Of a DNA stretch of 64,000 nt, positions 1-64,000 are shown piece by piece. This stretch comes from Thermoanaerobaculia bacterium. GTDB taxonomy: Bacteria; Acidobacteriota; Thermoanaerobaculia; Multivoradales; J023. The notes below the pieces were generated by a model. That model was not told the DNA's origin, did not search any database, and worked only from the letters and a program-made list of their open reading frames with translations. The stretch spans positions 1 through 64,000 of the forward strand of contig JAUIJL010000014.1 in assembly GCA_030431255.1 (NCBI GenBank), in the 5' to 3' direction. How positions within the stretch are numbered: position 1 is the stretch's first letter; each line of letters starts with the position of its first letter. The translations under genes were made by a program, and so were the position numbers.

Positions 1-1
1 C

Positions 2-385
2 AAGGGTGGCACGAGCGTCTCGGAATTCCGTCTCGACGGCAGCGGTAACCTGACAATTCTCGGTTCCTTGACCGCTTCCGGCTCCACCTACCCGGACTAT
101 GTGTTCCGCGACGGCTACGAGCTGATGCCCTTGGACGACGTAGAGTCTTTCATCGCGGCCAACGGTCATCTCCCGAACGTGAAGTCGGAGGAAGAAGCTG
201 AATTCGGCAAGAGCATCAACATGACCGAGCTGAGCATCACCCTGCTGGAGAAAGTGGAAGAGCTGACCTTGTACACCATCGATCAGCACAAGACCATCGG
301 TAGCCAGCAAGAGACCTTGGAACAGCAGAACGAGCTGATCCGTCAGCTGCAGGCTCGCCTGAGCGCCCTCGAGGCCGGTAAGTGA
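2..385 (+). CDS. C-terminal part of a tail-fibre / S74-type protein (partial)
   Basis: The reading frame is open from base 2, before the ORF-track start at 68, so this is the 3' end of a longer gene cut by the window edge. The visible part is a Gly/Ser-rich strand region, then a 'YPDYVF..GYELMPL..VE.FI..NGHLP' segment, then a coiled coil rich in Gln/Glu/Leu over the last 45 residues. This arrangement is typical of the C-terminal region of tail-fibre-domain and autotransporter-like proteins that carry an intramolecular chaperone of endosialidase type. The exact function is unknown. It ends in TGA and is followed by a strong terminator at 433-464. Confidence 0.7.
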   Translation, partial: KGGTSVSEFRLDGSGNLTILGSLTASGSTYPDYVFRDGYELMPLDDVESFIAANGHLPNVKSEEEAEFGKSINMTELSITLLEKVEELTLYTIDQHKTIGSQQETLEQQNELIRQLQARLSALEAGK

Positions 386-432
386 TCTGATCTCCCGTCC
401 CGATCCTCAGCCTCATATTGAGACTGAAGTAC

Positions 433-464
433 GAAACCCGCGGTCGATTCCGGCCGCGGGTTTC
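433..464. terminator. Bidirectional intrinsic terminator
   Basis: A perfect 11-bp inverted repeat (GAAACCCGCGG / CCGCGGGTTTC) with a 10-nt loop lies between the convergent ends of the tail-fibre gene (ends 385, plus) and the ABC permease (ends 511, minus). It can serve both. Confidence 0.75.
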
Positions 465-510
465 TGCGTTCATCCTCCCGAATTTCCAATGGGTTTTTTC
501 AAACGATTCC

Positions 511-3500
511 CTAAACCTCCGCCTTCAGAGCGGGCAGAAGCTCCGCTTTCAAGGCCCCGCGGGCGGCGATCCAACAGGCGATCCAGCCGACCAGGAAGAT
601 GGCTCCCAGGGTGGAGAGAATCGCTACCCACGGCACGGCCGACACCTGGTGCAGCACGTGGGAGCCGGCGGTCGCGAGGGCGGCGACGGTGCCGATGAGC
701 AGACCCACTGCTAGCAGGGTGAGGTTTTCGATCAGCACCAGCAATCGCAGGGTCGATTTGCGGAATCCGAAGGCACGCAGGGCGGCCAGCTCTCTCCGAC
801 GCTCCATGACGTTGCGGATCAAGACCACCGCCAAGCCCAAGGTGCCGAGCAACAGGCCGAGGCCGCCGAGGGAGCGGAAGGTGGAGAGGTAGGTATTCTG
901 CACGGCGTGGAAGGATTCGAGCTTCTCGCCGGTGGTGACGGCGTCGAAACCGTAGCTCGTCAAGCCCGACTCCAAGGCCTCGAGCACCTCTCGGCTTTTA
1001 CCTTCGGGGGTTTGGATCAAGAAGTAGGGGAAGCCTCCCTGGTTCGGAAAGTGTTTCAGGAAGTGTTGCTCGGAGATCAGCAGCTCGCTCTGGAAGACCG
1101 AGGTTTTGAGACTCGCCACCAGCCGCAGGCGAATGGGCTCGCCCCGCTCGTTCTCCAGATTCAGCTCCCCGCCCAAAGGCAGCTTGAGGATCCATTGGGT
1201 GGAGTTGAAATCGCCGATGGCCGGGATCACGCCGTCTTCCAGCTCTTGATCGAGCAGAGTCCAGGGGTTTTCGACCTCTTCGCTGACCTGCTGGAAGGTG
1301 AATCCCGCCCGCTCGACCTGTGCCTCGGGCACCCCGAGAATTCTCGGCTGCTCCGGTTGGTAGAGGTTCAAACAGCTGGTGTCGTCGCCGGGTAGTAGCC
1401 GGAAAGGCATGACCTGGGTATTTTCCAACAACGATTCCGCGTCGTCGGGCAGCCCGAGCTCGAAACGACCGTCGGCGTCGCCGAGGTCTTGTTGCAGGGG
1501 CACGTCCGCTTGGGCCACCAATTGATAGCCACCGGCACCCGAGTCCAGACCCAGCTCCATGTCGGAGAAATCCTCTTGATAGGCCGCCACGGTGACGATG
1601 AGGAACGCCGCGAAAGCCACCAGGGTGGTCGACAGCAAGCTGCGACCCCGGTGTCGTCGGCTATTGATGACCGCCATGCGCAAATAGGCACCCCAGCCCG
1701 GACGGGAGAGGGCCCCGGCTTGGGGACGGTCGATCCAAACGGCGAAGAAGGCGAGCAGGCCCACCAACAGGCAAGGGCCGGCAATGCCGAAGATCAACGG
1801 GCTGTCGAGCTCACCGGCGATGAAGGCGTAGGCCAGCGCGCTGAAAGCTAGGCCGAGAGCGATGATCGCCGTCCACCGGGCCGCTTTGCCGGAGCGCGAG
1901 GCCCGGTCCGCGACCGCGCCCCGCAAGAGCTGTGGGGTCGGCGTGCGGCCGGCTTTACGGACGGTCAAGAAGATGGTCACACCCACGACCACCAGGGAGG
2001 CCAGGAATCCACCGATCAAGGTGGTCGGGCTGACGTGCAGGGTCAGGCGCGAGGTGCCGACCGCCGGCAGCCACCAGGTGCGTAAGCCGAGCATCATCAG
2101 ATGGGCGTAAGCCACCGCCCCCACCAGACCGATCAAGGAGCCGACGGCGGCAAGAAAGCCCCCTTGGATCAGCAGCATATTCCTGACGTTTTTGGGCCGA
2201 TAACCGACCGCCAAACGCAGGCCGATCTCCCGCGCTCGTTGCTCCGTGGCCAAGCCGAACAACAAGGAAACCAGGAGCGCGGCGGAGACGATGACGAATT
2301 GGCTCAAGCCGATGAATAACCCACCGAAGTCGGTGGCGCCGCCCGATGCACCTAGGCCCAGGGCCTTGACGGGTTGGAAGCCGAGGGCGAAGGCGGCCAT
2401 GGGCAAACGTTTCACGGCGCCGGCGGCGAACGACTCGGTGAAGCTCTGTAGCTCCCCTGGCTCCGACGGACCGGCGATGCGCATGGCGGTCAGATCGCCC
2501 CAGCGATTACCCCACAGCTCACGGCCGGTTTGCAGGCCGACGAAAGCCTTTGGGGTTCCGCGATACTCGTCCCAATAGTCTTCGTCCTCGGAGCCGATCT
2601 TGCCCAAGTCGATGGGAAACGGCGGATCCCAATCGGACATGTTGGTGCTGCCGGCTATGCCCGGATATTCCTGGGTGAGGGTCGGATCCGCGGCCAAGCC
2701 CTCCATCGCCAAGATGCCGCGAACGGTGAACGTTCGGCTTTCCTCGAAGAGATCTTCCCGCGGGCCGACGACGAAATAGTCGAGGGTCAGCGGATCGCCG
2801 ACCTGGGCCTCCAGCCGCTCGGCGGTCCAAGCATTGAGCAGGATCTCATCGTCGTCGAGGGCCGGGGCGGGCTCGCCGTCCACTAGGCGTAGGGGGCCGA
2901 ATGCCTCCGAAATCGGAGTCGGCAATGCGCCGACGGTGGAATAAGGCACCTGCCGCTCGCCCACCCGCAGGGCGTTGGCCAGGTAGCTGAGCATCGACAT
3001 CGCCTCGGCGTTTCGCTCGTCCGCCTCCGCTTGCAGGGCGGCGGCCACCGCCGGCTTGAGGATGAATTCATCGGATTCGAGGCTGACGATTCCGTCGCGT
3101 GAGGTCACCAACAAACCCAGCTCTTCGGGGCTCAGATGTTTCTGGAGCAGGCCGTTGAGCTGCTCGGCCTCCGCGCGGGCGTCCTCGGGAGACGCGTCCG
3201 GTTGTTGGGAGGAGACCACCAACGCGTTGACCGATCCTTCCTGATCGAGGGCCTTCTGAAGGGCATCGAGGGGCACGAAGGCGTTGTAGGAAGAGCTTTG
3301 GTGCACAGCCAAGCCAAAGGCCCCGAGCCGACGATCGTCGATGATGTCGTGGATTTGCAGCCGAATGGTTTTGACCACGCTGGCGGTGTCGTCGCGGGAG
3401 AGCAGGGATCCGCTCGGCACCTGGGTGAAACGTTGCAGGGAGACCAGGACGGAGTCTCCGACCTCGGCGCTCAGGGCCTGGGCCAGCCCTTGGTTGACCA

Positions 3501-3927
3501 CCACCGGCGGGAAAACGCCGCCTTCTGCGCCGGCGAAGAGGTCGGGGGCCTCGCCGCCGATGGCGTCACCCCCGGAGAAGATCTCGATGAACCTCGAATC
3601 CACCCCTTGGAGACCCACTTGGGACGCACGGGTTTTCTTTTCCGCGTGCTCGGCGGAACCTTGGAGCAGAATCGCCGGAGCGACGGCGCGAAACGACGCG
3701 CTCAGCTCGGGATCGCTGGCCAGGCGGTCGGCCACCTCGTCGGGAAGGAAACGTTGGCCGGTGACCGCGTGGTCGATGCCGCCGAGGCGTTCGAGGGTGA
3801 GGTCTTTCAAGCTGCCGCGCACGGATTCGCCGACGATCAACGCGCCTGTGAGCACCGCCGAAGCCACCGCCGCGCCGGCGGTGACCGCTAGGCTCATCCG
3901 CCAGTAATAGCTCAGATCTCGACGCAT
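511..3927 (-). CDS. Large FtsX-like ABC transporter permease
   Basis: A 1138-residue inner-membrane permease. A TM helix near the N-terminus (about 12-32) is followed by a roughly 500-residue periplasmic region. A first FtsX block of TM helices follows ('VIVSAALLVSLLFGLATEQRAREIGLRLAVGYRPKNV'), then two central helices. After a second large periplasmic domain comes the C-terminal FtsX block ('LGGLGLLLGTLGLAVVLIRNVMERRRELAALRAFGF'). The 'ERRxElaalRAxGf' motif before the last helices is the FtsX/MacB hallmark. It is much longer than MacB or LolC (about 400-650 aa) and resembles the long two-FtsX-domain permeases. It overlaps the ATPase gene by 16 nt, so the two form one exporter or lipoprotein-handling complex. 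The substrate is unknown. Confidence 0.88.
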   Translation of the reverse strand: MRRDLSYYWRMSLAVTAGAAVASAVLTGALIVGESVRGSLKDLTLERLGGIDHAVTGQRFLPDEVADRLASDPELSASFRAVAPAILLQGSAEHAEKKTRASQVGLQGVDSRFIEIFSGGDAIGGEAPDLFAGAEGGVFPPVVVNQGLAQALSAEVGDSVLVSLQRFTQVPSGSLLSRDDTASVVKTIRLQIHDIIDDRRLGAFGLAVHQSSSYNAFVPLDALQKALDQEGSVNALVVSSQQPDASPEDARAEAEQLNGLLQKHLSPEELGLLVTSRDGIVSLESDEFILKPAVAAALQAEADERNAEAMSMLSYLANALRVGERQVPYSTVGALPTPISEAFGPLRLVDGEPAPALDDDEILLNAWTAERLEAQVGDPLTLDYFVVGPREDLFEESRTFTVRGILAMEGLAADPTLTQEYPGIAGSTNMSDWDPPFPIDLGKIGSEDEDYWDEYRGTPKAFVGLQTGRELWGNRWGDLTAMRIAGPSEPGELQSFTESFAAGAVKRLPMAAFALGFQPVKALGLGASGGATDFGGLFIGLSQFVIVSAALLVSLLFGLATEQRAREIGLRLAVGYRPKNVRNMLLIQGGFLAAVGSLIGLVGAVAYAHLMMLGLRTWWLPAVGTSRLTLHVSPTTLIGGFLASLVVVGVTIFLTVRKAGRTPTPQLLRGAVADRASRSGKAARWTAIIALGLAFSALAYAFIAGELDSPLIFGIAGPCLLVGLLAFFAVWIDRPQAGALSRPGWGAYLRMAVINSRRHRGRSLLSTTLVAFAAFLIVTVAAYQEDFSDMELGLDSGAGGYQLVAQADVPLQQDLGDADGRFELGLPDDAESLLENTQVMPFRLLPGDDTSCLNLYQPEQPRILGVPEAQVERAGFTFQQVSEEVENPWTLLDQELEDGVIPAIGDFNSTQWILKLPLGGELNLENERGEPIRLRLVASLKTSVFQSELLISEQHFLKHFPNQGGFPYFLIQTPEGKSREVLEALESGLTSYGFDAVTTGEKLESFHAVQNTYLSTFRSLGGLGLLLGTLGLAVVLIRNVMERRRELAALRAFGFRKSTLRLLVLIENLTLLAVGLLIGTVAALATAGSHVLHQVSAVPWVAILSTLGAIFLVGWIACWIAARGALKAELLPALKAEV

Positions 3928-4604
3928 ACGCCCTCCTGGAGGTCGAAACGGCGGTCGAAGCGCGCGGCCAGCTCCATGCTGTGGGTGACGACGATCAGAA
4001 TCGTCTCCTCCACGGCGTGCAAATCGAGCAGCAGATCGCTGATTTTGGTGGCGGTCTTGGGGTCCAACGAGCCGGTGGGCTCGTCGCAGAGCAAGAGGCT
4101 GGGTTGGTTGACCAGGGCGCGGGCGACCGCGACCCGTTGGCGCTCACCGCCGGAAAGCTCCGCCGGGCGATGGCCGAGGCGATGGCTCAGGCCCACTTTG
4201 TCCAACAGCTCCTTGGCCCGTTCCTCGGAACCGGTCGGCGGATCGGTGAATGCGAGGGTGGGGATCAGGACATTTTCCAGCACCGAATATTGGGGCAGCA
4301 GATGATGCTCTTGGAAAATGAATCCTACGTTGCGGTTGCGGAAGCGGGCGAGCTGATCGTCGTCGAGCTCGAAGGGACGAACCCCTTCGATGTCCACGGT
4401 CCCGGAGGTTGGGGTATCCAGGGTGCCGATGATCTGCAATAGGGTGGATTTGCCCGATCCCGACGGCCCGGTGATCACCAGGTTGCTGCCCTTGTCCATG
4501 CTGAAGCTAGCGCCGCGCAGCACCTCGACCTCGTCGGCCCCGGGGGCCGCGCGGTAGATTTTTCGCAAATCCGTGACGAGCAGGGTGGGAGCGTCTGGGG
4601 TCAT
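3912..4604 (-). CDS. ABC transporter ATP-binding protein (LolD/MacB class)
   Basis: A 230-residue ATPase. Walker A is GPSGSGKS (46-53), the Q-loop region 'FIFQEHHLLPQYSVLENV' is typical of the LolD/MacB/DevA group, the signature is LSGGERQRVAVARAL and Walker B is LLLCDEPTGSLD. The length matches stand-alone LolD-type subunits. Its 3' end overlaps the start of the FtsX-like permease gene by 16 nt, indicating translational coupling and a shared complex. The class uses ATP hydrolysis to drive conformational change in FtsX-type permeases rather than alternating-access import. Confidence 0.95.
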   Translation of the reverse strand: MTPDAPTLLVTDLRKIYRAAPGADEVEVLRGASFSMDKGSNLVITGPSGSGKSTLLQIIGTLDTPTSGTVDIEGVRPFELDDDQLARFRNRNVGFIFQEHHLLPQYSVLENVLIPTLAFTDPPTGSEERAKELLDKVGLSHRLGHRPAELSGGERQRVAVARALVNQPSLLLCDEPTGSLDPKTATKISDLLLDLHAVEETILIVVTHSMELAARFDRRFDLQEGVCVEI

Positions 4605-4873
4605 AGCGGGTTCTCCTCGACAATCGGCTGGGGGTTCACTGCTTATGGGTTCGAGCTTAACGGTTTGCCGTCCAGAAGCGAGCTCGCAGACGGTCGGCTG
4701 GGTGTCCTGCGGGCGTCGCTACGAACTCGCGCCGCCGCTGCTGTGCCGTCCTAAACTGCTAATGTGGTGGGGTTTAGTCCGATTCTTAATTTGTGCCGCT
4801 CAGACAAGCTTCGCTTCCGTCCTCGGTCCACCCAGCCTCAGGTTAGCTCGCAACCACCGCCTAGGAACACGAT

Positions 4874-5305
4874 CTAGTTGGATCGAGAAGGTGCTTCTTC
4901 TAATTGATCGGCCAGGAAGGCGGGGATTGGAACGGCTTCGAGCTTGGGGCCGCCGATTCGGCAGCAGATGCAGGTGATTTGACCCGTGGCCACGGCCCGT
5001 CCCTCGGTGGAGATGTCGAATCCCCAGGTGAGGGATTTGGTGCCCTTACGGCGCACGACCACGCGGATATCCAGGATGTCTCCGAGCTTGGCGGGGCTTC
5101 GATACTCGCAGCTGGTGGCCACTCGTGGCCAGCCGATTTCGTGGCCTTCGTGCTCGAAGTGGACCTGTTGACCTTCGCCCAGTAGGGAGCGCAGGAATTC
5201 GTGCTCCGCCGCCTCCATGAACGAAAAAAAGCGCGCGAAGTGAACGATGCGCGCCATGTCGGTATCGGCGAATTCTACCCGCCGCTGGGTGTGAAACTCA
5301 TGCAT
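4874..5305 (-). CDS. Acyl-CoA thioesterase, 4HBT/YbgC hot-dog fold
   Basis: A 143-residue single hot-dog domain protein. The N-terminal 'VEFADTDMARIVHFARFFSFMEAAEHEF' matches the 4-hydroxybenzoyl-CoA thioesterase/YbgC active-site segment (Asp within D-x-D-x2-x-I-V-H). 'CEYRSPAKLGDILDIRVVV' is the typical second half of the fold. It would hydrolyse an acyl- or aroyl-CoA in the cytoplasm. It is a separate unit, with 269 nt to the ABC operon and REP-like repeats upstream. It may supply free acids to the LuxE-like enzyme nearby, but that link is only positional. Confidence 0.85.
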   Translation of the reverse strand: MHEFHTQRRVEFADTDMARIVHFARFFSFMEAAEHEFLRSLLGEGQQVHFEHEGHEIGWPRVATSCEYRSPAKLGDILDIRVVVRRKGTKSLTWGFDISTEGRAVATGQITCICCRIGGPKLEAVPIPAFLADQLEEAPSRSN

Positions 5306-5370
5306 GGAATAACGGCTCCGCTCGGTCTTCCGGTGTGGGTGACGCGTGGAATATCAATGTCTGAGTGCGG

Positions 5371-5468
5371 GCGGGGGCAAGCCCCGCCCCTACGTCCTTT
5401 GGTGGGCGCGGGCAATCCCCGCCCCTACGTCCCGAATTTCGACGGAGGGCAATCCCCGCCCTATGTCC
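5371..5468. repeat. Three REP-like GC-rich palindromic units
   Basis: Three near-identical units of about 26 bp occur at 5371-5397, 5406-5432 and 5444-5468. Their shared core is GGGCAATCCCCGCCC(C)TA(C/T)GTCC, the first having CAAG instead of CAAT. The third overlaps the last codons of the glycosyltransferase gene. Related units occur at 31221-31304 and 45720-45745. Confidence 0.75.
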
Positions 5469-6759
5469 CTATCACTTGATGGTAGACGCTCACGGTCTCT
5501 TGCGCCATCTTTGCCGGGTGGAAGTGGTCGCGAATCGCCGCTTGTCCGGCTTCCGCCAGGGCATGTCGTCGCTTGGGTTGTTGCAACAGCTGGTCCAAGG
5601 CCTCGGCCAGCGCCGACGGTGACTCGGGCTCGAAGAGCAGCCCGCCGTCGGTGTGCTCGATCCACTCCGGAAAGGCGCCGTGGTGGGGCAGCACCACGGG
5701 CACGCCGCAGGCGAGGGCTTCGGGCACGAATCGACCCTTGGGCTCGTGGTAGACCGTGGGCACGGAGAAGACGTCGAGGCTGTTCAAGAAATCGATCTTG
5801 CCCTGACGGTCGACCTCGCCGACCCAATCCACTTGGGCGTCCAGCCCCCGGTCGCGGACCCGCTGTTTGAGCTTTTCCACGTAGGCCTCGTCCTTGGGGC
5901 CGAGGAAGCCGGCGATCCGGAGGGTGAGTCGATCCGCCGGGTATTTGGGCGCCAGCAGCTCGAAGGCTTCCACCAGGTGATGCAGGCCTTTTTCCGGGCA
6001 TTGGCGGGCCAAGTAGCCGATCACCAACGAGTCTTCGTGGGGTGGTTTGATCTTCGAGGACGCGATCAGCTCGTCGCTGTCGATGGACAGGCGGGTGATG
6101 TGCACGCGATCCCTCGGAATGCCGTAGCGCTCGGCCATGAAGTCGGCGTAGTAAACGCAAGGGGCGGTGAAGGCCTCGATTTCGGCGCAGCGTTCCCTGA
6201 CCTCTTTTTCTACCTGGGTTTTGAACGGCTCGACCAAATCCTCGAAAAACAGATCCTCGCCCTGGAGGGCGCAGACCACCGGTATCTTCAGCCGTTCCTG
6301 AATGCGACGGGCAAAGCCGGCGAAGAGGGTGAACGACAGATGCACCACGTCGGGTTGGACCACCTCTTCGAGGAAGTCCACCAATTTATCGAGCTCGCGG
6401 GCCTGGTGGCCTTTTTCCCCCTCGAGCATCGACAGGGTGAGGGCTCCGAGGTCGGCGGCATCGGTGGACGCCTTGCCGGCCATTTTGCCGACCCAGCGCA
6501 GCAGGGTGCGATTGTCGAGCAGGCCGTCGAGGAAGCGGCTGTGGCGGAAGAAACCCTTCTGTTGCAGATAGACGTTCAGCGCGCCGAAGAAGATGTGCTC
6601 GTCCGCGACGTTTTTCTCGTCGGTGCGGGTCGGTGTATAGGTCGGCAGCAAGCTGACCTCATGGCCGCTTTCGATCAACGCCGTGGCCAGGGAGTTGTCC
6701 TGCATGCAGGTCCCGCAATACATGCCCGCGGCACCGGCCGTGATGTAGGCAATGTTCAT
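5461..6759 (-). CDS. Glycosyltransferase family 4 (GT-B fold)
   Basis: A 432-residue enzyme. The N-terminal Rossmann half starts 'MNIAYITAGAAGMYCGTC'. The C-terminal GT4 half contains 'VIGYLARQCPEKGLHHLVEAFELL' and the E-x7-E-type motif in 'EPKGRFVPEALACGVPVVLP', where the glutamates contact the donor nucleotide-sugar. It would transfer an activated sugar to an unknown acceptor. The start is well supported by a GAGGAGGT RBS. It follows the halogenase-like gene by 51 nt on the same strand and probably acts last in the same pathway, although a separate surface-glycan role is possible. A REP-like unit overlaps its 3' end. Confidence 0.88.
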   Translation of the reverse strand: MNIAYITAGAAGMYCGTCMQDNSLATALIESGHEVSLLPTYTPTRTDEKNVADEHIFFGALNVYLQQKGFFRHSRFLDGLLDNRTLLRWVGKMAGKASTDAADLGALTLSMLEGEKGHQARELDKLVDFLEEVVQPDVVHLSFTLFAGFARRIQERLKIPVVCALQGEDLFFEDLVEPFKTQVEKEVRERCAEIEAFTAPCVYYADFMAERYGIPRDRVHITRLSIDSDELIASSKIKPPHEDSLVIGYLARQCPEKGLHHLVEAFELLAPKYPADRLTLRIAGFLGPKDEAYVEKLKQRVRDRGLDAQVDWVGEVDRQGKIDFLNSLDVFSVPTVYHEPKGRFVPEALACGVPVVLPHHGAFPEWIEHTDGGLLFEPESPSALAEALDQLLQQPKRRHALAEAGQAAIRDHFHPAKMAQETVSVYHQVIGT

Positions 6760-6810
6760 GATGACCTCCTCGGTCTTCGGCGTCAGGTTCTCGGCTTCAA
6801 ATGCTCGGCC

Positions 6811-8148
6811 TTAGGCCGCGGAGCTCGCGGTTTGGGAGCTACCGCTATCCGTCGGGCCGGCTTGGGAGCCTTCGGAAGGTAGGTCGACCATGGAATCGAG
6901 ATCGCGGTAGAGGGCGGAGAAATCGCGGTCGAAAACATCACCCACCAAAATCTTGACCACCGGAATCCGGTGCTCCGGGAAAGCCTGGAGAAATCGCCCG
7001 AAGCTGAACTCGGGGTGGTAGAAGGCGTAGACCAGCTTGCGGAAGGCCGACATGCCCGCCATCAACCGCGGGGTGAAAGTCTCCAGCCGAGCACGGGAGA
7101 GGTCGTCGTCTTTGAGGGCCGCGTCCACCGTATCCGCGACCATTTCTCCGGACCGAAGGGCGAGCAGCACACCGGTGCTGTACATGGGGTCGAGGAAGCC
7201 GAAGGCGTCGCCGGCCATCACCCAGCCGTCGCCGGCCCCTTGGCGGGTCATGTAGGAAAATTCGTTCAGCACCTGGGCGGGCATCAATTGACGTGCCCCT
7301 TCCACCCGTGGGACCAGTCCGGGGCATTGGCTGAGCTCCTGGTCGAAGATCTCTTGGGGAGAGCCCTCGCGCCCACGGATCAAGTGATCGATGCCGCCGA
7401 CGACGCCCACGGAAGCGACGTTGTCCGGCAGCGGGATGAACCAGAACCAAGATTTCTTCGACGCGGTTTGTAGGATCAGGGTGGCCCCTTCGTCGATGCC
7501 TTCGTCGCGCACGGCACCTTGGAAGTGGGTGAATATCGAGGCTTGGCGCAGATTCGGATCCGTGGTGCGCAATTTGAGCTGGCGGGACATCAGCGCCCGT
7601 TGGCCGGTGGCGTCGACCACCACCCGAGACCGGATCTCCCGGCTTTCGCCCTCGAAATCCGCCCGCACGCCCACCGCGCGATCACCGTCGAAGAGCACTT
7701 CCTTGACCCCGACGCCTTGATGGGCGTGCACGCCCAAGTCGCGGGCGTTGTCGAACATCAGGGTGTCGAATTCGGAGCGCAGCACCTGCCAAGTCTGGCT
7801 TTGCTCGGGCGGCTCGGTTTCGCCGAAATAGAAGGGTGAGCTGGCCTTGCCGGAGCCGGAGAAGAATTGCACGCTGTATTTCTTGGGAAAGGTGCTGGCT
7901 TCCATCCGTTCCACTATGCCCAGACGGCGTAGGACGCCGACCGTGGCCGGGATCAAGGATTCACCGATTTTGAAGCGGGGGAAGCGGTCGCGCTCCAACA
8001 GCAGCACATCGTGGCCCTGTTGGGCGAGCAGGCCGGAGACCGTGGTGCCGGCGGGCCCTCCGCCGATCACCACCGCGTCGTATGCCGAGCGCAGGGTGGT
8101 GAAGTCGCCGGTCCGGGAGGATGAATTCGCGGGGTGTTCTTGTTCCAT
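6811..8148 (-). CDS. Flavin-dependent halogenase-like FAD oxidoreductase
   Basis: A 445-residue flavoprotein. The N-terminal dinucleotide motif GGGPAGTT lies near residues 29-36, followed by 'LLLERDRFPRFKIGESLIP', characteristic of flavin halogenases and related tailoring monooxygenases. 'WFWFIP' matches the WxWxIP signature of flavin halogenases. 'GDAFGFLDPMYSTG' is the second FAD-binding motif. The motif set fits the phenolic/aliphatic (CmlS-like) branch better than the roughly 530-residue tryptophan halogenases. The substrate is unknown, and a non-halogenating relative (epoxidase or reductase) remains possible. It lies in the minus-strand block between a PQQ-like propeller gene and the glycosyltransferase. 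Confidence 0.8.
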   Translation of the reverse strand: MEQEHPANSSSRTGDFTTLRSAYDAVVIGGGPAGTTVSGLLAQQGHDVLLLERDRFPRFKIGESLIPATVGVLRRLGIVERMEASTFPKKYSVQFFSGSGKASSPFYFGETEPPEQSQTWQVLRSEFDTLMFDNARDLGVHAHQGVGVKEVLFDGDRAVGVRADFEGESREIRSRVVVDATGQRALMSRQLKLRTTDPNLRQASIFTHFQGAVRDEGIDEGATLILQTASKKSWFWFIPLPDNVASVGVVGGIDHLIRGREGSPQEIFDQELSQCPGLVPRVEGARQLMPAQVLNEFSYMTRQGAGDGWVMAGDAFGFLDPMYSTGVLLALRSGEMVADTVDAALKDDDLSRARLETFTPRLMAGMSAFRKLVYAFYHPEFSFGRFLQAFPEHRIPVVKILVGDVFDRDFSALYRDLDSMVDLPSEGSQAGPTDSGSSQTASSAA

Positions 8149-8185
8149 GGAGCTGTTCTCGAGCGGTTGTTGTTGAGAGCCGTGG

Positions 8186-8230
8186 CTTGAGTGTCGGTCA
8201 CTTGAGCGTCGGTCACTTGAGAGTCGGTGA
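8186..8230. repeat. Three tandem 15-bp direct repeats
   Basis: CTTGAGTGTCGGTCA, CTTGAGCGTCGGTCA and CTTGAGAGTCGGTGA follow one another exactly in the gap between the propeller gene (ends 8272) and the halogenase-like gene (starts 8148). They may be a protein-binding array or a slippage product. Confidence 0.8.
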
Positions 8231-8271
8231 CCTCGAGGGCTGGTCAGCTTGCGAGCGCTCTCGTTTTCGGC

Positions 8272-9681
8272 CTATCGAAGCCCGGTCTTTTGTGAAACCG
8301 GAGCAACCGGAGGTTTCGGCGGAGACGGTGGCTCAGGCGGCCGCGGCGGTCCCAGGGGTCCGAGCTGGAAGGCCATCAATTTCTTCTGATTGCGAACCAG
8401 GAGCCGTCCCCGTTGCAGGGTCGGTGCCGTCCAATGCTTGCCCCGAGATATCTGCGCGCTGGCCTTTTCTCGATAGCGATCCGGGGCGGCTTCGACGATC
8501 GCCAGGCGACCGCCGTCGCTGAGCACCACCAAATGGCCGTCGGCGTAGATCAACGAGCCGTGGCCGAGGCCGGTCTTGCGCCAACGGGTGACGCCGTCGT
8601 CGGCGCCGATGCACTTAAAGTGTTCGTTGTCGAAGCCGTATAGATGACCGTCATGATAAATTGACGAGCTAAATTGATTCTTCATCTCCCGGGAGCGCCA
8701 CAGCTCTTCGATCTTGATGGCGCCTTCCTGGTTCTTGACCTGGAGCAGGGCGGCACCGGTGTCGTAACCGGATGAGATGAAAAGGCGATCGGGCGGCACC
8801 CAAACCGGTGCGGCGGCGTTGACGTCGTAGGCGGTCTTCCAGGACAGCTGCCATAAGCCGTTGCCCGTGTTGGGCTCGACGGCGATCAGCTCCGTGCCGG
8901 TGAAGAAAATACTTTGCTCCATGCCCCCGAGCTCCACGGTCAAGGGCAGGGAATAACCGGGGATGCCGGTGGCGGTTTGCCAACGGACCTCGCCGGTTTT
9001 TTTGTCGAAGGCCATCAGAGAATGGCCGGCTCGACCGCCGACATTGAAGAGCAGCAAATCCTGAAACACGATCGGCGAGGCGGACACGCCCCACGTGGGC
9101 ACCACCGCGCCGAATTCCTTGCGCAAATCGCGATCCCAAAGCACCTCGCCGGAATGCCGGTCCGCACACCACAGGTGGCCGAGGGCGGAGACGGCATAGA
9201 TGCGATGTTGATCCACGGTGGGGGTCGAGCGGGGGCCGTCACCGAAGCTGTCTCGACGTTTGGCGTCGGTGCGCAGCCGCCAGAGCTCGCTGCCGTCGCG
9301 GGCGTCGAAGGCCACCAGCAGCTCGTCGGAGCCGTCGGACATCAAGGTGTAGAGCTGCGTGTCCACCGCGGCGATGCCGGAATATCCGCCACCGAGGGGC
9401 ACGCTCCACAGCTCTGCGGGGCCATCGGCCGGCCACGGCAGGCTGAGGGTCGCGTGCTCGGCGCGACCGTCACCCTTGGGCCCCCGGAATTGCGGCCAAT
9501 CCCCGAGATGGGCCGGTTCTTGCGGCGCCGCCTCAGCCGCGGGCGAGCTCTCGGCGTGGACGACCGCGCTACCGCCGAGGACCATGGCGCTCGCGACGAT
9601 CAGCGCGAAGCCGGTGGCCACCACCGTGACGGAACGGGCGGCCCGTCGACCGGTGTTATGGAGCTCGGAACCTGGTTTCAC
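8272..9681 (-). CDS. Secreted PQQ-like beta-propeller protein
   Basis: I place the start at the GTG at 9681, not the ORF-track start at 10095. The track's extra N-terminus is a shadow of the radical SAM gene, and translation from 9681 begins directly ahead of a clear signal peptide ('VTVVATGFALIVASAMVLGG'). The mature protein (469 codons in all) opens with 'DWPQFRGPKGDG' and has repeated blades with 'L(V/M)AFD..(D/K)G...WR' motifs typical of PQQ_2/BamB-like eight-bladed propellers. Whether it binds PQQ is undecided; many family members do not. The C-terminus is Pro-rich. It starts 11 nt after the radical SAM stop, so the two are probably cotranscribed. Confidence 0.82.
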   Translation of the reverse strand: MKPGSELHNTGRRAARSVTVVATGFALIVASAMVLGGSAVVHAESSPAAEAAPQEPAHLGDWPQFRGPKGDGRAEHATLSLPWPADGPAELWSVPLGGGYSGIAAVDTQLYTLMSDGSDELLVAFDARDGSELWRLRTDAKRRDSFGDGPRSTPTVDQHRIYAVSALGHLWCADRHSGEVLWDRDLRKEFGAVVPTWGVSASPIVFQDLLLFNVGGRAGHSLMAFDKKTGEVRWQTATGIPGYSLPLTVELGGMEQSIFFTGTELIAVEPNTGNGLWQLSWKTAYDVNAAAPVWVPPDRLFISSGYDTGAALLQVKNQEGAIKIEELWRSREMKNQFSSSIYHDGHLYGFDNEHFKCIGADDGVTRWRKTGLGHGSLIYADGHLVVLSDGGRLAIVEAAPDRYREKASAQISRGKHWTAPTLQRGRLLVRNQKKLMAFQLGPLGPPRPPEPPSPPKPPVAPVSQKTGLR

Positions 9682-9692
9682 GGCTGAGGATC

Positions 9693-11087
9693 TCAAGTGT
9701 AGCGGGCGTTCTGGTAGGTGTGGTCGTAGAAGCTCGGCAGCAGGGTATCGACCTGAAGCAATCCCTTCGAGGACAGCTCTACGCCTTCGCTCGACACCGA
9801 ATCCACCATCTCTCGGTCCTGTAGGTCCTGCCATACGTCTTTCCAATTCTCGAACGGGTCGACTCCGAATTTCTCGCGGAAATAACCGAAGCTCAGTCGG
9901 CCCAGCTTCATTTGCAGAATCAGCTCGCGGGTCAAACGCTCGCGGTCGGAAGTGGGGAACGCGCGACCGAGGGGTAGGCGTCCTTCGTCGAGGGAGGCCA
10001 GGTAGTCGTGCCAGCTGGTGACGTTCTGAATGTGCACGCCTTTCATGTGGCCGAAGGACGCGATGCCCGTGCCCAACATGTCGGAGCCGTGCCATAGGGC
10101 GTCACGGTAGACGAATCGCCCTTGGCCGTCTTTGCGGCCCGAGGATTTCACCAGGGTGTAGGCGCTGGAGATCTCGTAGCCGGCGGCGCACATTTCCTCG
10201 ATGGCGTATTGATTCCATTCCCGTTTGGTTTTCCAATCGGCCACCGGTGATTCTTGACCCTCTTCCAACATGCCCCGGGAATAGACGGTGTTGAAGGGCA
10301 GCTCCATCTGGTAGATCGTGACGCTGTCGGGATCCATGTCGATGGTTTTTTGAACCGTGTCTTTCCACGTATCCCAGGTCTCGCCGACCATGCCGGCGAT
10401 CAGATCCATGTTGAGCTGCTCGAAGCCGGCCTCGCGGATCCACGGCAAGCAGCGATGGATCTCCTTGACCTCGTGGGCACGGCCGTTTTCCCGCAGAATG
10501 GTTTCATTCCAATTTTCGACCCCGAGGGAGAGACGGGTGACGCCCATCTCGCGATAATGCTTGACCTTGGGCTCGGTGAGGGTGCCGGGCTCGCATTCGA
10601 AGGTCACCTCTTCCACCGAATCCCAGGGGATGGCCTTTTGCACCCGTTGCACCAGCTCCTTGAGATGTTTGACCGCCACGTAAGACGGCGTGCCACCGCC
10701 GAAGTAGACGAATTTCAGGGGCCTTTCCGCCACCGCCGGAAACTCGGAGTAGAGCTCGACCTCGCGCGCCAGATTGTCCAGATAGTGTTGGATCTGACCG
10801 GCATTTTTGTCGACGTAAACTCTGAAGTAGCAGAATTTGCAGCGCTTCCGGCAGAACGGAATATGCATGTAGAGGCCGAGGGGGCTGTCGGGCTCGGGTG
10901 AGGACTGCAGACGCTCCTTGAATTCGGGGAGATTGTCGTCACGCCAGAAGGAAAAGGGCGGGTAGTTGGAGACGAACACACTGCCCACCTCGGTGCCCGA
11001 AATGCTGGGGCCCTTGGGGCTTTGCGCTTCGCTGTCCACGGCGCAATTGCCTTCGGAAGCGGTGGATTCGGTGTTGATATCGGTCAT
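9693..11087 (-). CDS. HemN-like radical SAM enzyme
   Basis: A 464-residue enzyme. 'YMHIPFCRKRCKFCYF' holds the C79-x3-C83-x2-C86 [4Fe-4S]/SAM motif, followed by 'YFGGGTPS' and 'ECEPGTLT' as in coproporphyrinogen III oxidase-like proteins (HemN, HemW and class C methyltransferases). A HemN-type C-terminal domain follows ('ELILQMKLGRLSFGYFREKFG'). A haem-biosynthetic role is not supported by context: no hem genes are nearby and the neighbours are tailoring and reductase enzymes. A class C-type C-methylation or oxidative decarboxylation of a pathway intermediate is therefore an attractive inference. A GGAGGAA RBS supports the start. The first 60 residues are a non-conserved extension. Confidence 0.85.
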   Translation of the reverse strand: MTDINTESTASEGNCAVDSEAQSPKGPSISGTEVGSVFVSNYPPFSFWRDDNLPEFKERLQSSPEPDSPLGLYMHIPFCRKRCKFCYFRVYVDKNAGQIQHYLDNLAREVELYSEFPAVAERPLKFVYFGGGTPSYVAVKHLKELVQRVQKAIPWDSVEEVTFECEPGTLTEPKVKHYREMGVTRLSLGVENWNETILRENGRAHEVKEIHRCLPWIREAGFEQLNMDLIAGMVGETWDTWKDTVQKTIDMDPDSVTIYQMELPFNTVYSRGMLEEGQESPVADWKTKREWNQYAIEEMCAAGYEISSAYTLVKSSGRKDGQGRFVYRDALWHGSDMLGTGIASFGHMKGVHIQNVTSWHDYLASLDEGRLPLGRAFPTSDRERLTRELILQMKLGRLSFGYFREKFGVDPFENWKDVWQDLQDREMVDSVSSEGVELSSKGLLQVDTLLPSFYDHTYQNARYT

Positions 11088-11201
11088 GGATTCCTCCGGA
11101 ATCTTTTGGAGCTGGGGAGGTGAATCAAGGGTGAAAAGAGCTGTGTCATGAAAAGAGCTGAGTCATGGGACGGCTGCCGAGCCTGCGGGCTTCGAATCGG
11201 C

Positions 11202-12398
11202 CTATTTATCGGCGCCCGAGAAGCCGTATACGGTGCCGTCACCGGCGGCGATCACCAGGAAGCCGTCGGCGATGGCCGGGGAGCCGATGAACGCCTCGCT
11301 GCCCTGGAACTCCCAAACCACTTTGCCGTCGGCCAAGGAGAGAGCCATGACCACACCGGCCTGGTCGGCGATGTAAACGCGATCCCCGACCACGATCGGT
11401 GAGGCGTCGACCCGAGCCCGACGGCTGTGGGTCCAAAGGGATTTGCCGGTTTGGCGGTCGAGGGCATGGATCATTTTGTCCCGACCTCCCAGCACCACCA
11501 GCTTGTCGGTGACGGCGGGGGAGGAGTAAAACGGAAACTCTCTCTTCGGATGTTTGTAACGCCAGACCACCTCACCCTTGGCCAAGTCGACCTTCACCAC
11601 CTCGTTGTCGAAGGTGCCGACGAAGAGCTCGTCGCCGTCGATAGCCGGGCTGGCGGCCACGTAGCTGCCGATCGCCAGCTTGGCGATTTCTTGGCCGGTT
11701 TTACCGTCGATGGTGCGCAACATGCCGTCGCAACCTGACGACACGATTTGGCCGCCGTTGGTGATCGCCGGGGAGCCGTGCACATAACCTTCCGTTTCTA
11801 CGCGCCATCGGCTCTTACCGGTTTTGGGATCCAAACAGTAGAGGGAGTTGTCGTAGGAGCCGACCGCCAAGCAGCCGTCCTTGCCGGGCACCAAATTGGG
11901 TGGCGCGGTGATCGAGCTTTCCGCTTCGAACCTCCACGTTTCCGTGCCGTTCTCCACGTTGAGGGCCCGTAGGCGGCCCCATTCATCGCCGAAATAAACC
12001 GTGTCACCGCGCACCAAGGCCGAGGACTTGATCTCCTCTTCGGTCTCGATCTTCCACAGCTCTTTGCCGGTTTTGAGATCCAGGGCGGCGAAGGTGCCCG
12101 AAAGCCCACCGAGAAACACCCGGCCGTCGACGATGGCGGGGGTGGTTTCCGCCCCGTCCGCAAAGGAGTAGGTCCACTTCGGCTCGAGCTTCAGGGGTAG
12201 ACCTGAAGCCACGCCCAACTGCTGGGCGGTGCCGCGAAATTGAGGCCAATCGTCGGCAGACGCAGAGCCGGGCGAGAGGGTGACGGTGGTGAGCGCCGCG
12301 AGCGCGAGCACGGACATGAAACCTCGGCTCGACCGTCGGCGGGGTCGGTATCGGCTCAAAATCGATGGATGATCGGCGGTCACGTCATATCTCCTCAT
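11202..12398 (-). CDS. Secreted PQQ-like beta-propeller protein
   Basis: The start is taken at the internal ATG (MRRYDVT...) at 12398, preceded by AGGA; the track start at 12476 adds 26 Arg-rich residues. A twin-arginine-like or Sec leader ('RPRRRSSRGFMSVLALAALTTVTL') precedes the mature start 'DDWPQFRGTAQQLGV'. At least six blades show 'ALDLKTGKELWK', 'CLDPKTGKSRWR', 'ALDRQTGKSLWT' style motifs (PQQ_2/BamB-like). It is a 398-residue periplasmic or surface protein. It sits between Fe-ADH and the radical SAM gene in the same direction. It could be a scaffold or a quinoprotein; no direct catalytic residue could be assigned. Confidence 0.83.
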   Translation of the reverse strand: MRRYDVTADHPSILSRYRPRRRSSRGFMSVLALAALTTVTLSPGSASADDWPQFRGTAQQLGVASGLPLKLEPKWTYSFADGAETTPAIVDGRVFLGGLSGTFAALDLKTGKELWKIETEEEIKSSALVRGDTVYFGDEWGRLRALNVENGTETWRFEAESSITAPPNLVPGKDGCLAVGSYDNSLYCLDPKTGKSRWRVETEGYVHGSPAITNGGQIVSSGCDGMLRTIDGKTGQEIAKLAIGSYVAASPAIDGDELFVGTFDNEVVKVDLAKGEVVWRYKHPKREFPFYSSPAVTDKLVVLGGRDKMIHALDRQTGKSLWTHSRRARVDASPIVVGDRVYIADQAGVVMALSLADGKVVWEFQGSEAFIGSPAIADGFLVIAAGDGTVYGFSGADK

Positions 12399-12543
12399 CG
12401 TCCTGCTCTTTGCGGCTCCCGGGCGTCGTCTCTTCAAGGCTTTCCGTTGACTTCGGGGCTCCTCGGCGTGGGGCATGGGCGAGCTCGCGGGTTCGAGGCC
12501 GAAAGATTCGCAAGGATTCTTCCGAAGGTTTCTCCTAAGGTCT

Positions 12544-13731
12544 TCAGAAGGCCGCTTCGTAGAGGTCTTGGAATGCTTTCACGTCCATGGCTCGGGGATT
12601 GAACCCCGCGGTCCATTGCTCGGCGGCCTCGGTGGCCAGCTGGGAAAGCTTGTCGCGCTCCACGCCGCAGGCCTGCAGGCGGCTTTCGAGCCCAGAGGCG
12701 GCCAAGAGCTCCGCCAGACGGGCGCTCAGAGCCTCGACTCCTTCGATGCCGGCGTGCCTGCCGAGATCCCCGTAGAGCTGGGCCACGGACGAGCCGTTGA
12801 AGCGCACCACGTGGGGCAGCATCAAACCCACGGCTTGACCGTGGACCATGCCGTAGTGGGCGGTCAGCGGATTGGCGCAGGAGTGCGCGGCACCGAGCAT
12901 GGAGGCTTCGATGGCCGCTCCGGCCAGGTGGGCCCCCAACAACATATCGGCCCGGGGCGCCGAGCGCTCCGGGTCGGCCAAATAGGCTTCGAAGCTGCGC
13001 TCGATCAACCGAAACGCCTCGCCGGCGAAGAGCTGCGAAATGGGGTTACGCCGGGTGGTGACGAAGCTCTCCACGGCGTGGGAGAGGGCGTCGATGCCGG
13101 TGACCGCGGCCACGTCTCGGGGCACGGTTTGGATCAAGGTCGGGTCGAGGATCACCGTCCGGAAACGGGCCTTACGATCCCCACAGGCCATTTTGCGGTG
13201 GTCGTCCGTGCGGGAGATGAGGGCGAATCGCTGGGCTTCGCTGCCGGTGCCGGCGGTGGTCGGAACCCCGAGGGTCGGCAACATGGGTTTCGTCGCCTTT
13301 TCGACCCCCCAATAATCCTCCATCTCACCGCCTTGGGTGTGGAGGAAATTGATGCCCTTGGCGCAATCCATGGAGCTGCCGCCGCCGAGGCCGATCAGCA
13401 GATGCGGACGGTGCGCGGCCGCCATCTCGGCGCCACGGCGAACGTGCTCGGTGGTGGGGTTCTCGGCGGCCCCGTCGAAAACCGCTGCTTCGAATCCGGC
13501 GGCGCTCAAGCGATCGACCGCGCGGCCCACGTGGCCGGCGGCCACCAGACCGGGATCGGTGACGATCAGCACCCTGCCGGCGCTGCCGTTGGCGGCATCG
13601 GGCACGATTTCGGCGGCGCGGTCGCCGATGCCGTCGAGGGCGCCGTCGCCGAAGACGACGTGCACGCCGCCGAGATCTACGGCCCAATGGCCTTCTGGTA
13701 GAGGTGTATAGCTCACATCAAGTCCCGACAC
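12544..13731 (-). CDS. Iron-containing alcohol dehydrogenase
   Basis: A 395-residue group III alcohol dehydrogenase. It shows the NAD(P)-binding 'GLGGGSSMDCAKG', the signature 'PTTAGTGSE' and the metal-ligand set in 'GIDALSHAVESF' (Asp, His) and 'GAAHSCANPLTAHYGMVHGQAVG' (two His). It would interconvert an aldehyde and an alcohol in the cytoplasm. It lies 42 nt downstream of the aldehyde dehydrogenase and so completes an acid -> aldehyde -> alcohol sequence with the LuxE-like enzyme. The substrate is not deducible. Confidence 0.92.
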   Translation of the reverse strand: MSGLDVSYTPLPEGHWAVDLGGVHVVFGDGALDGIGDRAAEIVPDAANGSAGRVLIVTDPGLVAAGHVGRAVDRLSAAGFEAAVFDGAAENPTTEHVRRGAEMAAAHRPHLLIGLGGGSSMDCAKGINFLHTQGGEMEDYWGVEKATKPMLPTLGVPTTAGTGSEAQRFALISRTDDHRKMACGDRKARFRTVILDPTLIQTVPRDVAAVTGIDALSHAVESFVTTRRNPISQLFAGEAFRLIERSFEAYLADPERSAPRADMLLGAHLAGAAIEASMLGAAHSCANPLTAHYGMVHGQAVGLMLPHVVRFNGSSVAQLYGDLGRHAGIEGVEALSARLAELLAASGLESRLQACGVERDKLSQLATEAAEQWTAGFNPRAMDVKAFQDLYEAAF

Positions 13732-13773
13732 ATCAAGTAAAACGTTGAAAAAGAAAGAATTCGCCGATTCGGC

Positions 13774-15225
13774 TCACGACGCGATCTGGAATGCCCGCTG
13801 GTGGTAGAGATGGTCGAAGAGGTTACCCTCGTGCGGTTGATCCCATGAGATCTTGTACGTGGGAATCGGGCCCAAGTTGAGGCGGTCGATGTCTTTGCAG
13901 TCCAGCGCCCGATTGAGGAAACCCTGGTCGTCGGAGATCACGGTGCCGATCAGCGTCGGACCGATGGCCTCGAACATCTCGTCCTGGGGGCAGTCCACCA
14001 CGCCGACGAAGGGGAACATCAGCTCCGCGTCGGCCACGGGATGCTCCGGATCCGTGACGTGGATGACCGTCGGTCGCAGGAAAGTGCAGCCACCGGCCTC
14101 GGCCACCCGTCCACCCGAGCGATATTTGGCGGTCAGATCCTCGGCGCCGGGGGTGGTGAGGTAGTCGTCGATCATGTCGGAGATCAAGCGGGCGACCTCC
14201 GGATCCGGGAATGCGGCCAAGCGCGCGTCCGGGTGATCCAGGGGCAAGGCGTCGATCTCGGCCAGCTTGCGGGCCATGGCGTCGGCGATCTCTCGGCCGT
14301 TTTTCGGCGTCCAAACCCCCGAGCAATTGATGCACGAGCGGCCGCCGTTCATGGCCACGGAAGAGGTCAGCATGTCCAGGTGGTCGCTCCAGCCGTCCGC
14401 CGAGGTTTCGTCGAAGATGACCTTCGACCAGCCCGGGCCGTGCAGCTGAACTTTGCCGGTGCCTTTCCAGGCTTCGACCGTGCTTTGGTCGCCGAAGAAC
14501 ATGCTGCGGCCGGTGCCCACCAAAAGCGCCGGCACGGCACCGTGGCCCGACGGATAGAGGCTGAAGGCCTCGGCGGGCGCGCCGGCTTCGATCATCGCCA
14601 TGGTCATGCGGTAGGGAGTCCACGGCTCGGAGCTGCCGGTGCGCAACACCAGCTTCACCTTCAGCGGTATGGCCGGCAGCCACAGGTTGTGAACGCCCGG
14701 GGAATTGTTCGGTAGAACGGCCCCGAGGGTGGAGGTCAAACGCTGGTAGCTCACGCGCCGTCCGCCGTCCTCGCCCCAGCCGCCGTCGAGCACGGAGAGG
14801 TCCAAGCCCCGGGTCAGGCCGTCGAGCACCCCTTCGATGCCCGCCATGACGCCGGTGATTTTCTCCAGGTTCATCTCTCCGAGGGCCATGGGCATGCCGG
14901 TGGTGGCGGAAAGATGCTGCAGATATTGCTCCGGGGTGAAGCCTTGATCCGCGCCCGGGTAGAGGGGCAGCTCGGCCTCTCCGAAGAGCTTCGCGGCTTT
15001 GTGGGTGATATCGATCAGCTCGGCGACGGTGAAGGCGTCCAAGCTGCGGCGGTTTTCCTCGGCTTGCTGCAAGTCGCGGGTGATCATGCCCGGGATGGCT
15101 TGGCTCACGGTGCCCAGGGGCTCGCCCGTGCGCACGTCGGTGAGCGACGCAGAGTCGAGGGTTCGATAGGGCTTACCCGCACGCAGAAGGGGAAGGTGCA
15201 GCTCGTTCATACCTAAATCCTTCAT
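13774..15225 (-). CDS. Aldehyde dehydrogenase / acyl reductase partner of LuxE-like protein
   Basis: The start is set at ATG 15225 (MKDLGMNELHL), whose A is the last base of the upstream TGA (TGATG overlap); the track start at 15294 lies inside the LuxE-like gene. The 483-residue ALDH-fold protein has a catalytic-Cys region 'GGRSCINCSGVW', a nucleotide-binding half with 'LPNNSPGVHNLWLPAIPLKVKLVLRTGS', and a conserved 'HVTDPEHPVADAELMFPFVGVV'. The partner gene, the Cys and the LuxC-like nucleotide-binding segment suggest reduction of an enzyme-bound or adenylate-derived acyl group to aldehyde, with NAD(P)H as donor. Oxidation of an aldehyde is the alternative direction. Confidence 0.87.
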   Translation of the reverse strand: MKDLGMNELHLPLLRAGKPYRTLDSASLTDVRTGEPLGTVSQAIPGMITRDLQQAEENRRSLDAFTVAELIDITHKAAKLFGEAELPLYPGADQGFTPEQYLQHLSATTGMPMALGEMNLEKITGVMAGIEGVLDGLTRGLDLSVLDGGWGEDGGRRVSYQRLTSTLGAVLPNNSPGVHNLWLPAIPLKVKLVLRTGSSEPWTPYRMTMAMIEAGAPAEAFSLYPSGHGAVPALLVGTGRSMFFGDQSTVEAWKGTGKVQLHGPGWSKVIFDETSADGWSDHLDMLTSSVAMNGGRSCINCSGVWTPKNGREIADAMARKLAEIDALPLDHPDARLAAFPDPEVARLISDMIDDYLTTPGAEDLTAKYRSGGRVAEAGGCTFLRPTVIHVTDPEHPVADAELMFPFVGVVDCPQDEMFEAIGPTLIGTVISDDQGFLNRALDCKDIDRLNLGPIPTYKISWDQPHEGNLFDHLYHQRAFQIAS

Positions 15226-16334
15226 CAATACACCCCCACCGCGACTTTTTTGGCGAAGCGGGAGAAGAGGCGCAGGTTCGAGACCCCGTCCCAAGGGCTG
15301 CCCGGCACCGGCTCGGCGCGCTCGCCTTCATCGCGCTCGGCGAAGCGGGGCATGAAGAATTCTTTGGTCAGGGTGGTCAAGAGCACCCGACCGGTTTCGT
15401 GGTAGGGCACGATTTCGTCCAAGTCGTCCGGGTTGACGATCTCGAAGACCGCCCGGGGATGGGGCGGGTAGTAGGTGATGGTGTAATCACCCGTTGCCGG
15501 ATCGAACGGTTTGGCCCGGGCCAGACCCATCAAAGTATTGCCGTAGACCGGCACGAAGTCGGCGCCGGGCACCAGCTCCTCGCGGGCGAAGCGATGGAAG
15601 TCGGCGTTCATTTCCGTGCCGCCGCAGAAGATGCCGGTGATGCCGTATTTCACCAAGTCGATTTTGTCGGCCAAGTGCTCCAGGAGCTTGGGGGTGGTGA
15701 AGATGCAGCGGATCTCGTGGGCGCGCAGGATTTTCAACGCCTGACCGGAAACGTGCTCCTTATAGGCCTCGAGCTCGTCCCAGCGTTTGTTCTTCACCAG
15801 ACGGGTGACCCACCGGGGATCCAAGTCCACGTGGAAGGAGATGCCGCCCCGGTGGTGGGCCAGGTGCTCGATGGCCAAGCGCAGGCGACGGGGGCCGGTG
15901 GGCCCGAGCATCAGCCAGTCGGATCCCGGCGGGAAGGTGTCGTCGGACAGGCCGTCGCCGAAATTCGAGTAGTCGATTTCGAAATCGTGCATGTTGATCC
16001 GGCTTTTGGGCACGCCGGTGGTGCCGCCGGTTTCGAAGACGTAAATCGGCTCGCCGACGAGGCCTTTGGGCACCCAACGACGCACCGGACCGCCGCGCAG
16101 CCATTCGTCCTGGAAATGACCGAAGAGCTTGAGGTCGTCGTAGGTTTGAACGTCTTTCAGAGGGTCGAAATCAAAGGTCTTCGCCTTTTCGAGCCAAAAC
16201 GGGCACCCGGTTTCCGGGTTGAAATGCCATTGCACGATCTCGCGCACATGGGCGTCCAGCCGTGCTCTCGATTCAGCCGCGGCTTGTTGAAGATTCTGGT
16301 CCTGCGGGTTCAGGGCATGGGCTGTGGCACTCAC
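15225..16334 (-). CDS. LuxE-like / phenylacetate-CoA ligase-like acyl-activating enzyme
   Basis: A 369-residue adenylate-forming family protein. 'YVFETGGTTGVPKSRIN' is the AMP-binding P-loop (TGGTTGxPK) and 'FVPVYGNTLMGLA' matches the second substrate/AMP motif. It is close in size to LuxE acyl-protein synthetase (about 370 aa) and lacks a long C-terminal CoA-ligase domain. It should activate a carboxylic acid with ATP and pass it on to the aldehyde dehydrogenase encoded next. A GTG start with GAGGAG RBS is used. It is the first gene of the tightly packed minus-strand block, just downstream of a strong terminator that ends the previous unit. Confidence 0.8.
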   Translation of the reverse strand: MSATAHALNPQDQNLQQAAAESRARLDAHVREIVQWHFNPETGCPFWLEKAKTFDFDPLKDVQTYDDLKLFGHFQDEWLRGGPVRRWVPKGLVGEPIYVFETGGTTGVPKSRINMHDFEIDYSNFGDGLSDDTFPPGSDWLMLGPTGPRRLRLAIEHLAHHRGGISFHVDLDPRWVTRLVKNKRWDELEAYKEHVSGQALKILRAHEIRCIFTTPKLLEHLADKIDLVKYGITGIFCGGTEMNADFHRFAREELVPGADFVPVYGNTLMGLARAKPFDPATGDYTITYYPPHPRAVFEIVNPDDLDEIVPYHETGRVLLTTLTKEFFMPRFAERDEGERAEPVPGSPWDGVSNLRLFSRFAKKVAVGVY

Positions 16335-16488
16335 GGGTGGCTCCTCGACGGGCTATGGTCGGATCGGACGAAGACCGCCCGGCTCCTGGAAACGACGGCG
16401 ATTGCCGTCGGATAGTGCTAATAGAGAGTTCGTCGACTAGGCGTCGTCGGATTCTGACTGGGACGGGTGCGGAACCGATCCGCGGAGC

Positions 16489-16520
16489 GAAACGCCGACC
16501 CGGGAGCGGGTCGGCGTTTC
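16489..16520 (-). terminator. Strong intrinsic terminator after the propeller pair
   Basis: A perfect 13-bp stem (GAAACGCCGACCC / GGGTCGGCGTTTC) with loop GGGAGC lies just 3' of the propeller gene ending at 16534. It separates the upstream propeller pair from the LuxE-led block. Confidence 0.8.
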
Positions 16521-16533
16521 GAAGGGCCGCGGC

Positions 16534-18030
16534 TTATTTGCCCTTCTTCTTCTCGGCCTTTTTCGCCGCCGGTTTCTTGGCGGCGGGTTTGTCCTCGAAG
16601 GCCCACAGCTTGTTGCGGGCGAGCACGAAGAGGGTGCCGTTGTGGGCCACGGGGGTGGTGTACACGGCGGCGCCGACGTTGTTTTCCGCCAAGACCTCTT
16701 CCTTGGTGCCGGTCTTCAACACGGCGATGTCGCCGTCCTCATCACCCAGATAGACCTTGCCGTCGGCGACGTAGGGGGAGCCCCACACCGCGGCGAAGGC
16801 ATCGTAGGTGAAGTGGTGCTTGCCGGTCTCGGCGTCGAGCACGTAGAGGAAACCGGAGAGATCGGTGATGTAGACGATGCCGTCGTGGATGGCCGCGGTG
16901 GAGATGGTGCGGTTGAAGTCCTCACCGCCCCGATGCCAAACCAAGCCCGACTTGGTGATGTCGCCCCGTTTGGTGGCGTCGATCACCCAGAAGTTGCCGG
17001 GGGCCTCACCGTGCTCGGGGTCTTGACCCACGCCGATGTAGACCTTGTCGTCGTGGATGACGCCCATGCTGATGATGTTGTTCTTGGTGCCGGAGCCACC
17101 CAGACGCCACACCGAGCCTTCGGGATTGGCGTTGAATTTCCACAGCAGCTCGCCGTCTTCCGGTTTGAACGCATAGACCCAGCCGTCACCGCCGGGGAAG
17201 ATCACTTGGCCTTGGCCTTTGATCTCGGCGTAGGACGGATTCGACCACGTGCCGTGCAGGATGTGCTCCCCGGGCATGCTGTTTTCCCACTCCACCTCAC
17301 CGGTTTTTTTGTTGACGGCGACGAAGCTGGGCGCCAACGGTGAAGGCACATTGATGTGGCCTTCGTCGACCCCGTTGCCGGTGGTGATGAAGATCAAATC
17401 ACCGACGATGATCGGCGAGGAAACCGCCAGGTTGTGGGGGAAGACGTCGAGCTCGTCCATGGTGTCGAGCATCCACAGGATGTCGCCGGAGTGCTCGTCG
17501 GTGAGCTTCTCGTCCTTGTAGGGACCGTCGTTTTCGCCGTCGCGGAAGCCGTTCATATCCGCGGCCACCAGCTCGGCGCGGTTCGACACGTAGTAGAAGA
17601 CGTCGCCTTCAATGGTCGGCGTCGAGCAAATGCCTTGCAGCGGCCAGTCGTGGAGCTTGGTCTCCGGCAGCTTGTCGTGAATGATCTCCCACAGGAACTC
17701 ACCGGTTTCCTCGTCAAAGGCCATGATGTTGCCTTTGTCGCCCTTGACGTCCGGATGGCGCAATCCTTCGTTGTTGGTGCCGATGAGCACGACTCCATTG
17801 GCGATCACCGGTCCGGCGTAGCTTTGGGAGCCCACGGGTTGGGACCATTTGACGTTTTTGTCGGGACCGAATTCCACCGGCAAGCCGGTTTCGTCGGAGA
17901 TCATGTTGCGAGTGCGGTCATAGCCGAATTGGACCAAGTCCTCGGCGGAGGCCGTGGCGGCGAGCGGTCCGGCCACCAAGAGGGCGCCGAGCAACCAAGC
18001 CGTCGGGCGGGATGACTTCTTGAATTCCAT
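16534..18030 (-). CDS. Secreted PQQ-like beta-propeller protein with Lys/Ala-rich tail
   Basis: The start is the ATG at 18030 (MEFKKSS...), preceded by AAGGAAAAGG; the track start lies 58 codons earlier and adds no recognisable sequence. A signal peptide ('WLLGALLVAGPLAATASAED') leads into 'VQFGYDRTRNMISDE'. The propeller blades show 'AFDEETGEFLWE', 'VNKKTGEVEWEN', 'LDAETGKHHFTY'. The 498-residue protein ends in 'KPAAKKPAAKKAEKKKGK', a strongly basic tail that could bind nucleic acid, lipopolysaccharide or peptidoglycan. It differs from the neighbouring propellers in lacking the WPQFRG start. It follows gene 18090-20357 by 59 nt. Confidence 0.85.
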   Translation of the reverse strand: MEFKKSSRPTAWLLGALLVAGPLAATASAEDLVQFGYDRTRNMISDETGLPVEFGPDKNVKWSQPVGSQSYAGPVIANGVVLIGTNNEGLRHPDVKGDKGNIMAFDEETGEFLWEIIHDKLPETKLHDWPLQGICSTPTIEGDVFYYVSNRAELVAADMNGFRDGENDGPYKDEKLTDEHSGDILWMLDTMDELDVFPHNLAVSSPIIVGDLIFITTGNGVDEGHINVPSPLAPSFVAVNKKTGEVEWENSMPGEHILHGTWSNPSYAEIKGQGQVIFPGGDGWVYAFKPEDGELLWKFNANPEGSVWRLGGSGTKNNIISMGVIHDDKVYIGVGQDPEHGEAPGNFWVIDATKRGDITKSGLVWHRGGEDFNRTISTAAIHDGIVYITDLSGFLYVLDAETGKHHFTYDAFAAVWGSPYVADGKVYLGDEDGDIAVLKTGTKEEVLAENNVGAAVYTTPVAHNGTLFVLARNKLWAFEDKPAAKKPAAKKAEKKKGK

Positions 18031-18089
18031 AGAAGATGTACCTTTTCCTTGCGTTTTTGAAGCTTTGAGGGCGGGGTCGGACTGCCGCC

Positions 18090-20357
18090 TTAGTCGTTCG
18101 CGGTCACTTTCACGTTGTCGAAATAAGCTTCGACCGGCGCGAAGGTGTAGAGGCCCGGGGATCCGCTGTCGATCGGCATCGGATCTTCCACCGTCACGGT
18201 CCAATCGGCGGGCTCGTCCTCACCGCGCTTCCAAACCTTACCGCGGATCAACGCGTTGCCGTCTTGCACATCGACCCGCAGCTTTAGGGTATACCAGGGG
18301 CCGATTTCCCACTCGAAGGGGAATTGCTTCATCATCCGACGCTCGGACGTCCAGCTCTCGACCTGAATTCGCTGGTGGGCGCCCTGTAGATCCATGGTGT
18401 AGCCGCCGTTGACCACGCCCAAGTCGGTGATCCGTCGGCCGCTCTTATTGGAATTACCTTTGACGTCCGCTTGGACCGTATAACCGGTCATATCCGAAGG
18501 ACCGAAGAACATGGTCGCGCGCGGCGCGCCCCGCGGTGCTTTGGGTTGGACGAGAATCTTGCTGTCGTCGGTCGAGCGGGCTTGGGCACCTTTGCCGACA
18601 CCCATCCAGCCCTTCGGCGGTTTGCCGTCCGGAACCGCTTCGAAGTCGAAGCCCCAGGGCAGGGGACCGGCAACTCGCACATTGGCGACACCGGAGGCTT
18701 CCCCGACCTTAGCCATGACTTTGAAGTTCTGGGTGCCTTTGATCTTCGAGCCGTCGAAGGTCACCTTGCCGTCGGCTATGGTGGCGCCTTCGCCTTCGAC
18801 CGACCACGTCACCGAGTCGGCGGCGCCCAAGGGACGACCCTGGGCGTCGAAAGTGTGCACCGAGTAGGTCACGCTTTCGTCGCTGTGGATCACGGCCACG
18901 TTGGGTATCACCTGCACGGTGGCCACCGGGCCTTCGCCCTTGGCAGGGGCAGCCATCTCGGCTTTGGCCGGTTTCGCATAGGGTTTGGATTTATCGCCCA
19001 GGCAGTAGATGCCTTCTTCGGAGGTGACGTAAAGACGGCCACCGGAGATCGCGAACGAGCCGTAGGTTTCGGCGTAGCGCTCCCCGCTGGGCATGTCGAT
19101 GTGCACCTCGCTGATCACTTTGCCCGAGGTCTCACCGGGCTCGATGATGCGGATATTGCCGTTGACCTCGGTGATGTAGATCTTGCCGTCGGCGACCACC
19201 GGCGAGCCTTTGCCGACGGTGCCGTAGTTGACGTGCCAGATGGTCTTGCCGGTCTTGGCGTCGATGGCGTGGAGGTTGGCGGAGTTGTCGGCAATGTAGA
19301 CACGGCCGCCGTGCACGGCCGGAGACACGTAACCCGCTTGCAGCTCCTCGATGCGCCACAGCTCTTTGCTTTGGGTGATGTCGCCGGAAGCTCCTTTGAT
19401 GTCGAACGCGACGACCCTGCCCATCACTCGGGTGTCGACGTTCTCTTCGCTGTGGGCGGCATAGACGACGCCGTCGGACACCACCGGCGAGCTGTTGAGA
19501 CCCCGTTGGCTGAGGTGGAATTTCCACAGGCTCTCACCGGTGCGGGCGTCGAGGCCGTAAATGAAACCGTCGGCACCACCGCCGATCAACTGACGTCGAC
19601 CGTCGAGCTCGGTGATCACCGGCGAGGAGTAAGTGTTCAGATCTTTGAGGGTTGAGCCCTTTTCGGAGACCCACAGGACGTCGCCGGTTTTTTTGTCGAA
19701 GGCCACCCAGCGGTCACCACCGCCGACGTTGGTGCCCCAAGAGGCGGAAATCACATGGGCGATCACCCGGTTCTCGTCCACCACGGGAGTGTTGGTCCGA
19801 CCGCCGTAACCCGAGAAACGTCCGAAGTCCTCTCCGAGACGCCACTCCCACACCGTGTTTCCCTCGGCGTCGAAGGCGACGAAACGTCCGTTGACGAATT
19901 GGGCATAGACGTAACCGGTTTCCGAATCCGCGGCGACGTCACCCCAGCCCACGCGATTCCACGGCACGGCGGTGTGGTAGACGTTGAAACCGCGCTTCCA
20001 AAGCTGCTCGCCGGTGTTAGCGTCCCAACAGGCCACGGCTTCTTGGCGGTGGATGCCTTCGCCCATACGGCCGTTGGCGCACACACGGCCATCGACCACC
20101 ACCGGCGTGGATCGGCCGACGAAGTCGCTGCGCCAGATCAAATTCAGGCCGTCTCTCGACCAATCGTCGATCAGCCCGGTCTCGGCGGAAACACCGGTGT
20201 GCTCGGGACCGCGCCAGTGGGTCCACTCCCCGGCCATAGCCGAGGTCGCGCACAGGAGCGCCATCATCACCAGGGTCCCAATGGTGGCGGTCCCTATGGT
20301 GGCGACGTCGGCAACTCGAAGAGCTCTTCTTCCTCTCATAAATCTCGGTTCCTTCAT
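18090..20357 (-). CDS. Large secreted PQQ-like beta-propeller with C-terminal Ig/lectin-like domains
   Basis: A 755-residue exported protein. The signal peptide is followed by 'EWTHWRGPEHTGVS' and a propeller to about residue 430 ('AFDAEGNTVWEW', 'GLDARTGESLWKF', 'AIDAKTGKTIWH'). A Pro/Ala linker ('AKPAKAEMAAPAKGEGP') leads to a bacterial Ig-like segment ('DSVTWSVEGEGATIADGKVTF'), then a C-terminal jelly-roll region ('FDFEAVPDGKPPKGWMG...YFDNVKV') resembling laminin-G or CBM-like folds. It is the first gene of a two-gene unit with 16534-18030. The 267-nt region upstream holds a tandem 17-bp repeat that may be an operator. Confidence 0.85.
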   Translation of the reverse strand: MKEPRFMRGRRALRVADVATIGTATIGTLVMMALLCATSAMAGEWTHWRGPEHTGVSAETGLIDDWSRDGLNLIWRSDFVGRSTPVVVDGRVCANGRMGEGIHRQEAVACWDANTGEQLWKRGFNVYHTAVPWNRVGWGDVAADSETGYVYAQFVNGRFVAFDAEGNTVWEWRLGEDFGRFSGYGGRTNTPVVDENRVIAHVISASWGTNVGGGDRWVAFDKKTGDVLWVSEKGSTLKDLNTYSSPVITELDGRRQLIGGGADGFIYGLDARTGESLWKFHLSQRGLNSSPVVSDGVVYAAHSEENVDTRVMGRVVAFDIKGASGDITQSKELWRIEELQAGYVSPAVHGGRVYIADNSANLHAIDAKTGKTIWHVNYGTVGKGSPVVADGKIYITEVNGNIRIIEPGETSGKVISEVHIDMPSGERYAETYGSFAISGGRLYVTSEEGIYCLGDKSKPYAKPAKAEMAAPAKGEGPVATVQVIPNVAVIHSDESVTYSVHTFDAQGRPLGAADSVTWSVEGEGATIADGKVTFDGSKIKGTQNFKVMAKVGEASGVANVRVAGPLPWGFDFEAVPDGKPPKGWMGVGKGAQARSTDDSKILVQPKAPRGAPRATMFFGPSDMTGYTVQADVKGNSNKSGRRITDLGVVNGGYTMDLQGAHQRIQVESWTSERRMMKQFPFEWEIGPWYTLKLRVDVQDGNALIRGKVWKRGEDEPADWTVTVEDPMPIDSGSPGLYTFAPVEAYFDNVKVTAND

Positions 20358-20390
20358 GGGTGGTTGATACTGGATTCTCTATTCAGCAAT

Positions 20391-20424
20391 GTCTTAAAGC
20401 GATCAGCGTCTCAAAGCGGTCAGG
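20391..20424. promoter_or_regulatory. Tandem 17-bp direct repeat upstream of propeller operon
   Basis: GTCTTAAAGCGATCAGC is followed directly by GTCTCAAAGCGGTCAGG, then another GTCT. They lie 34-67 bp upstream of the ATG at 20357, the usual position of operators. The 17-bp period is not an integral number of helical turns. The cognate regulator is unknown. Confidence 0.5.
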
Positions 20425-20624
20425 TCTTATTTGGCAATTGGGTCTATTTCGGCAGTGTGACTCACTCGGCAATCGCATGTCGGGATCACGGATCTCTTCG
20501 ATACCCATGATTACGGATACTTCGTTCCGAGGTCTGAATAGTGCTGTAAAAACAGTGTAAATCGGGGTTTTTAGGCCTCCAAATGAAGATTCGAGCAGCT
20601 CACGATTCAAGGCCGAAAGCTTCA

Positions 20625-22562
20625 TCAGTAGCCGCCGAAAACTAGGATGAGACGATGGTGGCCAGTGTGGGGGCCCCGCTCGAGGTCGAGCCACCAACAG
20701 TCCAATCGGCAGGCCGATCCGTCGCGCGTGCGCCCAGGCAAGCGGCCCATCCAATTGCGTCCCTCCTGGGTGGCGACCTTGGCCGCGGTGAGCTCCGGGC
20801 TGTGGTCGAAGATCGACCCGAAAGCGCCGCCGGACTCGCTTCGACCGGGATCGGCCAGATTGTGATCGGCCGCCGGATTGGCGAAAACAATGCGTCCCGC
20901 GTTGTCCACCACCAAGGCGGGGGTTTCGCATCGGCTCAGCAGCTCCCGTTGTTTCCGGCGGTCGAGCCGGAGGTCTTCCCGGCGTGAAAGATCCGTGCAC
21001 AAGGCGACATAGCAGTCCTCGTCGTCCACCCGCAGGCTCTCGGCGGAGAAGAGCACGGTATGCCGTTGCTTGCGTCGATCGATCAGCTCGAGCTCGAAAT
21101 CCCGAACGCTCCCCTGTCGGCGCATGTGGCGATCCAAGGCCCGCCAGCGATCGTTGGTTTCGTCGAGAAGATCCGGGAATCGCAGGTGGCCCAGCTCACG
21201 GGCTTCGATTCCCAACATATTCAGATATTGCTCGTTGGCCTCCAGGTGTCGCCCGTCTCGCCGGGTCATGACCGCCAAGGCGTAGGGACACGTGCGGAAG
21301 GCTTTGGCGTATTTTTCCCGGGAGTAGTAGATGGCTTCGTCGGCTTGTTTACGCTCGTTGACCATCTTCAACCGCCGATCCCCGGCGGCGAGAGTCCTCT
21401 GAATGCGTTTCTGCTCGGTCAGGATCGAGATCAATCGGCCGGTGGTGATTTGCTGCTGGGCGTAGGCCAAACCACCCAAGGTGAGGGTCCAGAAGAGCAT
21501 CCAGATTTCCCGGGTTTCCTCATACGCGGGCGAAAAGAGGCCGGAATAAGAGCCGAAGCTGCCGTAGCCGACAAAGTGCAGCACCGGCACCCCGAGGGCG
21601 AGCAACAAGGTTCTGAACTCGAGGCCGAGGCGGCTGGCTTCCACCGGGTCGGACACCGGCTCGGAGCCGGGTTGCGCGGGCCTCCAATCCGAGGGGAAGG
21701 GGTGGTCGCGCAGCTGCACGGCGGCGATCAGAAACGCCGTGGCGGTCACCGTCAGCAGGGAGAGCAAGGTGACCAGGGGCTCGGCCGGATCGACGCTGTG
21801 GAATCCGTGGAAGAGTATTTGACAGCTCGCTGCGAGGGCGATCGCCCGATAAATGGACCGCCATTTGAGGTCGTCCGTGGCGAAGCTCAGAGAGAAGAAG
21901 CGAATGCTCAGCAGGCCGGCCAAAATGGTGAAGAGGTAAGCCGTGGGCCGCACGACACTTTCCTGCAAGGCACTGTCCTGCAAGGCACTTTCCGGAACCG
22001 CCCCTTCCAACCGACCGTCGATGACCACCGGAGTGACGGCGAAATACCCGAATAAGCCGATTCCCAAGAGGCTGACGGTGAGCAAGCTCAGCCGTCGCTC
22101 GATGTGTTCCGAGCGCCAAAAGCCCTCCCGATGGGGCTGTGTTTCCGACGCCAACAAGAGCATGACGTAGGCCACGAAGAGCAGGCCTCGGTTGATCAAG
22201 GGAAACCACGGCGAGCCGATTCCGGCCAACGAGGGAAGCACGATCAGCAGCGAGCCCAAGAAGAAGTAGGAGGTGATTTCCAGGTCGAGCCAGAATCGGT
22301 GCTCGAATCGATCTCCGACCCGACTAGCCCGTGCTCGCAAGGCCACGGTCCAGGTGATCACCAAAAGGGTCGGGAGGGCGTAGCCGAGCACCGCGCGAGC
22401 CGTGGCTTGGGGCAATCCCAAAAAGGGCGTCATCATGGCGCCGAGCCAAGCCAATGCCGCGATTTGAAGGTAGGCGTCGGTGGGCAGCCGGTCGAGAATC
22501 GCGTCGGTCAGCGGGAACCTCGGCGGTCGGGGATGTCCTCCATGGGATCGAGAGGAGGTCAT
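20625..22562 (-). CDS. Membrane PAS-domain protein without output domain
   Basis: The start is the ATG at 22562, which overlaps the stop of the upstream gene (ATGA); the track start at 22691 is internal to that gene. The 645-residue protein has about eight hydrophobic segments in the N-terminal half ('AYLQIAALAWLGAMMTPFLG', 'YFFLGSLLIVLPSLAG', 'LSLLTVSLLGIGLFGYFAV'). A short coiled linker leads to two PAS-like domains ('YLNMLGIEARELGHLRFPDLL...FELELIDRRKQRHTVLFS' and 'LVVDNAGRIVFANPAA'). It stops after the second PAS with no kinase, GGDEF or phosphatase domain. It probably senses a signal and acts through a partner. Confidence 0.75.
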   Translation of the reverse strand: MTSSRSHGGHPRPPRFPLTDAILDRLPTDAYLQIAALAWLGAMMTPFLGLPQATARAVLGYALPTLLVITWTVALRARASRVGDRFEHRFWLDLEITSYFFLGSLLIVLPSLAGIGSPWFPLINRGLLFVAYVMLLLASETQPHREGFWRSEHIERRLSLLTVSLLGIGLFGYFAVTPVVIDGRLEGAVPESALQDSALQESVVRPTAYLFTILAGLLSIRFFSLSFATDDLKWRSIYRAIALAASCQILFHGFHSVDPAEPLVTLLSLLTVTATAFLIAAVQLRDHPFPSDWRPAQPGSEPVSDPVEASRLGLEFRTLLLALGVPVLHFVGYGSFGSYSGLFSPAYEETREIWMLFWTLTLGGLAYAQQQITTGRLISILTEQKRIQRTLAAGDRRLKMVNERKQADEAIYYSREKYAKAFRTCPYALAVMTRRDGRHLEANEQYLNMLGIEARELGHLRFPDLLDETNDRWRALDRHMRRQGSVRDFELELIDRRKQRHTVLFSAESLRVDDEDCYVALCTDLSRREDLRLDRRKQRELLSRCETPALVVDNAGRIVFANPAADHNLADPGRSESGGAFGSIFDHSPELTAAKVATQEGRNWMGRLPGRTRDGSACRLDCWWLDLERGPHTGHHRLILVFGGY

Positions 22563-24523
22563 GGAAGCCCGAGGCTCCGGTTGAAGGCTCTCGGTTCCTT
22601 GCGCGACGGGCTGGCGAAGGTGATCCGTCCCGACGCGCTCGCCTCCGGATGCTGGTCGTCGGGCTGCGCCTCCCAATCGGAGGTGAAGCAAGTCAGACGC
22701 AAGGGCCGACCGTCGCCGCTGGTCGCCCGTCCGCGGTAAATCCGGTGGTCACCCCCCGAGGTCCTCCGACCATGGGACGCCACAGGCAGTCCCACCGCTT
22801 CGGCCGGCTCTCCCAAAACCGTATGCTCCTCGCGGCCGAAAAGCGCGGTCGCCGATCGGCTCCAGAACAGGACTTGGTCATGGTGGTCGGTGGCGAAGAC
22901 CGCCGTGCCGGAAGGGCTCAGAAGATCGATCTCCGAGATCGGGCTGTAGGTGGAGGCATCGCGAACGATGGACAGAATCAAGCGCTCGTTACCGGTGTGG
23001 ATCAGCTCGAAGGAGGCATAGAGGCGTTGCGGCTCTTCGTGCTCGGGGCCCCCGGATCGTTGCAGGGACGGTGGAGCCCAGGCCATATCCCGCAGACCTC
23101 CGCGGGTCAGGACGGATCTTAAAATAGAGTCCCTTTGTGACTCGTCGGCCCAATAGCCCAGCTCCAGGGTGCTGCGGCCGATCACTGACTCGGGCTCGCT
23201 GCCGACCAAACGACAAAAGCTCTCGTTGACGTCGAGAACGACCCCGCCCTGAACAGTGCTGATCATCATGCCGTCCGGGCTCAAGCGAAAAGCGATGGCG
23301 AACTTCCGCTCCGACTGCTCGAGCTCGCGAAAACCCCGCTGACGCTCCACCAAGACCCGCAAGTCCTGCTCGCTCGATTGCAGCTGCTCGCCCATGGCCC
23401 GGTGTTTCTGCCACAGGTTGATGGTTTCGTGCTCGACCCAATATCGCTGGGCGGCGGCATAGATGCCGAGCACGACGACCGCCACCAGCACCAATAGCTC
23501 CCGTGCCTCCCGGTGGGCCTCGGGAAGCACCCCCAGACGATGCAGCAAGATATGCAGGAAGGGGAGGGTCAACGCCCAAAGAAGCGTCGTATTGCGATGG
23601 GCGCTGCTCAGATCGAGGCTCACCATCGAGCCGACTTTGCGGCTGCCGCTGCCGGCGAAGGTCAGTCGGTTGAGGCCGGCGGCGATCATCAAGAACCAAG
23701 AAGCACTCCCAAAGGCGAGCCGGCTGATCCAATCCGTGCCGTCGATCTCGAGGAAAGGCAGCCAATCCGCCGCCAGAATCGCGACGAAAGCCGCGGCCAG
23801 AGCGCGATATTGGAATCGCCAGCGCAGGGAGCCGGTCTCGAGGCTGAAGAGGGTGAAACGTCCGGCGAGGAAAGCGGCGAGGGTGGAATAGAGCAACAGA
23901 CTTTGTTGCTCAGAGCCCGCGGCTTGCGGATTCAGCCGGCTCAGCCCTTGCCAAGGTCCGCTTTGCCAGTGGGATATGCCCGGGAAATAGAGCAGCAGGC
24001 TGACGACGAAAAGCGCCGCAGCGGGCTGAACCCAAATCGAATCGAGGCGGGTGGTGTCCGCGGAGCGCCGTCGATCGGGTCTCAGCTCGGCGGCACAAAT
24101 GGTCAAGGCAAAGAATATTCCCAGGCTGAGATCCGAAACCCACGAGGTCCAGCCCAGGGCTCCGTCCTGCGTCGAAGAGGGCAAGAGGAATATGGTGATC
24201 TGGGAGACCACGAACGCCGCCTGCGCGGGCAACATGAACAGCCAGAATCGTCGCTCACGGAGGTAGGTGCAGCGCCCCAAGCAGGTGGTGGCCGCGGGCA
24301 AAACCCACAACGCCATGAACACCACCGCCAGTCGGGCGATCCAGAAAAAAACCGACTCGGAGGGAGTGGGCGGAGGAGCCCAAAGGAGAGCTGCGCCGAG
24401 AATTAGACCGATCCCGAGGCCCGTGGCGACCCACGGATCCGTCCGCAGGATCCGGAATAGGGCCTCCTGCCATGCCTCGATCCTGTGCTCGTTGGGCAAG
24501 CTCATCGGAAGGGAAAAACGCAA
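22559..24523 (-). CDS. Membrane PAS-domain protein without output domain (paralogue)
   Basis: A 654-residue protein with the same plan as its downstream neighbour. An N-terminal region of about eight TM helices ('WVATGLGIGLILGAALLW', 'LFMLPAQAAFVVSQITIFLL') is followed by a coiled linker ('RAMGEQLQSSEQDLRVLVERQRGF') and two PAS domains ('FAIAFRLSPDGMMISTVQGGVVLDVNESFCRLVG' and 'AVFATDHHDQVLFWSRSATALFG'). No catalytic output domain follows. The TTG at 24523 has a GAGGA RBS; an ATG at 24505 is the alternative. The 4-nt ATGA overlap with the next gene implies stoichiometric expression and possibly a heterodimer. Confidence 0.75.
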   Translation of the reverse strand: MRFSLPMSLPNEHRIEAWQEALFRILRTDPWVATGLGIGLILGAALLWAPPPTPSESVFFWIARLAVVFMALWVLPAATTCLGRCTYLRERRFWLFMLPAQAAFVVSQITIFLLPSSTQDGALGWTSWVSDLSLGIFFALTICAAELRPDRRRSADTTRLDSIWVQPAAALFVVSLLLYFPGISHWQSGPWQGLSRLNPQAAGSEQQSLLLYSTLAAFLAGRFTLFSLETGSLRWRFQYRALAAAFVAILAADWLPFLEIDGTDWISRLAFGSASWFLMIAAGLNRLTFAGSGSRKVGSMVSLDLSSAHRNTTLLWALTLPFLHILLHRLGVLPEAHREARELLVLVAVVVLGIYAAAQRYWVEHETINLWQKHRAMGEQLQSSEQDLRVLVERQRGFRELEQSERKFAIAFRLSPDGMMISTVQGGVVLDVNESFCRLVGSEPESVIGRSTLELGYWADESQRDSILRSVLTRGGLRDMAWAPPSLQRSGGPEHEEPQRLYASFELIHTGNERLILSIVRDASTYSPISEIDLLSPSGTAVFATDHHDQVLFWSRSATALFGREEHTVLGEPAEAVGLPVASHGRRTSGGDHRIYRGRATSGDGRPLRLTCFTSDWEAQPDDQHPEASASGRITFASPSRKEPRAFNRSLGLP

Positions 24524-24719
24524 TGTCCTCGCTTAAAATTGAGTAGGTGAATTGTTCCAAGTTCCGGCGGCAGAAGCAAGACTCGCCGGGGGCCTCGGCG
24601 GGTGATCACGGGCTCGCGGATCGGCTCCCCGCCGGATATGCTTCCGATCGAGGAAAACCCGACCAAGAGCCATATGGGCTTGGTCTCAGCATGCGATGGT
24701 CCAAGGGGATGGCGACACG

Positions 24720-26324
24720 ATGAGATTTGGTGAAGCGCTGGTCGAAGCGGGCGCGTTGAATCGCGACCAGCTGGCAAAAGCGCTGGAGATGCAAAAGATC
24801 TTGGGGGGACGGCTGGGCAGCAATCTCTTGGAGCTCGGCATGGTGGACGAAAACACTTTGCTCGATCATTTGGGGCGTTTTCGTGCGACCCAAACCGTCC
24901 GGGCGGAAGAGCTCAAACGTATTCCCGCGCCGGTGTTGCGCTCCATTCCACGCAAACTGGCCTTGAGATATCGGCTGATTCCCTACCAGGTGCGGGGAAA
25001 AACGCTTTATGTGGCCTCCAAGGACCCGGGCGACGCCTTGCAAGAGGACGAGATTTCCTTCCTCACCTCGTTCATGGTGAGGACCCATCTAGCCCTCGAG
25101 TTTCATTTGGATGTGGCGTTGCACCGCTATTTCAAATCACCCCTCGATCAACGCTTCGTGGCATTGACCCGGCGTTTGGCCGCCGGCTCCACCGTAGCGA
25201 GCAGCTCAGCGCCGAGCAGCCCACCGCCGAGCAGCCCACCGCCCAGCAACTCGTCTCCCGGCGCCTTCGGACCCAGCCCCGGATCTACGGGTAGAGCGCC
25301 AACCTCGATTCCATCGATCCAAGGCCCGCCGAGCACGGCACCTCCGTCCGTGGGCGGCGGGGCCGGCGCGCCGACTTCACCGGTGTCGTCGGTGTCTTCG
25401 TCCGCTTCGACCCCCGGGTCGCAGCCCACCTCGTCGCAGGCTGTGCCCTCCGCTCCGCCGGCACCCCGCCCTGCTCCGTCGACCCTCGGGCAGGCCGCGG
25501 AGCCCGGGACCGGCTCCGGGTCAACCGGACCGCAGGCTCCGTTTCGAAATTTGAGCACCCCCGAGCCCAGCATGGAATTTATCGAGCTCGACGCCGATGA
25601 CCTCGCCTTGCTCCGCGGATCGGAGAGCGGTGCCCCGGCGGAGATTCCGCAGGCGGCACCCACGGCTCCGGCCTTCGGTCCCGGAATCGGTGAGCTGTTG
25701 CCCGATGAGCCGTCAGCGGAGGTCCTCGGCGGTCCGGAAGCTCACGAAAGCGAGCAGGTGCCTTCCGAGCAGGACTTCGAATCGGACGAGCCGTTCGGCA
25801 TGCCCGAGGGCGCCGATTTGGAGGACCAGCTGATCTGGGCGTCTCGAGAGCTGCAGGCGGCGGATATCCGCGACGAGATCGGCGATGTGCTGTTGGAATT
25901 CGCCTCCGCCCACTACCGGCGACGGGCCTTGGTGATCCGTCGCAAAGATGAGCTGGTGGGCTGGATGGCCTCCGGCGAGGGATTGGGCGGGCAAGCCGAT
26001 ACCGGCTCGATCCGCGAGCTGAGCTTGGCGGGCAGCGCGCCGTCGGTCTTCTTTGGTCTCCAAGAGGCGGGTAGCTTCTGGTTGGGGCCGCTGCCCCTCT
26101 TGCCGGCCAATCGCCTGCTGATCGAAGCACTGGGAGATCCCGCGCCGAAGGATTGTCTGGTGCTGCCGATCAGCCTGCGGTCGAAAATCGTCGGTTATCT
26201 CTATGCCGACAACCTCGACGACGGCGTCGCGGGCACCCCGGTGGCGGAGATGAAAAGATTGGTGGCCAAGGCCGGCTTGGCCTTTGAGGTCTACATTCTG
26301 AAAAACAAGATCCGGATGATGTGA
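24720..26324 (+). CDS. MshEN/T2SSE_N-domain protein with C-terminal GAF-like domain
   Basis: Read from ATG 24720 (MRFGEALVEAG), 8 codons inside the track ORF, with AGGGGA upstream; 534 residues. Residues 1-150 match the GspE/PilB N-terminal domain (MshEN): 'FGEALVEAGALNRDQLAKALEMQKILGGRLGSNLLELGMVDENTLL' and 'IPRKLALRYRLIPYQVRGKTLYVASKDP'. In characterised relatives this domain binds cyclic-di-GMP. A long Pro/Ser/Gly-rich linker (about 165-330) follows, then an acidic stretch and a C-terminal alpha/beta domain ('LVLPISLRSKIVGYLYADN') that looks like GAF. The type II/IV secretion ATPase domain is absent. It is coupled to the next gene by a TGATG overlap. Confidence 0.75.
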   Translation: MRFGEALVEAGALNRDQLAKALEMQKILGGRLGSNLLELGMVDENTLLDHLGRFRATQTVRAEELKRIPAPVLRSIPRKLALRYRLIPYQVRGKTLYVASKDPGDALQEDEISFLTSFMVRTHLALEFHLDVALHRYFKSPLDQRFVALTRRLAAGSTVASSSAPSSPPPSSPPPSNSSPGAFGPSPGSTGRAPTSIPSIQGPPSTAPPSVGGGAGAPTSPVSSVSSSASTPGSQPTSSQAVPSAPPAPRPAPSTLGQAAEPGTGSGSTGPQAPFRNLSTPEPSMEFIELDADDLALLRGSESGAPAEIPQAAPTAPAFGPGIGELLPDEPSAEVLGGPEAHESEQVPSEQDFESDEPFGMPEGADLEDQLIWASRELQAADIRDEIGDVLLEFASAHYRRRALVIRRKDELVGWMASGEGLGGQADTGSIRELSLAGSAPSVFFGLQEAGSFWLGPLPLLPANRLLIEALGDPAPKDCLVLPISLRSKIVGYLYADNLDDGVAGTPVAEMKRLVAKAGLAFEVYILKNKIRMM

Positions 26325-27169
26325 TGACCCGAGAAGAATCCAGCAAGTCCGCCCGAGCCCACGATCCATCCCCTTGGCTCGCCCTGCGCTGGCCGGCGGT
26401 CTTCGTGGTGCTCGCCCTCCTGGTTTTCCTGGCCTATCGGGAAACGTTGGACCGCGCCGGACAGAGCGTCGCGGCCGTGGGCAACGCAGCCGGAGCAGCC
26501 GCGGATCGCGTGCAGAAAATCGCCGAAGGCTTTTTTACCGGCGATGTGACGGAAAGCTTCACCTCAGCCGTCTCCAGTGTCGAAGGGGCCGGCACCGGGC
26601 GGTTGGAGGTGGCGACCGCCGAGGTGGTGGAGAAGCTGAGCCGATCCGAAGAACGGCGCATGGCCTGGGATGTGCTTTCCCTCGGCACCACCACGGTGGA
26701 AGTGGAGGTGCCGGTAACCTACCGCTACCATCTTCGCCTCGACGATCCTTGGAAGATCGAGGTCCACGGTCCCGTCTGCTTGGTGATGGCTCCGGCCATC
26801 CGTCCGAGCCTTCCCCCGGCCTTGCACACCGACCGCTTGCGCGCCCGCACGGACGAAAGCTGGTTGAGCTTCGACGGCGCGGAGAAAATGGCCGCCCTCC
26901 AGCGAAATCTGACCCCACGCCTGACCGAGCGGGCCAAAAGCCCGGGACATCTGGCCATGGTGCGAGAGCCTGCACGCAAAACCGTCGCCAAATTCGTGCG
27001 TGGCTGGCTCCTCCAACAGAATTATTGGACCGACAACAAATTCGCCACCGTGCGAGTGGTTTTTCCCGATGAGGTGGACGGCGAGCTGAACGGTGTAGAC
27101 GTCACGCCCGTGCCCGAAATCCGAATCGATCCGTCCGCGAGAAAAGCGGCACCGGATCCCGAGCCGTGA
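26324..27169 (+). CDS. Single-pass membrane protein of unknown function
   Basis: About 281 residues from ATG 26324, which overlaps the previous stop (TGATG); a GTG at 26321 adds one codon. One TM helix near the N-terminus ('WPAVFVVLALLVFLAYRE') is followed by an extracytoplasmic helical stretch and a beta-rich domain ('TTTVEVEVPVTYRYHLRLDDPWKIEVHGPVCLVMAPAIRPSLPP'). The arrangement is reminiscent of DUF4230-type proteins, but I cannot confirm it. Overlap with the MshEN protein suggests a joint function, possibly a c-di-GMP-responsive envelope process. A bidirectional terminator follows. Confidence 0.7.
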   Translation: MTREESSKSARAHDPSPWLALRWPAVFVVLALLVFLAYRETLDRAGQSVAAVGNAAGAAADRVQKIAEGFFTGDVTESFTSAVSSVEGAGTGRLEVATAEVVEKLSRSEERRMAWDVLSLGTTTVEVEVPVTYRYHLRLDDPWKIEVHGPVCLVMAPAIRPSLPPALHTDRLRARTDESWLSFDGAEKMAALQRNLTPRLTERAKSPGHLAMVREPARKTVAKFVRGWLLQQNYWTDNKFATVRVVFPDEVDGELNGVDVTPVPEIRIDPSARKAAPDPEP

Positions 27170-27239
27170 GCCACCCTCGTCGCTAGCAGACTTCTCCCAC
27201 AATTTGCTTCGGCTCGCGCAAGACTGGAAGCCAGATGTC

Positions 27240-27269
27240 AAAAAGGCGACTCGTTCGAGTCGCCTTTTT
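27240..27269. terminator. Bidirectional intrinsic terminator
   Basis: AAAAAGGCGACTCG / CGAGTCGCCTTTTT forms a long stem with a T-run on each strand, between the convergent genes ending at 27169 (plus) and 27330 (minus). Confidence 0.9.
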
Positions 27270-27329
27270 GTTCGATAAACGCGCGATCTAAAGCTTTACT
27301 TTAGATCACTTCGAATGGCCCAGGGAGCC

Positions 27330-30300
27330 TCAGAAGGCCGCCGTTCCCGGGGACGGGCTGCCCTGGATTTGCCAGGCGCCGGCTGCTGAGGTGCGTTCGA
27401 TGGAGTCACCGGCGGGAGCGTCGCCCACGTCGGGCACACCGGCCGAGCCGGATTCGTCCATCAGGTTGCTGGTGTTGTTGGACCCGTAGATCACCGCGTC
27501 TTTGGGCACCGTGGAGCTGGTGACGCTGGAGCACGGCACGTCGAAGAGGGCCATGCCGTCGGCGGTGCTGCCGCTGTTTTGGATGTCCGGTGAGAAATCC
27601 TGCGACTGATCGAAGGTCGGGTTGTGGTTGGTGCTGTTGGAGGTCGTGCCGCCGACCACGAAAGTGGCGCCGGCCGCGACGGTTCCCGACAGCTGCAGGG
27701 TGGTGGTCGTGTAGTCGGATCCACCGGTGCCGAGGCAATATCCGGAGAGATCCACGGAGCCCGTGCCGTCGTTCTTCAGCTCCACCCACTCCAGGCCGTT
27801 GTCACTGCCCGAGGCGTCGTAGAAGACCTCGGAGAGCAGAAGGTCGCCGGTTCCGCCCCCTCCGCCCCCTCCGCCCCCTCCGCCGCCACCGCCGGAGAGG
27901 GAGGTGGAGTTGGGGGTCGGGCTGCTTTGGGCCTGCCAGGAGCCGGCGATGTCGGTGCGCTCGATGGAGCTGCCGCCGGAGACGTCGGCCACCTCGGGGC
28001 TGTTGGCGGAGCCGGTTTCATCGATCAGGCCGTTGGAGTTGCCACCGCCGTAGACCACTGCGTCCATGGGCACGGTGGTGCCCGTCACTTGGGCGCAGCG
28101 GACTCCGAAGAGGGCGACGCCGTCAGCGGTGGTGCCGCTGTTTTGCAAGCCGGGTGAGATCTCGTGCACTAGGTCGAAGCCGGGATTGGCGTTGTCGGCC
28201 GTCGAGTCCGGGCCGCCGACCACGAAGGTGCCACCGGCGGAGATCACACAGCCGCCGGAGCAGCCGTCGAGGGGAATCACACTGTTGGTGTAGTCCCCAC
28301 CGCCGGAGCCGATGCACAGATCGTCGAGCAGGATGTCGCCGGAGGTGGCGTTGTAGAGCTCGATCCATTCCAAACCACTGTCCGTGCCCGACGGGTCGTA
28401 CATGACCTCGCTCAGCAGCACGTCACCCGGACGCACCGTGAAAGCCCGACCGTCGATGCGGGTGCCGGGGGAGAAGAAGGCGTTATTCGATCCCGTGGCC
28501 GATTGATGCTGAACGAACGGGGCGTTGGAGTAGTCCGGGTCGCGCACGATCGACTCGTCGGAGCTCGCCTCAGAGCCGTAGGTCACGGCCTGGACCGTCG
28601 CGCTCGTGGCATCGGCGAGGGTCACCGTGTCGCCGGAGTTGTTGAGGCTCAGGCTGCCGGCGGTGAACACCAATCCGTTGTCGGCGGCGTTGCCGAAGTC
28701 GCCCGTGGGGGTGCCGCCGCCGAAGACCACCGCGGCCTCGCGGGCGGGCAAGGTGGTGCTCGCCGGGAAGGTGAATTTCACGCCTCCGGCATCGGAGATC
28801 GTCCAACCGGAGATGTCGACGTCCGTAAAGCCGGTGTTCAAGATCTCCACAAACTCGTCCTCAGTGGCGCTGCGGGTGCCGTCGCCGTTGGCATCACCGC
28901 TCGGACCGCTGGCCGGGTCGGCGAGGATCTCGCTGATCAGGACCTGCGGGAAATTGACCTCGTCCGAGAGGATATCCGCCCGTTCCCGGGGCAAGATTTG
29001 ATAGCCGTCGTCGAGGGTGACCCAGGAGTCGAATTGGCTTGAAATACCGACGATGTCGAACGCCTGGGTCGGCGAGTTGGCACCAGGGATGTCCGTGTCG
29101 CCGTCGATGCGCAGGGTCAGGGTGGAAGTGCCGCCGTCGTCGGTAATGGTGACGTTGCCGTTGCCGGTTTCAGGGATCGTGCCGCTGACGATCGATACAT
29201 CGTTGATGCGGATCAGCTCGCCTTCGGTGGCTTCACCGACTTGGGAGATGGTCACCACCTGGGCGGACGGCACGGTGCCGGAGCCGATGCGGGTGGAGCC
29301 GAAGTTGCCGTAGTCCTCGGCCACGCTGAGCTCGGCTTGACCTCCGAATTGCTCGATCTCGCCGATCCAGACCACGGTGTCACCACGTCCGATGGCGCTG
29401 TCGATGACCCTGTCGAAGATCTGCACACCGCCGGTGGCATCTTGCACGTAGGCCAGCGTGACGAAGTCGTGGAAGAGCCCCGGCTCCGCGGTCATGGTGC
29501 CCTCGACGCGCACGACACAGGTCTTGGTGGTCAGCACCTCGGCGCTGTTTTGGGTCCGGAAGTCGGCGATGTCGGTGGTGCCGGCGAAATAACAGCCCTG
29601 TTGGGAAAGCTCCGTTTGCGACGAGCTATCCGTGGCCGCGACTCGGAATTCCACCTTCTTGCCGTCGGTTTGGGCCGGGATCGTGCCCGTCCAGGTAATG
29701 CCCGACGACAAGCTCATGGCCACTGCAGTCTGGGAGACGCCGTCGACGTCGTAGCGGATCTCGGCGGAGCTGGTGTCTTCGAGCTTGGCGGTCACGGTGA
29801 CGCTTTGGGCGGCCGTGGGCACCCGCGGCGAGTGATCGACGCTGCGAATCGCGGGCGGATAGTCGCCGATCGTGCCCGTGCCTTCATCGGCCGAGAAGGA
29901 CGTCGCGGCGATGCCGCAGGCGTGGATGCGATAGCTGGTGCCGTCGGAGAGCAGGGTGATGGTGCCGGGCAGGCCGATCACCTCGCCGGCGGCGCTGTCG
30001 TCACAGTCGGCGATGGCGTCCGCCAGGGAGTCGTCGGCGCGGGTGTCGTTGGGGTCGGCGGGATTCTGTTGGTAGAAGAGGGGCGCATTGCCGTTGGTAT
30101 CGTCGGTGGCCAGGATCCGGCTGACGATGTTGGCCCGCGGGTGGCCGAAGGTATTTTCAATCGAGCTCTGATTGATCGCCACCTCGGCGGCCAAGTCGGT
30201 GAGGAAGTCTTGGGTGGAGCTGGTGTCGCTGCCGTGGTGATTGACGGTGTAGACATCGACGTCCATCACCTCCACGCCCGTGGGGGTTTCGATATCGGCC

Positions 30301-30947
30301 ACGCCCACGGCGGTATTGCCGGTCAGGTCACCGCCGATCCAGATGTCGACATCCCCGTATTCCACCACCATCGACACGGAGACGTTGTTCTCCCACTGGG
30401 CCGCGCCGGTGGTGTCGACGGTCGGGCCGCCGCACACCTCGCCGTTGACGGTGGTGAATTTCACCGTCACACCGCCGCCCAGGTCGAGGTCATAGGAAGA
30501 CGTGCTGCACGCCACGGTGGTGCGGTTATAGGCCGAAGCGCCGAAGGAATAGTCGGAGTAGGCGAAGGTCGAAGGCGTGCTCATGAAAGTGCCGCGGTCA
30601 TAGGCCACGGCGCCGCTGTTGAAGGGCACGTATTGGTAGACATTCTCCATCCGGCCGATGTGGTCCTCGTCGTAGTGGGTGGCGACGGTGTAATCGATAC
30701 CGGTGATGATGCCGGCGTCGATCAAGTCGTTGATGAAGTGCTCGATGCCTTCGTCCACGGACTTCAAGCCGGAACCGGCATCCACCAACATGGCTTTGCC
30801 GGTGGGTGAGACCACCAGGGTGGCGCTGCCCTGCTCGATGTCGGGGTAGTAGACCCGCAACGGCTGAGCGAGGGCCGGTAACGCGATCAAGAAGACAGCG
30901 ACCGCCAGCAGGGTCGCGCGAAGCTGAGAGAGGTGTTTGCCGGACAT
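27330..30947 (-). CDS. Secreted metallo-beta-lactamase-fold protein with three lamin-tail domains
   Basis: The start is the ATG at 30947 (MSGKHLSQL) with an AAGGAG RBS; the track start 330 nt upstream is spurious. It has 1205 residues and a signal peptide ('LLAVAVFLIALPALAQP'). A ComEC/Rec2-like MBL domain follows ('MLVDAGSG', 'THYDEDHIGRME', 'VNHHGSDTSSTQDF'), retaining the D-x-D-H and late His metal motifs. Next come an Ig-like region and an OB-fold-like region ('AYVQDATGGVQIFDRV'), then three lamin-tail domains ('ISEILADP..', 'LLSEVMYDPSGTDSGLEWIELYN', 'LLSEVFYDASGSDNGLEWVELKN'). The last two are joined by a 14-residue polyglycine linker. The composition resembles extracellular nucleases; DNA is a plausible substrate. 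Confidence 0.83.
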   Translation of the reverse strand: MSGKHLSQLRATLLAVAVFLIALPALAQPLRVYYPDIEQGSATLVVSPTGKAMLVDAGSGLKSVDEGIEHFINDLIDAGIITGIDYTVATHYDEDHIGRMENVYQYVPFNSGAVAYDRGTFMSTPSTFAYSDYSFGASAYNRTTVACSTSSYDLDLGGGVTVKFTTVNGEVCGGPTVDTTGAAQWENNVSVSMVVEYGDVDIWIGGDLTGNTAVGVADIETPTGVEVMDVDVYTVNHHGSDTSSTQDFLTDLAAEVAINQSSIENTFGHPRANIVSRILATDDTNGNAPLFYQQNPADPNDTRADDSLADAIADCDDSAAGEVIGLPGTITLLSDGTSYRIHACGIAATSFSADEGTGTIGDYPPAIRSVDHSPRVPTAAQSVTVTAKLEDTSSAEIRYDVDGVSQTAVAMSLSSGITWTGTIPAQTDGKKVEFRVAATDSSSQTELSQQGCYFAGTTDIADFRTQNSAEVLTTKTCVVRVEGTMTAEPGLFHDFVTLAYVQDATGGVQIFDRVIDSAIGRGDTVVWIGEIEQFGGQAELSVAEDYGNFGSTRIGSGTVPSAQVVTISQVGEATEGELIRINDVSIVSGTIPETGNGNVTITDDGGTSTLTLRIDGDTDIPGANSPTQAFDIVGISSQFDSWVTLDDGYQILPRERADILSDEVNFPQVLISEILADPASGPSGDANGDGTRSATEDEFVEILNTGFTDVDISGWTISDAGGVKFTFPASTTLPAREAAVVFGGGTPTGDFGNAADNGLVFTAGSLSLNNSGDTVTLADATSATVQAVTYGSEASSDESIVRDPDYSNAPFVQHQSATGSNNAFFSPGTRIDGRAFTVRPGDVLLSEVMYDPSGTDSGLEWIELYNATSGDILLDDLCIGSGGGDYTNSVIPLDGCSGGCVISAGGTFVVGGPDSTADNANPGFDLVHEISPGLQNSGTTADGVALFGVRCAQVTGTTVPMDAVVYGGGNSNGLIDETGSANSPEVADVSGGSSIERTDIAGSWQAQSSPTPNSTSLSGGGGGGGGGGGGGGTGDLLLSEVFYDASGSDNGLEWVELKNDGTGSVDLSGYCLGTGGSDYTTTTLQLSGTVAAGATFVVGGTTSNSTNHNPTFDQSQDFSPDIQNSGSTADGMALFDVPCSSVTSSTVPKDAVIYGSNNTSNLMDESGSAGVPDVGDAPAGDSIERTSAAGAWQIQGSPSPGTAAF
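27852..27893. repeat. Short tandem repeat encoding polyglycine linker
   Basis: Four copies of a TCCGCCCCC-type 9-mer followed by CCGCCACCGCC encode an uninterrupted run of Gly inside the lamin-tail protein on the minus strand. It is a likely slippage site. Confidence 0.75.
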
Positions 30948-30995
30948 GGAATCTCCTTCTGGGGGAAAGGCTGATGAAAGACGAACGGCGGATGG

Positions 30996-31035
30996 CGATC
31001 CGCGGGCGGCGATCCGCGGGCGGCGGTCCGCGCAC
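30996..31035. repeat. GC-rich tandem repeat
   Basis: GCGATCCGCGGGCG occurs twice in tandem, followed by a degenerate third copy (GCGGTCCGCGC), in the gap upstream of the lamin-tail gene. No function is evident. Confidence 0.6.
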
Positions 31036-31220
31036 AGTCCGCAGGCGGCGGGCCTCGTCGATGGATCAATCGTCCAAGGCGACGGGAAGAGGCAAGAGGA
31101 TTCGCCGCTTCTGAGTGAGGCGGCAACGAAGAGGATCTGCGAGGTGATAGATCTTAGCCCAACGGCGTGCAGATCGCTAAAAGATTCCGTCAAGGTGGAG
31201 TAAGGGGGAGGTGTCCGAGC

Positions 31221-31304
31221 GTAGGGACGGGGCTTGTCCCCGTCCGCTCTCCCGGCAATCGGAACGGACGGGGGCAAGCCCGGGGCAAGCCCCGCCTCTA
31301 CGTC
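31221..31304. repeat. REP-like palindromes, paired in opposite orientation
   Basis: GTAGGGACGGGGCTTGTCCC at 31221 and an inverted counterpart at about 31265-31304 (ACGGGGGCAAGCCC, then GGGGCAAGCCCCGCC) belong to the same family as the units at 5371 and 45720. They lie within the 562-nt gap between two minus-strand genes. Confidence 0.7.
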
Positions 31305-31311
31305 GGATCGA

Positions 31312-31448
31312 CTAAATCGGCCAGCTCGCCTCAGGCCGTGAGCGCCAAATCCAAGCGATGTAATCGCTCAGCGGCGGTGTCTGCCCGAGCCGGCGGAGCT
31401 GGGATGCCGCCTGGGCTCGATGGTGGGTGGTGTGGGCGCAAAAAAGGT
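31312..31448 (-). pseudogene. Remnant of a DinB-family gene (C-terminal part)
   Basis: The minus frame reads 'NLFCAHTTHHRAQAASQLRR' then 'LGQTPPLSDYIAWIWRSRPE' and ends at TAG (31312-31314). The HHRxQ helix and the 'LGxxPPxxDYIxW' ending are typical of the metal-binding C-terminal helix of DinB/YfiT-type proteins. Only about 45 of the usual roughly 165 residues remain, there is no start codon or RBS, and the ORF track does not list it. I read it as a decayed gene truncated at its 5' end. Confidence 0.6.
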
Positions 31449-31509
31449 TTTTAGGTCCATGTGCATTCCTCGGACTTACACGGTTCTTTGAGAATACGGA
31501 TCTCAGGGT

Positions 31510-32835
31510 CTAAGGCACCTGACTCGACCAAGATGTGGTGTCGCCGGATTCGAAACCATCGGTGAAAAGCTCAGACGGGCCACTGAGCCGATAGACGGTG
31601 GAGCCGTTGGCGAGGTAGAGCTCGCCGTTTTGATCTTCGCCGAAAGTGACGATGTTGGTCAGGGAAATGTCCAGCTCCTCGGTGGTCCAGGGGCCGTCGA
31701 AGCTGTCGGCGGCCCAGAGCCGGCCGCTGCACCAATCGCCGTAAAGATAACGTCCGGTGAGCATCGGAATGCTCGGCCCGCGGTAGACGTAACCGCCGGT
31801 GATAGAGCAATTACCATCGACACCGGTGGCATATTCCAGAATCGGCAGGGTGTAGCTCGGATCGTCGCAGGACGCGGTGGTCGCGGGGCAGGCGGGGTCG
31901 ATGGGGTCCGGATCATGGCAGGTGGTGCCTTCCATGATCCGCCAGCCATAATTCTCGCCGCCGGAGCTGGAAGCGGGTTGGAAATCGACTTCCTCGCGGG
32001 TGTTTTGGCCGACGTCGGCGATGTAAAGATCGCCGGTGACGCGATCGAAGGAGAATCGCCAGGGCTGGCGCAGGCCCAGGGCCCACACCTCGGCAGGGGG
32101 CTCGCCCTTGCCGCCGAATGGGTTGTCCACGGGAATGCCGTAGTGGGGCGGTGTAGAAACATTTTGATCCACGTCGATGCGCAGGAGCTTGCCTTGGAAT
32201 CGATCACCGGTTTGGGAGTTGCAGTTGGTGTCGGTCTGGGGTCCACCGTCGCCGTAGCCGATGTAAAGATAACCGTCGGGTCCGAATTGAATTTGACCCC
32301 CGCGATGGAGGGTGGTGGATTGAGCGACGGTGATTAGGATCACACTGCTGCCGGGATTGGCGACGTCGGGGTCCTTCGACACCGAGTATCGAGCCACCAC
32401 CGAGGCATCGGAAGTGTCGGAGTAGTGGACGAAGAAGAAACCGTTGGTGTCGTAATCCGGGTGAAAGGCAATGCTTTTGATGCCACCCTCGAATCCGCTG
32501 CCCATCAGACTGCTGATATCCAAGAAGGTCGACAGCGGCAGCGTGCCGTCGTAGATCAAGATCTCACCGTCCTGGGTGGCGATAAAAAGACGGCTGTCTC
32601 CGGCATTGACGATGCTCACCGGGCTGCTGACGGACGCGATCGATGTCAGCTCGAGGCCGGAGGCGCCGAACGGCTCGGCCGAGCTGTGGGCCGGAGACCC
32701 GGTGCCCAGAGTCGCAGCGGGCATGGAGCCGCTGCAGACGGAGGCACAGAAGAAGGCACAGAGGAAGGCACAGAGGAAGGCACAGACAAGCAGAGCCAAG
32801 GATCCAGAAACGCGGCAAGAAGAGCTCGAAGACAT
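31510..32835 (-). CDS. PQQ-dependent sugar dehydrogenase-like secreted protein
   Basis: A 441-residue protein with a glucose/sorbosone dehydrogenase fold. It shows 'SIAFHPDYDTNGFFFVHYSD', 'HRGGQIQFGPDGYLYIGYGDGG', 'GKLLRIDVDQN', 'VWALGLRQPWRFSFDRVTGDLYIADVGQ' and 'NYGWRIMEG', all standard blade motifs of soluble aldose sugar dehydrogenases (Asd/YliI type). It probably oxidises a sugar outside the cytoplasm using PQQ. The N-terminus is a hydrophobic, Cys-rich leader (CAFLCAFLCAFFCASVC) encoded by tandem 12-bp repeats. The C-terminus carries the 'LFTDGFESGDTTSWSS' tail also found in two other genes here. Confidence 0.85.
   Translation of the reverse strand: MSSSSSCRVSGSLALLVCAFLCAFLCAFFCASVCSGSMPAATLGTGSPAHSSAEPFGASGLELTSIASVSSPVSIVNAGDSRLFIATQDGEILIYDGTLPLSTFLDISSLMGSGFEGGIKSIAFHPDYDTNGFFFVHYSDTSDASVVARYSVSKDPDVANPGSSVILITVAQSTTLHRGGQIQFGPDGYLYIGYGDGGPQTDTNCNSQTGDRFQGKLLRIDVDQNVSTPPHYGIPVDNPFGGKGEPPAEVWALGLRQPWRFSFDRVTGDLYIADVGQNTREEVDFQPASSSGGENYGWRIMEGTTCHDPDPIDPACPATTASCDDPSYTLPILEYATGVDGNCSITGGYVYRGPSIPMLTGRYLYGDWCSGRLWAADSFDGPWTTEELDISLTNIVTFGEDQNGELYLANGSTVYRLSGPSELFTDGFESGDTTSWSSQVP
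32750..32795. repeat. Tandem 12-bp repeat within a signal-peptide coding region
   Basis: GAAGGCACAGAG-type units repeat about 3.5 times and encode the repeated Cys-Ala-Phe-Leu in the leader of the sugar dehydrogenase-like gene. In-frame slippage would lengthen or shorten the leader in 4-residue steps. Confidence 0.75.
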
Positions 32836-32943
32836 CGCTTCCTCCGGAAGTGGGTTGGAGACGAAAGCGAGAGTGATTGAATCGACAGGAGATGTCTCAG
32901 AGCATAGAGCTTGCCCGCGGTGGCTTCAAGGGGCCACCAAGTT

Positions 32944-35900
32944 TCAAGGAGCCCCTGGAGCTGAAGCCGACGGTTCTGTAGTGATTGGGGACGGCGGTTT
33001 TTCTCCGGGCATGGTTGGAATTGTCTCGACAGAGGGTGCGACTTGCAGAGTCGAAGCGCCCGCTGACTCTCCTCGAGCTTTCCGCAGCTTGATATACCTC
33101 AGGTGGCGCTCCAAAGCCTTCTGATTGGTACCCCCTTCAATTTCTGCCAAGATCTCGCCGTTAGACCCAATAAAGAACGAATAGGGAACGCCATTCAGTC
33201 CCCAGGACTCCCCCATACCACCTTGCCCGGGCAGCACCGTGGGGTAGATGGATCCGAGTTGGTTTGCCTCATACGCGATTTCTTCGTGGGACATGCCCTC
33301 GTCCAGGGAGACACCCAACACTTCCACCTCCGGATGATTCTCGGCGAACGCCGAGAGCTCCGGGATCTCGTCCCGGCAAGGCGGGCACCACGTTGCCCAG
33401 AAGTTGACCAGCACGTAGTCTTTGGGCGAGTCGCTGAGGTCGCGGCGGCTTCCGTCGCGGAAGCGGACGGTTTGTTTAAGGTCGAAGACGGTTTTGGGGG
33501 CTTTGGAGGTCACCAACGGCCTGCGCGGGATGAGCTCGAATAGAAGTTTCTTCCGTTCCGCATGCTCGCGCCATATTTCGATGACGTTTTTGTTGGTTTG
33601 AGAGGCTGCTTGTTGCAGGGCGTCGCCAAAAGTATGACGATCGACGCAGGTGTCCTCCCAGACGTCCTCTTCCAAGAGAGCAGTCCGAGCGGTAAGACCG
33701 CCTCGGGCGCCAAATTCAAGCAGAGCATCGCAGGCGGCGGTAGCCAGAGGTGGCTCTAGATCCGGTCTCTTCAGCCATGTCAGGAGTGTCTCCAAGGTGG
33801 GACCGTCACCGTCGTAGTCCCCATCCAACACGGTAACCCCGCGCAACAGTCGCTCCCGAAGCTCCAAATCGGTGTTTGGGTCGTCGGCCAAGGTCAAGAG
33901 CAGATTAGCCGTGCCCCTCGGGTCGAGGTCTTCGAGATAGGCGGCGGCGTATTGTGTCAGTGATTCATGGGTTTGTGGATCCGAGAAAACCTTCACAAGG
34001 CCCTCTTTTTCGGGCCACATACCGATTTGATAGAGAGACTCGATCATGATGGTTCGGATACCCCAAGGCACTTCGGGATTGACCAAGAGATCGCGTAGGA
34101 ATTGTCGGGATTTGTCGTCCGCTGGGGCCCCGTTCTCGAAGACCAGCCGGATCCCTGTAGCGCAGGTGCCCAGAATCGTATTGAGCTCCACATCGGACGG
34201 ATCGGAAGTCACGCCCGGAACCAACTCGCTGATAATGTCCTGCAAGGGAGTGACGGCAAAGAGACCGCCCATATTTCCGAGGCCGGTGCAAGCAGCACCC
34301 CGATGGTCCCAGGTGTGATCAGCGTTTCGGACTACACCAGCGAGGAATTCTCCGAGTTTTCCTAGGATCTCTTGGCCGCCGGGGAAATTGTTTTCCGAGA
34401 CCAAGGGCGAGATGTCGTCCGCCAGCTGTCCCGCTGCGGTGATGATGCTTGGGACCGCAGCGACTTGCTCGATGACTTGCTCTGCGGCTCTATCTTCGAG
34501 CTTCTCAAGCGACAGAAAGACCTGCTCAGCTGCCAGCAATCCTCCGATATTTGTTAAGCCTGTGGCGGCGGCGGCCCGGATGTCGTTGGGTTTGTCTTCA
34601 TCACTCAGCACGTTGCCTAGAATTTTGGCCGCTTCGTAGACTAGCTGCGGCCGCCCGATCCGATGGAGATGACCGACTTGGCCGAGGTAGGAGACGACTC
34701 GACCGAGCTGTAGGATCGAGAGGTCCTTGTTGTTGTTGACCAACTCGACGGCCTGTGCAAGTGCGTCAGCGCTGTTATTGGAAAATACGTTTTTTAGTTT
34801 TTGCGTGCTCTTTCCACCACCTCCACTGGACGGCCCCAGGTCAGAGCCGGTGATGCTTCCCGGCGCGCGCTCTCGGGGGGCGACCACCACCTCTGCGACA
34901 CATTTTTGGGGCACGGTTTGCAGCGACCATCGTCCAGGAGCGAGCACGGTACCTTCGACCCTGGATTCTAAAATGGTCAGATCTGTGGTTTTGCCACGAG
35001 GGTAGTCGAGGAGGTGACCAATGCGGGCCCCGGCGACCGCGACTTGAATTTCTGTCCACCTGCGAGCGAAAAACTCTGCCGCCTGAGGGGCCAGCTGATA
35101 GGTGGCGGGTTGGGGCAAGGCGTTTCGAATTTGCAGCAACACATCTGGGCATGGATTGGCCTCTAGATGGTCCAGAAGCTCACGGATCTTCAATAGATAG
35201 GCCTGACTCTGGTCCAGCTCGCCCCGTCGACGGGCTGACACCAAGTCCCGCTCGCGCATGGCCACCTCTGTGGACAGGTCAAGGGCGTGCTCCACCTGCG
35301 CGGAAGAGCAAGTGCTGGGGCTGTCTGGAGACACACCGAAGAGCTGCTGTAGCTGCTGCTGAAGGTCTTGGGGACTCAGGCCGTTGGAATCGGCTGAGGG
35401 CGGCTTGTCGACGATAGACGATGAGGGATTTTCCTTATCTTTGTCCGCTCCCTCGTCCCTCTTCGGCACCTCAAGGCAGTCCTCGCTCTTCTTAAGGTGA
35501 ACTATCACGTGCTCACGGCCGACGATGGAGGTGGCGAGCACACCGTGAGCCACGGGAACCAGGACTGCGGTGACTGCTAGGCAGGTGATCATCAGCGGCT
35601 CGAGGATCTTTTGAATCACGGCTCCGTAGGGGAGGCGCCAATCGAGTTGCGCCTCCGGCTCGTCGATGGCGGCTTCGCGGTCTTCGGAATCTTCGACTGG
35701 CCCCTGACTTTCGGCCAGATCGATTTGCGCGTCGGCCGCCGCTTGGGTCGAAGCGGAATTGGAGGTTTCGTCGGGGTCGGCCTCTCGGGAACTTGCTACT
35801 TGGAGCTCATGCGGCGCGGGATCGTGATACGCCGCCTCAGAGGCGACGTCATCTATGTGTGGTTCGGTAGTCTGGTCGGCGGTTTCCGGTGTTTCGGGCA

Positions 35901-36798
35901 CTTTGGCTTCTGACTCGAATTCCGGCGTTTCCAACTCAGCCTTCGCCTTTTGATGCTCCAACCAGCCTCTCCACGCTCTGACCGCAACCGCCAGCTCGCA
36001 GAGGATAACTAGCCAGATGACAACCCAGCCGAAGAGCTCACGGGCTTCGTGGCGCACCGCACCTCGGCGGATGGAATAGCCAGACGAGGTGGAATTGGCC
36101 GTTCGGCTGGAACCGTTGAGCAGACCCGTGAATTGAAGGGTTGAAAGTAGCCGGCTTTCGGTTGGCACGGTGGCCCGCTCAGTGGTGCGGATTTCTTTTT
36201 GGGTCGACCAGAAAATCGACTCTCGATCTTCTTCAATCGTCTCAACCAAATCAGCCCGCACCGCCGGGCGATTATTTGGATCCGCCAGCCGGGCGACCCC
36301 AACCAAACCGATGAGTAAGTCGACCGCTACGGCCAAGCAAATGACGGAGAATACCAAAGCCAAATTGCGCCTGGAGAGCCATCGAACCACCGTCGGATGA
36401 TCCTTCAACATGACCGCAGCCATGGCGGCAAGCAGCCCGAGAATTAGGACGCCTACCCGTAGCCAGCTGCCGAAGACCACACTCAAGGCGTCTACCGTTG
36501 CGGCCGCTCCCACTTCCACTAGGGCGGTTGGATCCATGGAAATCATCGGTAAGCCGGCGACTCCATAGGAACCGGTGCGAGACAGAAATCCCACCACGAG
36601 CAGCGCGGTACCGACGCCTGCAGCGCCGCCCAGGAGCTTGACGAATCCAGAGAGTCGACGGACCGGAGCTGTAAAATCGATGGGCTTGTCGGACGGCTCC
36701 GGAGCAGGCTTGGCAAGATCTTGGTTTGGGCCTGTGGTCTCTACGGTGGCCGGTTTGAGGATTTTTTCTTCCGTGGATTGAGTGGGTATTTCGGACAC
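32944..36798 (-). CDS. Large membrane HEAT-repeat protein fused to a TlpA-type thioredoxin
   Basis: It starts at GTG 36798 (GGAG upstream) and has 1284 residues. The N-terminal 250 residues hold four to five TM helices ('LLGGAAGVGTALLVVGFLS', 'LRVGVLILGLLAAMAAVML', 'LALVFSVICLAVAVDLLIGLVG'). An acidic linker and another TM near 400 follow. The periplasmic middle part carries armadillo/HEAT-like helical repeats ('AAKILGNVLSDEDKPNDIRAAAATGLTNIGGLLA'). The C-terminal roughly 160 residues form a TlpA/ResA-like domain with the redox motif 'FWATWCPPCRDEIPEL' and 'VLGVSLDEG', then a short Pro/Ser tail. The fusion suggests a membrane scaffold that delivers disulfide reductase activity to bound partners. 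Confidence 0.82.
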   Translation of the reverse strand: MSEIPTQSTEEKILKPATVETTGPNQDLAKPAPEPSDKPIDFTAPVRRLSGFVKLLGGAAGVGTALLVVGFLSRTGSYGVAGLPMISMDPTALVEVGAAATVDALSVVFGSWLRVGVLILGLLAAMAAVMLKDHPTVVRWLSRRNLALVFSVICLAVAVDLLIGLVGVARLADPNNRPAVRADLVETIEEDRESIFWSTQKEIRTTERATVPTESRLLSTLQFTGLLNGSSRTANSTSSGYSIRRGAVRHEARELFGWVVIWLVILCELAVAVRAWRGWLEHQKAKAELETPEFESEAKVPETPETADQTTEPHIDDVASEAAYHDPAPHELQVASSREADPDETSNSASTQAAADAQIDLAESQGPVEDSEDREAAIDEPEAQLDWRLPYGAVIQKILEPLMITCLAVTAVLVPVAHGVLATSIVGREHVIVHLKKSEDCLEVPKRDEGADKDKENPSSSIVDKPPSADSNGLSPQDLQQQLQQLFGVSPDSPSTCSSAQVEHALDLSTEVAMRERDLVSARRRGELDQSQAYLLKIRELLDHLEANPCPDVLLQIRNALPQPATYQLAPQAAEFFARRWTEIQVAVAGARIGHLLDYPRGKTTDLTILESRVEGTVLAPGRWSLQTVPQKCVAEVVVAPRERAPGSITGSDLGPSSGGGGKSTQKLKNVFSNNSADALAQAVELVNNNKDLSILQLGRVVSYLGQVGHLHRIGRPQLVYEAAKILGNVLSDEDKPNDIRAAAATGLTNIGGLLAAEQVFLSLEKLEDRAAEQVIEQVAAVPSIITAAGQLADDISPLVSENNFPGGQEILGKLGEFLAGVVRNADHTWDHRGAACTGLGNMGGLFAVTPLQDIISELVPGVTSDPSDVELNTILGTCATGIRLVFENGAPADDKSRQFLRDLLVNPEVPWGIRTIMIESLYQIGMWPEKEGLVKVFSDPQTHESLTQYAAAYLEDLDPRGTANLLLTLADDPNTDLELRERLLRGVTVLDGDYDGDGPTLETLLTWLKRPDLEPPLATAACDALLEFGARGGLTARTALLEEDVWEDTCVDRHTFGDALQQAASQTNKNVIEIWREHAERKKLLFELIPRRPLVTSKAPKTVFDLKQTVRFRDGSRRDLSDSPKDYVLVNFWATWCPPCRDEIPELSAFAENHPEVEVLGVSLDEGMSHEEIAYEANQLGSIYPTVLPGQGGMGESWGLNGVPYSFFIGSNGEILAEIEGGTNQKALERHLRYIKLRKARGESAGASTLQVAPSVETIPTMPGEKPPSPITTEPSASAPGAP

Positions 36799-37053
36799 GA
36801 TAGGGCTCCAGGTTTCATCCCAACGAGTAGGTTCGGTTTACAGCGACTCGGAGCAGGGCTCCGCGCAATCTTTTTTTACAGCGCAAAGAAGCGTGTGGAG
36901 CCACCAAATAGATCGATGACCACGTTCGGGAAAAGCCGAAAAAGTCCTATGTCTTTGGGTTTGCTGATCTTCGCCGTTGAAACCAGCCACCGTCTTTTCA
37001 CGTAAAAAAGCGCAAACCCAGATGTCCATGCCATTGATCGAAAGGAAGCTTCT

Positions 37054-38187
37054 ATGCGCAAAACTCTCGTTCTACTGCTCGTGCTCTTAACGGTGCCGGC
37101 TCTTAGCGTCTTCGCGGAGGGCGAGGAGAGCTCAGGACCCGAGCTTTCCTCCATCAGCGCCTTGGCCTTTGGACCCGATGGCGTGCTCTTCGTCGGCGAT
37201 GCCAAGGCGGGCTCACTTTTTGCCCTCGAAACCGGTGACACGACCCCGGGAAAGGTGACCGAGCGGATGGGCATTCAGGATGTCGAAACCCGGTTGGCGG
37301 CGATGCTCGGTACCCGATCCTCTGAGGTGCTGATCCACGACCTGGCGGTCAATCCCATCTCGCAAAAGATCTACCTGGCGGTCTCCCGGAGCCGGGCCAA
37401 GTGGGAGAGCCGCTGGCAGCTGCCCAACGACCTCGGAGACGCGGCCCTTTTGGTGCGCATCGATGCCGACGGCGAGATGGAAGCCGTGGAGACCGAGTCC
37501 ATGAATTGGACCAAAGCGGACTTGCCGGATCCCGTGGGTGAGAAAGAGCACCGCTGGAAGAAGGGAACCTCCCTGCGGGTCGACGCGATCACCGACATGG
37601 TCTTCGACCACGGAACCGTTTGGGTGGCGGGGCTTTCCAACGAGGAATTCGCTTCCGCGGTCTGGCGTCTGGCCTACCCCTTCAGCGATAAGGCGACCAA
37701 GACCACCGTGGAGGTCTACCACGGGGCCCACGGCGAATGGGAAACCCACGCGCCGATCCGGACCTTCGTGCCCTACCGTTTAGGCGACACGGATCATCTC
37801 TTGGCCGCCTATTTGTGCACGCCGCTGGTGACCTTCAAAACCGCTGATTTGAGCGACGGCGCCCACGTCAAAGGCCGCACCGTGGCGGAAATGGGCTCTG
37901 GCAACTACCCCCTCGACATGGTGGTCTACCAAAAGAACGGTGAGGATCGCCTGTTGATCGCCAACAGCAACCTGCCGCTGATGATCGTCAATCCCAAAGA
38001 CGTCGCGAGCTTCGAGGGCGAGATCAACACCGAGGTGGAAGGTTATATCGCCGGGGTCCCTTACGAGATCCGCTCGGGCAACGGCATTCAGCAGATGGAT
38101 CGCATGGGCGACGATTGGATCGTGGTGCTCCAGCGTCTGCCCGGCGGCACCCTCGATCTCTACAACATGTCGGTGAAGCGCTTCTAA
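37054..38187 (+). CDS. Exported propeller-like protein of unknown function
   Basis: A 377-residue protein with a clear signal peptide ('TLVLLLVLLTVPALSVFAE') and an AAGGAAG RBS. The opening 'ISALAFGPDGVLFVGDAKAGSLFAL' and later 'IHDLAVNPISQKIYLAV' resemble NHL/SMP-30 propeller blades, but catalytic residues cannot be assigned. It ends cleanly, and a second exported-protein gene begins 4 nt later. It is divergent from the HEAT/TlpA gene across a 255-nt gap that probably carries both promoters. I do not recognise a specific family. Confidence 0.75.
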   Translation: MRKTLVLLLVLLTVPALSVFAEGEESSGPELSSISALAFGPDGVLFVGDAKAGSLFALETGDTTPGKVTERMGIQDVETRLAAMLGTRSSEVLIHDLAVNPISQKIYLAVSRSRAKWESRWQLPNDLGDAALLVRIDADGEMEAVETESMNWTKADLPDPVGEKEHRWKKGTSLRVDAITDMVFDHGTVWVAGLSNEEFASAVWRLAYPFSDKATKTTVEVYHGAHGEWETHAPIRTFVPYRLGDTDHLLAAYLCTPLVTFKTADLSDGAHVKGRTVAEMGSGNYPLDMVVYQKNGEDRLLIANSNLPLMIVNPKDVASFEGEINTEVEGYIAGVPYEIRSGNGIQQMDRMGDDWIVVLQRLPGGTLDLYNMSVKRF

Positions 38188-38190
38188 ACG

Positions 38191-39477
38191 GTGGGACGGA
38201 CGGCTGTCGGCAGCAGAACGGCTGAAGCGATCGGACGCCTTGAAACCGCGCTCCTGACGCTCGGCCTGCTCCTGCTGACCGGATTCAACGAACCCACGTC
38301 GGCCACGGTGCCGGAGCGCGCAGGGTCGGAGCCGGGCGGGATCGAGATCCGTTTCGAGACCCCCGAAGGACGCCCGGATCTGGTGACCGTCGTGGTTATC
38401 GGGTTGGAGCCGGCCGATTCAACAGTGGACCTGAGGCCGCCGTCGGAAGGAGATCGCCTGGATCCAAGGATCTGGCGCGACATCCTGCGGGTGGTGGCGG
38501 TGGAACCCGATTTCGGTGCGGTGCCGTCCGACTTTCCGTCGTTGTTGGGTAGTTATTCCTGGGCTAGGGACGAGACTGGAGCGCAGCTTCGGTTTCGTCC
38601 CAAATTTCCGCCGACTCCCGGTATCGAGCTGAGGGTCACGCTGGACCAAACGGCTTGGAGGGGTCTCAGCCCTGACGAATCCGGCGCGGACTTCACCGCC
38701 CGCTGGACCGTGCCCGATTTGACCCGGGCTCCGACCACCCGCGTCGAGGGAGTCTTTCCCTCCGGCACCCAAGGGGAAACGGTGGTGGTGCCGTCGAATC
38801 TGCTGCGCCTCTACGTCCACTTCAGTGCGCCGATGAGCGCCCACGCCGTGTTGCCGCACATCGAGCTGTTGGACGACTCGGGCACGGCGGTGCCGGTGGC
38901 TTTTGTCGGCATTCCCGGCGGGCTGTGGGATCCCGAGCGCGTTCGGCTGACACTCCTGGTGCACCCCGGGCGGGTGAAACGCGGAGTCGGACCGAATCAA
39001 GCCATGGGTCCGGTTTTGGAAGAGGGGCGCCGATACCGGCTGCGGATCGCGTCGCAAGCCCTCGACGCCGACGGTCTGCCGTTGGTGGAGGCCTTCGAGC
39101 ACGAGATGCTGGTCGGTCCGCCGGATCTTCAGCCGCCGGATCCCCAGCAATGGCAGCTCGACTTGCCGAAAGATCCCCAAGATGCCCTGCGCATTCGGTT
39201 GCTGGAACCCGCGGATCGAGCTCTGCTCGAGCGTCTGCCGTGGATCGAAGGGCCCGATAGTCGACCGGTTTCGGTCGACTCCTCAGCTTCCGTCGACGGT
39301 CTCAGCCTGACCCTGAAGCCCCACCAGGACTGGGCTCCGGGTCGACACGTTCTGGTGATCCCGCCGGAGCTCGAGGACCCGTCCGGCAACCGTCCGGGGC
39401 GGCGGTTCGAAGAAGCTGGGCAAGACGCTCGCGGGCCGGGAGAGGAAATCCGAGTGGTTTTCGAAATTCGTTTCTAG
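38191..39477 (+). CDS. Exported Ig-like-domain protein of unknown function
   Basis: A 428-residue protein with a GTG start 4 nt after the preceding stop, so the two are certainly cotranscribed and probably translationally coupled. A hydrophobic leader ('ALLTLGLLLLTGFNEP') precedes a beta-rich protein. 'FPSGTQGETVVVPSNLLRLYVHFSAPMSAHAVLPHIELLDDSG' resembles a bacterial Ig-like (Big_5) domain. The region 'GRRYRLRIASQALDADGLPL' is another strand-rich segment. There is no catalytic motif. It is likely a surface or periplasmic partner of the propeller-like protein upstream. Confidence 0.72.
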   Translation: MGRTAVGSRTAEAIGRLETALLTLGLLLLTGFNEPTSATVPERAGSEPGGIEIRFETPEGRPDLVTVVVIGLEPADSTVDLRPPSEGDRLDPRIWRDILRVVAVEPDFGAVPSDFPSLLGSYSWARDETGAQLRFRPKFPPTPGIELRVTLDQTAWRGLSPDESGADFTARWTVPDLTRAPTTRVEGVFPSGTQGETVVVPSNLLRLYVHFSAPMSAHAVLPHIELLDDSGTAVPVAFVGIPGGLWDPERVRLTLLVHPGRVKRGVGPNQAMGPVLEEGRRYRLRIASQALDADGLPLVEAFEHEMLVGPPDLQPPDPQQWQLDLPKDPQDALRIRLLEPADRALLERLPWIEGPDSRPVSVDSSASVDGLSLTLKPHQDWAPGRHVLVIPPELEDPSGNRPGRRFEEAGQDARGPGEEIRVVFEIRF

Positions 39478-39543
39478 CCCGCCGGACTCGTGCGGAAGCG
39501 CTATTATTTGAGCCCCTATCTTCTATTTAGGGCTTAGCGCTCA

Positions 39544-39559
39544 TATAATATCTCTAATG
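39544..39559 (+). promoter_or_regulatory. -10 element giving a leaderless hipB transcript
   Basis: A consensus TATAAT at 39544-39549 lies 7 nt before the ATG at 39557, so the expected start of transcription coincides with the start codon. No RBS precedes the ATG. The -35 region is poor. Near-repeats of AGCGCT flank the site (39499 and 39536 areas) and could be an autoregulatory operator. Confidence 0.55.
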
Positions 39560-39871
39560 AAACAGTTCTCTCTTCGCACACCCGAACAAGTCGGACTCGA
39601 CCTGGCAGGCAGAGTCCGAGAGCTACGGCTGACAAAAAAATGGAAACAGAGCACCCTCGCGAAGCGATCCGGAGTGAGCCTCGCTTCTTTGCGACGCTTT
39701 GAAACCTCGGGGCAAATCTCCCTGCAGAACCTGCTGAAACTAGCCTTCGCCCTCCACCGTCTCGACGACTTCGATGAGATCTTGAACCCTCCACCCGCCG
39801 CCACCCTGGCCGAGCTCGTCGAGCTCGAAGACCAAACCCGCCAACCTAAACGCAAGCGTGGGAGCCTATGA
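39557..39871 (+). CDS. HipB-like XRE-family antitoxin/regulator
   Basis: A 104-residue protein. The helix-turn-helix is 'GRVRELRLTKKWKQSTLAKRSGVSLASLRRFETSGQISLQNLLKLAFAL', a Cro/C1-type HTH in the HipB arrangement, with a C-terminal 'LDDFDEILNPP' that normally leads to the partner-binding tail. HipB represses its own operon and neutralises HipA kinase. Here only a fragment of hipA follows, so HipB would be an orphan regulator. Confidence 0.82.
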   Translation: MKQFSLRTPEQVGLDLAGRVRELRLTKKWKQSTLAKRSGVSLASLRRFETSGQISLQNLLKLAFALHRLDDFDEILNPPPAATLAELVELEDQTRQPKRKRGSL

Positions 39872-39889
39872 GCCGAAGCAGGAATCGAC

Positions 39890-40055
39890 ATGCCTGCTTC
39901 GAAGTTGTTCGAGACCTCGCAAGGAGATCGATTCTTCGGTGTCGAGCGCTTCGATCGAGACGGCAATCGTCGCCGGCACGTCCACACGTTCGGCACCTTG
40001 ATCCACAGCAACTTTCGAATACCGAGCTGCGACTACCGACAGCTTCTTGGTGTTC
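39890..40055 (+). pseudogene. hipA fragment
   Basis: The plus frame from 39890 reads 'GDRFFGVERFDRDGNRRRHV' followed by 'HTFGTLIHSNFRIPSCDYRQ', which matches the segment of HipA-type kinases around 'FAVKRFDR..G.R.HMHS...LHADFR.PSLDYE'. A complete HipA is about 400-440 residues; here about 50 remain, lacking the N-subdomain, most of the kinase core and the catalytic loop. The reading frame then runs into the 3' end of the opposite-strand kinase gene at 40054. Confidence 0.7.
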
Positions 40056-43000
40056 AGTCCAAGGATCCCGAAGGGGAAGGTAGGGTGAAGAAGAAGGTGG
40101 AGCCTTGCTCGCGACCTTCGGACTCGACCCAAATACGGCCACCATGGGCCTTGACGATCCGGCTGACCAACGCCAAACCGATGCCACTGCCGGACGCGTG
40201 CTCATGGACCCGGTGGAAAAGCCTGAAAATCTTTTTTTGGTCCTCTTCGTCGATGCCGATGCCGTTGTCGCGGATCCAACACAAGACCTCGTCGCCCTGA
40301 GCCACTGCTCCGACCTCGATGGTGGGTGTGGTTTGGTTCGCCATGAATTTGATCGCGTTGTCGAAAAGGTTCTGAAATAGCCTGAGAAGGTGGCTGTGAT
40401 CACCGACCACCGCCGGTAGCCCGGGTGGGATGTCAATGGTCACCCCGCGCTCGTGGGCTTGACCGGCCACCAGATCGGCGGCCTCTCGGGCCAACAAGCT
40501 CAGGTTGAGTGGATCGGACCGAAGGGTGACTCTGCCGGTCTGAGAGAACACGAGAAGCTCGTCGAGCAGGCCGCTGATTTGATCCGTGGCACCGCGGATT
40601 CTGCGTAGGTCTCGGGCCACGGCCTCGTGATCGTCGTCCGCTAAGTCCTCTTCCAGCAAGTTGGTGAATCCTTGAATGGTCAGCACCGGACTCTTGAGAT
40701 CGTGGCAGACGTTGTAGGTGAGCTGCTCGATTTCCTGGTTCTTCGCCTCGATGATTCGCAATCGATCCTTCTGCAATAGGTTTCGGAGCCGCAGACGATA
40801 GAAAACCAAACCCAGGCCGAACGCCACCAGCGCGGACACGAGGTAGAAGGTCCAGGTTTGATAAATCGTCGGCGCCAAGTGGAATTCGATGGAATCGCCG
40901 GATTCGGTCCAAATGCCTCCCGGATTAGCGGCCGCGACCCGGAATCGATAATGCCCGGGTGGCAGGTAGGTGTACTTGGCCGACCGCGCCCGGCCAGGGT
41001 CGATCCAATTCGGATCGAATCCTTCTAGGCGGTAGCGGTAACCCGTGCGCTCGGCGTCGAGGAAGCTCACGGCCCGATAGTGGATCTCGATCTCCCGGGT
41101 GCCCGGCTCAAGCTTCACGGCTTGGTGCTCGCCGGCGGGAAGGTGCTCGAGCGGTCGGCGATCGACCACGACCCGATCGATGAACGCCGGGATCGGCGAC
41201 CAGCGCTCGGAGAGCTGGGCGGGGTCGAAAATCGACACCCCGCGAATGGTTGGGAACCAAATCCGACCGTCGGCGGTGGTGGTGCCGGCGGGATGACCCA
41301 TGCCGTTGCATTCCCGGCTACCCATGCCGTCGGTTTCTGTAAAGGGGATCGGGCGAATGCGCGGAATCCGGCCGGCGGCGAAGTCTTCGAGCTCTTTTTT
41401 GAGCAGTCGAAAGACCCCGCGGTTGCTCGACAACCAGAGCCAGCCCTGGGGGGCCTCCAGAATCTGATGGACCAAGGAATCTGCCAGCCCATGCTCGACG
41501 GTATAGCGCGTGGGCGGCTCGTTCGGATTCGCCGGCCGACGAACCAGACCGCCGTCAGCGGTGCCGATCCACAAGGTGCCGATCGCATCTTGGTGCATGG
41601 CCTTTACCTCGTCTTGGGCTAAGAGGGGCTCGACGACTTGGATCCGGTCGTCTTGCCACAGTGCCAAGCCGGCGTCGGTACCGATCCAAATCTGCCCATG
41701 GTCACCCTCATAGAGAGTGAGGATTTGTGGCTGGTGCAGCCCTTGCTGGGTGGTGACAACGCGTCGCTCCTCACCCTCCTGAAGCAAGAGCCCTTTGGTG
41801 GTACCGATCCACAGCCGACCTCGACGGTCCTCGAGCAAAGAGGTAATCGCGGGGGCGCCGAGATCATGATCGAGCTCAATCCGCAACCGATTGCGGTCGA
41901 TGTGGGCCAATCCGCCGGAATCGGTGCCCAACCAGAGCCGACCGGCGCTGCCCAGGGCGAGAGCCCGCACGTCTTCCCCGGGAAGACCGTCTTCCGTGGT
42001 CCAATGGCGGATCTCGCCTTCGGAGTCGATTCGAGTCAGCCCGCGATTGCTGCCGATCCACACCGATCCGCTGGGGTCTTGGAGCACCGACCAAGCGAGG
42101 TTATCGATCAATCCCTGGGATGCATCGAATACCTTGACGCTCTGCCGCCGTAGGCTCGCCAACCCGAGGATGCCGGTGCCGATCCAGAGATTGCCTTCGT
42201 GATCCTGCCAAAAGGACCGGGCCCCACTTTCTAAGAGATTCGCCTCGAACTCGGGATAGTCGATCAGCGTGTCGCCGTCGATGCGAAAGAGGCCCAAATC
42301 GGAGCCGACCCAAAGACGCCCTTCGCGGTCCTCGAAAAAAGCGTCGATCTGCATCTTCCCGTGGGTCTGGTCGAAAGGGACGAGCTTCGCGTCGGAGGAG
42401 CCGGGGGCAAAAGGGGCTGTGCCCGGATGGAATTGCCCCCATCCTCCGAGGGTGGCGACCCAGAGGCGATCGGATCGGTCTTGAAAGATCGCTTGGACTT
42501 GCGGGTGGGGCAAGCCGTGGCTTACCTCGAAGACCTCGACCTTACCGCTCAACGGATCGAGGAGCGGATCGACGAGCCGCAGCAGACCGAATTCCGTGCC
42601 GATCCAAAGACTGCCTTGCTGATCGCGGTGGATCGAGCTGATCGAGGGCTCGGTGGAAGTGAGCCCAAGGGGTACGGGGCTGAAGGCCCCATCCTGGTAT
42701 CGGAGCAGACCCTGGGAGGTGGCGATCCACAGTGTGCCTCCGGTGTCTTGGTAGAGGTCTCGGATTTCTCCCCGCAGGGGGTTCGGCATAAAGCTCGGTT
42801 CATCTGAGACCGGAGCGGCGGTATGAAATCTACCGTCGGCATATCGGGTCAACCCACGCCGGGTGCCGATCCAAAGATCGCCGTGGCGGTCGAGCAAAAG
42901 GTTGCGAATGGAGTTGGAGCCCAGCTCCGGGGTGTTGGCGCGATCGTAAACCTCGAAATGCAGACCGTCGAATCGGGCCAAACCCTCTTCGGTGCCGACC

Positions 43001-43158
43001 CAGAGAAAGCCTTGGGCGTCCTGGGCGAGGGCGTTGACGGTGATTTGGGGGAGGCCTTCGTCCAGTCGCCAGAATTCGAAGCGATACGGCTCGTGAGCAG
43101 GCAAGAGCTGAGCATCCGCGGCCGGAAGAAATAGGCTCGGCCAAGCGGTCAGTGCCAT
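40054..43158 (-). CDS. Two-component sensor: Reg_prop propeller + Y_Y_Y + histidine kinase
   Basis: 1034 residues. A short leader precedes about 14 Reg_prop blades ('VNALAQDAQGFLWVGTEEGLARFDG', 'LLLDRHGDLWIGTRRGLTRY', ...) forming periplasmic propellers. A Y_Y_Y domain follows ('YRLEGFDPNWIDPGRARSAKYTYLPPGHYRFRVAAAN'), then one TM ('TWTFYLVSALVAFGLGLVFY'). The H-box is 'NVCHDLKSPVLTIQGFTNLLEED' and the HATPase contains 'DNGIGIDEEDQKKIF' and 'GSGIGLALVSRIV'. It lacks a C-terminal receiver and AraC domain, so it is a classical kinase and not the one-component hybrid of Bacteroidetes. Its cognate regulator is not encoded next to it; the ToxR-like gene upstream has no receiver. Confidence 0.92.
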   Translation of the reverse strand: MALTAWPSLFLPAADAQLLPAHEPYRFEFWRLDEGLPQITVNALAQDAQGFLWVGTEEGLARFDGLHFEVYDRANTPELGSNSIRNLLLDRHGDLWIGTRRGLTRYADGRFHTAAPVSDEPSFMPNPLRGEIRDLYQDTGGTLWIATSQGLLRYQDGAFSPVPLGLTSTEPSISSIHRDQQGSLWIGTEFGLLRLVDPLLDPLSGKVEVFEVSHGLPHPQVQAIFQDRSDRLWVATLGGWGQFHPGTAPFAPGSSDAKLVPFDQTHGKMQIDAFFEDREGRLWVGSDLGLFRIDGDTLIDYPEFEANLLESGARSFWQDHEGNLWIGTGILGLASLRRQSVKVFDASQGLIDNLAWSVLQDPSGSVWIGSNRGLTRIDSEGEIRHWTTEDGLPGEDVRALALGSAGRLWLGTDSGGLAHIDRNRLRIELDHDLGAPAITSLLEDRRGRLWIGTTKGLLLQEGEERRVVTTQQGLHQPQILTLYEGDHGQIWIGTDAGLALWQDDRIQVVEPLLAQDEVKAMHQDAIGTLWIGTADGGLVRRPANPNEPPTRYTVEHGLADSLVHQILEAPQGWLWLSSNRGVFRLLKKELEDFAAGRIPRIRPIPFTETDGMGSRECNGMGHPAGTTTADGRIWFPTIRGVSIFDPAQLSERWSPIPAFIDRVVVDRRPLEHLPAGEHQAVKLEPGTREIEIHYRAVSFLDAERTGYRYRLEGFDPNWIDPGRARSAKYTYLPPGHYRFRVAAANPGGIWTESGDSIEFHLAPTIYQTWTFYLVSALVAFGLGLVFYRLRLRNLLQKDRLRIIEAKNQEIEQLTYNVCHDLKSPVLTIQGFTNLLEEDLADDDHEAVARDLRRIRGATDQISGLLDELLVFSQTGRVTLRSDPLNLSLLAREAADLVAGQAHERGVTIDIPPGLPAVVGDHSHLLRLFQNLFDNAIKFMANQTTPTIEVGAVAQGDEVLCWIRDNGIGIDEEDQKKIFRLFHRVHEHASGSGIGLALVSRIVKAHGGRIWVESEGREQGSTFFFTLPSPSGSLD

Positions 43159-43288
43159 CCAAAAGTAAATGTTCAGCGACTGTCGCAGCGCTCACTCCAT
43201 CTGAGCTGAATTCAGGAGCATTCTACACGATCAATTTGTCCGTTAGAGGCCCGTGGACCGGATTCGGTGAGGCAGGGGAGGCCGGGGA

Positions 43289-44902
43289 CTAGGGGTGGGC
43301 GGCGAGGGATTCCCGATTTTGGATCAGCTTTCGGAAGCGGGGCTCTTCGTATAGGGGAGCGAGCCCCGGCAGGCGATCCAACCACAGAATCTCCCAGTCG
43401 CGGCGTTCGTAGGCCCGCTCCAAGTATCCGAGCGCTCGCTCGATCTCGCCGGCCTGGGCGTGCACGGCGGCGCGAGACACGAGCTCGTGATCGTCCGGTG
43501 CCCGTTCGAGCAAGACGCCGAGGGAGGTCCAAAAATCGGCTTGGGAGGACTCCCGCCCCCGGCGCATGACGTCCCGGTGGGTGCTCCGGAGCCGCGGATG
43601 GAGGCGCGCGGTGGCCGATCGCTCGTCACCGCGCACCAGCTGGGCGGCGATCATCGCCGCGTTGGCCGAGCCGTGGAGGGGTTGCAGGTCGAGGGCGTTT
43701 TGGGCGTAGAGCACCGCCTCTTCTCCGCGACCGGCAAAGCTGAGCATGAAAGAAAGATCCGCGAAGCGATTTGGGGCTTGCGGCTCGAGGGCAAGGGCTT
43801 TGCGCGAGGCGTCGACCGCCTCGTCGTGCCGGCTTCGGCACGAAAGCCACCAGCTGTAAACCTGGAAAGCGTCCGGATTCCGGGGCTCGATGTCCAACGC
43901 TTTGAGCACCTGGCTCTCTGCTCGCGGAAAATCCCAATCGAAGAGCAGATGGATCGTGGCCAGGGCCAAATGAGCATCGGCGGACTCCGGGTCCAGCTCG
44001 AGGGCGCGCTCGGCGGATTGACGGGCCTGGTGGTAGAGCTGGAATCGATCCCCCAGCCGCAGGTCGGCCCGTAGGGTCGCGACCCGGGCCAAGCCCGCGT
44101 ACCCACGGGCATCGTGGGGTCGTACCTCGACCACCCGCGCGAATCGCTGCTCGGCCCGGTCGAGGCTCTCCGGTGTCCGCCGGCGCAAGGCCGTCCGCGC
44201 TTCGGCCAACCACGAGCCCATGGCCTTTTCGACGGTCCTATCGACGGTACGGTCCACGGCGCGCTCGCTGGAATCCGTTTCTAGCTTGGGGTCGCCATGG
44301 GTCGAGGAAGCCGTGAGGAGGGTCTTGTTGTCGGTCGGTGCTTCGGAAGGTGCGCCGGGAGTCCCGATTCCGGTCGTCATTCCGGCAACCATCAACGTGG
44401 CGGCGATGCTCGCTGCGATCCAGTTGGAGCGCCCGAGCTGCGGGTCCGACGGAATTCCCTGGGGCGCTGCGTCGATACGGTCCTCGTCGGAAGGCTCAGG
44501 GTGAGATGAGCCGAGGACGAGAGGCCGGGTCGTCATGATCCGCACGGTGGGTATGAATCGATAGCCCCTGCGGAAGACGGTTTCAATGAAGGTCGGCGAG
44601 CGAGCTTTGTCTCCCAGGGCCTTGCGCAGCTCGTAGATGCACACCACCAAGACGTCGTCGGTGACCGAGCGCTGTTGCCAAACCCGATCCATCAGCTCGT
44701 CTTTGCCGACCACCCGCCCTTGGGACTCGAGCAGCACCACCAAGACGTCCATGGCCCGGGCGGTGACGGTTACGATCTTATTGTGGTGGGTTTCGTCTTC
44801 GTGGTCGGTGTCGATGCGGCTCAAGCAGTTGCGGGAAGGGTCCGCGACCCACGCACCGAAACCGTAGCGGATCGTGCCGTTCTCTGCGCCTTGAGCATCC
44901 AT
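43289..44902 (-). CDS. ToxR/CadC-type transcriptional regulator with TPR C-terminus
   Basis: 537 residues. The N-terminal winged helix ('VTARAMDVLVVLLESQGRVVGKDELMDRVWQQRSVTDDVLVVCIYELRKALGD...FIETVFRRGYRF') is the OmpR/PhoB-type DNA-binding domain. A TM helix near 180 ('WIAASIAATLMVAGMTTGIG') places the rest outside the cytoplasm. The C-terminal 300 residues are TPR units ('ARQSAERALELDPESADAHLALATIHLLF', 'VLKALDIEPRNPDAFQVYSWWL'). Such membrane one-component regulators bind DNA from the membrane in response to periplasmic interactions. It is separated by about 130 nt from the sensor kinase gene, same strand. Confidence 0.88.
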   Translation of the reverse strand: MDAQGAENGTIRYGFGAWVADPSRNCLSRIDTDHEDETHHNKIVTVTARAMDVLVVLLESQGRVVGKDELMDRVWQQRSVTDDVLVVCIYELRKALGDKARSPTFIETVFRRGYRFIPTVRIMTTRPLVLGSSHPEPSDEDRIDAAPQGIPSDPQLGRSNWIAASIAATLMVAGMTTGIGTPGAPSEAPTDNKTLLTASSTHGDPKLETDSSERAVDRTVDRTVEKAMGSWLAEARTALRRRTPESLDRAEQRFARVVEVRPHDARGYAGLARVATLRADLRLGDRFQLYHQARQSAERALELDPESADAHLALATIHLLFDWDFPRAESQVLKALDIEPRNPDAFQVYSWWLSCRSRHDEAVDASRKALALEPQAPNRFADLSFMLSFAGRGEEAVLYAQNALDLQPLHGSANAAMIAAQLVRGDERSATARLHPRLRSTHRDVMRRGRESSQADFWTSLGVLLERAPDDHELVSRAAVHAQAGEIERALGYLERAYERRDWEILWLDRLPGLAPLYEEPRFRKLIQNRESLAAHP

Positions 44903-45057
44903 CTCGCCACCTATACGAGCCCGAGGGCGAAGTGTTTCCAGGGGCTCGAATCATCGCCTTCTCATCTCAATCTCAGGACTTCATTTCGCCGCTGGGACAT
45001 GGTCGTGGCGCCGAAACCAAGACCAAGACCCAGAAACCTAGACGCAGTGGAGACATC

Positions 45058-45714
45058 ATGCTTTCGAAAATTTCACGACCAAGCTTCTTCATACCTCTCG
45101 GGCTTCTCATGGCCTTACCTTTGGCGATGTCGGCCATGGCTGAGCCGTCCGGCTCGATAGCCCCAACGGATTTCGGCAGCCCCCACAAGGATGCTCCCGA
45201 AGAGCTGAGCCAATTCGCTTTCCTCATCGGCCATTGGCAGTGCGAGATCGATTATTTGCAGCCGGATTGGAAGACCCGCACCCAAGGCAAAGCCACTTGG
45301 ACGGCCTACTACACCCAAGACGGTTTTGCGATCATGGACGATTTCCGAGGCGGCTTTTACGACGGATATCTGGCGACCACTTTTCGCGCTTACAACCGGC
45401 GTGAAAAGCGATGGCAGGGCTATTGGTTGGATGCCCGCAGCGGAACCTGGTCACAACCTTTGGTGCAGGAAGAGGTGGAAGAAGGTCTCGGATTGCGCAC
45501 CCGGACCCAAGGCCGCGATCCCGAGGGCAATGTGGTAGAGATCGAGATGATCTACAACTTCTACGACATCCACCCCGACCGTTTCCGCTGGCGCCAGCTC
45601 GCGTCCCTCGACGGCGGTGAGACCTGGCGCAAGGACACTCTGAAGATCGATTGCAAGAGAGCGTCCGGCGCGGATCCCGCCGCAGGCTCGGCGGGATCCA
45701 CGAAGTCGAAATAG
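45058..45714 (+). CDS. Exported DUF1579-like protein
   Basis: Start at ATG 45058 (MLSKISRPSF), not the track start at 44932; translation begins with a signal peptide ('FFIPLGLLMALPLAMSAMAEP'). The 218-residue protein shows 'FAFLIGHWQCEIDYLQPDWKTRTQGKATWTAYYTQDGFAIMDDFRG', the lipocalin-like opening of DUF1579-type proteins, and 'IEMIYNFYDIHPDRFRWRQLASLDGGETW'. The function is unknown; the fold suggests binding of a hydrophobic ligand. The end is Ala/Gly/Ser-rich. It is divergent from the ToxR-like gene, so it is a candidate target. REP-like palindromes follow its stop. Confidence 0.72.
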   Translation: MLSKISRPSFFIPLGLLMALPLAMSAMAEPSGSIAPTDFGSPHKDAPEELSQFAFLIGHWQCEIDYLQPDWKTRTQGKATWTAYYTQDGFAIMDDFRGGFYDGYLATTFRAYNRREKRWQGYWLDARSGTWSQPLVQEEVEEGLGLRTRTQGRDPEGNVVEIEMIYNFYDIHPDRFRWRQLASLDGGETWRKDTLKIDCKRASGADPAAGSAGSTKSK

Positions 45715-45719
45715 CCAGC

Positions 45720-45745
45720 GTAGGGTCGGGGCTTGTCCCCGACCG
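45720..45745. repeat. REP-like palindrome
   Basis: GTAGGGTCGGGGCTTGTCCC and its continuation CGACC form an imperfect palindrome of the family seen at 5371 and 31221. It lies between convergent gene ends and may assist termination. Confidence 0.65.
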
Positions 45746-45802
45746 GGCCTGAGGCGGTACCGCCTCGCCTCTCGGGTAGGGGAGGCCCCAACCTTAGATT
45801 CG

Positions 45803-48166
45803 TCAAGGAGAGGCTAGGACCTCGAATTCGGAGGTGTCCGAGTGGAGAGCTCCGCCGGTCGAGGACGACCACGCGCTCAGATCCCCGCTCTCAAAGCCGT
45901 CGTTGAACAGGGTTTGGCTTGCCTTCCAGTGTTGGAGCAGCGTTCTCAGGGCTTCCGGGGGATTGGTGGGTTTGGGATCTCCCGCTTGGTCTGCGTCGTT
46001 GAGCCCATGGCAAGAAGCGCAGACCCGCACCTCTCCGGGTTGGAAGGTCACCCAATAGCGTTCGCGCACCACCGGCTCGTTGGACGGATCCGTGAGCTGC
46101 CACGACATGGCCCGGTGGGCCGGCACCATGGCGGCCATGGAGCCGTCGAGCCCCAGGTTGACGCTGCCGCCGGCGCCGGTGGTCGGCGGATTGTCGTCCA
46201 CCCCGTGCATCTCGCGGGCAAGCACCCGTCGACCCGCCCGCGCCTGGGCTCCCGACAATCGGGTGCCACGTACTTGGTCGCCCTGGAAGAATTGCAAGTA
46301 GCGGACGTCGTAGACCACGCCACCTTCGGGCACGGTTTGGGTGCCACCGGGCACCCGAAGATTGAAACCCTGCTGACGATCGAGCCGCTCCCGGGTGGTG
46401 ACGTCTCGGCTCACCACCAGAGCCAGGTCGTTGGCGCGCAGGTAGGCCTGAAACTCCGCCAGATCCACACCCTCCTCGGAGAAAATTTGAGTTTCTATGG
46501 CCGGAACGGGTGTCTGGGTGATCGGCGGCACCGTGCGCGCACGGACCTCCACCGGCGACATCTCCCACATGGGCCCGGAATATCGCTCGGTGAAGTCGGG
46601 GGTGAAATATTCGACCGTTCGGCTGATGGGCGATGCTCCGGTGATTGCGCCGCCGGCCACGAAGTGATCGCCGTTGGCGACCAGCTTACGGATCCTGAAA
46701 TCGTAGCGAGATACGGTCGTGGCGGGCACGTGATCCTGCGCGGCGCAGTCTCCCACCGGATCCGTTCCCTCCTCCTTGTCGCCACGCATTTCCGAGCTGT
46801 GCACGGCCAACACCGTGCCGTTGGTGAGGGGCATGGGATCCCGAAAATGACCGGTTTGATCAGGCCCCGGCGTGCCGCCTTCACCGATCGGATTGCGGGT
46901 CTCGTCGTGGCTGACGCGGGTCACCACCATCTCGTGGGCGCCGAGGCTGGGGGGCGCATCCATCCGCACCACCTGACCGGCCGCGTGGGTGTCGAGCTCG
47001 GGGGCATCGACACCGTAATAACGGCCCGCTTGGGTCGGATCCTCGGCCATGTGGAAAAAGCTCTCGATGGATTTGTCGTTCAATCGACCGGAGACCGCGG
47101 CGATGAAGTCCGTGAGGTTGGGGTCGTCCAAGCGCGAACGGGAAAAGAAATTGTGCAGCTCGTGACGACCCACGTGGTTCAAGGTCTCCAGCTCCGAGCC
47201 GTCGGAATGCATCATCCAGGGAAAGAAATGATTGAAGCGGTGGTCGTTGACGTTGGGATCCTGGCTGAACCGGAGCTCCGGGAAGACGTCCACCGCCGGA
47301 GACGTAGCGGCATCGGGCTCTTCGCTGGCCCAATCGAAGTTGTCGTAGGCGGGATTGGCGGCCTGCTGGTCGGTTTGGAGGTGATCCCAACGGGTAAAGA
47401 GGATGCGCCCGAAGCTGTCGACCAGGGGGTCGAAATTGCCCGACGGTGCGTGATCCAAGATTTCGAGCACGCCGGTGACCGGGTCGAGGGCCCACAGGCC
47501 GCTATTGCTCGGGCTCGACTCGTATTCATCCTGCTGCGGATAGAGATGTCGGCGGCCGTCACGGGGGCGATCGGACACGAAAACGACGCGACCATCGGCG
47601 CTGTAGATCGGGTAGAAGTTGTTGAAATTTTCGTCCTGGTGCGGCACCTTGGTGATGGTCATCGGCTCGCCCCGACCCAAGCCGTCAATTTCGTAGAGCT
47701 GCCAGTAGGTCTCGGTTTGTTGGAAGCAGCTGTCGGCGGCGCCGATCACCATACTGAACAAGGCTTTGGTGCCATCGAAGGACACGCTCGGGTCGCGGAC
47801 GGCGATCGAGCTCGAGCCCTGGTGGACTCCGGCCTCGCCGAAACCGGCCTCGCGGGTGAGATTGCACAGCTCACCGTCGGGATAGAGGATGTACACATCA
47901 CCGCCACGCCCGGCCCGGGTGACCCCGGGCAAGTGATTGGCAAAGGTGGAGCCCACGGTGGCGAAGTCGCCGGCCACGGGCATTTGGGTGACGAAAAGAA
48001 TGGGGTTGGGCAAGCCGGTGGGGTCGACCTGGGTCGATTCGGTGCACAGAGCACCGTGGGCGGCTAGGCCCGACATCCAGAACCCCGACATCCAAAAGAT
48101 GGTGATCACCAACGTGCTCCATCCGGCTGAGCCACGGGAGCGGGGGAACGAGAAGCGATTCAGCAT
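45803..48166 (-). CDS. HzsA-like exported protein with C-terminal c-type haem site
   Basis: The start is the ATG at 48166 (MLNRFSFPRS) with an AGGAGA RBS; the track start at 48538 is spurious. The 787-residue protein has a leader ('STLVITIFWMSGFWMSGLAAHG'). A WD40/PD40-like propeller follows ('DPSVSFDGTKALFSMV', 'NFYPIYSADGRVVFVSDRPRDGRRHLYP'), then a mixed domain with 'HSDGSELETLNHVGRHE' that resembles the hydrazine synthase alpha-related family, and a haem motif VCASCHG (CxxCH) about 65 residues before the end. The last residues include the 'LFNDGFESGDLSAWSS' tail. One CxxCH is visible. Hydrazine synthesis itself is not implied; the family is broad. Confidence 0.78.
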   Translation of the reverse strand: MLNRFSFPRSRGSAGWSTLVITIFWMSGFWMSGLAAHGALCTESTQVDPTGLPNPILFVTQMPVAGDFATVGSTFANHLPGVTRAGRGGDVYILYPDGELCNLTREAGFGEAGVHQGSSSIAVRDPSVSFDGTKALFSMVIGAADSCFQQTETYWQLYEIDGLGRGEPMTITKVPHQDENFNNFYPIYSADGRVVFVSDRPRDGRRHLYPQQDEYESSPSNSGLWALDPVTGVLEILDHAPSGNFDPLVDSFGRILFTRWDHLQTDQQAANPAYDNFDWASEEPDAATSPAVDVFPELRFSQDPNVNDHRFNHFFPWMMHSDGSELETLNHVGRHELHNFFSRSRLDDPNLTDFIAAVSGRLNDKSIESFFHMAEDPTQAGRYYGVDAPELDTHAAGQVVRMDAPPSLGAHEMVVTRVSHDETRNPIGEGGTPGPDQTGHFRDPMPLTNGTVLAVHSSEMRGDKEEGTDPVGDCAAQDHVPATTVSRYDFRIRKLVANGDHFVAGGAITGASPISRTVEYFTPDFTERYSGPMWEMSPVEVRARTVPPITQTPVPAIETQIFSEEGVDLAEFQAYLRANDLALVVSRDVTTRERLDRQQGFNLRVPGGTQTVPEGGVVYDVRYLQFFQGDQVRGTRLSGAQARAGRRVLAREMHGVDDNPPTTGAGGSVNLGLDGSMAAMVPAHRAMSWQLTDPSNEPVVRERYWVTFQPGEVRVCASCHGLNDADQAGDPKPTNPPEALRTLLQHWKASQTLFNDGFESGDLSAWSSSTGGALHSDTSEFEVLASP

Positions 48167-48485
48167 CGGCAGCTCTCCTGGCAGGCTTCGGCGCCTGCGT
48201 GATTGGGAGGAAGGGCGGGCCCTGAAGGCCCACAAAGACGGACATTCCCATGCCGGTACGGAATTCGCGGCCCATTCCCGCCGGCCGATCGAAAACTCTC
48301 TCGGATCCGTCCTGCGAAGCCGTCTGGCGAGTCGTCTTCGGGAGCCGTCTTGCGCAGCCGTCCAGCGAGCCGAGGGTTGCTTGTCGGGGGAGATCGGTTC
48401 TGCTAGGGTCCCGGCTTGCGCGCGGGTGCCGCGCGCCATCCAACTCGAAAATTCGCCCGTTCCGTAGACAAATAGAGGCACTCCC
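48167..48485. other. Divergent intergenic region with degenerate repeats
   Basis: A 319-nt gap between the HzsA-like gene and purA. It contains imperfect repeats of the type GCCGTCTGGCGAG / GCCGTCCAGCGAG (about 48306-48372) and a candidate promoter for purA (TTGTCG 48381-48386, 17-nt spacer, extended -10 TGCTAGGGT ending at 48409). No coding sequence is supported. Confidence 0.45.
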
Positions 48486-49826
<1,341 letters not shown>

Positions 49827-49845
49827 AGAAAGTCACAGAAGACCT

Positions 49846-49873
49846 TTGACCTCCGCAAATCTTCGTCTATAAT
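49846..49873 (+). promoter_or_regulatory. Sigma-70-type promoter of tRNA-Lys
   Basis: TTGACC (49846-49851), 16-nt spacer, TATAAT (49868-49873). The predicted transcription start, about 49880, is just ahead of the tRNA at 49887. Confidence 0.8.
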
Positions 49874-49886
49874 TCGCCGCCTCGGT

Positions 49887-49962
49887 GGGTCGTTAGCTCA
49901 GTTGGTAGAGCAGCGGACTTTTAATCCGCGGGTCGTAGGTTCGAGACCTACACGACCCACCA
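49887..49962 (+). tRNA. tRNA-Lys (anticodon TTT)
   Basis: A 76-nt cloverleaf. The acceptor stem GGGTCGT/ACGACCC, D-arm, anticodon stem GCGGA/TCCGC with loop CTTTTAA (anticodon TTT), and T-arm GTAGG-TTCGAGA-CCTAC all pair, and CCA is encoded. It borders the accessory island and is a plausible integration target, although no repeat of its 3' end was found downstream. Confidence 0.97.
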
Positions 49963-49996
49963 ATTAAATCGCAGAAAATAAGCCACTTACGGCACT

Positions 49997-50022
49997 AGGG
50001 CGATCCTTCGGGGTCGCCCTTT
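49997..50022 (+). terminator. Intrinsic terminator of tRNA-Lys
   Basis: AGGGCGATCC-TTC-GGGGTCGCCCT forms a stem-loop followed by TTTCT, 35 nt after the tRNA. Confidence 0.8.
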
Positions 50023-50267
50023 CTGCGTTACAGTAAGCACATAGTAAGCAGATGGGAGCGATTCAAGGCGTAGGTAGTGGGGCGTTGTTCATCATCGCTT
50101 CCGACGTTTCAGCTCCTCACCCGCCCGCCTTAGGCTCCGACCGAAGCTCTTCTCAGAACGGAGGGCGTTCCGAGCCGCCGCAGCGATTCCATCTCCCGAA
50201 CACCTTTGCTCCAATACCGGCGCTCAACAGCGTCTCTAGCTCGAGAAAGCGACTGATCGGTCTGTAG

Positions 50268-50281
50268 AATCAGGGGTCGGT
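50268..50281 (+). repeat. Left inverted repeat of peptide/TPR module
   Basis: AATCAGGGGTCGGT, 62 bp before the first peptide ORF. It matches in inverted orientation, 13 of 14 bases, the copy at 51814-51827. Confidence 0.65.
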
Positions 50282-50342
50282 GCATCCTTCTTGATAGCCT
50301 GAGCGGCGAGGCAATTCCGCCTCCAAGTTCAGGAGATCAGAA

Positions 50343-50402
50343 ATGAATCTGCAGACGAATCTGAGATCTGGTGCGCAAGGCTTCATCGTGCCGACGGGTT
50401 AG
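50343..50402 (+). CDS. 19-residue peptide with GAQGxIVxTG core (copy 1)
   Basis: A complete ORF of 19 codons, MNLQTNLRSGAQGFIVPTG, with AGGAGA 7 nt before the ATG. It is too short for the ORF track. Its reality rests on the second copy 180 bp downstream, which has the same length, the same RBS type and the shared C-terminal core. There is no hydrophobic leader, so it would act inside the cell or need a dedicated exporter, as for SHP-type peptides. A 10-bp perfect hairpin follows (50413-50440). Its function is unknown; signalling peptide, precursor peptide or leader peptide are the options. Confidence 0.6.
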   Translation: MNLQTNLRSGAQGFIVPTG

Positions 50403-50412
50403 CCCTTGGAGA

Positions 50413-50440
50413 GGCGGCAGGTGTCGGCATACCTGCCGCC
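50413..50440 (+). terminator. Stem-loop after peptide ORF 1
   Basis: GGCGGCAGGT / ACCTGCCGCC pairs perfectly over 10 bp around an 8-nt loop, 10 nt after the stop. There is no T-run, so it may be an mRNA-stabilising or attenuating structure instead of a true terminator. Confidence 0.5.
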
Positions 50441-50522
50441 TGACGGTAGACCGCCTTTACATCATAGGGCTATGTCCGGATAGCAGGTGACCCCTTGCTG
50501 CCAACTGCGAAAGGAGACTCAG

Positions 50523-50582
50523 ATGAGGGTAGGGACAACCATGAAAACCGGGGCTCAGGGGGTTATCGTCGCGACCGGTTGA
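50523..50582 (+). CDS. 19-residue peptide with GAQGxIVxTG core (copy 2)
   Basis: A complete ORF of 19 codons, MRVGTTMKTGAQGVIVATG, with AAGGAGA 5-6 nt before the ATG. It aligns without gaps to copy 1: identical at M1, T5, G10-A11-Q12-G13, I15-V16 and T18-G19, with conservative R/K, S/T and L/M changes, while third codon positions differ freely. That pattern indicates selection on the peptide. Its 3' end overlaps the 3' end of the convergent TPR gene by 20 nt. Confidence 0.6.
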   Translation: MRVGTTMKTGAQGVIVATG

Positions 50583-51720
50583 TCGGTCCACTTGCCGGAC
50601 ATCGCATGGGAGGCGCCTCCTTCCAGCGCATCATGCTGATCTGCTTCCGAGCGGTCCGGATTTCCTCGGGAGTCTGGGGAAATCGAGAACGCCAAGTCCC
50701 GAGAATCTCCCAGAGCTCTTGGTTTGGCGAGATTCTTTCGAGGTAGCACTTGGTTTCTTCGACAAGAAGAGCATAGGCGGCACGGTCTTCAAAGAGCAGG
50801 TACATACCAGCGAGATCGAGGCTTGCCAGGGTGTATTCCTGGAATTCTTCGAGATCCCGCAGCCCATTGCGAGCCTTCCTGACCAGCCGTTCCCCTTGCT
50901 TGGTAAGTCCCAGATTGAAGGCAATCTTGCCCATATGCCAATTGACCTGCATCTTGGCGATAGATTTGGGTTGTCGACCCATCAGGCTTTTGGCTCGTTC
51001 CAAGTGCCGGTAGGCACGTTCTTGGGCAATCATCGAGGCTGAAGACTCAGAAAGGATCTTCCCGAGACCGTGCAAGGCAGCGATAAGAACTCGACGCCCG
51101 CGTCGGGATTTACGTTTGTCTACAACCAGCCGGACCGCTTCAGCAAGATCGACGAAGCCGTCGCCTGTTTCCAGCATCGTGTGCTTGGCGGCTCCGCGAA
51201 GAACAAGCGCCTCGGCACGAAGCAGCATCTCGATCTGAGTCGATCCTCCACACCGATCAAGCGCAGCCTGAGCCTTCTTGACTGCATCCGGATCGTTCCG
51301 AATAAAGAGCAGCCAGCCGTAGCGACAGTGGAGCTCCGTCAGCGTGGGCGAATCGATCCCGATTTCGGCAAGAGAATACGCGGTGGCGTATAGCTGGCTC
51401 GCCCGCTCGAATTCGCCGACTCTTCGAGCCACGGAAGCAGTAACAAAGCGAGCTCTCACCTGAAACGAACGTTTTTCTTCCTGGCTGCTGTAGCTTCCGT
51501 CTCTTCCGCGAACACCGATTCTTTGATCTGCCAGTGTGATCATGGGCTGTGCCATTTCCAGAGCCGGGCCAGGTCGATGCACGGCTTCGTCATCGATGCG
51601 ATCGAGAAAACGTTGAAGGAATGGGACGTTCCAATAGCTGTCATCGGCCAGGATCCGGTGCGGCCTCTTGACCGCTCTACCGACCAGCAGAGTTGTCCTT
51701 CGATAGGGGGTCGTTGCCAT
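50563..51720 (-). CDS. TPR-repeat protein convergent with the peptide genes
   Basis: The start is the ATG at 51720 (MATTPYRRTTLL); the track start at 51849 would read across the inverted repeat. About 385 residues, almost entirely helical and built of TPR-like units ('ASQLYATAYSLAEIGIDSPTLTELHCRYGWLLF', 'AYRHLERAKSLMGRQPKSIAKMQVNWHMGKIAFNLG', 'YTLASLDLAGMYLLFEDRAAYALLVEETKCYLERI'). The N-terminal 70 residues are basic and non-TPR ('MATTPYRRTTLLVGRAVKRP'), possibly binding DNA or a partner, but no clear HTH is seen. The architecture recalls the TPR receptors of RRNPP systems, whose ligands are short peptides encoded nearby. Confidence 0.72.
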   Translation of the reverse strand: MATTPYRRTTLLVGRAVKRPHRILADDSYWNVPFLQRFLDRIDDEAVHRPGPALEMAQPMITLADQRIGVRGRDGSYSSQEEKRSFQVRARFVTASVARRVGEFERASQLYATAYSLAEIGIDSPTLTELHCRYGWLLFIRNDPDAVKKAQAALDRCGGSTQIEMLLRAEALVLRGAAKHTMLETGDGFVDLAEAVRLVVDKRKSRRGRRVLIAALHGLGKILSESSASMIAQERAYRHLERAKSLMGRQPKSIAKMQVNWHMGKIAFNLGLTKQGERLVRKARNGLRDLEEFQEYTLASLDLAGMYLLFEDRAAYALLVEETKCYLERISPNQELWEILGTWRSRFPQTPEEIRTARKQISMMRWKEAPPMRCPASGPINRSRR

Positions 51721-51813
51721 TAGGTCACCAAAATGCTGCTCTGGATGCTGAAGAAGCCGGAAATCAAGTCGAGAATGATAATACAAAATGACAAGGAGAT
51801 CCCGATACGGTGA

Positions 51814-51827
51814 ACTGACCCCTGATT
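51814..51827 (-). repeat. Right inverted repeat of peptide/TPR module
   Basis: On the minus strand AATCAGGGGTCAGT, 94 bp upstream of the TPR start. It is the counterpart of the copy at 50268. A related TGACCCCTGG lies at 51963. Confidence 0.65.
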
Positions 51828-51976
51828 TTGCGATCCGAGGGATCTTCAAGGTCGGCAGAAGGTACGGGAAATAGTGGTCCGGTTGTTGCCGAGTCCTAGA
51901 CTCCGCTCACCATCAACACATTGGGAGTCTGTGTTGAGCCACTTCCGCAGGCTCCCTATTTTTGACCCCTGGTGAG

Positions 51977-52582
51977 ATGAGCCACGAATTCCACCTTGCC
52001 GACTTCGCCACTGCCCCGACTGAGCTTGAGCTCGAACCAAGGCATCTGGAGCATTTGATCTCTGCCTTGCTGCGCGCCGAGAACCCGCGCTCCCTGCGCG
52101 TGCTCTTCTGGCTGCTGCTGCAAACGGTCGCAGCCAAGCCTGAGCTCCTGGCGAAACTGAACGAGGACTGGCTGCCTACAGAACCAGATCTCGCCCAGCT
52201 CCTGGAAGATGCAGGCAAGGACGGAACCTGGGCGGTTCTTTCGCTGGAAGGCTTGGAAGGACGGCTGGAACGGCTCTGGCAGCTCAGTGACGATGCGGGC
52301 CTGGCGAACCTCACCAGATCATCGGATCCCTGGGAAATGGTCTCCGTCGCGCCCATGGCCGCCCTCTACGCCGAGCGCCAACTCGATGAGCTCATTGCGG
52401 CAGTGGCCCAGGGGCGACAGTGGAAAGATCCTGCGGAGATCTTGAACCCGGACGGCGAGCAGGAATTCGATCTCGAAGCCATGATCGGCTTGGCAGAAGC
52501 ACGGATGGTGCGGACCGAGGGCGGGGAAGCGTTGAACCTGGTGGTTTTATGCCTGATGAATTATGCGGATCGGGTGAATTAG
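51977..52582 (+). CDS. Hypothetical helical protein of the island
   Basis: Read from ATG 51977 (MSHEFHLADF); the track's TTG start 15 nt earlier sits in the repeat-like sequence. 201 residues, mostly amphipathic helix with many Leu/Glu ('PRHLEHLISALLRAENPRSLRVLFWLLLQTVAAKPELLAKLNEDWLP'), acidic overall, with no signal peptide or TM. I do not recognise a family. It precedes the coupling ATPase on the same strand and may be part of the conjugation module. Confidence 0.6.
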   Translation: MSHEFHLADFATAPTELELEPRHLEHLISALLRAENPRSLRVLFWLLLQTVAAKPELLAKLNEDWLPTEPDLAQLLEDAGKDGTWAVLSLEGLEGRLERLWQLSDDAGLANLTRSSDPWEMVSVAPMAALYAERQLDELIAAVAQGRQWKDPAEILNPDGEQEFDLEAMIGLAEARMVRTEGGEALNLVVLCLMNYADRVN

Positions 52583-52835
52583 GTCTTTCTGGGATCAGCA
52601 GGAATCAGACGGAGCTATCAACCCGATTGGGTGTGTTAGCGCACATGGGTGGGCGGGGCGTCACGACAACTGGCGCCTCGCCCAATTTTTTCGCAGCGAA
52701 AATCTCCTGGCTGCCGCAGGGCTTCGCAGTCGCAGATGAAACTCGTAGGGTGGCGATACTCTTTCTCCGCCTCATCTGCCGCCTCCCGCCCTTTCCCTCT
52801 TCATCGCTCGCCTCTTTGGCGCCCCCTGGCGCTGG

Positions 52836-54224
52836 TTGGTTGGACTCTTCCAATCCCGAGTCCATGGCGATGCTCGCTGGATGTCCAGTCGGGAACGTCG
52901 TCGCTTCCTGACACCCCACCATCAGGGATCGGTTCTCGGCAAAGACCAACGGCTCAGCCTTGAAGACTCCTTCCGCAATCTCGTCTTGGTCGCGCCGACG
53001 GGATCGGGAAAGACCACGCGGTATGTGATCCCAAACGTCTTGCTCGCCCAAGGCTCGGTAGTGGTGACCGATCCATCGGGGGAGATTTTTGAGAAAACGT
53101 CCGGCCACCTGCACGATCGCGGATTCCGTATCGAGGTGTTGCAACCAGCCAAGCTGGAAGAGAGCCTCCAATTCAATCCCTTGCACTATTGGCAGACACC
53201 ACAACAACTGCGGCAGCTTTCCACAATCCTCGCCAAGGGTATCGCTGGGGCAAATAGTGATCCCTTCTGGACGACGTCGGCGATCAACGTGCTCTTCTTT
53301 GGTCTGGCGGCTATCACGAAAGTTGACGACAAGCGGCTCGTCCATCTCGCCAATCTTCGCCTGTTGCTGAATCATCTCGATGCCGAGAGCAAACGGGTGG
53401 AGCGCTTCATGGCGCGGTATCTCGGGACCAATAGCCACTCGACACTGTTCTCGGAATACCGGGCCTTTCAGCTCATGGACGGCCGTGTGAAGGCTTCAAT
53501 TCTCGCGACGGCAAGGGCAGCACTGGATCTCTGGTCGGATGAATCGGTGGCGAAACTGACGGCAGCGAACACGGTCGACTTGCATTCGTTGCGGAAGGAA
53601 CAGACAGCGCTGTACCTGATCGTCCCCGAGCATCAAGTCGGCTATTTCGGGCCACTCGCGAATCTCTTCTACGCCACCTGCTTCCAGATCTGTCTCGAAT
53701 CCGGTGACGATCCTCAAGACCTCCCGGTGTTCTTTCTCCTTGATGAATTCGGGAATCTCGGCTACGTCCATGACTTCGCGGCCATGATCACTACCCTGCG
53801 CAAGCGGCGTTGCTCGGTGAGTCTGATCATCCAAGAGTTGTCTCAGCTGCGAGCGGTCTACGGTGAAGACGGAGCACGAACGATCTTTTCTGGTGGCGCC
53901 GCGAACAAGCTCTTCTTCTCCGGTCTCGATCTGGAGACGGCTCAGTACGTGGAGCAGTCACTGGGCAAAAATACGGAATATGACACGACCTTCGGTGGCA
54001 TCGACGAAGCTTCGCGTACCCTGAGCGTGCCGCTGATGTATGCGGATCAGATCCGGCGGATGAGTCGAAACAAGGCGATCCTGATCTCGGGGCGGCAGAA
54101 GCCGGTGAGGTTTGAGGTGGGGGCGTATTTCCAGGCGGGGAAGTTGAGGGAGATGGCGGAGAAGGCGAGCTTTGTGATGGCGAGAGGGCAGAGTGGGGAA
54201 CCGGAGTTTCTGGATTTGGGCTGA
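52836..54224 (+). CDS. VirD4/TraG-type conjugal coupling ATPase, N-terminally short
   Basis: 462 residues from a TTG. 'HGDARWMSSRE' is the conserved segment just before the nucleotide-binding domain. Walker A is APTGSGKT (53-60), followed by 'VVVTDPSGEIFE'. Walker B is 'VFFLLDEFGNLGY', and 'IIQELSQLRAVYG' and 'ISGRQKPVRFEVG' are further T4CP motifs. It docks relaxase-DNA complexes to a secretion channel. Typical T4CPs have two N-terminal TM helices; here an in-frame TAG lies immediately upstream, and hydrophobic stretches upstream fall in another frame, so the membrane anchor is missing or frameshifted. Confidence 0.85.
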   Translation: MVGLFQSRVHGDARWMSSRERRRFLTPHHQGSVLGKDQRLSLEDSFRNLVLVAPTGSGKTTRYVIPNVLLAQGSVVVTDPSGEIFEKTSGHLHDRGFRIEVLQPAKLEESLQFNPLHYWQTPQQLRQLSTILAKGIAGANSDPFWTTSAINVLFFGLAAITKVDDKRLVHLANLRLLLNHLDAESKRVERFMARYLGTNSHSTLFSEYRAFQLMDGRVKASILATARAALDLWSDESVAKLTAANTVDLHSLRKEQTALYLIVPEHQVGYFGPLANLFYATCFQICLESGDDPQDLPVFFLLDEFGNLGYVHDFAAMITTLRKRRCSVSLIIQELSQLRAVYGEDGARTIFSGGAANKLFFSGLDLETAQYVEQSLGKNTEYDTTFGGIDEASRTLSVPLMYADQIRRMSRNKAILISGRQKPVRFEVGAYFQAGKLREMAEKASFVMARGQSGEPEFLDLG

Positions 54225-54396
54225 ACTCTTGGCTTGGGCCGTTTGGTGTTGAGAATCAATGGCTAAATAGGTAAAATAGCTGCGCAGCGTTTCTTCCTTT
54301 TTCTTCGTTCTGCCGTCAGCGACTCTTTTTCGGTCTCAGCCGATTGTCGGGTGAGGTACGTCTACCGAAATGATGGTGATTCAATGAAACATTTGT

Positions 54397-55392
54397 ATGG
54401 AAGGATCTGGAACGGTGGGATGGAAACAGCTTTCTTATCGAAACTATTTGAAACCTCTGACTTACAGTTTATTGGCGTTGTCCTCAGTACTCGTAGCGAG
54501 TGTGCTCATTGCTGAACAGGACCCCACACCTGAAGAGGGAATTGGTGAGCCAGAATCCGTATTCGAAGACGGCTTCGAATCTGGCAGCTTTGACCAATGG
54601 AGTAACAGCGAAGGCGGTCCGAGTGTCGTTTGGGATCCTGATCACATCGATGTCACTGTGGCTGTCGCTGATCAAGTTCCTGTTCGTTTGACCCTGCTTA
54701 TTCGTACTGATCTCCCGGCGACTAACCTGGAGCTTACACCCAGTCTCCAAGGAATTGTCACGGTCAATCCGACGAGCCTCCCCGCCGTAGGTGCCGGTAC
54801 TGAGGTGACGGTAGACCTCACCTTGACCGCGACAGCACTAGAGGAATTTGGTGGAACCTTGAAGGTCCGGCAAGCTGAAGGTCCGCCTAGAACTTTTGCC
54901 AGGCCTTTGCCCATCACAATTGTGGGATCTGAAGGTTCTTCCTTGCCGCCAGATCCGGATCCAGATATCAACAGTGCCACTCTGGAGGGCATTGACAGCA
55001 ATGGTGATGGGGTGCGGGATGATGTGGAAATCTTTATCGCAACCAATTGGGAGAGTCGCAACGATCAAGAGGCGCTGATGCAGTACGCCCGAGCCTTGGC
55101 GCAAACCTACTCACCGGAGAGCTATGCGTCAGCTCATACGTCGATTAGCAGGGCCCGTTCGTGTTTCCTTGGCCTTCGAAACCTGCTTGATCTTGATGAT
55201 GCCGATATCTTTATCGCAACTTCAATGAATGCTTGGGGCGATATCAAGACGATACGGCAGGAAATGCTGAGCACACTGGAGCGAACTGAGGCTTACCTTG
55301 CATACAACAGCTCGCTGAGCGGAAAGCGAATAGCCTCTCGGGCGGATAGCGTCGAAGACTGTGAATTTGTAGTGGAAGGGGATGGGCAATGA
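54397..55392 (+). CDS. Island membrane-anchored/exported protein with DGFESG motif
   Basis: 331 residues; composition is distinctly more AT-rich than the backbone. An N-terminal TM or signal segment ('LTYSLLALSSVLVASVLIAEQ') is followed at about 50-65 by 'VFEDGFESGSFDQWS', the tail motif otherwise found at C-termini in this window. A beta-rich domain follows ('VTVAVADQVPVRLTLLIRTDLPATNLELTP'), then a Ca-binding-like 'DSNGDGVRDDVE' dockerin/EF-type loop and a helical C-terminus. Its stop overlaps the next start (ATGA), so it is coupled to the hydrolase-like gene. The function is unknown. Confidence 0.7.
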   Translation: MEGSGTVGWKQLSYRNYLKPLTYSLLALSSVLVASVLIAEQDPTPEEGIGEPESVFEDGFESGSFDQWSNSEGGPSVVWDPDHIDVTVAVADQVPVRLTLLIRTDLPATNLELTPSLQGIVTVNPTSLPAVGAGTEVTVDLTLTATALEEFGGTLKVRQAEGPPRTFARPLPITIVGSEGSSLPPDPDPDINSATLEGIDSNGDGVRDDVEIFIATNWESRNDQEALMQYARALAQTYSPESYASAHTSISRARSCFLGLRNLLDLDDADIFIATSMNAWGDIKTIRQEMLSTLERTEAYLAYNSSLSGKRIASRADSVEDCEFVVEGDGQ

Positions 55393-56738
55393 AAAAAGCA
55401 ATAGCATTTTTCCTACTCCTTTCTTGGACCACCCCTCTTCTGGCACAGCCCCAGCGAGTCATCGGTTATGTCAATGGCGTGTTTAATACTGAAGAAGATG
55501 CTCAGATAACCCTCAATGTCCTGTATGGGCTCTATCGAATTGATTTTCAGGGCGAAATGTCTCGGGAAGAATTCGAAATTCAGTATAGAAAGGAACTATT
55601 TTACAACGAAACAGCTTGCCCCGATGATCCGGATGCTGGAATCTTCACAAAAGTGACCTGCCTGGGCGATCTATTTGAGGCCGGTGTCCAGAATGGCTCG
55701 ATTCAGACGGCCCGAGAATTCTGGGAACTGGAAGATGTTCTAGTTCGAGCGGATCCTGCTACAGAACTTGCTGAGGAGGTCGCTCAGGCAGCTCTGGATG
55801 TCGTAATTGACCTGTCAGAGCAAATCATTGTTGAAGATACTGAGGTGATTCGAAACCAAATCCAAGAATTGACGGATGCTGGTCATGAAGTTGTGATGGT
55901 GATGCACTCGCAGGGGAACTTTTTCGGAAACGACGCTTGGGACGAGTTGAATGGATACGGGCAACTGCTCACTACACCCGTCAGTATAGCGACGCCGGAC
56001 AGCAGAGTTGCCAACAGCGGTGAGTACACTACCGTTCACTGCGATCCAATTGATTCTGTCCCCTTCGCTCTTCCATCGAATCTGTCGTCAATTGACTGCC
56101 CGTGGTTCCCGGGAACTGGGGTTGCTGGATGTAAGTTGATGTGCCATGCGGTCATGACCTATCTCTCCGGAGGAGTCAGCGATAGTCTCTCTCGAAGTTT
56201 GATCTTTGGCTACATACACCAGGGTTTCGAGGGCGCAATTCCCAGCGAATCCCTTATTGAGAACGGGAGCTTTACATTCGGGACCGATGGATGGACTTTG
56301 GCTGGAGACTTCTGGGCCGGGACGACTTTGAGTAATTATCTTTCGCCGTATGGATATTCGGCTGGAGGCGTAGACTCAAATGGGTTTCATAAAAACAATG
56401 CCTCCGGCACAATGGAGCAAACGGTCTTTATTCCAGCGAATCAAGGGGATGTTGCGACTCTTCGCTTCCATTTGAATATCACTACTGATGAGCCAACCAG
56501 CGAGGTTTTTGACCAATTCGGTGTTCTGCTCTTCAATGGAGACACTGGAGAATATATTTCGACGCCGATTTTCGGCCACAATGGAAACGCCTCGTCATCT
56601 CCCACTGACTACGATCTATTCGTGATCGATATGAGCGGTTTTCTTGGTCGGTCAATAAAAATACAGTTTAAAGCTACCTCAGATAATTCCTATCCGACAG
56701 TTTTTCGGATCGACGACGTGTCGCTAATCGTCCGCTAA
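55389..56738 (+). CDS. Secreted alpha/beta-hydrolase-like protein with C-terminal binding domain
   Basis: 449 residues with a standard signal peptide ('AIAFFLLLSWTTPLLAQP'). Residues 20-265 resemble a lipase/thioesterase core: 'VIGYVNGVFNT', then 'GHEVVMVMHSQGNFFGNDAW', where HSQG around Ser174 has the nucleophile-elbow pattern with the first Gly replaced by Met. A later His cannot be assigned with certainty. The C-terminal 170 residues ('LIENGSFTFGTDGWTLAGDFW...FRIDDVSLIV') form a jelly-roll CBM-like domain. It is coupled to the preceding exported protein by a 4-nt overlap and AT-rich like it. An effector-immunity-like or surface-degrading pair is conceivable. Confidence 0.75.
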   Translation: MKKAIAFFLLLSWTTPLLAQPQRVIGYVNGVFNTEEDAQITLNVLYGLYRIDFQGEMSREEFEIQYRKELFYNETACPDDPDAGIFTKVTCLGDLFEAGVQNGSIQTAREFWELEDVLVRADPATELAEEVAQAALDVVIDLSEQIIVEDTEVIRNQIQELTDAGHEVVMVMHSQGNFFGNDAWDELNGYGQLLTTPVSIATPDSRVANSGEYTTVHCDPIDSVPFALPSNLSSIDCPWFPGTGVAGCKLMCHAVMTYLSGGVSDSLSRSLIFGYIHQGFEGAIPSESLIENGSFTFGTDGWTLAGDFWAGTTLSNYLSPYGYSAGGVDSNGFHKNNASGTMEQTVFIPANQGDVATLRFHLNITTDEPTSEVFDQFGVLLFNGDTGEYISTPIFGHNGNASSSPTDYDLFVIDMSGFLGRSIKIQFKATSDNSYPTVFRIDDVSLIVR

Positions 56739-56744
56739 GTTTCT

Positions 56745-56779
56745 GCGGGCCGTCCTACGATTTTGTAGAAACGGCCCGC
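56745..56779. terminator. Bidirectional terminator
   Basis: GCGGGCCGT.CTAC and GTAG.AACGGCCCGC form a long stem between the convergent ends of the hydrolase-like gene and the RadC-like gene. Confidence 0.8.
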
Positions 56780-56780
56780 T

Positions 56781-57248
56781 TTAGCATTCCCCACGCTGCT
56801 TCAACGACACCCATTGTCGTCCTTGCCCCAGAATCAGATGATCCATCAACCGAATCCCCAACAGTTCTGAAGCCTCCTTCATCCGTATCGTAAACTCCAG
56901 ATCCTCCGGCGAAGGATCGGGATCACCCATCGGATGAGTGTGACAGAGCACAATCCCAGCCGCATTCACCAGTAACGCCGCTTGGAGAATCACCCGCGGA
57001 TCCGCCGTACAACGCGTCAACGTCCCCCGAAACGCCTCCTGCCAAGCGATCACCACATTGCGCATATCCACAAACGCCGCCGCCATCACCTCCTGGGCTC
57101 GATCCCCCAGCTCCAACCAGAAATATCGCGCCGCCATTTCCGGCCGATCGATCTTCGTCTCCGGCACCCGCACTTGACCGTCAGCCACCACCTGCAAGCG
57201 ATAGCGCGTCACCACCCGCAACTGCTCGATCTGTTGCTCGACATTCAC
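56781..57248 (-). CDS. RadC-like JAB-domain protein
   Basis: 155 residues, the JAB/MPN domain only. 'VLCHTHPMGDPDPSPEDLEFT' is the HxHP-x-G-x3-PSxxD zinc-metalloprotease-like signature of RadC/YkfG-type proteins, and 'VDMRNVVIAWQEAFRGTL' is the typical preceding strand. The N-terminal helix-hairpin-helix of chromosomal RadC is absent, as in the short versions carried by mobile elements. The biochemical role is not settled. It lies downstream of the relaxase on the same strand, separated by about 190 nt containing a pyrimidine-rich tract. Confidence 0.88.
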   Translation of the reverse strand: MNVEQQIEQLRVVTRYRLQVVADGQVRVPETKIDRPEMAARYFWLELGDRAQEVMAAAFVDMRNVVIAWQEAFRGTLTRCTADPRVILQAALLVNAAGIVLCHTHPMGDPDPSPEDLEFTIRMKEASELLGIRLMDHLILGQGRQWVSLKQRGEC

Positions 57249-57442
57249 GAGATCCGCAAAGCCGAAGGGAACTCACCCGAGCTCGGTTCCGAGACGGTCT
57301 CCGATGGTGAAGTTTGAGAAACGGAAAACGGCAGATCGAGATTCATGCCGGACTGGATACGCGAAGGTTTCATGGGAAAGAAAAAAGAAAAAGAAAGGAA
57401 AAGAGGAGCGCAAACAAAGAGTCGAGAGTCGCAAGGGTACAG

Positions 57443-58318
57443 CTAACGACCGAAATCCACTCCGCAACCACGTACTTGTCGTCGGCCTTTCCGAAGCCCA
57501 GTGGACCCAAGGGCCTCTCTAGCGCGTTGCCACTGCCACTGCGCTGATTCAAACACCTCCGCCAACCCCAACGTTTTCAACCGATACCGCCGACCGTTCT
57601 CCACGTCCTCCACCCCGGCACTCTTCCCGCGCTTGTACAGGCGCAACCCTTTCTTCAACAACCGCCGGAAACACTCCGCTCCAGTCGTCGCCACCGCTAG
57701 CTCAGCACGAACCAAACCGGCTACCATCTCTTTCCGCGTCGACCGCCGATCTCCCCGTCGCTTCCTTTCTCTCTCACCGCGACTCAGGTGCAGCCTCGAT
57801 GATGCCGGTAGCGATCTCGATTTCACTTTCACCCCACCCTGCGCCACCGAATGCCCAAGGAACGGATACCGCTCCCGCTGATATCGCTCCACCTCTCTCT
57901 GAATCGACCGAAAATCACACCTCGATAACCTCAAGCGCCGCGAGCTGCCGACATTATTCGCCGAAATCACCACATGGACATGGGGGCACTCCGTATTGAA
58001 ATGCCCCCGCGCATACGCCAACGCATACGGCGCCCGCAGATCCAAATATCGGCGCACCAAATCCTCCATCATCGGTACCGTCACCGATTCCCGATCCTCC
58101 TGCCCGAAACTCAAGATCTCGTGGTAGAGCACATTTCCATTCTTTCGCCGCTTCAAGCACCCGGCATTGGCGAAAAACTCCCGACGGATCCCGTCGAGAT
58201 CATTTTCCTGAGCCTTCACATTGTGGAGCCAAGCGGGGCCGACAGATTCCGGGGCATTCACATACCGCAGCAGCTGCCCGAAGGTCTTACTCTTCCTCGA
58301 CATCGATTTGATGATCAT
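57443..58318 (-). CDS. Relaxase / mobilization nuclease
   Basis: About 291 residues from ATG 58318 (MIIKSMSRKSKTF), typical of this family's start; the track begins 5 codons earlier. 'SFGQL..Y' style N-terminus ('SKTFGQLLRYVNAPES'), then 'ILSFGQEDRESVTVPMMEDLVRRYLDLRAPYALAYARGHFNTECPHVHVVISAN' with the HxH metal-binding motif (HVH) typical of MobA/VirD2-class relaxases. The basic C-terminus is rich in Arg. It should nick oriT and stay bound to the transferred strand through a Tyr; the likely Tyr is in 'LLRYV'. It is coupled to the MobC-like gene by a 32-nt overlap. Confidence 0.87.
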   Translation of the reverse strand: MIIKSMSRKSKTFGQLLRYVNAPESVGPAWLHNVKAQENDLDGIRREFFANAGCLKRRKNGNVLYHEILSFGQEDRESVTVPMMEDLVRRYLDLRAPYALAYARGHFNTECPHVHVVISANNVGSSRRLRLSRCDFRSIQREVERYQRERYPFLGHSVAQGGVKVKSRSLPASSRLHLSRGERERKRRGDRRSTRKEMVAGLVRAELAVATTGAECFRRLLKKGLRLYKRGKSAGVEDVENGRRYRLKTLGLAEVFESAQWQWQRAREALGSTGLRKGRRQVRGCGVDFGR

Positions 58319-58664
58319 GGGGCAAAGATTCAAGAGCCTGACGCAACACCAACACCAAACGCTCCATCATGATCACCAACTGCGCCGCCTTCCGGAGATC
58401 GTCATGAGTTAACCGCTGATACGTTTTCGCCCGCTTGGCGATCTGATTCAGATTCGTCCCCACTCTTCTGACCTCCTGGACAATCTTGGTCAAATGCTTC
58501 TCCAAGGAGGACGGCAACAACGACCGTCGATCGAGATAGGCCAACGCCGCATCGCGGACAAAAGGAGCGAGCCGAGAATTGAATTGTTGAGCGACCTGCT
58601 GGAGCCGAAAGAACTGCTCAGGATGAAGATTGCAGGTGACGCGGTGGGTGTAGGTTCCGTGCAT
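58287..58664 (-). CDS. MobC-like relaxosome accessory protein
   Basis: 125 residues from ATG 58664 (MHGTYTHRVT); the track start lies 42 codons upstream without support. 'THRVTCNLHPEQFFRLQQVAQQFNSRLAPFVRDAALAYL' looks like a ribbon-helix-helix DNA-binding start. 'VQEVRRVGTNLNQIAKRAKTYQRLT' is the MobC signature ('R.GNNLNQIA' type). It binds oriT and assists the relaxase encoded immediately downstream. Confidence 0.82.
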   Translation of the reverse strand: MHGTYTHRVTCNLHPEQFFRLQQVAQQFNSRLAPFVRDAALAYLDRRSLLPSSLEKHLTKIVQEVRRVGTNLNQIAKRAKTYQRLTHDDLRKAAQLVIMMERLVLVLRQALESLPHDHQIDVEEE

Positions 58665-59057
58665 GGGGTGAGAATAAAAAGGGAAAAGTCTCCGAGTAGG
58701 TAAACGAAGCCAACGGCTCAGAGTCCCCAATATCGAAGAGACGCGACCCACCCTAACGACCCCTGAATCTCCCGCAAACCCTCTCGGCATCTGGGCTGCC
58801 GAAAACTCCTGCCAACCGGAAAAAAGTCGGGAAATTTAAGGCTGGTTTAGGAGAGCTTAAGTATTCACTAAGCGTTCGGGTGGAACCATCGGTTAGTCCA
58901 TGCCTTCCAAAGCAAGAAGCGTTTTCGTTTTGTTGATATGCCTGGTCCATGAGCCTGGTTGCAAGATAAAACCGCGTTTACGAATAGGGAGAAAGTGAAG
59001 ATGCCCTGGCACTTCTTGCTTTCTTCAAATTGTCCTGAGCCCCAAAATGTTTAGAGA
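58665..59057. other. Candidate oriT region upstream of mob genes
   Basis: A 393-nt gene-free stretch ahead of the mobC-relaxase pair. It holds an 11-bp perfect inverted repeat AAAGCAAGAAG (58909-58919) / CTTCTTGCTTT (59012-59022) and a GCCTGGT direct repeat between the arms. Position and structure make it the best place for a transfer origin, but no known nic consensus was recognised. Confidence 0.35.
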
Positions 59058-59840
59058 ATGAAGAGGGATGTGAAGGTGAAACCCAGCGACAAGGCCACTA
59101 GACGATGGACGCAGCTCAAGTTCGTGCTGAGATTCAGCGAGACCACCCTACGGAACTGGCTGAGTAAGAAGGTCCTATTTACTGTGTTACCGGTGGTTAT
59201 TGTCGCGATGGTCGCCTGGGCACTCTGTGAAGACAATCGCGAAATTAAGATCCTTTTAGCTCCGGAATGGTCGTTTGCCGCAATTGTTCTCTATGATGCG
59301 GCGATTGGGAAGCTCATGTTTCTGGCAACGAACCGGCATTTCCCCAATAGCTTCAGTAGTTACGCTCGGATGCTTCTGATTCCACTCATTCTATCGGCGG
59401 TGATTTTTCTCTTTGCGATTCTCAATCGCGAGGGTACCGGATTCAAATTCGACGAGCAGTTTCTCATCTGGGCCCAGATAATTCTGTTTAGCCTAGCTGC
59501 TGTGATGTCCTATGGCGCAGAAATACTGGACACCGCCATTATTGAAGAACGGAATCGGATTCCAGAATGGATGGCTCGCTCGCGTTACTATACCTACTTA
59601 GAGTCAGATCTCTCTAGAATCGAGAAATCCCTTCAAAGGGTAGAATCAATGGTGGTATCTTTCGATAAAATGCAGTTTCCAAACTACGGCGACAGCACAG
59701 CGAGAGAAAACTGGAATCAGGATCAAAGAAGAGTCATTGTCCGTTGGCTGGAGCAGATCGACGAGAAGACGACCAAGGTGCATACCCAAGTTGCGGATTG
59801 GGAATCCCGACTACGAGCGAAAGCTATCGATGAAGAATAG
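59058..59840 (+). CDS. Four-TM membrane protein with coiled-coil C-terminus
   Basis: 260 residues. A basic N-terminus precedes four hydrophobic helices ('VLFTVLPVVIVAMVAWAL', 'WSFAAIVLYDAAIGKLMFLA', 'MLLIPLILSAVIFLFAIL', 'FLIWAQIILFSLAAVMSYGA'). A cytoplasmic tail of about 100 residues follows, with a predicted coiled coil ('YLESDLSRIEKSLQRVESMVVSF'). The composition is island-like and moderately AT-rich. No family is recognised. The layout (2x2 TM plus soluble helical tail) is seen in various phage-defence and stress membrane effectors, but nothing here proves such a role. Confidence 0.7.
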   Translation: MKRDVKVKPSDKATRRWTQLKFVLRFSETTLRNWLSKKVLFTVLPVVIVAMVAWALCEDNREIKILLAPEWSFAAIVLYDAAIGKLMFLATNRHFPNSFSSYARMLLIPLILSAVIFLFAILNREGTGFKFDEQFLIWAQIILFSLAAVMSYGAEILDTAIIEERNRIPEWMARSRYYTYLESDLSRIEKSLQRVESMVVSFDKMQFPNYGDSTARENWNQDQRRVIVRWLEQIDEKTTKVHTQVADWESRLRAKAIDEE

Positions 59841-59900
59841 TTTTGTCTCATAGAGGTGTCGTTGCCAGTGGGGTCGAGGGGCAAAGCCCCCGCAAGAGCG

Positions 59901-60120
59901 ATTGGGCTCCGAGCTTTGCTCGGATGCCCAATTGCAATCTTGCCCCCGCCCCAAGCTGTGCTTCCTGGGTGGGGCCACAGCTCATCGTTCCGGCAGCTTT
60001 GCTGCCCGCCGCCGAACAACCGTGGGGTGTTTGCTAGCCGGGGGTTGCTCGGCAACCATCGTCAAAGATGGACACCTTCGTCGTCGATTTTGGCGACGTC
60101 ACTGCGGCAGCTTTGCTGCT
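59901..60120. repeat. Cluster of TTT-loop palindromes
   Basis: Successive hairpins: ATTGGGC-TCCGAGC / GCTCGGATGCCCAAT with loop TTT (59901-59932), AGCTGTG...CACAGCT (about 59953-59982), GGCAGC-TTT-GCTGCC (59992-60006), GGTTGC-TCG-GCAACC (60043-60057) and GCAGC-TTT-GCTGC (60107-60119). Several share the unusual triloop TTT with GC-closed stems. Confidence 0.75.
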
Positions 60121-60438
60121 GGCGATGTAAAACAGACTGAGCACTCTCTGGCCGCAGTGCTGCCGAGGCGAAGTGCCAAATAGTTGACGTTGGTCAGAGT
60201 GCTCTCCATGCTGAGGGCGATGTCTGAACTTTCTCGACCTGAACCCACCGCGTTCCTTCAGCCTGACGTCCGGATTCACGTCCGCACGGCGGGTAGGGTG
60301 CCGGGGAGTTGGGGTTGAGTCGCGGTTTCCATGGAACAAGAATGGGAGGAGCTGCACATTTGTCAAACTTTGAGTGTGCCGATTGACTCAATTTGCTCAG
60401 ATCTTGTGTCTAGTAGTCTTGAATCGTCCAGGGGATTG

Positions 60439-60467
60439 TTGACGTCCAGTTAGAGGCAAAATACAAT
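60439..60467 (+). promoter_or_regulatory. Sigma-70-type promoter
   Basis: TTGACG (60439-60444), 17-nt spacer, TACAAT (60462-60467), 66 nt before the GTG of the small exported protein. Confidence 0.65.
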
Positions 60468-60532
60468 TCCATCATTCCCGGACTGAACAAGAAGACTCAC
60501 AAGAAGACTCTAAGCCAATTAGGAGACACCCC

Positions 60533-60748
60533 GTGAAAAATAGATCTTTCGTGAAGCTGCTTGGCAAGGCTGCACTATGTGTTGTGGTGGGAATGCTTTT
60601 GGCAGCACCAACGATGGGAGCTGGTCCTTTCATCGAATACCAAGAAGTGCCCCACTACGTGAGCGGCGAGGGGTGGTGTCTTAAGAGGGTTTGGTACTAC
60701 GACACCCCGGAGGGTCAAGAGGTTTTCAATTCACAAATCATATGCTGA
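60533..60748 (+). CDS. Small exported Cys-containing protein
   Basis: 71 residues from a GTG preceded by AGGAG. A signal peptide ('LLGKAALCVVVGMLLAAPTMGAG') leaves a mature peptide of about 40 residues with two Cys ('EGWCLKRVWYYDTPEG', terminal 'QIIC') that could form a disulfide. The 'YYDTPEG' segment recalls small secreted proteins of the DUF6289 kind, but the match is only impressionistic. It has its own sigma-70-like promoter and overlaps the next gene by 7 nt. Confidence 0.65.
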   Translation: MKNRSFVKLLGKAALCVVVGMLLAAPTMGAGPFIEYQEVPHYVSGEGWCLKRVWYYDTPEGQEVFNSQIIC

Positions 60749-61380
60749 CAATATTTGCGGTTGTCGTTGGGCTCGCTGGCTTGAGCCCCCCTGAAGTGAT
60801 CCGTATGGATTTCGCAGAGGTTCGAAACCATATAGATAGTGGCTCCTGGAGAAAGGCAAGGAACCAGCTTAACGACAGTATGCTTAGCGTCATCAAGGAG
60901 GGCGGTAGCCTGGATGGTGGAGATCTCGTCCAAGCTATTCGGTTGCGAGCGGTCATCGAAGCCGGCGCCGGACAGGAAAAGGACGCGGCTTTTTGGTGGC
61001 ATATCGGTCTGAACCTACACGCCGACAAAGCAGAGTCCGTTCTGACACTTCTTTCGGAGGAGAAAGCGGCCACACTTCGAGCCATTCGAGTCAGACCTCA
61101 TCTACCTCCCGTGCCCCGGGGGCACCCGAAAGGTAGGGGGCCGGGGCGTCGTGGCTCGTCGCTCTACACGACTGCGGGCAGTCGATTTCACGGGGAAGTG
61201 AAATTCGAAGGGTTGATCGATGGAGCCCGGGTTAAAGAACCACTTCTGGTGGAAGCTACGGTTCCCACGGCTGGCGTCTATGCAGCTCTTGAGGAGCTCG
61301 TCGCAGTACGAATGTCCGCCAGATCTCGCTCTGGACCCGGGCCCTCGCGACACTTCATTTTTAAGTTCAGTGGCCGTTGA
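60742..61380 (+). CDS. Exported protein with helical-repeat and TonB-C-like parts
   Basis: Start at ATG 60742 (MLTIFAVVVGLAG), 7 nt inside the end of the preceding gene; 212 residues. A short leader precedes a helical segment ('LRAVIEAGAGQEKDAAFWWHIGLNLHADKAESVL') of a kind often seen ahead of TonB C-terminal domains. A Pro/Gly/Arg linker follows, then 'HGEVKFEGLIDGARVKEPLLVEATVPTAGVYAALEELVAVR', which resembles a degenerate TonB C-terminal domain. There is no ExbB/ExbD partner nearby. The function is unknown, perhaps with the small exported protein. Confidence 0.6.
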   Translation: MLTIFAVVVGLAGLSPPEVIRMDFAEVRNHIDSGSWRKARNQLNDSMLSVIKEGGSLDGGDLVQAIRLRAVIEAGAGQEKDAAFWWHIGLNLHADKAESVLTLLSEEKAATLRAIRVRPHLPPVPRGHPKGRGPGRRGSSLYTTAGSRFHGEVKFEGLIDGARVKEPLLVEATVPTAGVYAALEELVAVRMSARSRSGPGPSRHFIFKFSGR

Positions 61381-61427
61381 CAGCGGCTATTTCCCTGGTT
61401 CTGACTCCTTTGATTTCAGCGACTAGC
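61381..61427 (+). repeat. 3' repeat element, copy 1
   Basis: CAGCGGCTATTT followed by CTGACTCCTTTGATTTCAGCGA begins right after a stop codon. The copy at 62130 has the same layout. Confidence 0.6.
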
Positions 61428-61586
61428 AAGCATTGGGTGAGCTGCTAGGTAGTTCGAGTGCCAGGGAGTCCGTAACCTCGCCGACGATTCTTTGACTCAG
61501 CTCAAGCCGTTTGCTAGCTTGCCTAGGAGTAGTGCAAGTCAGCGTTCTGCGCAGTAGTTTTGGTCAGGTTAAGACGGAGGTGAGGC

Positions 61587-62126
61587 GTGTCCAACTTTCT
61601 GAGATCACTCGCAATGACTGGTCTGGTTTTGTTTGGCGGAACAGCCGTGTCCGCCCAAGACTTAGGAGAGATCGAAACCTTTAAGAGCAAGAAAGGTTCT
61701 GTGATCTGGTTGAAGGGAGAAGCCGGTCCAGCAGGCGCGCTGACCCTATCGATCATTCCCGGCGCGTTGGCCACCCAGGCGCTCAGAATCTATTCGGAGC
61801 CGAGTCACACATTGCTTGCTTTGGTGCTCGATGGGGACTTCGTGAAGCTCGGAGATGGTGAAAAGTGGCGGGTGCAAAAAGTCGACGAGGAGCCCAGGGC
61901 AACGGCCATTACGAAGCTACCGGAAGCCGTTGCGCGTTTGACCGTTGAAGCGGCGCCCAAAGACGACACCAGGATAGCCGTCCATGTGCGGGCAGACTGG
62001 CCGAATGGCAAGGTAGAGGATCGCATCGTTGCAGACGCCCTGGTAGGCGATCTAAGCAAATTCGAGTTTTCTGTTTCACTCGGCGAAGAAAGAGCCAGAG
62101 CCTCAGCTTTACCTGCCGCTCCGTGA
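61587..62126 (+). CDS. Exported hypothetical protein
   Basis: 179 residues from a GTG with a GGAGG RBS. A signal peptide ('SLAMTGLVLFGGTAVSAQD') is followed by a beta-rich protein ('GSVIWLKGEAGPAGALTLSIIPGALATQALRIYSEPSHTLLALVLDGDFV'). No family is recognised and no catalytic motif is apparent. It is flanked on both sides by copies of the 3' repeat element, suggesting it could be a mobile or cassette-like unit. Confidence 0.65.
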   Translation: MSNFLRSLAMTGLVLFGGTAVSAQDLGEIETFKSKKGSVIWLKGEAGPAGALTLSIIPGALATQALRIYSEPSHTLLALVLDGDFVKLGDGEKWRVQKVDEEPRATAITKLPEAVARLTVEAAPKDDTRIAVHVRADWPNGKVEDRIVADALVGDLSKFEFSVSLGEERARASALPAAP

Positions 62127-62129
62127 CGA

Positions 62130-62177
62130 CTCAGCGGCTATTTTCTAAGCCTAACCCCTTTGTTTCCAGCGAATAGG
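62130..62177 (+). repeat. 3' repeat element, copy 2
   Basis: CAGCGGCTATTTT then CTAACCCCTTTGTTTCCAGCGA, right after the stop of the exported gene; counterpart of 61381. Confidence 0.6.
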
Positions 62178-62248
62178 TCCCGCTCGCGCAAAATTTTCCG
62201 ATTTTTGCATTTACGAACGAAAATGGGATTGCCCTTTCGGCCCTTTTG

Positions 62249-62277
62249 CCAATGCCGCCGACCCAGCGGCATTGGCG
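62249..62277. terminator. Stem-loop before the prophage-like genes
   Basis: GCCAATGCCGC / GCGGCATTGGC pairs perfectly over 11 bp with a 7-nt loop, followed by GTTT. It could terminate the upstream gene or be a regulatory site. Confidence 0.5.
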
Positions 62278-62383
62278 TTTGACGCCGATCCCGCCCAGAC
62301 CCCCATGGACGGCGGGTTTCCACCGCCTCCCGCCTTTCCACCCGTTCGACGCTTGACCCAACCCGTGGTGTTCTGTCGCCGTC

Positions 62384-63154
62384 ATGGCGACGAAGCGCAC
62401 ACCAAAACCCACCGACGGCCCGCCGTTCCCCTGCGAGCACTGCGGCCGCGAGTTCGACACGCGGACCTCCCGCGGTGCGCACTACCGGTGGTGTGAAAAG
62501 CGGCCGGGCTATCAACCGCCCGCCAAGCAAAAGCGGTCCTACACCCAAAGCCCCGCCACCCGACGCCAACGACGCACCGCCGCCCTCAAACACGGCGACC
62601 GCTCCGACCGCCCGTTCGCCGCCACCGCCTGCACCGACGGCGCCTGCAAACATCCGGACGGTCGCCCCTGTGAATTCCGCCAGAGTGTGGTCGAGCAAGG
62701 GGCCGACAACGCCGTGTGTTGGCCGGATGCCCTCGGCCTCAGCGCCGACCGTCCGACCCGTTTGGACGAGCTGCAAGCCACCTACGAAAAGGGGTTGGAT
62801 GATCCCATCGTGCTCGACGGCCTCAAGGCTCGATTCTTCGCCCTGCAAGCCGAAGCCTTTCTCGACGCCTCCGAGACCGCCCTAAGCGACGGCTTGGTCC
62901 AACGCTCCCAAGTCCTGCTTTTCGAAACCCCCGACGGCGAGCAAGTCATCGGCGAACGGCTCAGCCAACACCCCGGTGCGCGCCTCGCCTTCGGTCAGCT
63001 CGCCAAGAACCTCGGCGCCACCGCCGCCGACGAACGCACCACCCGCAAAGCCCACGGCGGAGCCCTCGGCAAACAAACCGAGGACGGCTTCGACCTCGCC
63101 GTCGACTCCCGCCGCAAGATCACTCAGCCCAAGAACACAGGGGGTTCCGAATGA
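62384..63154 (+). CDS. C2HC zinc-finger protein in terminase small-subunit position
   Basis: 256 residues. The N-terminus has a C17-x2-C20-x12-H33-x3-C37 zinc finger ('FPCEHCGREFDTRTSRGAHYRWC'), then a second Cys group ('CTDGACKHPDGRPCEF'), then a helical middle ('LDELQATYEKGLDDPIVLDGLKARFFALQAEAFLDASE') and a basic C-terminus. Its last codon overlaps the ATG of the terminase-like ATPase gene (ATGA). Small terminase subunits sit in exactly this place and bind DNA, so this is the likely role, inferred from position and not from family recognition. Confidence 0.6.
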   Translation: MATKRTPKPTDGPPFPCEHCGREFDTRTSRGAHYRWCEKRPGYQPPAKQKRSYTQSPATRRQRRTAALKHGDRSDRPFAATACTDGACKHPDGRPCEFRQSVVEQGADNAVCWPDALGLSADRPTRLDELQATYEKGLDDPIVLDGLKARFFALQAEAFLDASETALSDGLVQRSQVLLFETPDGEQVIGERLSQHPGARLAFGQLAKNLGATAADERTTRKAHGGALGKQTEDGFDLAVDSRRKITQPKNTGGSE

Positions 63155-64000
63155 ACCCCTGGGCCTTCGAAACCTGGTGGGGTGAGGTCGAGCGAATCAC
63201 TTGGAGCCTGTGGCCCTTCGGCATGGGCCGCGACGAGATCCGGCGACGGGAGCGCTGGTTCGCCTTCGTCGACGATCACGAGCTGGCGCGACGGTGGAAC
63301 GACCTGCCCCTGTGGATCTCCCAATCCGCCCACGTCCACGAACGCATGCCCCTGTGGATCCTCGACCACCTGGCGGCCGTCGATGTGCCTTTCGAGGATG
63401 CGGACCGCTACCTCGATTCCGAGCGCCTGCCCTTCGCTGATCCCATCGCCCTACAACTAGCCATCACCTTCGCCGACCCGGTCCGCTTCGCCGAGACCCA
63501 GTTTTTGATGCCCAACGAATACCGGCGCATGACCCGCTATTGGGCGTTTCAGAAGGCATGGATGCGCCTGCAACCGCAGCGGGTCGATCCCGACAGACCG
63601 GAGGACGTGAGCACCCTCAAAGTCATTCAATGCTCCGGTTTCGGCATCGGCAAAACCGTGCGCCTGTGCCATCGCGCCATCTACAAGCTCTTGGTCGAAC
63701 GGGTCGACGCCCTGCTCGGCGCACCCGAAGCCAGCCACGTCTTCACCATGTTCAACATCGTCAAACGCACGGTGGAGAAGAATCGATTCCTCGCCAAGCG
63801 CTGCCCGGAGATCCTCAAATCCGAGGCCGGCTTTCCCGTGGTCCGGACCTCCAAAGACCAAACCCTATATTTCCGCTGGGCCGACGCCGACGGCGACAGC
63901 TTCCGCTCGATCCACCTGGTGGGCGGATACGCCGCCGTCGACGAAGCGGCCAAGCTCAAGGGCGACCTCGACACCCAAACCGAGAACCTCGCCAACTTCG
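63151..64000 (+). CDS. Terminase-like packaging ATPase (partial, runs off window)
   Basis: Open for 283 codons to the window end; not in the ORF track because no stop is reached. After about 160 residues comes a Walker A-like SGFGIGKT (162-169), of the relaxed form common in large terminases. 'GGYAAVDEAAKL' with Asp-Glu at about 264-265 fits Walker B and the catalytic Glu. The N-terminal 'FADPVRFAETQFLMPNEYRRMTRYWAFQKAWMRLQP' resembles the region ahead of the ATPase in portal-docking terminases. The nuclease domain would lie beyond the window. It starts a probable prophage packaging module together with the zinc-finger gene. Confidence 0.7.
   Translation, partial: MNPWAFETWWGEVERITWSLWPFGMGRDEIRRRERWFAFVDDHELARRWNDLPLWISQSAHVHERMPLWILDHLAAVDVPFEDADRYLDSERLPFADPIALQLAITFADPVRFAETQFLMPNEYRRMTRYWAFQKAWMRLQPQRVDPDRPEDVSTLKVIQCSGFGIGKTVRLCHRAIYKLLVERVDALLGAPEASHVFTMFNIVKRTVEKNRFLAKRCPEILKSEAGFPVVRTSKDQTLYFRWADADGDSFRSIHLVGGYAAVDEAAKLKGDLDTQTENLANF

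Follow-up and report, generated by a model that had tools for sequence, protein, structure and literature searches.

Two short open reading frames in the genome of a Thermoanaerobaculia bacterium run towards the 3' end of a gene for a TPR protein, and the question that they raise is whether they encode signal peptides for that protein. Short peptide genes beside a TPR receptor are the hallmark of the RRNPP systems of Firmicutes, and an earlier note, made from the DNA letters alone, had read the locus by that analogy as a peptide-receptor signalling module. We analysed a window of 64,000 nt (by "the window" we mean this whole stretch of DNA), taken from contig JAUIJL010000014.1 of assembly GCA_030431255.1, together with related loci elsewhere; the features are listed in Table 1.

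Table 1. Features of the window (nucleotide positions) and of related loci (locus names).
Feature	Position or locus	Strand or orientation	Basis or remark
tRNA-Lys (anticodon TTT), integration target	49887..49962	+	ARAGORN
Left attachment-type repeat, covering the tRNA 3' half and about 128 bp more	49917..50090	+	
Palindrome-like ACTGATCGGT, 91 bp ahead of peptide 1 start	50252..50261	.	consensus ACCGATCGGT elsewhere
28-bp element upstream of peptide 1	50257..50284	+	75% identical to arm 51811-51838
-10-like TAGAAT	50265-50270		after palindrome-like element
Peptide gene 1, MNLQTNLRSGAQGFIVPTG, 19 aa	50343..50402	+	ORF behind AGGAGA at 50331-50336
Peptide gene 2, MRVGTTMKTGAQGVIVATG, 19 aa	50523..50582	+	ORF behind AGGAGA at 50512-50517
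TPR protein, 385 aa, putative peptide receptor	50563..51720	-	fold model; paralogues beside homologous peptides
28-bp element upstream of TPR gene	51811..51838	-	repeat pair with 50257-50284
201-aa protein of unknown function, divergent from TPR gene	51977..52582	+	
VirD4/TraG coupling protein	52836..54224	+	PF02534, E 4.4e-68
Relaxase and MobC mobilisation genes	57443..58790	-	PF03432 and PF05713
19-aa-type ORF MNVQTTVIAGLPGLIIPNG	L005, window's own genome	convergent with TPR gene	
ORFs homologous to window peptides: MNVQTNVVAGLGAMVVPVG, MQVHTNVVAGLGAAVVPIG, MQVSSQVRAGAGPMIIPVG, MTVKTLVRSGHGPYIVPEG, MRINTGLKAGNGPLVTPEG	at TPR paralogues		
Further such ORFs: MHVTTAVRSGHGPGIIPSG, MLVSTAVRAGSGPSLIPSG, MNVVTNFRAGVGPGVEPFG, MLVKTALQSGAGPGVTPIG	at TPR paralogues		
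Longer precursor, ...GPGMVPIG	L004, window's own genome		
Longer precursor, ...GPLIIPNG	L007		
Longer precursor, ...GPFVIPDG	L012		
Longer precursor, MTSRRIAALLLLVCPLTSAAFA...GPVIYPTG, and its orthologue	L008/L009		
Longer precursor, ...GPMLEPSG	L103		
Protein X loci	L058, L060, L061, L062, L063, L066, L067, L069, L133		

The description of the two frames given in the earlier note held in every respect. Each is 60 nt long including its stop codon and follows an AGGAGA-type ribosome-binding site, their starts are 180 bp apart, and both are oriented tail-to-tail with the TPR gene, the 3' end of which is overlapped by peptide gene 2 over 20 nt. The products share the core GAQGxIVxTG, within which six of the eight identical codons differ between the two genes, in each case in the third base. 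When the last 11 codons are compared, codon positions 1, 2 and 3 show 2, 1 and 8 differences. No DNA repeat outside the frames accounts for the exact 180-bp spacing, for which there is no further support. By the comparative evidence presented below, both frames are real genes, for which there are no expression data.

The earlier note had proposed a search for GAQG.IV.TG frames near homologues of the TPR gene, and had held that its reading would fail if other copies of that gene lacked short frames or if the frames were not under coding selection. The exact pattern proved too strict: it occurs only at the two window sites in the window's own genome, and is absent from all 118 related genomes searched, so conservation had to be sought with a looser motif. 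Paralogues of the TPR protein are encoded in the same genome and in three other genomes of the family, and the flanks of these genes hold homologous frames, mostly of exactly 19 codons and with strong ribosome-binding sites; peptide gene 1, for example, is homologous to 19-aa frames at the TPR genes of loci L005 (MNVQTTVIAGLPGLIIPNG) and L010 (MNVQTNVVAGLGAMVVPVG). Homologous pairs differ mostly at third positions (3/2/10 and 5/3/10 differences at codon positions 1/2/3), and most close paralogues have a homologous 19-aa frame or a longer precursor beside them, such that neither ground for rejecting the reading was met. In the window's genus the peptide gene is mostly convergent with the TPR gene (three of four loci in the window's genome), and in genus g3 it lies directly upstream on the same strand. 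The comparison shows that the window's two frames are members of a family of short peptides adjoining TPR genes in one order of the Acidobacteriota, a family that is new as far as the literature searched shows.

The precursors of this family end in GPx[IV]xPxG immediately before the stop codon, and their genes lie next to those of a large TPR protein family. At some TPR loci the precursors are longer; they finish in the same way at the C-terminus and begin with a stretch resembling a Sec signal peptide. These N-termini, which we judged by eye without a predictor, have a hydrophobic core and an AxA-type site in paralogous precursors encoded at equivalent positions, and comparison shows them in some precursors only. 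The long precursors, of at least 64-70 aa, have only the C-terminus in common. It is also shown that the C-terminal motif is repeated in tandem, with two to five copies in some precursors (L085, L107, L115, L120); tandem motif copies and a signal-like N-terminus are features of pheromone precursors. Secretion of the family's peptides is likely, with export itself an inference. No Sec signal can be recognised in any of the 19-aa peptides, the window's two included, and their export route is unknown.

Three further arrangements were observed. At L066, two short frames on the plus strand, MKVQTKIKAGPEIRQPR and MKVQTKIKAGPDIQQPKG (positions 5571 and 5724, 153 bp apart), have the N-terminal motif of the other short frames and a C-terminus unlike theirs. 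Frames near TPR genes in family f3 (MKIKSSVQAGRGATIGGGG at L042, MKIKTSLSAGDDASITNSG at L043 and MKIKTSLRAGEGSRPVGGEP at L050) likewise retain the N-terminal motif and not the C-terminal one. At L143 (G020:C7, 6911-7456), two repeat-bearing precursors overlap on opposite strands, one with GPxIDPxG repeats and the other with GGxxDPNG repeats; the TPR gene closest to them lies at a distance of about 2.6 kb and forms a pair with an XRE regulator.

A referee might ask whether short frames of this kind would be found beside any gene. Among 25 TPR loci picked by TPR similarity alone, 16 have a motif frame, compared with a mean of 0.5 and a maximum of 5 in order-2 Markov simulations (n=100), and none was found in 120 kb of control DNA. 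The count of 16 excludes the window, since the window's two peptides miss the regular expression. About one-third of close TPR loci, and most of the distant ones, have no recognised peptide. We also ran a DNA pattern of the 19-aa form against a collection in which each of 85,462 species is represented by a single genome. The nine matches come exclusively from two MAGs of the window's family. Seven of the nine are within 400 bp of a TPR gene (P < 1e-6, even on the assumption of 350 TPR genes per genome), and the other two have no TPR gene in the DNA retrieved. We consider the linkage of these peptides to TPR genes to be shown.

The anchoring of the motif at the C-terminus is shown by two further comparisons. 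The pattern GPx[hydrophobic]DP[N/D-like]G-stop had 28 matches in 147 genomes of the class and none for a reversed control; all 28 have a true stop and are confined to families having the TPR family, and a search of 396 phylum genomes gave no match beyond the order. For a looser pattern, a TPR gene is nearby in 29 of 47 cases with a true stop, compared with 1 of 12 cases ending in TGG (Fisher P 0.001); the loci in this comparison overlap between searches, and not all are independent. Receptor and peptide similarities covary (r about 0.7 for the 19-aa set, significant), mostly through orthologues, and without orthologues r is 0.26 (P = 0.055). Because it is largely due to orthologues, we do not take this covariation as proof of cognate pairing.

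All family members found are from Acidobacteriota. A search of genome and viral collections with the single TPR protein as query gave no confirmed related locus, and searches of phages, plasmids and IMG/VR gave no match.

The peptide genes also share a promoter element, as comparison shows. The palindrome ACCGATCGGT lies at -87 to -98 (mostly 91 bp) from the start codon at most loci with an upstream-type arrangement, precedes short and long precursors alike, and has five exact copies in 157 kb, all in peptide promoters. There is no copy ahead of peptide gene 2 in the window, which may be carried on the same transcript as peptide gene 1; this is an inference only. We also tried the palindrome alone as a genome-wide marker and rejected it as unspecific, most 11-bp matches lying elsewhere, without a peptide. 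Its reversed-pattern control is biased because the pattern contains CTAG, and the palindrome is informative solely in its 12-bp form with fixed spacing.

The AlphaFold2 model of the window's TPR protein is an all-helical superhelix of 17 helices (pLDDT 86.6, pTM 0.83), with three helices ahead of the TPR repeats. Among PDB structures, Foldseek ranks Rap-pLS20 with Phr and the Rap of phage phi3T first (E 2.6e-5 to 1e-4, TM about 0.5); LGN and APPBP2, which are likewise peptide-binding TPR proteins, score only slightly lower. A sequence-profile search of the PDB gave generic TPR matches, in which Rap105 (E 1.4e-6) ranked under designed TPRs, OGT and kinesin light chain; the matches in a viral structure library were generic TPR matches only, and AimR was absent from them. 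The Rap-like fold match is modest: it supports a peptide-binding role for the predicted structure, in the absence of binding data, and does not demonstrate RRNPP descent. We recognised no Pfam HTH and no output domain in the window's protein. At the HNLA motif, it has Gly where nearly all of its relatives have Asn.

The module lies at the end of a mobile element integrated at a tRNA-Lys gene. A second copy of the attachment-type repeat (174 bp, 97.7% identical) lies 38.7 kb downstream, at C39:88653-88826. Since the DNA between the repeats carries conjugation and mobilisation genes together with Mu-type genes (portal, virion, minor tail and amidase), we regard the element as mosaic; it also encodes RadC, and none of the proteins scanned was identified as an integrase. 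A TIR-domain protein is encoded within the mosaic element (window 49917 to C39:88826), at L154:10423-11397. Right after the second repeat (G000:C39:88653-91084 = L155:4653-7084) is another TPR gene, with its own 19-aa upstream peptide, MTVKSQVQSGQMGGLTPIG. The product of this gene has no significant BLASTP similarity to the window's TPR protein, and beside the gene and its peptide, C39:90479-91084 encodes the 201-aa protein a second time, with 79% identity. In both of the adjacent elements, the receptor cassette has the 201-aa gene as its conserved neighbour, and the presence of a different TPR gene and peptide beside it shows that the cassette has been exchanged between elements sharing this end. 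The second element also carries an IS21-type IstB ATPase gene (L155:13373-14143).

Some homologues of the receptor have domains, or neighbours, that could provide an output. At L151 and L157, receptors with HTH_31/HTH_3-like N-termini, which are sub-threshold matches (HTH_31 E 3e-4), are encoded convergently with repeat-bearing precursors; an HTH_18 domain is fused to the TPR homologue at L027, and at L143 an XRE protein adjoins the TPR gene. More distant TPR families have zf-HC2-like zinc-finger N-termini, again sub-threshold. At L146 (G050:C60, 2868-5226), one strand carries in succession the gene for a precursor in which GAGLDPNG occurs three times, that for an ECF sigma factor and that for a receptor with a putative zinc-finger N-terminus; this row is possibly a peptide-responsive anti-sigma system. 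In genus g3, a helical protein of about 170 aa (protein X) is encoded divergently from the peptide/TPR pair at nine loci, with the palindrome, wherever present, located between X and the peptide gene. Protein X has no Pfam match, and its predicted structure, of moderate confidence, has no fold match in the PDB. It was not seen in the window, where the divergent neighbour is the 201-aa protein.

We propose that the module is a short-range receptor-peptide signalling cassette that works like RRNPP systems (Rap-Phr, PlcR-PapR or Rgg-SHP of Firmicutes) in a Gram-negative phylum. We consider this likely, with export, processing, uptake, binding and regulatory target all inferred. Peptides 1 and 2 would be signal precursors, with the conserved C-terminal 8-10 residues as the active ligand (AQGFIVPTG and AQGVIVATG in the window, GPxIIPxG in relatives). 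The precursor would be exported and then trimmed, and the peptide would re-enter through an oligopeptide transporter; uptake is possible given the 13 SBP_bac_5 matches in the genome. Inside the cell, the peptide may bind the groove of the cytoplasmic TPR receptor and alter the receptor's action on a partner. With the attachment site to one side of the receptor gene and the genes for coupling protein and relaxase to the other, control of the element is a likely output, and this might be exerted through the divergent 201-aa protein. The signalling module suggested in the earlier note is also supported by the precursor N-termini, the tandem motifs, the promoter element and the Rap-like fold, its biochemistry remaining inferred. 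The analogy with RRNPP systems is supported as a likeness of working, and membership by descent is not established. Neither the location in a mobile element, nor the longer precursors, nor the variety of output domains had been noticed there.

The alternative that survives best, although we think it unlikely, is an intracellular pair without export, in which the TPR protein would have the peptide as a small regulatory subunit, or as an inhibitor, that is made in the cell where it acts. No signal sequence can be recognised in the 19-aa forms, and the coupling of motif to stop codon is tight, as would be expected of a C-terminus clamped in a TPR groove. However, paralogous precursors combine signal-peptide-like N-termini with the same C-terminal motif, and the tandem motif copies are better explained by extracellular processing. 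Less likely still, and rejected here, is the possibility that the peptides are natural-product or bacteriocin precursors (RiPPs), with the TPR protein as a regulator, immunity or maturation partner. Short precursors with a conserved C-terminal core, many divergent paralogues and some tandem cores would fit, but no modification enzyme or transporter recurs in the 23 neighbourhoods compared; only the TPR family, protein X, protein kinases and a response regulator are recurrent. Leader peptides (uORFs) controlling translation or transcription of the TPR gene are suggested by the genus g3 arrangement, with the frame directly upstream on the same strand, but are largely refuted by the convergent arrangement that prevails in the window's genome, and by the long precursors, which have just the C-terminus in common; we regard this explanation as almost ruled out. 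Chance frames with a chance resemblance can be dismissed with at least equal assurance, since, common as 19-codon frames are in any sequence, the motif statistics and the whole-database scan refute this reading, and the third-position differences and fixed promoter spacing also count against it.

Beyond the signalling cassette that we favour, a bolder reading is that Gram-negative Acidobacteriota have a large, independently evolved peptide-signalling network, with many diverged peptide/TPR pairs per genome sharing a C-terminal GPxIxPxG code, receptors with varied outputs (HTH, anti-sigma/ECF sigma, HTH-less), and mobile elements that carry the pairs as exchangeable cassettes. We consider this as likely to be wrong as right.

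Intracellular peptide sensing by TPR receptors has so far been a matter of Firmicutes, their phages and plasmids, and the large RRNPP surveys in the literature that we searched are limited to Firmicutes and viruses (PMC10075063, PMC9765709). The earlier note knew of no description of such a module in this kind of organism; we found none in the open-access literature, where no paper combined RRNPP with Acidobacteria and no title or abstract retrieved with other topic combinations describes such a system. Subscription papers and preprints lay outside this search, and an earlier description is not excluded. If our reading is correct, a Gram-negative system raises the question of how the peptides cross two membranes, mobile elements of Acidobacteriota may count their neighbours, and a ready list of candidate signals is available for a little-studied phylum. 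The linkage between peptides and TPR genes is strong enough for direct testing with synthetic peptides.

How closely does the module resemble known systems? Two RRNPP(A) features are met: a receptor that is a TPR superhelix, according to the model, and a small precursor gene adjoining the receptor gene. The range of RRNPP(A) systems, Firmicutes and their mobile elements, is not met, but this is a known range and no mechanistic criterion. The row at L146, in which the ECF sigma gene stands between the peptide gene and the gene for a putative zinc-finger receptor, recalls ECF sigma/zinc-finger anti-sigma pairs; however, the usual anti-sigma factor has a membrane or ligand domain rather than a TPR array and a peptide gene, the window's protein has no zf-HC2 domain, and the match in its homologues is sub-threshold. 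L151 and L157 resemble PlcR-PapR, NprR-NprX and AimR-AimP in combining an HTH-like N-terminus, TPRs and a precursor with a repeated core, and repeated cores and multiple precursor genes are known in RRNPPA systems (PMC9765709); in these two cases, however, the HTH is below the curated cut-off, no sequence relation between the receptors has been shown, and the peptide motifs are unrelated. Rgg-SHP and ComR-ComS share with the window precursors of about 20 aa that lack a classical signal peptide and are encoded upstream of, or convergently with, the receptor gene. Strong hydrophobicity and export by PptAB characterise SHPs (PMC7564271, PMC9765709), whereas the peptides described here are not strongly hydrophobic, and Rgg and ComR have an N-terminal HTH, which we did not recognise in the window's receptor. 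Rap-Phr systems differ in that Phr precursors are about 40 aa long with a signal sequence, whereas the window's two are 19 aa without one; the phylum and the peptide motif are different, and the window's system has no known Spo0F or ComA partner. Nonetheless, Rap-Phr systems, including Rap-pLS20, are like the window in having a TPR receptor without a recognisable HTH, an adjacent peptide gene, and a location on mobile elements with conjugation genes; RapI-PhrI of ICEBs1 is a Rap-Phr pair on such a mobile element.
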